From Otis tarda (lineage: Eukaryota; Chordata; Aves; Otidiformes; Otididae), in assembly GCA_026413225.1 (NCBI GenBank), contig CM048557.1, positions 496,001-560,000 on the forward strand: a stretch of DNA of 64,000 nucleotides, read 5' to 3'. Under the pieces are notes generated by a model. That model had not been told where the DNA came from and made no database searches. It saw only the letters and a list, made by a program, of their open reading frames with translations. Of this stretch, positions 1-64,000 are shown one piece after another. The stretch's first letter is position 1. The number at the start of each line of letters is the position of its first letter. The position numbers were made by a program, and so were the translations under genes.

Positions 1-266
1 CTGCGCCTCCCCCTCTGCGCCTCTGCCCCCGCTCAGCTTCTTCACATCTTCTCTTCTTCTCTCTTTTTTTTTCTGTTTTCCCCTTCTTAAATACGTTATC
101 GCAGAGGCGTTATCACGGGACATTCTGCTACCAATCGGCTCGGCCTTGGCCAGCAGCAGGTCCGCCCTAGGCCTGGCCAAGTCCACTGAACAAAGGGGAG
201 CGACTTCTAGCAGTTTCCTGCAGAAGCTACCACCTTAGGCCCCCCCTCACTAACAAAACCACGACA
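1..266 (-). mobile_element. ERV LTR, family B, copy A (cut by window edge)
   Basis: Read on the minus strand this is the 5' end of a long avian LTR. It starts TGTCGTGG at 266, runs through a run of G and the segment with AGCTTCTGCAGGAAACTGC, and reaches a TATTTAAGAAGGGG box and a GAGAAGAAGAG tract before the window ends. The same sequence recurs in plus orientation at 10203-11341 and in minus orientation at 39766-40911, which define a full length near 1.14 kb. Only the first 266 bp are visible here. No internal viral sequence adjoins the visible end. The family name is my label; I did not match it to a database entry. Confidence 0.85.
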
Positions 267-3050
267 CCTCCCATGGCACTTTGCCCATCAAGTAGTAGTA
301 GTGTTTAGTGTAGCAGGAATGAAGCAGAAATGGGTAATATGTTTCTTTTAGTATTTTTAAAAGCAAACTTCCCAGCTTATTTGCTGGGAAATACAACAAA
401 CTCTGTATCTAATTTTGTTTTCATCCTAATCATCTGTAAGCACTTCCCTGTCTGCCTCTGGGTATTTTTTGATGCCTTTATTGCGCATCCTCTCAAACAG
501 ACAGAGAATTCACCAAACAACAGTCAGTCTCCTTTATTTGTAGTCAGACCTGAGAAACTCATTTGGCCATGTAGCTGTGATTCTTCACCTGCCCTGCACA
601 GGGCCTCTGCTTTTAACACAATTCTGATTATTTCAGCTATATATTCCATAAAGGAACAGAAATGGTTTTACATTTTTCCTGCATTAAAGTCTTATTGTCT
701 ATCTACCTGCTTCCCCTGTATTATGCATAAACCTGGTAACTGTACTCTCCATTTACTTCACTTTTCTAAAAGAAAAAAATGTTTACACATCAATTTGGGA
801 AGGGAGTAGAGAATATACCTAATTGCCTGGCCTAAAATTTAATCTTAAAATTTTGGCACAGAATGGATTTTAAGGGTATCTGTTTGGCATTGGACAACTG
901 CCATCTTGAACTTGCTATTTCTGAAAATTAAACAGGGAAGTTTTAAAAGTTCAATTTCGTTTTTTATTTAAAGATAAACTATTATTCAGTATATTGACTT
1001 AGTAGTATAGATAACTGTCTCCTCAAGTTTAGAAAGAACAGAGGGAAAGGTAGATCTGAAAAGCTGCAAAAGTAAGAAAAAGGAAGATTGTACCATGCCA
1101 GGAAAAACAAAGTATGTTTTCTTTTTTATAATAGATACATAATAAATCCCAAATGTGCAATTAAGGTTGTGGTCATCACTAGAGGTGAATCATATTTACT
1201 GTTTTCTCATCCTTGGATGAGAAATCATCACATCCATTTCTCATCCACAGCCATATGATGTCATTTAATATTGCATAATAATCATAATAGACTTCTTGAT
1301 CAACTTCGTCCTTTTTACCTCTAGCTTTTTGTTTATACCTTCTTTTCCTATATCACTCCCTTCTTTTCCACCTCTAATACTCTTTCCCTCTTTTCTTCTT
1401 TTGCTGCCTCCACATTCCTCCTTTTCTCTCTTCATATACATCCTCACTGCCGCTGATGACATCCATGCTGCTCACCATCTGTGGAAAACTGCATAGTGTA
1501 AATACCTACTGTCAATTTAAGGTGCTTGAAGGAAAACAAGCTTCCCAGCATACTGGCTTGTGGTGTCACCTCACAGTAGCACGAGGAACTGACATCCAAG
1601 GAGATCGTTCCTCACGGCCTTGACCACCCCAGGCTGCCTCACAGCCTCCCTGGCAGCCAGGACTCTAGAAATGCTTCATAGGCAATTACATCTGCCGCCG
1701 AGGAGCCGTGTTTTGAAACACACTTTCAAAACACAAATGTGTTATGGAGGGAACTGCCTAGAATTGCATAGACTGGAACGAGTTAATAAACTGTATTCTA
1801 TAGTACTAGATTATGAAAATTCTTAATGTGTGGTATGTAGTCCCTTGCTTTTCCTAAGTGCTGAGAATTTATTCTGAGTGAATTTTTAATATAATAAAAT
1901 CCTACTCCTATTCTACTGTACTCATTATTATTTAATCAATTTAAATGGAAACAATATATGATTATAAAGACTAAAATTATTCTTAACAGGTCTAACTTGA
2001 AGTCTCTGTCTTATTAAATAGAAAGAAATATTACACTTTGATAAATGTACATATAGCTTGCATGAGCCTCACCCGAACACCAATTTAAGAATACAAGTAA
2101 AGTTATAGCTTAAATGCACTTTTTTACTCTTAGGAAGTTTCAGAAAATTTTGCCTGCTCCCCAGCTTGAACATTTTCATAGCTATTTCTGAACAATCTCA
2201 GTTTATTACTGTGTCTCAGCTGTAAAAACTGCATTAGAAAGCTTGTGTTTTAAAAATCAGCATCATCTGCTTGAATACTAAATAAATAATAGATGCACAT
2301 TCCTTATACTTACATTTTCCATAAATTTGCTTCCTCAAAATTTCAAGTCTGCATTACTTTTGATCCACAGGTGTGCATTTTAGGAACATTCATAAAAAAA
2401 TAAGATGAGCTTGGGGTCCTACTTAAGGAACGATAAGGAAAGGACATACTTGTTTTCTTGCAAAAAGAAAATAAACCCATGCCTATAATGCACATAAAGA
2501 GAAAACATTCTTGGAGAACACAGTGATCACAGTCATTATTCTGAGAACATATTGTATTCACTTGCAGCAATTCTGTAATCTTCAGCATGAGTTTTCATTT
2601 TACAATACAGCAATATATTCTTCTCAATGCATTTGTTTACTTCTGTGGTTGTGCAACTGAATTTAAAACATGAAAAGAGCATAAACTGTTAGTACCATCT
2701 TAGTGCCACAAGTACCAGTTACTGTCTCCTGCTTATCTCTCCAGGGTGTCCATCATTCTGCAGCTTTGTAAGTTTGGCATTTTCCCTAAGGGCCATGAAA
2801 TTAAATTTTTATCCGCAGAGAATTCACCATTTTCTAGTGTCCAGCCTTCATTGTCTGTGTCTATGTGCCACTGAGGCTTATTTGAAACGGCCTCTTTCTA
2901 TTTTCCCTGCATGAAGTATATTTTTTGCACAGTTTGGCAGATGGTAGAGTTACAGAGCTGGAGAGGACTCCATATGGCAATAAGGGAAAGCAAAAAGCAT
3001 AGATGTTTATAGAAATAGAAATATACAGGTTGGAAAAATAGCACATGAGA
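267..3050. other. Intergenic, no gene recognised
   Basis: AT-rich single-copy-looking DNA. The open stretch at 330-809 shows no domain, signal peptide or familiar protein. A pyrimidine-rich tract at about 1330-1440 makes short mirrored open frames on both strands. I see no RNA gene or promoter signature. Confidence 0.5.
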
Positions 3051-3262
3051 TAGAATCATAGAATAGTTTGAGTTGGAAGGGACCTTAAAAGTCATCTAAT
3101 CCAACCCTCTTGCAAGGAGCAGGGAGATCTCCAATCAGATCAGGTTGCTCAGAGCCTCATCCAACCCAGGTTGAATGTTTCCAGGGATGGGGCATCTACC
3201 ACCTCTCTGGGCAACCTGTTCCAGTGCTCTACCACCGTCATTGCAAAATGAGGAGGTAGGAG
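3051..3262 (-). mobile_element. CR1 LINE 3' fragment
   Basis: The plus strand begins with the repeated octamer-like AGAATCATAGAATAG and continues GTTGGAAGGGACCTT and CATCTAATCCAACCC. This is the reverse complement of the avian CR1 3' end, which ends in short ATTCTATGATTCT-type repeats rather than poly(A). It is a 5'-truncated minus-strand copy of about 210 bp with no usable ORF. Confidence 0.9.
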
Positions 3263-3475
3263 GAGATAAACTGCTGTAGCTACTGACACCTGCTCCACTA
3301 CCTGTCACACAGAGACTGAAGCAGGTTCTAGGCCGTGTTTAAGCTGGACTTCCACATTGTGGAAACCAAGCCTTCAGGAGCAGATACATCTAACTTGAAA
3401 GTGAACAGCAAAAAACAAACTATCATGCAGTTTATGATCACATAATCTAGTCTAACATCCTATATATTACTGGCA

Positions 3476-3745
3476 ATCATAGAATCATAGAATAGTTTGG
3501 GTTGGAAGAGACTTTAAACATCATCTAGTTCCAACCCTCCTGCCATCAGCAGAGACACCTTCCACTAGACCAGGTTGCTCAAAGCCCTATCCAACATGAC
3601 CTTGAACACTTCCAGGCATGGGGCATCCACAACTTCTCTGCGCAACCTGTTCCAGTGCCTCACCACCCTCACAGTAAAGAATTTCTTCATTGTGTCTAGT
3701 CTAGATCTACCTTCTTTCAATTCAAGTTTTATGCAAGTATTTCTT
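3476..3745 (-). mobile_element. CR1 LINE 3' fragment
   Basis: Starts CATAGAATCATAGAATAG followed by the CR1 segment GTTGGAAGAGAC and the CATCTAGTTCCAACCCTCC region. Same orientation as the copy at 3051 but independently truncated, about 270 bp. The 214 bp between the two copies are not CR1, so these are either two insertions or one broken copy. Confidence 0.88.
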
Positions 3746-4460
3746 ATTAAAGCCCTAATCCTGTTGTTTTGACTGAAGCACAGCTTGTGTTTTTACTAAA
3801 ATATATCTTCCAGAATGACATCCAGTCTCAGTCAAAAGATACTAAGAGTACTGATTACTGCTACTGGGAATTTGTTTTGGTGATCCTCTAGTTTCATTTG
3901 TTAGACATTTGATCTTTTTACATCTTCCTTCACTTAAGAGCTGTTCAGCACTCAGTATTTTCTTCTTGAGGAGATACCGTTGCTCTTTTTTTTTCTCAGC
4001 TTGATGCCCAGAGTTAACTGTTAAAAGTAAGAACTGATGAGGGAATCCTGCACCTTTCATGAGATGCTCATTAAAAAATAAAGTTATAAGTCTGGTATTT
4101 CTGAACTTGAAAAGCACTACATCAGAGTTTTTGTTTGTTTGGGGGTGGGTTTTTTTGTTTGTTTGTTTGTTTTAAATAAGCCATTGGTCTAAAAGCTCTA
4201 TAAAAGCTCTATCTCCTTGGCATTTACTCAGGACCTTGGTATCATTGGCTCTATTACAGTGAGCGTTTCTTTGCTGCTTCATCTCAGCATTTCTACTCCT
4301 GCCATTCTACTTGCTAATGACCGAATCTTGTTTTCAGCCTTTGTCCCCTAGGAATCTTGTTTGAATACGGAGTTTGGCATCCGTTCAAGCCTTGTAATCT
4401 GGCTGAAGGGGGTGGGGGTGACTTGCGCTTTTTTTTTTTTTTTTTTTTTTTGGCAGTGTG
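3746..4460. other. Intergenic, simple repeats beside the provirus
   Basis: No gene recognised. There is a GTTT-type simple repeat at about 4128-4172 and a run of about 22 T at 4430-4451. The sequence TGGCAGTGTG (4451-4460) sits directly against the 5' LTR; its last five bases are the left target duplication of the provirus. Confidence 0.6.
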
Positions 4461-4807
4461 TGTGGGGTAATGTTAGCAAGGTTGCATGTATGCAGAAGGG
4501 ACAGTCCGTGGCGATTCACGCACTGGGCACGGATAAGTCCATGAGTGCAAGAGGCAGGTGCGCCCACGTACGTGGTGGGCACGGATAAGTCCCTGGGCGC
4601 AGGGGCAGGTGCCTGGCGGGCACGGATAGATCCATGGGCGCAGGGGGCGGGTGCGTTCGCGTGCGTAGCGGGTGTACGGGTATTTAATCCTGTGTTGCGC
4701 AGCATTAAATTGAAGGCTTGGCTTGGCGGTATCCGTGTGGTGCCCTGCGTTCCCCGGGGCGGGGTTCCGGTGCGTCCTGGGTTGGTTTGCTGGCAAGAGA
4801 GCTGGCA
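4461..4807 (+). repeat. 5' LTR of the provirus
   Basis: Begins TG and ends CA. U3 holds three tandem copies of a GGGCACGGATAAGTCC-type unit at about 4525, 4577 and 4618, typical of a retroviral enhancer. A TATTTAA box lies at about 4681 and ATTAAA, a possible poly(A) signal, at about 4705, so R probably starts just after the TATA-like box. GC-rich with many CpG. The matching 3' LTR is at 13303-13650. Confidence 0.92.
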
Positions 4808-4809
4808 AG

Positions 4810-4827
4810 TGGTGACCCCGACGTGAT
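4810..4827 (+). other. Primer binding site, tRNA-Trp type
   Basis: TGGTGACCCCGACGTGAT lies two bases after the CA end of the 5' LTR. It is complementary to the 3' end of tRNA-Trp and is the primer site used by avian leukosis/sarcoma viruses. It appears unmutated over 18 bases and places the element near alpharetroviruses or their relatives. Confidence 0.92.
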
Positions 4828-4990
4828 TCCCCGGGATGGGATCCCGATAGAGGGAGGGTCTGTAAGTTGTCGTGCAGCGACAACCGGTGACACCCGACGT
4901 GTCAGAAGGTAAGGCGTGGCCGCGGGGCGGTCGTGGTCCGGACAGGTTTGAATCGTGGCCGCGGGGCGGTCGTGCCTGCCTGCTGTTAGG
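4828..4990 (+). promoter_or_regulatory. Retroviral 5' leader with splice donor
   Basis: Untranslated leader between PBS and gag. AGAAGGTAAGG has a strong splice-donor form with GT at 4909-4910, presumably the donor for subgenomic env RNA. A CGTGGCCGCGGGGCGGTCGTG unit occurs twice, at about 4916 and 4954, separated by 15-17 bases; being GC-rich it could form part of the packaging structure, but that is inference. Confidence 0.6.
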
Positions 4991-6540
4991 ATGGCATCCA
5001 TCCAGGATACAGTAAAGGCGTTGGGAAAAAGAGGTAAATTGTCCGGTGCATACGGCACTGTTGATGAAGGGCTTGATTAGCAAGCCGGGAGAGATGATCG
5101 ACGTGGCGCGGTTACAGGTGGCGGGGAAAGAGCCATCGGAAGGGGAGGGGGACGAGCGGGGTCGAGACGGCGCGGAGGGGACGGGGGATGGCCCTCCGGT
5201 GGTCTGCCCCGTTCGGCCGAGAGCCTCTGACAGTGATAAAGGGGCGATGGAGTTTGGGTGTGCTCTCCCGCGTGTTGCGCCTCGCTTGCCGGGGGAGCCT
5301 GGGCCGAGCGGGCGACCCCCCGGATGCGAGGACGCGGGGGTGCCCTCTGTCTCTCCTTCTACCCTGTCGGCTTCACCGCTTGTGGATTCGCGGAGGGGCG
5401 ATACCGGCTTGCCACCTCTCTCTGAGGATTCATGGGTTGCGGACAGGGGAGGGGACAGCGAAGCGGGACTAGTGGACGCTTTAATCCGCAGGTTCGAGCG
5501 GTTGGCGGCGGATGTACAAAAAACACTGAGTAAAGTAGAGGGGTCGGTGCGGAAAGCGGAGGCAGCGGCTGAACAGAAAACAGGTAGTGGATTAACGGAT
5601 TGGACATCGATTGCTAAGAATTGCGTATTGGAAGGGGTATCTCTAGGGCCATCAGATGGAGATGGGGGTATAATAGTGTGCCCAGTGACACAGGGGCAGC
5701 AGGGTCGGCAGTGGAGCCTGTTGGATTACAAGTTATTCAGGGAATGGCAGAAGGCGGTGAAGGAGGAAGGTGTTAATGGGGTGGGGGCTCGAGCGATCTT
5801 GGATGTGATCTGGGCAGCAAACCCGCTTCCTTTTGATTGTAGGCAGCTGGCTAGAGCGGTTTTTACAACCCCCCAAATGGTGCTGTGGGAGGCTGCGTTA
5901 AAGGAAGAAGCGGACAAGGTGGTTTTAGAAGCTTTAGCTCCGAATCACCCCTTGCACGGGATTAGTGTGGAAAGGATTCTAGGGTCAGGTAACTTCGCTG
6001 ATCCGGCCGCACAGGCTAATATGCGGGGCAGGGATATCCACGCCGCCGCGCGGGTGGAGTTCGCAAAAGTCGGTAAATATGAGGGCAAAAGGCAGCCGTA
6101 CACTCAGGTGAGACAGGGCGTAGGGGAGTCGTATACCTCTTTCTTGGAAAGACTACAGAAGGCGATTGAGAATTCTGATTTACCAGAGAATGTGAAACAT
6201 AGTCGCGAAAGAGTTAGCTAAACAGAATGCAAATAAGGTAACTCAACAAGTTTTGGCGCAATTGCCTGGGGATGCAGGTGTGGCGCAGATGATTAAGCGG
6301 GTTATGGAGGCAGAAGCGTTGCAGCAAGCAAAACCGCTCATTGCAGCAGTTTCCGCTATGCGATCACCCCCCGCGGGCCCCACCTGCTTTGGTTGTGGGG
6401 GTGTAGGACATTTCAAGCGGCAGTGTCCTTCAGGGACCGATCAGGGGATAGAACTTACAGGTGGCCAGAACAGGAGAAGTTTTCGATGTGGGCGGGGCGG
6501 ACATCTTGCCAAACAGTGTCTGCAGCCACGCTTGGCCAGA
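4991..6540 (+). pseudogene. gag: Retroviral gag, frame-shifted
   Basis: The ATG at 4991 is the probable start. The frame is lost by an indel between about 5013 and 5078, so most of matrix and capsid reads in another frame to 6221; a second indel near 6200 puts nucleocapsid in the third frame. Capsid is recognised by its major homology region (RQGVGESYTSFLERL, about 6110-6155). Nucleocapsid has a first CCHC knuckle intact (CFGCGGVGHFKRQC, about 6388-6429). The second knuckle lacks its first cysteine, which reads Ser (about 6478). The Gly/Glu- and Pro-rich stretch after the start would be matrix/p10-like. Homology fades after about 6520, where the OPTN-related block begins. It cannot make a full Gag. 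Confidence 0.88.
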
Positions 6541-6739
6541 GGGCAGTCAGCTGAGCCGGGACCGCCGCCGCAGCCGTGGGCGAGCTGTGAGGGGGGGCGA
6601 GCGGGGAGAGGCTCGGCGGTGGCTGCCCCTCAGGCGAGCCCGGTGCCGGGAGAAACTGCGGGCGGAGGCCGGTTTCTGTCACGGTCGCCGTGGGCGGGCT
6701 CGCCCGGTGACTCGGCGGATCCAGGTGTATGCTTCAGAG
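6541..6739 (+). other. GC-rich joint between gag and OPTN, possible OPTN 5' UTR
   Basis: Very GC-rich sequence after the gag zinc knuckles and before the OPTN start codon. It resembles a CpG-island 5' UTR more than viral sequence, so I infer captured OPTN leader; the exact breakpoint is somewhere in about 6520-6620. The OPTN frame is open upstream back to about 6461, but it is not the frame of the nucleocapsid. Confidence 0.45.
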
Positions 6740-8077
6740 ATGTCCAGCAAGCTGAAAAGCCATCCTGCTGAAAATGGAGAGCATCCCAAGAGAAAAACGG
6801 AAAACGGAACAGACAGCATGGCTGCCTCAGCCCTTAGCACCTACACGGCTTCTTTTAACTCATTGCTCTCAGTGATGAGTTCTTTCATCTGCTGTACCAT
6901 TTCTTCTGGGGTGAAGTTGCATAACCAAGCTATGAAGGACTAGTACGAGGAACTTTTCATCTGTTGAGAGAAGCAGAAAGAAGAACGAGAATTTTATGAG
7001 TTAAACTTTAAAGAAGTTAAGCAGTGCTTCCTAGACAAGTGCATGGAAAATGAAAAGCTACAACAACAACTTCAGAACTTAAAGGAAAGAGAAGGAGCTG
7101 AAATGAAGGGCTGCATGGCTCCTGAGAAGGAAATGAGGCAGCTGATATCCCAGGTGCAACAGCTCCAGGCTGAGAAGGCCAATATGCTAGGCATAATTTC
7201 AGATCTGCAGGTCAAGCTGAACATCTCAGCAGAGGATTCCTTTGTGGAGATTGGGATGAACAAAGGAGAAATAAATAGAACTGCAAAGGAACATCAAGAG
7301 AATAGTGGTGAAATGACCAGTAACATTGATACCTACAGCAGGAGCAAAACTGCCGATGAATCAAAGAATCTGCAGTCTGAGGAGCTCATTGTAAGCCAAC
7401 TGCTCTACTGCCTTAGAAATGAAACTCAGAAGAGGGAAGAACTTGAGAAGGAGCTGCAGAATCACAAAGAGAGACTGTCAAAACTGGAGAAGAAAACCAG
7501 CAACTGCCTGAAGAGTGGGACACAAACTGAACAGCAAGCAGAGGAGAGTTCAGAGGCTGTTGGCAGTGAAGTAGAAACTCTGAGTTTGCAAGTTTGTGCT
7601 CTGTTTAAAGAGCTTCAGGAAGCCTGTGAGAACGTAAAAGAAGCAGAACTGATTCAGAAGCAGCTTCAAGAAAAGTGCCAAGTACTGGAAAGAAAAAGCT
7701 CAGCTGCTGCATCAGAACTGGAGGAGAAGCAGCAGCTAATATACACCATCAAGAAGCTGGAACTTCAGGTGGAGAGCATGCAGGCAGAGGTCAAGCTGGA
7801 ACAAGCCAAGGCACATGAAGAAAAGGTGAGATATAGTAGCTTGCAGGATACAAATAGCAAACTCCTTCCTGAACTCACCAAGGCAATGAAAACCATTGAT
7901 GAAATGAAACTCAAAGAGCTGCACAGAGTGGATAAAGTTGTGGTGAAACAACTGAATGCAAAGGTGAAGTTGGCAGAACAAGCGCCTGTGGCAAAGCAGC
8001 TCCAGATAGATGAAATGAAGCAAATAATTGCTAATTATTTGTTATTGACTGTGCCCTTTGATTTGAAAAACATTTAA
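6740..8077 (+). pseudogene. OPTN: Partial intronless OPTN (optineurin) copy in ERV
   Basis: Optineurin is the host autophagy receptor and TBK1 adaptor. This copy starts at the ATG at 6740 and runs without introns through regions that occupy several exons in the normal gene, in one frame to 8077. Recognised parts are the N-terminal leader, the first coiled coil (TBK1-binding region), the LC3-interacting motif EDSFVEI (about 7233-7253), and the long second coiled coil to MDEMKQ. Optineurin homology stops near 8030, before the ubiquitin-binding UBAN and C-terminal zinc finger. Defects are a 66-bp inversion at 6847-6912, TAG at 6941-6943 and a TGA about seven codons later. After them an ATG at 7043 opens 344 codons with no further stop or frameshift. 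It is in the same orientation as the provirus and has no poly(A) tail or CR1 tail, so retroviral capture is likelier than LINE retroposition. Confidence 0.9.
6847..6912 (-). other. 66-bp in-frame inversion inside the OPTN copy
   Basis: Read on the plus strand these 22 codons are unlike optineurin. Read on the minus strand they encode TPEEMVQQMKELITESNELK plus EA, the conserved start of the optineurin coiled coil that should sit exactly here, between STYT and KLHNQAMK. The length is a multiple of three, so the surrounding frame is kept. One or two junction bases appear lost or gained at each side. Confidence 0.88.
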
Positions 8078-8246
8078 TTTTTCTATGATGCTTTCAATTT
8101 AATTACTTGGGAAACACACCCATCAGTTTACTCGGGAATACAGCATAAGACTTTTGGCTATGTACTTAATAGAACTATAGATCAATGGTTTAAGAAAATT
8201 TTATATTTCATTTTGGAAATTTCAACTCTAGGTTAGAATGATTCAG
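8078..8246 (+). other. Unrecognised AT-rich segment 3' of OPTN copy
   Basis: Follows the loss of OPTN homology near 8030. No poly(A) tract, no viral protein and no clear OPTN 3' UTR signature. It may be OPTN intron or 3' sequence, or ERV filler. It ends at a run of G at 8250-8258, where LTR family B sequence begins. Confidence 0.4.
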
Positions 8247-8373
8247 CATGGGGGGGGGTGGGGAGAGGTTGTCTTGTTCCCTTTCTCATTGTCCTGCTTT
8301 GGTTTTGGTAATAGATAATTTTCCCCAGTTCGAGTCTGTTTTGCCTGTGGCAGTGGCTTTAAGGATTTCTTGC
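8247..8373 (+). repeat. LTR family B, 3' fragment (copy D)
   Basis: The segment with CATTGTCCTGCTTTGG, TTTTCCCCAGTTCGAGTCTG and GGCTTTAAGGATTTCT matches the 3' third of the family B LTRs at 11120-11215 (plus) and 39880-39990 (minus). The U5 end is replaced after about 8373 by a GC-rich stretch to 8430. It could be what is left of a 5' LTR of the second ERV whose pol and env follow. Confidence 0.75.
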
Positions 8374-8431
8374 CACGGCCGCCGCCAGGCGTGCCCCCCA
8401 CATCCCCCCGCCATCCGGCGGGGCGGGGGCA

Positions 8432-8693
8432 GCTTACCCAAAAACTGCCATGGTTACAGATACTCCCGTCTGAGTTCCAGTGGCCTTTAGCAAGAGAAAA
8501 GCTGCACCATTTGAATGAGTTGACGAGTGATTACAACTTGGACATATAAAGCCAACAGACAGTTCCTAGAATACACCTGTGTTTGTAATACAGACAAATC
8601 AGGTAAATGACGACTCTTACAGGATTTAAGGACAGTAAATTCAGTAATTGAGGATATGGGACCTTTGCAGCAGGGGTTACCATCTCCTTCGAG
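8432..8693 (+). pseudogene. pol: pol fragment: N-terminal reverse transcriptase
   Basis: Broken frames give QWPLAREKLHHLNEL (about 8478-8522), NTPVFVI, RLLQDLR and IEDMGPLQQGLPSPS (about 8649-8693). These are the ordered conserved blocks of the fingers region of class II (alpha/beta) retroviral RT. At least one Trp codon is now TGA and one or two indels change frame. The catalytic palm (YMDD region), connection, RNase H and most of integrase are missing; the next recognisable piece is the integrase tail. Confidence 0.82.
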
Positions 8694-8779
8694 GTACGAA
8701 CTTTGTGTAAGTGAAAAGATGAATCCCTCAATATTGTCTCCGATTCTGCCTATGTGGTCAATGTAATACAATGCACTGA

Positions 8780-8969
8780 ATGGACAATGTTAAAGGAAAT
8801 TAATAATCTTTTGTTGTATGACCAGTTTCAAAAAAAAAGTTGGAGTGAAAATAAGAATCTGGAAACAGGTAATTGGGAAGGACTATTCCCTCTTATGATG
8901 TGGGGGAAAGGATACTCTTGTGTCTCTACAGGAGCAGTGAACAAGTGGATTCCTGCACGATGGGTATGA
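8780..8969 (+). pseudogene. pol: pol fragment: integrase C-terminal domain
   Basis: The frame ending at 8969 contains NWEGLFPLMMWGKGYSCVST then PARWV, the SH3-like C-terminal domain of class II retroviral integrases with its WGxGYxCVST core. It is joined to the RT fragment by an internal deletion. A second, independent copy of this domain belongs to the outer provirus near 12520-12640, showing that two pol lineages are present. Confidence 0.75.
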
Positions 8970-8989
8970 CCAGCGCTCCAAGCTGCCTT

Positions 8990-10195
8990 GCGTTCGTCGT
9001 ATTTTAACAAGCTGTGTGGCAGCTCCATGGACATCAGTCACGGAAAGAACAAACGTGTGGGTAACTATGGCTGGTGCCACAGGGCGGGGTGCCATTTGTC
9101 TGTCTGAATCATCTTCAAATAAGCCTTTCAGAACATGCTTGGTCAATCTGCCAGATTGGATAGCGGTAGGACGGCAACTCTGTGTAAAACAACAGCAGCT
9201 GCGAGTGCTGAGTGCTAAATTACAAAAGATGGAACTTTTGGGATCACTAAAGATGGACTTCTACCTATTTTCTTTAACTATTCAGGAGCTAATGTTACTA
9301 GAGGGGTAATGATTGTAAATGCTTTAAGACCTATACATTGTAACGATACAGCATGGTGTAATCACGCGAGCACATAAACGAAGTACACATAGCTTTGAAT
9401 CTGATTGCCAAGATAATACAGAGTTTTGGAAACCAAGTGAAATTATTGCTGCTTCAATCTTTGCACGTGGTGTGGCAAGTGCCCAGGCATTATCTACACT
9501 AAATAAATTGGGCTTTTGGCTTGCTAAGCAAACGCATACAGCTGCATTGGTACTATCAACGCTGTTAATTGATGTAGATTCTATACACTACGCTACTTTA
9601 CAAAACAGAACCGCTGTTAGCCTGCAGAGCACATATTTGACAGGCCTTGTTGCATGTGCTGGCCACACATGCAGCAAAGTCCAGTCAGGCCGTGTTGTGT
9701 GCGCTGGCCACCCGTGCAGCAACGTCTAGTCAGTACTCTTTCACTGAATCTGCTGAGGGTATAAACGGAGGTGGCTCGGAGCGAAGGGGAGAGGACAGAC
9801 CCAGAGCACACTTTATTTACAACAGGGGATACCCTGAAGGTGCTGCGCCTGCCTCCTTTCTCTGCTCTGACCCGGCTGATCATCACCCTCCTGTTCGGCG
9901 GTGTCTTCGGCGTAGTCGAGTTGGTAACAGAATAGATCAGTAGTAGATTCTTTATTATTAGTACAAAATCATGGTTGTCAGGATTTTGATGGGCTTTGCT
10001 GCATGAATCTGTCCGATTATTCGGAATCAATTCACAAAGTATTCAAAACTTGCAAAAAGGAGTACAAAAACTGCAACAAAGTGATGATTTTGATATATTC
10101 AGAAATCTTTTTGGTGGGTTGATAAAAGCTTATTACAAATAGCTGTAGGATGCTTATTCATTCTTTTTATATATGTATTTTGATCTGTATTCTGT
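8990..10195 (+). pseudogene. env: Alpharetrovirus-like env, interrupted
   Basis: The surface subunit is represented by NVWVTMAGATGRGAICLS (about 9051-9104) and a PFRTCLV block, which resemble avian leukosis-type SU. The transmembrane subunit starts near 9420 with an internal fusion-peptide-like IFARGVASAQAL and a heptad region ending at LQNR (about 9609). LTR sequence then intervenes (9611-9925). TM resumes with a CX6CC disulfide motif (CQDFDGLCC, about 9975-10001), a second heptad region and a membrane span to about 10195. There are stops in the membrane span and one single-base deletion near 10035. It is not expressed as a whole protein. Confidence 0.8.
9611..9925 (+). repeat. LTR family C fragment inside env
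   Basis: Closely matches the minus-strand LTR at 14564-14949 but lacks about the first 100 bp of that copy. Shared landmarks are GCTGTTAGCC, GGTATAAAC (TATA-like, about 9755) and the CTGAAGGTGCTG segment. It is bounded by the direct repeat AACAGAA (9604-9610 and 9926-9932), and the env heptad reading resumes on the far side. Confidence 0.75.
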
Positions 10196-10202
10196 GTGTG
10201 TT

Positions 10203-11341
10203 TGTTGTGGTTTTGTTAGTGAGGGGGGGCCTAAGGTGGTAGCTTCTGCAGGAAACTGCTAGAAGTCGCTCCCCTTTGTTCAGTGGACTCGGCCGGGCCT
10301 AGGGCGGACCTGCTGCTGGCCAAGGTCGAGCCGATTGGTAGCAGAATGTCGTGTGATAACGCCTCTGCGATATTTAAGAAGGGGAAAACAGGAAAAAAAA
10401 AAGAGAGAAGAGAAGATGTGAAGAAGCTGAGTGGGGGCAGAGGCACAGAGGGGGAGGCGCAGGCCTCCTGGGCCTTGCAGGCCTCACCCTCTGGCCTCTC
10501 GCCAGGCAGCCGACTGGGCCCAACTCGGTCCGGCCTGGCTGCAAGAAGTGGAAAGGAGATGAGAAGTGAATAAGATGTAAAAAAAGATCCTGAGAGACAT
10601 CTACCAGCCTGTTGTGAGGAACGGCTGCAGATGCTAAGGTCAGTTCAGAAGGAGGGGGAGGAGTAATGCGGCTCCTGGCCAAGATTCCCCTGTAGCCTGT
10701 GGTGACGACCATGGTGGAGCAGGTTGTCCCCCCGCAGCCCATGGAGGTCCACGGAGGAGCAGAGATCCACTTGGAGCCCATGAAGGACCCCACACCGGGG
10801 GAGGTGGATGCCTGAAGGCGGCTGTGGCCCACGGAGGGCCCGCTGGGACAGCTGTTCTGGAGAGACTGTACTCCGTGGAAGAGATGACCCATGCCGGAGC
10901 AGTTCCACGAAGGACTGTGGCCCGTGGGAGGGACCCCACGATGGAGCAGGGGAGGAATGTGAGGAGTTCTTCCCCCAACCATGAAGCAGCGGCGTGAAAC
11001 AACGTATGATGAACTGACTGCAATCCCCATTCCCTCTTCCACCCTGTGCCGCTCGGGGGGGGAGGTAGTAGAGATAATGTTAAGCTTGGGAAGATGGAGG
11101 GGTGGATGGAGGTTATCTTGTTCTCTGTTTCATTATCCTGCTGTTTGTAGTAATAAATGAATAGTTTTCCCCAAGTCGAGTCTGTTTTGCCCGTGACGGT
11201 AACTTTAAGGATTTCTCCCTGTCCTTATCTCAAACCTCGAGCCGTTTTTCCTTATGTTTTTCTCTCCCTGTTCTCTCGGAGGGTGGGGGGAGTGAGAGAG
11301 AGACTGCGTAGTCTGGTCCTGATCAGGGCTGAACTACGACA
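10203..11341 (+). mobile_element. LTR family B, full length, copy B
   Basis: A 1139-bp LTR beginning TGTTGTGGTTTTGTTAG and ending ACTACGACA. It has a TATTTAAG box near 10370, a purine tract, degenerate GGAGCCCATG-type repeats in the middle, and AATAAA near 11154. No polypurine tract precedes it, so it looks like a solo LTR inserted at the end of the env fragment, or a recombination joint, rather than a normal 3' LTR. I found no convincing target duplication. Confidence 0.85.
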
Positions 11342-11860
11342 GGGTTGAAATATGTGCAGACTTTAATAGATAAAGTGTTGAAACAAACCTCTTCTCATAA
11401 ACAAAGAAGAGAGATGTGGGTATTTCTTGAGCAAGTACGGTGTCAGTGAAGGCGAACTGACCTTGGGAGAGGGATACAATCATGCTCGCTGGAAGAAAGC
11501 CATGGAATGAGAAGGGAAGCTTTAAGATACAAAACATTGTTAGTGGAATTTATGGCTTGTTTCAACAGAGGCTTGCAAAAAAGAAACTAGTCACTGGCCT
11601 TGTATATAGGAAAGTTACTGGAGTTGTTATGTTTGTAATAGTAGAAGAATGCTATAGTAGAAAATTGCTAGAAGATAGTGAAACTTAGCAGTCATGAATA
11701 TGTATAATGTGATCAGTAATTTTATTGGCTAAGCTTGTGTGTGGGATAACTGGGTGGTTGCTATCCTTGGCTAAAATCAGAATTGTGATACTAGGCATCA
11801 TACTAGGTATAATTATTAACATTCCGTGCTTGGTTACCTGCCTACAAAAGTGATACAGAG
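11342..11860 (+). pseudogene. ERV remnant with a second Env membrane anchor
   Basis: Mostly unrecognised to about 11735. Then a frame gives GWLLSLAKIRIVIL and IINIPCLVTCLQK before a stop at about 11853: a hydrophobic span followed by a Cys-rich end, as at the C terminus of alpharetrovirus-type TM. The env at 8990-10195 already has a membrane span of different sequence, so this is a separate env remnant or the far side of an LTR insertion. Confidence 0.5.
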
Positions 11861-11871
11861 AATACTACATC

Positions 11872-12640
11872 AGGGCGCACACGCCATATGACGTCAGTTC
11901 CAACTGCCCATCTCACAGGCTTGGGCTGTAGTGGCAGCCTGTCCAGCATGTCAAGCAGCAAAGCCAAACCAGGCCTTATACTACCCAGGCATTAACCCTG
12001 GGGGTATGCTCCGAACCAGGTATGGCAAGTGGATATCACAGAGTACGTGCTATTTGGTTGTCTCAAATACATTCATGTTGCAGTCGACACTTGCTCCCGA
12101 GCTCTCTTCATATGTCCATTCACAATGTCCACAACGCAGAAATCCATCCTACACCGGAACCGGGCTTTTGCCTGCCTAGGGGTACCTCGGGAGATAAAGA
12201 CCGACAATGGGCCAAATTATCAATCACGGGTATTTTGCAACTTCCTGCAGATGCGGGGAGTCCGCCATACGTTTGGCATTCCTTTGAACAGCACCGGGCA
12301 AGTGATTGTAGAATGCGCACACAAAACCCTGAAAGCACAGCTAACGCGCTTAAGAGAGGGGTTTGCCAGAGGTCTTAGTCGATAAAGCGCTTGTGGTACC
12401 GAATCATATGTCCTTCGCTAACCCCCAATCCTTTTTCCCCTATCCAGAACCATTTTTTGTCGCGTCAGCCGCTGTTTGGGGGCAAGGTACTCCCAAAGGT
12501 CTGGTACCACCTGCCAGAAGACCCACTTTGGGAAGGTCCTGCTGATCTGCTAATAAGGGGACGAGGGTATGCTTGCATCTCCACAGGTGTGGGGACCTGA
12601 TGGATCCCGGCCCCGTTGGTACAGCCGTGGCTGGAGGATT
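11872..12640 (+). pseudogene. pol: pol integrase of the outer provirus
   Basis: Begins with the N-terminal zinc domain (HQGAH, then CPAC at about 11940). The catalytic core lies in one frame from 12029 to 12385: first Asp in VDITEY (12032), second Asp in KTDNGPNY (12203-12205), Glu in QVIVEC (12311-12313). The last two are separated by 35 residues, the classical D,D-35-E spacing. The C-terminal domain is seen as LWEGPADLL and GRGYACIST (about 12525-12590). A Trp to stop change near 11894, a frameshift near 12010 and another after 12385 inactivate it. RT and RNase H of this element are absent. Confidence 0.88.
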
Positions 12641-13289
12641 GGCAGAGTAACCGAGCGGCGCAGTGCTCTCCAGCTTACCCTAGTGGGATTGATCCTGATT
12701 GTGAGTCTTCCAATGGCAGTGATAACAACTAACTTCTGGGAGCAGTTCACGCATTACACAAACCCTGCTCAGGTTTGCATAGTGCGTGGCCTGTTGGGCT
12801 CTTAAAAATGCCAGCCGCACAGCCCTCGCCATATCTGAACCGGCGACTGCTTTAGCAGCACACGACAAAGGACTGACACAAATGAAGTTGGCATTAGATT
12901 ATGCCCTTGCGAGGCCTGGCATCGGTTGCAGCGACCTACAGGGAGTCCTAGGGCTCCAGGGTTACTGCTGTTTGGACTTCAGCAAGAACACCTCCTTGGC
13001 CTTGGAGAAGACGCGTGTGCATGCTGCCCAGTCAGTATTCAACGTCAAAGCCCTAAAGGACTGGGGGTAGTTTCCAGACATGTTCGGTTTACCTAGATGG
13101 CTAAGAAATATTGTGTCTATAGGTTTGATGATCCTAGCAGTTGCTTTGATAATGCTTTGTTTGTTTCTGTTATTGTTATGTTTCTTGCATGCTATGATTA
13201 AGGGGTCACTAGGCAACTATCCATGATCAACTATGTTATGGCGGCATCCGCCCCAGGGTACCAGCCATTAGACCAGGATGATTTAGCAT
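12641..13289 (+). pseudogene. env: Short env remnant of the outer provirus
   Basis: A hydrophobic leader-like segment (LTLVGLILIVSLPMAVI, about 12676-12726) follows the integrase end. Then NFWEQFTHYTNPAQ, a region with GLQGYCCLDFS (about 12949-12981), a long membrane span (about 13110-13200) and a short tail with a YQPL sorting-type motif ending at a TAG near 13288. This looks like an Env from which most of the surface subunit is deleted, with at least two frameshifts. It is different from the alpharetrovirus-like env at 8990-10195. Confidence 0.6.
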
Positions 13290-13302
13290 AGAGGGGGGGA
13301 AT
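13290..13302 (+). other. Polypurine tract
   Basis: AGAGGGGGGGAAT immediately before the TGTGGGG start of the 3' LTR, as expected for the plus-strand primer of reverse transcription. Confidence 0.85.
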
Positions 13303-13650
13303 TGTGGGGTAACGTTAGCAGGGCTGCATATATGCAGGAGGGACAGTCCGTGGCGATTCACGCACTGGGCACGGATAAGTCCATGACTGCAGGGGGCAGG
13401 CGTGTCCATGTATGTGGTAGGTACGGATAAGTCCATGGGCGCAGGGGCAGGTGCGTGGCGGGCATAGATGGGTCCATGGGCACAGGGGGGCGGGTGCGTT
13501 CGCGTGCGTAGCGGGTGTACGGATATTTAACCCTGTGTTGCGCAGCATTAAATTGAAGGCTTGGCTTGGCGGTATCCGTGTGATGCCCTGCTTTCCCTGG
13601 GGCGGGGTTCCGGTGCGTCCTGGGTTGGTTTGCTGGCAAGAGAACTGGCA
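13303..13650 (+). repeat. 3' LTR of the provirus
   Basis: 348 bp, starting TGTGGGGTAA and ending GAACTGGCA, followed by GTGTG that repeats the left flank. It keeps the TATTTAA box and ATTAAA. The enhancer repeats have decayed more here than in the 5' LTR: the middle unit reads GGTACGGATAAG and the third GGGCATAGATGG. Confidence 0.92.
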
Positions 13651-13655
13651 GTGTG

Positions 13656-14124
13656 GAGTGAGTATTGAGCTTATGGCCACATAAAGGAGTTTAGTGGCTT
13701 CTTTACATCCATCCTGAACGAAATTTCAGCAAAGTTTACCTTAGGGGTAAAGCCAACTCCCAGCTGACTAGAGGGGATTAAAGGGAGCTGTGTCACCACG
13801 GGATGGGCATGCTATGGCATCCTGCTTTTTTGGCTAGAGCCAGCTTCAGAGCAGGGACTCCCTTATGCTGCCCACTAAATTTCTGCTTTATCTCATCCTT
13901 ATAGTAGTGACATACAGTAATCAAGACTCTTCACAACTTTTGTCTTAAACCTAATTTGGACATTTCAAATATGTCTCTCTATTATTTTCATCTGAAATAA
14001 TTTTTATGGGTATTTTATATATCTCAGATTAAAATACTTTAAAAATGTAAATGCTAGAGCTATTCTTTGGCAATGTAGCATCTGTCTCTCCAGCATGAGA
14101 GAAAGGGACAAATCACTTCCCAAC
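13656..14124. other. No gene or repeat recognised
   Basis: Unique-looking flank between the provirus and the next LTR fragment. Includes AT-rich stretches; nothing further seen. Confidence 0.5.
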
Positions 14125-14419
14125 TGCGATGGTTTAGCCTGAATTACTGCACAGTTTCTCACTCACCCTCCCCTCCAGTGGGATGGGGGAGAGAATTGGG
14201 AAGGAAGGAGAACTCGTGGGTTGAGATGAAGACAATTTACTAAAATAACAAGGAAAAACTACAATAATAACAGAATATAAGGATCTTAAAATACACAAAG
14301 TGAACAATATATGTTTTCTCACCATCCGATGTCCCAATGACCGATACTGTCTGTCCCGAGCAGCAATCATGGAAACAAAACTGAGCAGCGAGCAAAAGGG
14401 AGCCATTGTTCCCCAGTAG
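14125..14419 (-). mobile_element. LTR family D fragment (3' part)
   Basis: On the minus strand this is the 3' part of the LTR seen complete at 30196-30827. It ends AACCATCGCA at 14125 and contains the CATGATTGCTGCTC and GACATCGGATGGTGAGAAAA region. Similarity stops at about 14419, next to an unrelated AATAAA-containing segment. Confidence 0.82.
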
Positions 14420-14563
14420 ATTTTCTATGCACAAAGATCACCCAGCATATGATATTTAAAAGCACAACAGTATTTATTGCTCTATTATAGCCTTGCATAA
14501 GCAGTTACTACCATAAGCAGTTACAGTTCCTAGCATAAGCAGTTACCAGCATATTGTTTTCCC
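14420..14563. repeat. CATAAGCAGTTAC short repeats
   Basis: Three copies of CATAAGCAGTTAC at about 14495-14550, separated by 5-14 bases. On the minus strand the segment follows the family C LTR and includes AATAAA (about 14472), so it may be downstream sequence of that element. Confidence 0.55.
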
Positions 14564-14949
14564 TTTATGAGAGTCTTACCACCCCGACTAAGCCGGAGAC
14601 ACCACTGAGCAGGAGGATGACGATCAGCGGGGTCAGAGCAGAGAAGGGAGGTAGGCACAGCACCTTCAGGGTGTCCCCTGTTGTTTGTAGAGTGTGCTCT
14701 GGGTCCTTTTCTCTCTCCCTCTGCGCTGAGCCGCCTCTGTTTATACCCTCAGCAGATTCAGCAGAAGAGTACTGACCAGGTGTTGATGCACGCGTGGCCA
14801 GTGCATGCAGCAAGGCCTGCCAAGTACGTGCCCTGCTGGCTAACAGCAGTTCCCAGATAGCAGCAACATCCTGCTCAATAACAACCCTCCTAGCTCCCCT
14901 CTCCAAGGTCGTTGTTCTCACAGCTGTGTGCAGCTTGTAATTTCCCACA
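14564..14949 (-). mobile_element. LTR family C, near-complete copy
   Basis: On the minus strand it starts TGTGGGAAATTACAAG and has GGGTATAAACAGAGG (about 14750). It ends near GGTAAGA, where the copy at 9611-9925 reads GGTAAC. The minus-strand frame is open across almost its whole length and ends in a hydrophobic stretch (LTPLIVILLLSGVSGLVGVV). No target duplication is evident, so the true 3' boundary may lie further on. Confidence 0.7.
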
Positions 14950-16040
14950 GTGGCCCTACATGGACCATCACTGATATCCCTTACACAACATAGTGCAAAT
15001 CACAGTTTTTAGAATTATGTAAAAGGAAAAAAAAAGATAAAAAAAACAATAGCAAGAGAAACTGAGGAATCCTGTTTGCAGTCCAGCAACAATCATGGAA
15101 AAGTTACTCATTTGGAAAATTTATATACAAAAGCAAATCTGTTAAGCTGTTTCATATATGAAAAGACACTCTAGATAAACCTGAATAGTGCAGATTTTGC
15201 CAGCTGAGATGGTACTGGTTTGCCTGCCGTAGGCCATCCTCTGGGATGGTGGCCAGCTGAGAGAGGATGGCCTTCAAAACCAAGCTGGCTCCATCCAGGC
15301 TACGTGTTGGGAATGGCCTATGGCCCATGCTAACTCCATGTATGGGAAAAGTTTGCAAGACCACAAGCACAATAGGGTGGTAAAGGGAATCAAGCTTTAA
15401 TGTGGCATTTCCTGAAACCAACTAAACAAGTAAAGAAACAGTGTCCTTTATGAATTTTCTAAATTGCATCACTTTTAATTTGTGTTATTTTCTATATGTA
15501 TCTGCATTTCTGCTTTTCTATTTGATACGCAGGAGTTTTTTTTTGTTAATGTGCCTTCATTTCAGAGTTGTTCCAGGATAGGCTGTTTGGAAGACTTTTT
15601 TTTCTTGATTCTATTATCCGACTGTTCAATAAACTCTTCTCACAAAAATGACTCTCAAAATTTCAAATACATCACTGCATGTCATCCCCCAAACATGAGT
15701 CACTCTGTATACTAGTGATTAAATTTTACCAATCACTATGCACCTAACTTACAAATAGCAATGGTTATTTTATTGTGACTACTCATGTAAGTGAAACTAC
15801 TTCAGGGCCTATTTAGGCTTGTAGCATAAAGCCTGCAGAAGTGGCTTAGAGAGGACCAACTTAAGCAGTCCAATTCTGATTTTGTGACTGAGTCTACCCC
15901 TCCAGAAATGACAGCTCTGTTAATATTGATTTGCTGACAAATTTCTGACGCATCATCGGAATCTTTTGTTTGTTTTCTGCTAAAACTAGCAGAACAAAAT
16001 GCTTAAGAACTGTTTGTACCCTGTGCCTATCATAAAGCAA
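14950..16040. other. Intergenic, no gene recognised
   Basis: Mostly AT-rich single-copy-looking sequence upstream of the IPO7 CpG island. No exon, RNA gene or repeat that I recognise. Confidence 0.5.
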
Positions 16041-16059
16041 GCATGCCTCCAAGTCGTCC

Positions 16060-52626
<36,567 letters not shown>

Positions 52627-55460
52627 ATTATCACTTTTCCTGCTACTGTGTGATTGTAGTGAAGAGCTTGTGTTCCTCCCAATAGTGGTTCCAGAACTGG
52701 TTCATGTTATCTACAACTCACTCTAATTGATAAATAGATTGGATGAAAGCCCCAGAAGTGGGACCTGATCATGAAACCTAATACTGGAAAAGCAAACCAG
52801 AGGTTTTTTTGAAGATAGGAAAAATCTGAATCTAAAGCTTCAAATGACACACTTTGGGAATCGGAAATCAGGAGGGGATGTCATGAAGGCAGCTTTTCTT
52901 TTTCTGAGGAAAAAAAAAATTGGCATGGGCTGCAGGACAACTTAAAATGTCTCATTTACAGTACAAGCTAGAAGGCAGACTTCAGTTTTACACCTGTGGC
53001 AGTATAAGTATTTGCCCGATTTATTTCCCTTTTCTCCCTATTGGGTGTCTATTCTTTTAATGTAAATAAGAGAGAGTAATCCGATAGCCTTACTTAATCT
53101 TCATAATTTCCATTTATCATGATTGTTCATATGTAGAATATTGGACACTTAATGTAGCACTACATAACTGATAAATCTGTAAATGAATTAGCACTTTCAT
53201 ATTGAAACAAACCTGCTAGCCTGTGTACAAAAATAGCAAAATGTTTGCTGTTTATAAAAAATAAACATAAAAATTAAGGGATGTATTAGGGAAAATAATT
53301 TCAAGTTATTAATTTAAAATGATCTAGCAGTTTTGTACCTGATGACTTTGTGGTGCAGTCACCTCTGCAGTTGTGACTTGAATTCGGTTATGTAAAAGGA
53401 GTTAATATTTCATTGCTGCTAAAAAAAAAAGCAACACCCTACATGTCCTTTGTTTTTCTTAAAGATCTCACTGTACAAGGTGAAATTTGGATACAAATGT
53501 GTACTGTAAGCACTGAAGAAAAAGTTACTTTCTCTAAAGCAGGTAAATAAGATGTGAAGTTCTGCTTTTAAGAGTCGATTGAAATGTGTGGATATGAAAC
53601 ATCTATATATGCAATCTATTAAAAACACAATCATTTAATTTGGCTAATCTCGGCTATGATCTATGAATCCAATTTCCCACTCCTAATTTTGCAAAATATT
53701 CTTTATCTAGCACATGGTAGTGCAGGTGCACTACTCTTGCATTTCATTCCCTCTCTTTTTGCACTCCCAGCATTAGTGTGTGCTGTATTTGACACTGTAT
53801 TTGAAGTTTTGCCAACCTTTCTTTTTTGAAGCCACTATTTTCTTCCTTCAAAGTTGCTACAGTAAATAGTATTTTAGCTAGAGAGGCAAAATACAGTTCC
53901 CTCTGGGACCACTATCAAAACCACTGTATGAAGAAGCCATCAGGGAGATGCTGTGAATGGGTTGGCTTACATGCCCCCTTTTTCTTTTTGAAAAGCAAAA
54001 TTCCATAGGTTTTGATCTTGCCTTGAGATCATTGGTGTAAGGTCTTTTAAATCAAATGTTGGGGGTTTTTTTGGCTGTTTTTATATAAAAATGTCACCTG
54101 CTGTTACGATTGATATTAAACAAGCTACCTTAATTTAATGTAAGCCTCCAAAATTTATACAGATTAGAAATAAACTGGGTTTATATCTGTAAAAATGAAA
54201 TGCACATATATATATTATGATATTCAAAATGCAGTCTTCAGAAAATTGGTTTGTGTGGTGTGGTTTTTTGCATCAGCAGAGTAACAGGAATTCATGGTTT
54301 GGGATTTCCTTGACAAGCTGACTAGCACCACGCTCTGCCTTCCATTTGTTGCACAACCACTAGCACTTCTCTTGGCAAGTGTTACGGGTTTTTCTAGTCC
54401 ATCCTCTCTGGTCTGCCTTTCTTGAGCAAATATAATTCCCTGCACAGAGTGCTAATGTGAGAGACTGAGCCAGGACTGTACTGCCATGTTGCCCTAGCCA
54501 AATACCAAAGGGATACTTTAAAAGCAAATTGTGGACTTAAAAGGATGGATATTGCACCTAATGTAAAAAAAAGCCGAAAAAATTAAGCCTTGAATGAGAG
54601 TACCCATTACAGTAGTGGTTCAAGAACCACGGTAGTACTTCTGAATCTTTAGCTGACTGGCCAAGTACATATAGCAGAACTGGTTTTTTTTGTAGATATG
54701 TAGCTCATGAGCACATACAGGTGTACTCTGGCCTCAAGATAATCTCTAGACAAGGTTTTATTTTTGTAGAAAAAGGTGACAGACATAATTACAGCATGCC
54801 TTTTCCTGTGCATTCCTTGACCTTGAAAAATGCCCAGTTTGACAGAAATAATTTCTATACATTTGCTTGTTGGATATCTGCTTATCTTGTTATGTATCCC
54901 CAAAAATGTAAGAGAACCTTTTAGGAGAGAGGAGGCACTTTTGCCTCATGGCAGAAGATACAACAGAGCACCAGTGAGAAGGCTCTATATGCAAAGCAGA
55001 TGAAAAAAATGAGGGTAAAATCACCAATTTAGTGCCATTGTCATTTCTGGAACAGTTCTATATTTTTCAAGTCACAAGTCAAGAGAAGAATTCTATCTTG
55101 GTGTGAGGAATACAGTCTTACTTAAAGGGTGCTTTTTTGTGTTGCTAGACTGGTTAGCAAGGAGCATCTTTTTTAAGAATGGATCTAGAACTTTGCTTTC
55201 CTTTGCTCCAAGAAATGTATTTATATAAATTGCAAAACAATTTTGCATTGTTGTTGGTGGTGAATAGTGCATTTTGTGATGCAATATATCAATTTCAGTG
55301 ATACATTTATGTCAAATTTAAAATTGGTCTTCCTCCTAGAACTTGTACTTATCCATTCCATTTTCAAGGATAATGCAGTTCTAAAGGAAGAGCTGGGAAA
55401 TGTAAAGCCTGTTTTTTCTATTATGGAAGATCTCCTTGGATTAATAAACATCTAAAGCAA
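52627..55460 (+). other. IPO7: IPO7 3' UTR with alternative poly(A) signals
   Basis: Sequence after the TGA at 52624-52626. AATAAA occurs at 53260-53265, 54169-54174 and 55443-55448, with a further one at 55832-55837. Mammalian IPO7 transcripts have long 3' UTRs, so the distal sites are plausible, but which is used cannot be told from sequence. Confidence 0.6.
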
Positions 55461-57440
55461 ATCCTTATCTTCACTTACTTCAGTGTGGTGTTTTGAATGT
55501 AGCTGTATCTTTACAGTGTTTGGGAGTCCTGTTCTAGTTACACAGCTCTAAGGTTTGTATTTTCCCTCTTTAAACTACTTTGTCAAGCAAATGTTAGGCA
55601 CATAGTTCTCTTAACTGTGTTAAATATAAAAGGCTTGTGTCATACACAATTTTTTAAAATGTTGACACATTGGGTAAATTTAATACGCTTTTCTCCTAAA
55701 TCACTATCTTAAATGTATTATTAATAGATGTCAGCGATAGTACAGCAAAGCTCTGTTCAAATCTCTTCTAGCCTACAATCAGTACTGCAAAATTCAAAAG
55801 TCTGCAGTAGATTAATTACAGAATACCTGACAATAAACATGCAGATGTTTTAAATTGAGCCTAGTAACTGATACTTGATAATTTTTATGGGTTGATTTAT
55901 TTTCTAAAGGAAATTTCCTCCTTAAAGTAAGAATACATCATTAACCTCACCATATTTCATCTTTGCACATTTCTGTCAACTTCCCTTTTAATCCTTCCTT
56001 ATGTGTACTTTCTCTTGCTAATCATTTTCACTTCCTGGGCCTGAATTTGTCCATTAACTCCCTTCAAATGCTGCTCAGAAACTAAGCAGTTTGTACTTAA
56101 GCAGTTCATACTGTAGGCAGTCACACCCCTGCTGATGCTCTCTGTATTCAACACCAAGATACACGGCTGTGTCCTTCTCTGGAGTTTCAGCAACAGGACT
56201 GATGCTTGCTGTTGGCTCTGAGCAGCGCAGCTGAGAGGACGGCTCTTCAGTGGGTGCTGCAGGCTTCCAGGGAGAAGGATGACATGATTCCAAAGACAGT
56301 ATTAATAGCAGACCCAGCTATGTCTATGTAAGGGTTTTGATTTAACAGATGTGGCCAAGTTCAGGAAACACTGTTCAAACTTTGTATGTTGGTTAAGACT
56401 TCACCGTCTTCCATGACTTGGGCTACTAATTTTTTTATCTTTGATATATGATCAGCAGTGGATGAACAGTGCTTCTGAAACATCTGTGCAGAAGTGAGCT
56501 TTTGTTTCATTTTTAAAAATGTAATTGGGAAGAGCAGTACAATGCTCCATTTCTGCTCAATTCACTATTCCAAGTTTTAACCTGAATGCAGTAGTTAAAA
56601 AAAGGTTTATTAAAATTTGAGGAAAGCTTGGAAGAACTAAGGCTCTCTATATTGTTGTGGTATGGGCTATAAAAGCCAGAGTTGAGTCCCTTCAGCTGGA
56701 TTTTTCTCTTCCCTGTGCTCTATGGGACCTTCCACACACCCAGAAGCAGGAATGTGGAAAAGTTTCATTTGTCTGGTGTTGTGGCACTCTGCAATCAAGA
56801 TGTAGCTTATTTAATAACTTACGATTGTGTGTCACTGTTTGTATATTCCTGCTTTTTATAACAAGACATTCTCAGATGTTGATGCTAGAAACATAAAGCG
56901 CTTCAACATGGGTAATACCGAGTTGTAGGATTTTACAAGATATGTTAACAAGTAATCTATTAACATAAATGAGCTGGTAAACCCAGAACAGAATTTTATC
57001 TTAGGTATTTCACTGTTACTATACCTCAAACTGATTACTGTAATTTTTATTTTGGGTGAAAGTTCCCAATTAAGAAACTAGAAGGAAAACTTGAAACTAA
57101 AGAAGAAAAATTGCTCTGTTATTAGGCCTATCCAGGAATAACCTAGTTTTGCTGTTTGTATGACTGCAGGAATGTAGACTATTATCTGTAGTTTCAGGCA
57201 AAACATTTTAAATGCACTCATATGTTATGTTCAGAAGGGTCAAGTAAGCTCTACAGAGCTGGGGTATGGGGATAGCTCATGTTAACTGAGCACAGTTGGG
57301 TTCTCTTGAAAGAGTCTACCAAAATAACTGTAATACCCTTTAATTGCCTGTGAAGCTGTTGTTGGCAAGTTTCCATAAGTTTCCGTACGAAAAAAAAAAT
57401 AACGTAAGGATAAATATAAGGTTTGCTTTAAGAACAGTCC
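55461..57440. other. Intergenic between IPO7 and the next CpG island
   Basis: No gene or repeat recognised; may include the distal end of the IPO7 3' UTR up to the AATAAA at 55832. Short open frames (for example 56657-56896) have no recognisable features. Confidence 0.5.
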
Positions 57441-57469
57441 CTATCCACAAGAGCTGGACTGAAATGGCA

Positions 57470-58720
57470 GTAGATGATGAGGCTGGCGAAAGGCAGGGTG
57501 CTCGCTCCCCTCCCTAGCCGCAGCCCCTCCCCAAGGCCATCGCGCCTGGGCACCCTTCCACCAGCCTCCCTCCCTCTGGCTCCCACACTGACAAGGGACG
57601 GAGCCCCGCGCACCGCCTGCCGCAGGCCGGGGACAGCGGCGCCCAGCAGGATAGGAGGCGCCGCGGCTGAGCCAGCAGTCCCCCCTCACCGCCCCCTCCG
57701 GCCACGCCGCTCCGTCTCCGCTGTGGGAGGCCAGCCGTAATGCCAAGGGCAGCCTCCTCAGGACGCGCCCAGCCTCCCGCGCTCCCCTCCCTCCTTCCCT
57801 CCCTCCCTCCCCGCAGTTCCCGCCGAAGCACCCGCAGCGTCCCTGACCGCCGCTACCGCGGGGCGCCCTCCCTAGGAAAGGAAATGGCGCCCAAGTCCCT
57901 GGCTCCCTCGCTGACGTACAAGAGCCTAGCTCCCCGCGCTACAAAATGGCGGCAGCGGCGGCCCCGAACCCAGCATAACCGAGACGCCATGAAGCCGCGG
58001 GGCGGAGCCCCGGGCGGATAGCCAATGGGCATTGGCGCGGGTCCTGGATATGGCCAATGGCGAGCGGAGGCGGTGACGCACGGCGCGGCATGCCCAATGG
58101 GAGCGGTGGTAGCTCGGGGCGCGAGGCCCGCCCCCGTGGCTCAGGGCGGTGCTGAGGCGGGCGGGCGCTGAGGCGGCCGTTTCCTGTCCTGGTGCATGGT
58201 GGTCGGACGGAGGAATTGTTGGAAAATTTCTCGGCGAGGTTAGTATATAAATGTGTTTTTACCCAGTGTGCCTTATTCTAACCACCGCCATCTCCGGTGG
58301 GGGCCGCCGGGCTGGGCTGCCGGGCTGGGCCTCGCCCTCCGCTCCGCGCGCATGGAGGTGGCGAGGGGCAGCGAGCGGGGGCAGCCGGGCAGCGCTGGCA
58401 CCGACCGACATGAATAAAGCCGCAGCTCTGCCGCCCGCCCGCTCCGCGCGGCTCGGCCCCTCCCCCTCCCGCCGGGCCTGCCCGCGCCTGCCTGGCGGCA
58501 TCCCACACCGCAGGGCGCGCCGGGCCGGGCCGGGCCGCGGCTTCTGCCTTCCGCTTCCCACCCCAGCCTTCGGAGGGACCCTGGGCGGCCCGCCGGCCTG
58601 TTAAGCCGCTGCGTCACAAGTGGGGGCTGCCGGCGGCGGACGCGTTCTCCGCATGGCGTGGGGCGGCGGGATGCTTAGGCGCTCCGTGGCCGGCTCCCGC
58701 CCCGGGGCGCCCGACGGTCG
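57470..58720 (+). promoter_or_regulatory. ZNF143: CpG-island promoter, probably ZNF143
   Basis: About 1.2 kb of dense CpG. Elements in order: C-rich run at 57783-57812, TGACGT CRE-like core at 57912-57917, AAAATGGCGGC (YY1-like) at 57943-57953, CCAAT at 58022, ATTGG at 58031 running into GGCGCGGG (E2F-like), CCAAT at 58054 and 58094, and TGACGCA at 58074-58080. A candidate noncoding first exon ends at 58238 before a GTTAGT donor. In human the gene downstream of IPO7 in the same orientation is ZNF143; the assignment rests on that gene order, since no ZNF143 coding exon is seen in the window. Confidence 0.55.
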
Positions 58721-61700
58721 CTGATGGCGTTCGCCGTGAATTCATTCAGTGTTCAATTTATTTTTACTTCTCCACCCCTGCCCCGTGATCTTTCAATTTT
58801 GACGGAGAGCAAACTTGCAAAGCGACACTAAAACAATTGCCTTCAGAGTTCTCGTGGCCGAACGTGCGGCTGGATAATTCGCCTTTTTTCCTGAAGTTGC
58901 TTATTTTTAACGTTGCTGTGTTGTAGTGTCATGAATGCGGCTGTTGCCATACTAACACAGGGGAAGGTCCTTGCACGGAGCTTGTAAAATCGTCTATTTT
59001 AGTTAATTTCTTTCAACTCATGAAAATACCGTGCAAAATCTTAAGCATTTTACAGCCTGCTCTCTCTTCATCGTTCCATTCAGCTTTTCTTGTCTAGAAC
59101 TTTTAATAGAACAGGATAACGAGAAGCTACTTCTACAGAATAAAGCTACCTGCAGTAACACAAAGATTTCATTTTCTTATAAGGTCTTACTTGCAGTGCT
59201 TGTTCATCAAGAAAAAAAAATTATGTAGCTTTCATGCAAGTTAAATTTTCTCTTAAGCCTACAGTTGAGCAGCTCCGGTTATGTATAAAATCTCTTAAGG
59301 GTTTGTTTTGAACTACCAAATAAATAAATTTGACATATGCGAAGTGGTACCAGTACTTTTAAGGAACATTATTCCTGTTTTCAGTGATACAGAAACTTCA
59401 ACTTTACAGTCTTTCAAAGAAAACCTTTTATCTTGTCATACAGCTTTCTTAAGATTCTGCTTCACATGTTGTAAATCTGTTATTCCTTAGAGGACTATAT
59501 GCCAAGTATTTCTGCTGTAGCTTCAAGGTGATTGTACCTGAAAAATGAAATTTGTCCTTAACAAATACCTTTTTAAGAGAAGAAGTATATGTATAGTTTA
59601 TCTCAGCTTCTTGTGTAAGTGTACTTATCATACAGCTTTAGAATGGCAGAGTACAACATAACCCTGTTTTAATGCCTTGTTTCTTTGTATTTCCTGCATC
59701 AAAGTCTTGAGGTTTCAAGCTGCTTATGTGTTAGAAGCTGCAGAATCACGGCAGAAAATAAAACTCTGGAATACGTAAATAATATATGATTGTCTTGTTA
59801 ACAGATTGCAGCTAATTGAGGTGTAAAAATATTTTAAACAGTTTTGAGAAATGTATTTCAAATTGCATATTTTGCATAAACTGTTCTTTTTATTGTAATG
59901 AAATAATGTTTCATTTCTTTTCTAGTATCCTCTCTGAGGAAGAGTTATTTTGCCTCATATTAAAGGCTGAAATAAAGCAAATGCTTAAGCAAGTGCGAAA
60001 GTTTCTTTAGCTAGAAGGTCACACGGGCTTTACTCTGTCTTCATGCCTGTGTAGCATTTGATGCTTAAACATCAAAATACTTCTGTCTTGAGCTGGCGAT
60101 CCCTTTTCTCAGAGGAGATGGGTGCAATGATTATTATAATAAAGCGATTAATATTCCCTGGTAATGGATGCCAAAATTAGGCTGTAAGTTTGTTTTTCTC
60201 TCTAGAATATCTTAAGTTACATACTGCTTCAGCTCAGCAGACTACTGCTGGCCCACATTTTGCTGCCCTGTACTATCCAGAAGAAGGGAACTGGTAGGAG
60301 TTTGATCAATGAACAGGCTTGCTGCTCCTGTGCCCACTCACAGCTATGCTTCTGGTGCATGGGCTGCCTGCAGGCTGCCTTCTCACCTATAGTGCTGCTG
60401 GATGTGCAGAGGGGTTAAGCTGAGGGTTCCTCAGCTTCAGTTTGGTCTGGTAATGGTCTCTTCCCTGGACACCATAATTTTCTGGGCATTCCTCAAAACA
60501 TCATGTGTGTGTATTTTTGCAGAAGTGGCCTTCATAAAATGTATGGGGTTTGTTTTGAAATAAAGCTAAAAAAATTACAGTTTTGAACTGCATTGATTCT
60601 CTTATGGTGTAGTTTGGCTTCATTTACAGTGTGAGATGTTGTTTTTTCCTTGCTGTTGCATCTGAGTTTTGGATTAAAACATGCTCAGCATAGGTGGAGT
60701 CTTTGAGAAACACTGTTATTAAATTCTGCGGAGTTTTTAGTTGGCACACGTGAAACTGTTTTGCAAAGCACAGGGCTCAGCTGAATTTGGATGAGTTTCC
60801 ACGCACAAAGCGAACAGCACATTCCTTATAATCAGGGCAATTCTTCCAATTTCAAGTATTGTTATGGACAGAATGGAAATACTCATGAGGAAGATACAAC
60901 TTGTTTCTGTGCTCTGGCAATCTGATTCCTTCATTACTTTTTTCCTGTATGCTTTTTGACTTGTACCCTCTTCCTTAATCACCCCCCTGACTTCTGTTTC
61001 CCACGCTATCTTTTGTGACTCCTGCTGCCTCTGACATGTGTATGTATATATATATCATAGCATCCTAGGCCGATCTTTGTTGACCTTTCCTTGGCACTAG
61101 CTTTTTTTCCTGTATCATCACATCTCTCACACATTTCTACACCTCAGCATGATGCTTTCTGCTCTTTCCGTGTTAATAGATGGGCAGCTTGTTTTTCATC
61201 TGTTTTGTGCTGCAAGGAAATTGGTGCATCTGCTAAAGAGAGCCTGAATTGCATAGCCTATTCCTGTGCCTTGTGCCACAAAATATCGCAAAAGATTGAA
61301 GAAATGTTCCTGCTTAGCTTATGGATCCCCTAAGGTGGAGCATGATCCTAACAGATGGATCCTCTTCTGGAATCTGAGAATTCAGCTTTGAAATGCAAGT
61401 TTCTGTAAATAGAGGTGTGTATAGGTATTGTTTTGAGGATGGAGTTAAGGAATCTGGGGGAGGTGCCTATCCATGGACACCACATTTCTGGGGGAGGAAG
61501 GAGAGGATGCCTTATGACCCATCATGGCACAATGGGGTTTATGGGGTTCTGCCTGTACCTTAAGTCTGCAACGATCTGCTCTTAGTTGTATTTACTTAAG
61601 GGAATACGGTTTTGATCCTCTCACTTTGTGCACTAGGAATTGTTGATAAGTTACTCCAAAAAGGAATTGGACTGAATTAGCAACTTCTTCCAGTGATTTA

Positions 61701-64000
61701 GGCTGCTAAAATTTTCTGGGTTACACTGCATTTTTAATTGTAAAGTTACTTTGCTCCACCAAGGTAGCACTTGTTAAATAAATGAAGTTCTCAGTTTCAG
61801 CAAGTTCTGCAATATTCAAAGTTGACATGAAAGTTACACTTACAACTACTTAGTGCTTCCCTCAGTCTGTATTTTATTATCTGCTGAATGTTTTCCTCTA
61901 CACACTTCTTGAGGGGGGAAATTGTGTTACCTGCTTAATGCTCTTGGACTTCATTTCTGATGGCAAACTTCTCTAGAACTGGAAGATGGTCTGTATCCAG
62001 TAGTAGTATCTGCAAATTAGTTGGTGTTGCCCATATCTTAAGTATATTCATACTCCGCTAACATGGTATTTACACAGAGTTTCTTAGAATATATTTAGAT
62101 ATACTGTTTCTCAATTTACATTTGTAATTTGTTGGTTTTTTTTTTTTTTTTGCTATTCAGGGTAAAGATTGGCAATTTATTAGGCTGCCCGGCATCGACT
62201 ACAACACTGCTGTTAGCTGTCATGGCTAACAGTGATACATCTGTAGTGTAGTTATCAGACTACTAATTAACTCATAACCACTCAAAATTCCCTGTTTTGT
62301 TGGCTGTCTCAGCGGATTTGAAAGGGCACAGCCAGGACTAATTACTTTGATGTAAATTAGACACTTTTGTTATCTCTTGACAATTAAGAGAGTTAGAAGT
62401 CTGTTTCACACAAAAGTAAAACATTGTTACAAATAGTTGGTCTCAATTTTTTTGAGATTGTTAGCCCTTAAGTATTCACCTGTTCACCAAATGTTCCTTG
62501 TTTTGTTTAAAACACTCACTGATACAAGTGAAGATTTTATGATTTGAGGATTAAGTAGCCTCCTGAAGTTCTTCAGAAGAACAACTGTATTTTTTTTTTT
62601 AACTGCAGATAGGTATTATTGCTCATTTCTAGCAGTAACTTGAATACAATTCTGACATGCATCATTTGGGTGCCTCCTTTATATAGCCAGTACTTTGTGT
62701 AGATGTGCTTTTTCTCACTTCATGATCTCCAGGGGCAAGATCCAATTGGAATGAAATCTAGTGCTTTATCTCACTAACGTGTGCTGAAAAACTATTTGGG
62801 GTTTTTTTCAGCTTTGTTAATCATGTTCTAAGTTTTTCAAGTGTAAAACAAAAAATCAGATTACCTAGCATAGGTTCACCTTTTTTCTGATCTCAGGCCC
62901 AACACTCAGTTTCTTTGAGCAAGGAAGACCATCTGAGTTCAGAAATTTACTGGCTTGTTTTGGTAGATGAGTGTACATTGTTCCTGTTGCAGTACACTTG
63001 CAATCCATTCTATGCACACACACAAGTATGCCAAATGATGCACAGGTGTTTTCACTCATATTTGAATTTGATGTTTTGGTACAAATTATATGGCCCTTTC
63101 TCATGCTAAATCTATATGGCAGTGTACTATTCTCATTAGTGCACTGATCATTGACCAGGTGCATTAGTATACTTATTTGTACTTTAATAAAGCTTTCAGA
63201 ATCCTGGTCTCTGTACCTCTGCAAATGGTGCTGTATAGATCTCAATTGCTTGTTACCTTCCGTGCAGGATTTTTTGAATCGGATCTCTTGGAAAACTCCC
63301 AAATATGTTTCAAATCTCTTGCTCAGGAAGCCATGCTGGTCACTGGGATAGTTACTTAGAAGCAGTGCTGTTTTAATAGTGCTGCCCAAGGCAGATGTGA
63401 TCATTGAACTAAGTGTTTGCTGGTGAGGTGCTTGTCCCAGAGCTGCAGCATGAGTTTAGCTTTCTGTCAGCACTTCTGACAGTTAATATACTGATGGAAC
63501 TACTCTGACCTCCATTGATTAACCAGTATTTTCTTCTTTAATATGTTCAAGAAACATGTGAAGTTAGCAGTCATATTTGGGAATTAACCTGAGTCTTCTC
63601 CACATGAGTAGGACTTATTCGTGGGTGGCTTTTTTAAGTGTCATACATTTGAAAAATCATAGTATCCTTAGCACTCCCACAGTGTGAAGTTGCACACATA
63701 TACATAATCTCATAATATTAGAGTAAGGATTTGTAAACATTGTTTATTTGCACTGGTTAATCCAATTATTTTTCTTATAAAATGCAAGTGTTGATCTCTG
63801 ACAATACTTTTAACATTCATGATTCGTAGATGGGATTAATAATGTAAAATGAATGTATGGTGATGAACTTGGGGGAAAAAGACTACTGGAACATAATGTA
63901 ATTATGTGAGAGTAAATGTGGTTCTCACTGCTCACACTGAAGTCAGAAGAGTTGTGCTTGGTTGTGCCAGCAATAAAATTGGTCTTGGGTTTTTTTTTTT
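58239..64000 (+). other. Probable first intron of downstream gene (ZNF143?)
   Basis: After the CpG island, 5.3 kb of AT-rich sequence with no zinc-finger (C2H2) coding exon or other recognisable exon on either strand. The longest open frame, 62865-63404 on the minus strand, resembles no family I know. Poly(T) runs at about 62134-62150 and at the window end. Confidence 0.45.

What the first reader, a model, noticed from the sequence alone, without database searches (positions are those of the whole stretch)
6541..8246. Host autophagy gene OPTN captured inside a retrovirus
Seen: an intronless, sense-oriented stretch of optineurin coding sequence lies between gag zinc knuckles and pol/env sequences of a provirus with LTR pair, PBS, PPT and target duplication. 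Established: CR1, the main bird LINE, does not mobilise poly(A) mRNAs well, so processed copies are rare in birds, and retroviruses that transduce host genes typically have the order gag-host gene-pol/env. Inference: this is a fossil transducing retrovirus, like the acute oncogenic avian viruses, but carrying an autophagy and TBK1-signalling adaptor. I know of no described example with OPTN.
Basis: partly seen in the sequence, partly recalled or inferred. Interest (0 to 1): 0.93.

Follow-up and report, generated by a model that had tools for sequence, protein, structure and literature searches.

The report
Bird retrovirus family carrying host optineurin
An old, broken retrovirus fossil beside the IPO7 gene of a bird, most likely a bustard, carries a spliced piece of the host's optineurin gene, and the same virus-optineurin hybrid is found repeatedly in Macqueen's bustard, so a retrovirus most likely picked up this gene once and then spread it.

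Summary
Window 6740-8032 is sense, intronless optineurin (OPTN, residues 1-430 of 555), preceded by OPTN 5'UTR and retroviral gag, in an element with LTRs (4461-4807, 13303-13650), GTGTG duplication, PBS-like site and PPT. It is one of a family: Macqueen's bustard has at least 11 'optineurin-like' gene models of the same truncated OPTN. Of 8 models that reach the 3' break, 7 share it with the window; two share the gag/5'UTR junction. The 12 copies form one clade (100/100), sister to the bustard's own OPTN (97/97). Best reading: one retroviral capture of spliced OPTN mRNA in the bustard lineage, then amplification. A LINE retrocopy is unlikely (5' end present, 3' end cut, no poly(A)). Corrections: sequence downstream is a mosaic of at least two ERVs; the insert lacks the ubiquitin-binding core and zinc finger; this copy is broken; substitutions ignore OPTN conservation (9 of 21 stem changes at variable sites, 54% by chance, 91% in cellular OPTN), so it looks like a passenger. 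Closest precedent: crocodilian ERVs with KIT-ligand and nectin3. Open: species, exact 5' breakpoint, 3' partner, DNA of the other copies.

The parts
4456..4460 (.). target site duplication GTGTG, left copy
   Evidence: in a GTGTGTG context, so weak on its own
4461..4807 (+). 5' LTR (TG...CA)
   Evidence: 91.7% identical to 13303-13650
4810..4827 (+). primer binding site-like stretch; looks like tRNA-Trp
   Evidence: sequence; assignment to tRNA-Trp is recalled, no call
5016..6221 (+). gag MA-CA region
   Evidence: Gag_p24 2e-22, Gag_p24_C 3.8e-05 (below cut-off); reading frame changes near 6196-6221
6196..6540 (+). gag NC region with two CCHC zinc knuckles; end approximate
   Evidence: zf-CCHC 1.9e-08, two stretches
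6541..6739 (+). OPTN 5'UTR (homology verified for 6683-6739 only; the rest by GC rise)
   Evidence: 18 of 20 residues identical to the P0016 extension; GC 0.75-0.78 at 6540-6719
6740..8032 (+). OPTN coding sequence, residues 1-430 of 555, no introns; in-frame stops at 6941 and 6965
6847..6914 (-). short stretch of OPTN inverted in place; normal in the bustard models read
   Evidence: reverse complement reads TPEEMVQQMKELITESNELKEA; models
8033..8245 (+). tail after the 3' OPTN break, origin unknown; ends in a PPT-like motif
   Evidence: P0121 has the same residues to its stop; in the window only short chance-level hits (E 0.63)
8252..8370 (+). fragment of another LTR-like repeat
   Evidence: matches 11096-11216 (78%)
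8715..8966 (+). RNase H / integrase C-terminus remnant of one ERV
   Evidence: IN_DBD_C 7.8e-06; RNase_H 0.014 (below cut-off)
10216..11345 (+). LTR-like repeat of another element
   Evidence: 73% to 39762-40899 (-); its first part 94% to 1-266 (-)
11892..12597 (+). second integrase (Zn, core, C-terminus), in pieces
   Evidence: rve 1e-14, Integrase_Zn 0.0046 (below cut-off), IN_DBD_C 7.7e-07
12783..13226 (+). env-like remnant before the PPT
   Evidence: my reading; no Pfam match above cut-off
13290..13302 (+). polypurine tract and LTR-adjacent bases
13303..13650 (+). 3' LTR
13651..13655 (.). target site duplication GTGTG, right copy

Best explanation
An avian retrovirus or ERV captured a spliced OPTN mRNA once, in the bustard lineage. 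During minus-strand synthesis the polymerase switched onto the OPTN RNA within its coding part (3' break after codon 430), copied OPTN back into its 5'UTR, and switched back to viral RNA near the end of gag. The LTR-gag-OPTN element then copied itself to many sites, probably with proteins supplied by intact relatives; in Macqueen's bustard most known copies sit on one 54.8 Mb contig. The window copy is one such insertion, upstream of IPO7. Shown: the hybrid structure, the shared breaks among protein models, one clade, bustard origin. Inferred: template switching, helper dependence, retrotransposition of each copy. The OPTN part most likely was a passenger: it evolved without OPTN-like constraint and lacks the ubiquitin-binding core.
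For: Eleven Chlamydotis 'optineurin-like' models besides the window: P0001-P0008 and P0086, P0121, P0123; 10 of 11 on the 54,811,411-base contig, P0006 on one of 84,738,614. Of 9 rows that reach the 3' break (8 models and the window), 8 read A-N-Y where all 26 cellular OPTNs have K-Q (window). P0007, P0121 and the window share LARGQS-[AGT]EPGP at the gag/5'UTR junction. Tree: 12 rows one clade 100/100, sister to Chlamydotis OPTN 97/97; 16 residues in at least 90% of captured rows and in none of 26 cellular ones. 5'UTR appears to cross an exon junction. 5' side present, 3' side truncated, no poly(A), no flanking repeat beyond chance.
Against: Only gene-model proteins were available for the other copies, 7 of 11 flagged low quality, not their DNA or LTRs; so retrotransposition and segmental duplication cannot be told apart for the 10 on one contig. 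No gag relative without OPTN that covers the junction was found (2 proteins only, capped candidates). The tail 8033-8245 has no identified source. P0005 leaves directly after IIA with another continuation; P0007, P0008 and P0086 do not reach the break.
Confidence: 0.85

Rival explanations
1. OPTN was selected in the virus as a gag-OPTN product that interfered with TBK1/IRF3 signalling or selective autophagy, as oncogenes were in acute avian retroviruses.
For: The N-terminal NEMO-like domain (which binds TBK1, recalled) is found in 8 of 8 bustard models scanned, of 11; model P0007, flagged low quality, runs from gag-like residues into OPTN; 4 of 11 models (P0001, P0002, P0006, P0123) are not flagged low quality; optineurin represses interferon-beta induction (PMC2824764, passages).
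Against: CC2-LZ matches stop at profile position 44-47 of 100 in 6 of 8 models, all below cut-off, none in P0007 and P0008; zinc finger in 0 of 8. In PMC2824764 a ubiquitin-binding mutant did not repress interferon and bound TBK1 poorly. Stem substitutions ignore OPTN conservation: 9 of 21 at variable sites against 54% by chance (binomial p 0.38) and 91% in held-out cellular OPTNs. In 5 of 11 models the motif that I recall as LC3-binding reads FVET instead of FVEI. In the window gag NC and OPTN are in different frames and the piece 6452-6940 has no NEMO match.
Confidence: 0.1
2. A LINE (CR1) retrocopy of OPTN jumped into a provirus, and the compound was later amplified by the virus.
For: The insert derives from a spliced mRNA.
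Against: LINE copies typically keep the 3' end with poly(A) and lose the 5' end (recalled); here it is the reverse. The only A-run of 5 or more at 7950-8260 is one of 5; the longest word shared by the flank zones is a 7-base G run, reached in 197 of 500 shuffles.
Confidence: 0.04
3. Assembly error or chance juxtaposition of an ERV and an OPTN pseudogene.
For: Repeats make such regions hard to assemble; only one window was read.
Against: Models P0007 and P0121 show the same gag/5'UTR junction, and P0121 the same 3' tail to the stop.
Confidence: 0.01

Closest known systems
CrocERV31 lineage with nectin3 (PMC4299795; passages read)
   Same: Endogenous retrovirus lineage of an archosaur whose members share a captured host mRNA (six insertions in the American alligator), older than the split of two alligator species
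   Different: Host gene replaces env there; here it follows gag. Purifying selection is reported there; here no OPTN-like constraint was seen
CrocERV29 lineage with KIT-ligand (PMC4299795; passages read)
   Same: Captured host mRNA carried by a family of ERV copies (nine retain the ORF)
   Different: Insert lies between pol and env without significant loss of viral domains; entire soluble form; purifying selection reported
Acute transforming avian retroviruses with gag-onc structure (recalled; review PMC13297096, passages read)
   Same: Host coding sequence joined behind gag, often truncated (recalled)
   Different: Those carry growth-control oncogenes; this is an old germ-line family with an autophagy receptor and no sign of OPTN-like selection

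Membership tests
Host-gene-transducing retrovirus | LTR pair, target duplication, PBS, PPT | tested here: met
   duplication is 5 bases in a GT repeat, PBS by recall
Host-gene-transducing retrovirus | Host sequence from spliced mRNA in sense orientation | tested here: met
   compared with proteins only, bustard OPTN DNA not available
Host-gene-transducing retrovirus | Both junctions lie directly against viral sequence | tested here: inconclusive
   5' side gag; 3' side an unidentified tail shared with P0121
Host-gene-transducing retrovirus | Same hybrid propagated to several loci | tested here: met
   11 models plus the window, one clade; DNA of the other loci not seen
Host-gene-transducing retrovirus | Passage as virus particles | not testable with these tools
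   no particle, transcript or infection data
Transducing retrovirus with a selected gene (v-onc type) | Captured gene kept by selection | tested here: inconclusive
   no OPTN-like constraint at protein level; dN/dS not possible, other selection not tested
LINE-made processed pseudogene | poly(A) and own target duplication | tested here: not met
Class II (alpha/beta-like) ERV | gag p24 with two zinc knuckles, tRNA-Trp-like PBS | tested here: inconclusive
   domains are not specific to the class and the primer is recalled
Class II (alpha/beta-like) ERV | pol phylogeny | not tested
   no reverse transcriptase match in the pieces scanned

The most novel reading that the evidence does not exclude
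An infectious avian retrovirus carried a gag-OPTN product, a truncated autophagy and TBK1 adaptor cut off from ubiquitin, that changed innate signalling or autophagy in its host and so helped the virus or the endogenous family to spread before it decayed.
Probability: 0.1. Interest if true: 0.9.

Novelty: new member of a known kind. Interest (0 to 1): 0.67.

Why it matters
Retroviral gene capture is mostly known from oncogenes selected in tumours. Here a capture from the autophagy and TBK1 pathway was kept in a germ line in many copies, with shared breaks that place the event on a tree. It allows direct tests of how a host mRNA enters a retroviral genome and whether a cargo without visible selection can still be amplified. 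It also warns that 'optineurin-like' genes annotated in the bustard are viral copies rather than host paralogues. No paper on it appeared among the listed titles and abstract starts of searches (20 of 38 listed; 25 of 257; 10 of 63; 3 of 3); the library is open-access only and holds no bioRxiv, so this is weak evidence of absence.

Tried and rejected
Own-genome search: one and the same request was sent nine times and never answered, so copies in the window's own genome were not counted and the empty site was not tested. Viral contigs gave no relative of gag or OPTN. The gag protein search scored only the 8000 candidates sharing most words and found 2 proteins, so the virus's wider kin are unknown.

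Considered intron retention with early polyadenylation as the cause of the 3' end: disfavoured because, by human exon limits recalled from memory, the break falls inside an exon; not tested on bird DNA. Considered that the tail 8033-8245 is the 3' region of the LTR owner: the whole-tail score (32) does not exceed shuffles (max 44); only its last 24 bases resemble the owner's PPT (32 against a shuffle maximum of 27 when that piece is taken alone, a choice made after seeing it).

Age: LTR K2P 0.087 (24 transitions, 4 transversions, 9 transitions in CpG context) gives 17-36 My at recalled rates of 1.2-2.5e-9 per year; the two halves of the LTR differ unevenly (88% and 96%), so this is rough.

Full report
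What is there. The window holds an LTR-bounded element at 4461-13650. Its LTRs (347 and 348 bases) are 91.7% identical, begin TG and end CA, and are flanked by GTGTG on both sides. A PBS-like site follows the left LTR at 4810; from memory it fits tRNA-Trp, the primer of avian leukosis viruses. Gag p24 (2e-22) and two zinc knuckles follow. The element ends about 3 kb upstream of IPO7: exon 1 at 16677 matches importin 7 (6n88, 1.2e-10), and SNORA23 lies at 39584, which I recall to sit in an IPO7 intron.

OPTN. From ATG 6740 to 8032 the sequence codes for residues 1-430 of optineurin, broken by two stops and one inverted stretch. It matches PDB optineurin chains and 749 proteins at E up to 1e-3, of which 120 were listed; the named ones in that list are from birds and nearly all called optineurin. 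The frame is open upstream into a GC-rich stretch whose last 57 bases match, as peptide, the extension of Accipiter OPTN (P0016; 18 of 20 residues with the start Met). Other bird models have different residues just before VDASEM (P0021, P0025, P0044), which suggests an exon junction there; the captured copy crosses it without an intron. It also has a two-residue form near residue 200 (window YSRSK; cellular VYIRSK in some models, VYMSK in others), which looks like an isoform choice.

A family. The best database hits are not OPTN itself but 'optineurin-like' proteins of Macqueen's bustard: 9 in the list, one more (P0121), one (P0123). The lists were capped and limited by protein length, so 11 is a lower bound. 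Ten of 11 lie on a contig of 54.8 Mb and one (P0006) on 84.7 Mb; the bustard's own OPTN (P0009, P0010) lies on 215.7 Mb. I suspect W and Z for the first two, from size alone. P0007 and P0121 show the window's gag/5'UTR junction; P0002 and P0003 carry another gag-like stretch upstream; P0008 has protease (4.7e-04) and RNase H (1.9e-03, below cut-off) pieces behind OPTN; P0123 has gag behind OPTN, perhaps of a neighbouring element. These are gene models with predicted introns, and 7 of 11 are flagged low quality, so their details need DNA.

Shared breaks and single origin. Of the 12 rows, 9 reach the 3' break; 8 read A-N-Y and P0005 continues differently right after IIA (window). P0121 has the window's tail up to the same stop. 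The tree of 38 rows (395 columns; 26 cellular OPTNs; the window row is 6968-8035 only) puts the 12 captured rows in one clade, 100/100, sister to Chlamydotis OPTN, 97/97; 16 residues mark the clade, and two residues are shared only with Chlamydotis OPTN. Hence, most simply, one capture from a bustard-lineage OPTN. The stem (0.064) is about four times the bustard OPTN's own branch (0.017).

How it probably arose. OPTN is present at its 5' side and cut at its 3' side, with no poly(A) and no flanking repeat beyond chance. That is the reverse of what I recall for LINE copies and fits template switching by a viral reverse transcriptase between viral RNA and OPTN mRNA (inference).

Does it do anything? 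Scans of 8 of the 11 bustard models find the NEMO-like N-terminal domain in 8 of 8, only the first half of CC2-LZ in 6 of 8 (below cut-off; none in P0007 and P0008, whose models end early or leave OPTN), and the zinc finger in 0 of 8; cellular P0010 has all three. The window's own piece 6452-6940 has no NEMO match. In PMC2824764 (passages) a ubiquitin-binding mutant of optineurin lost its effect on interferon and bound TBK1 poorly. Changes on the captured stem hit variable sites 9 times of 21, and singletons within copies 39 of 69, against 54% for random placement (binomial p 0.38 and 0.72; 213 of 395 sites variable among 109 cellular rows). As control, held-out cellular OPTNs put 2683 of 2960 differences from the majority at variable sites; the lowest of the rows with more than 4 differences has 75%. 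The control counts differences, not branch changes, and related rows are not independent; the bustard's own branch gave 4 of 5. Still, the captured rows look unconstrained from soon after capture. A new function with other needs is not excluded.

This copy. The OPTN frame has stops at 6941 and 6965 and a 68-base inverted stretch; gag changes frame near 6196-6221, and gag NC and OPTN lie in different frames. Downstream, the region is a mosaic: an LTR-like fragment (8252-8370), a pol end (8715-8966), an LTR-like repeat (10216-11345), then a second integrase and the owner's PPT and LTR. Nested insertion and recombination could both do this; I did not resolve it.

Species. The nearest relatives are bustard sequences, so the window is probably from a bustard, perhaps C. 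macqueenii itself; this was not tested.

Known context. Crocodilian ERVs with KIT-ligand and nectin3 (PMC4299795, passages) are the closest precedent found. 'Optineurin' occurs 0 times in the held main texts of the great bustard (PMC10354230) and houbara (PMC12852100) genome papers; of both I saw passages only.

Noticed in passing
window 6847-6914: A 68-base stretch of the captured OPTN is inverted in place; bustard models that cover it have it in normal orientation.
   Followed up: partly
window 10216-11345, 39762-40899, 1-266: An LTR-like repeat of about 1.1 kb occurs inside the OPTN element and, on the minus strand, at 39762-40899; part of it also at 1-266.
   Followed up: no
window 9686-9927 and 14576-14819: An 83% identical inverted repeat pair, one copy lying in an env-like stretch.
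   Followed up: no
window 16677 and 39584: IPO7 exon 1 and SNORA23 place the window at the IPO7 locus.
   Followed up: yes
P0001-P0008, P0086, P0121, P0123: 'Optineurin-like' bustard gene models look like captured viral copies rather than host paralogues; 10 of 11 sit on one 54.8 Mb contig.
   Followed up: partly
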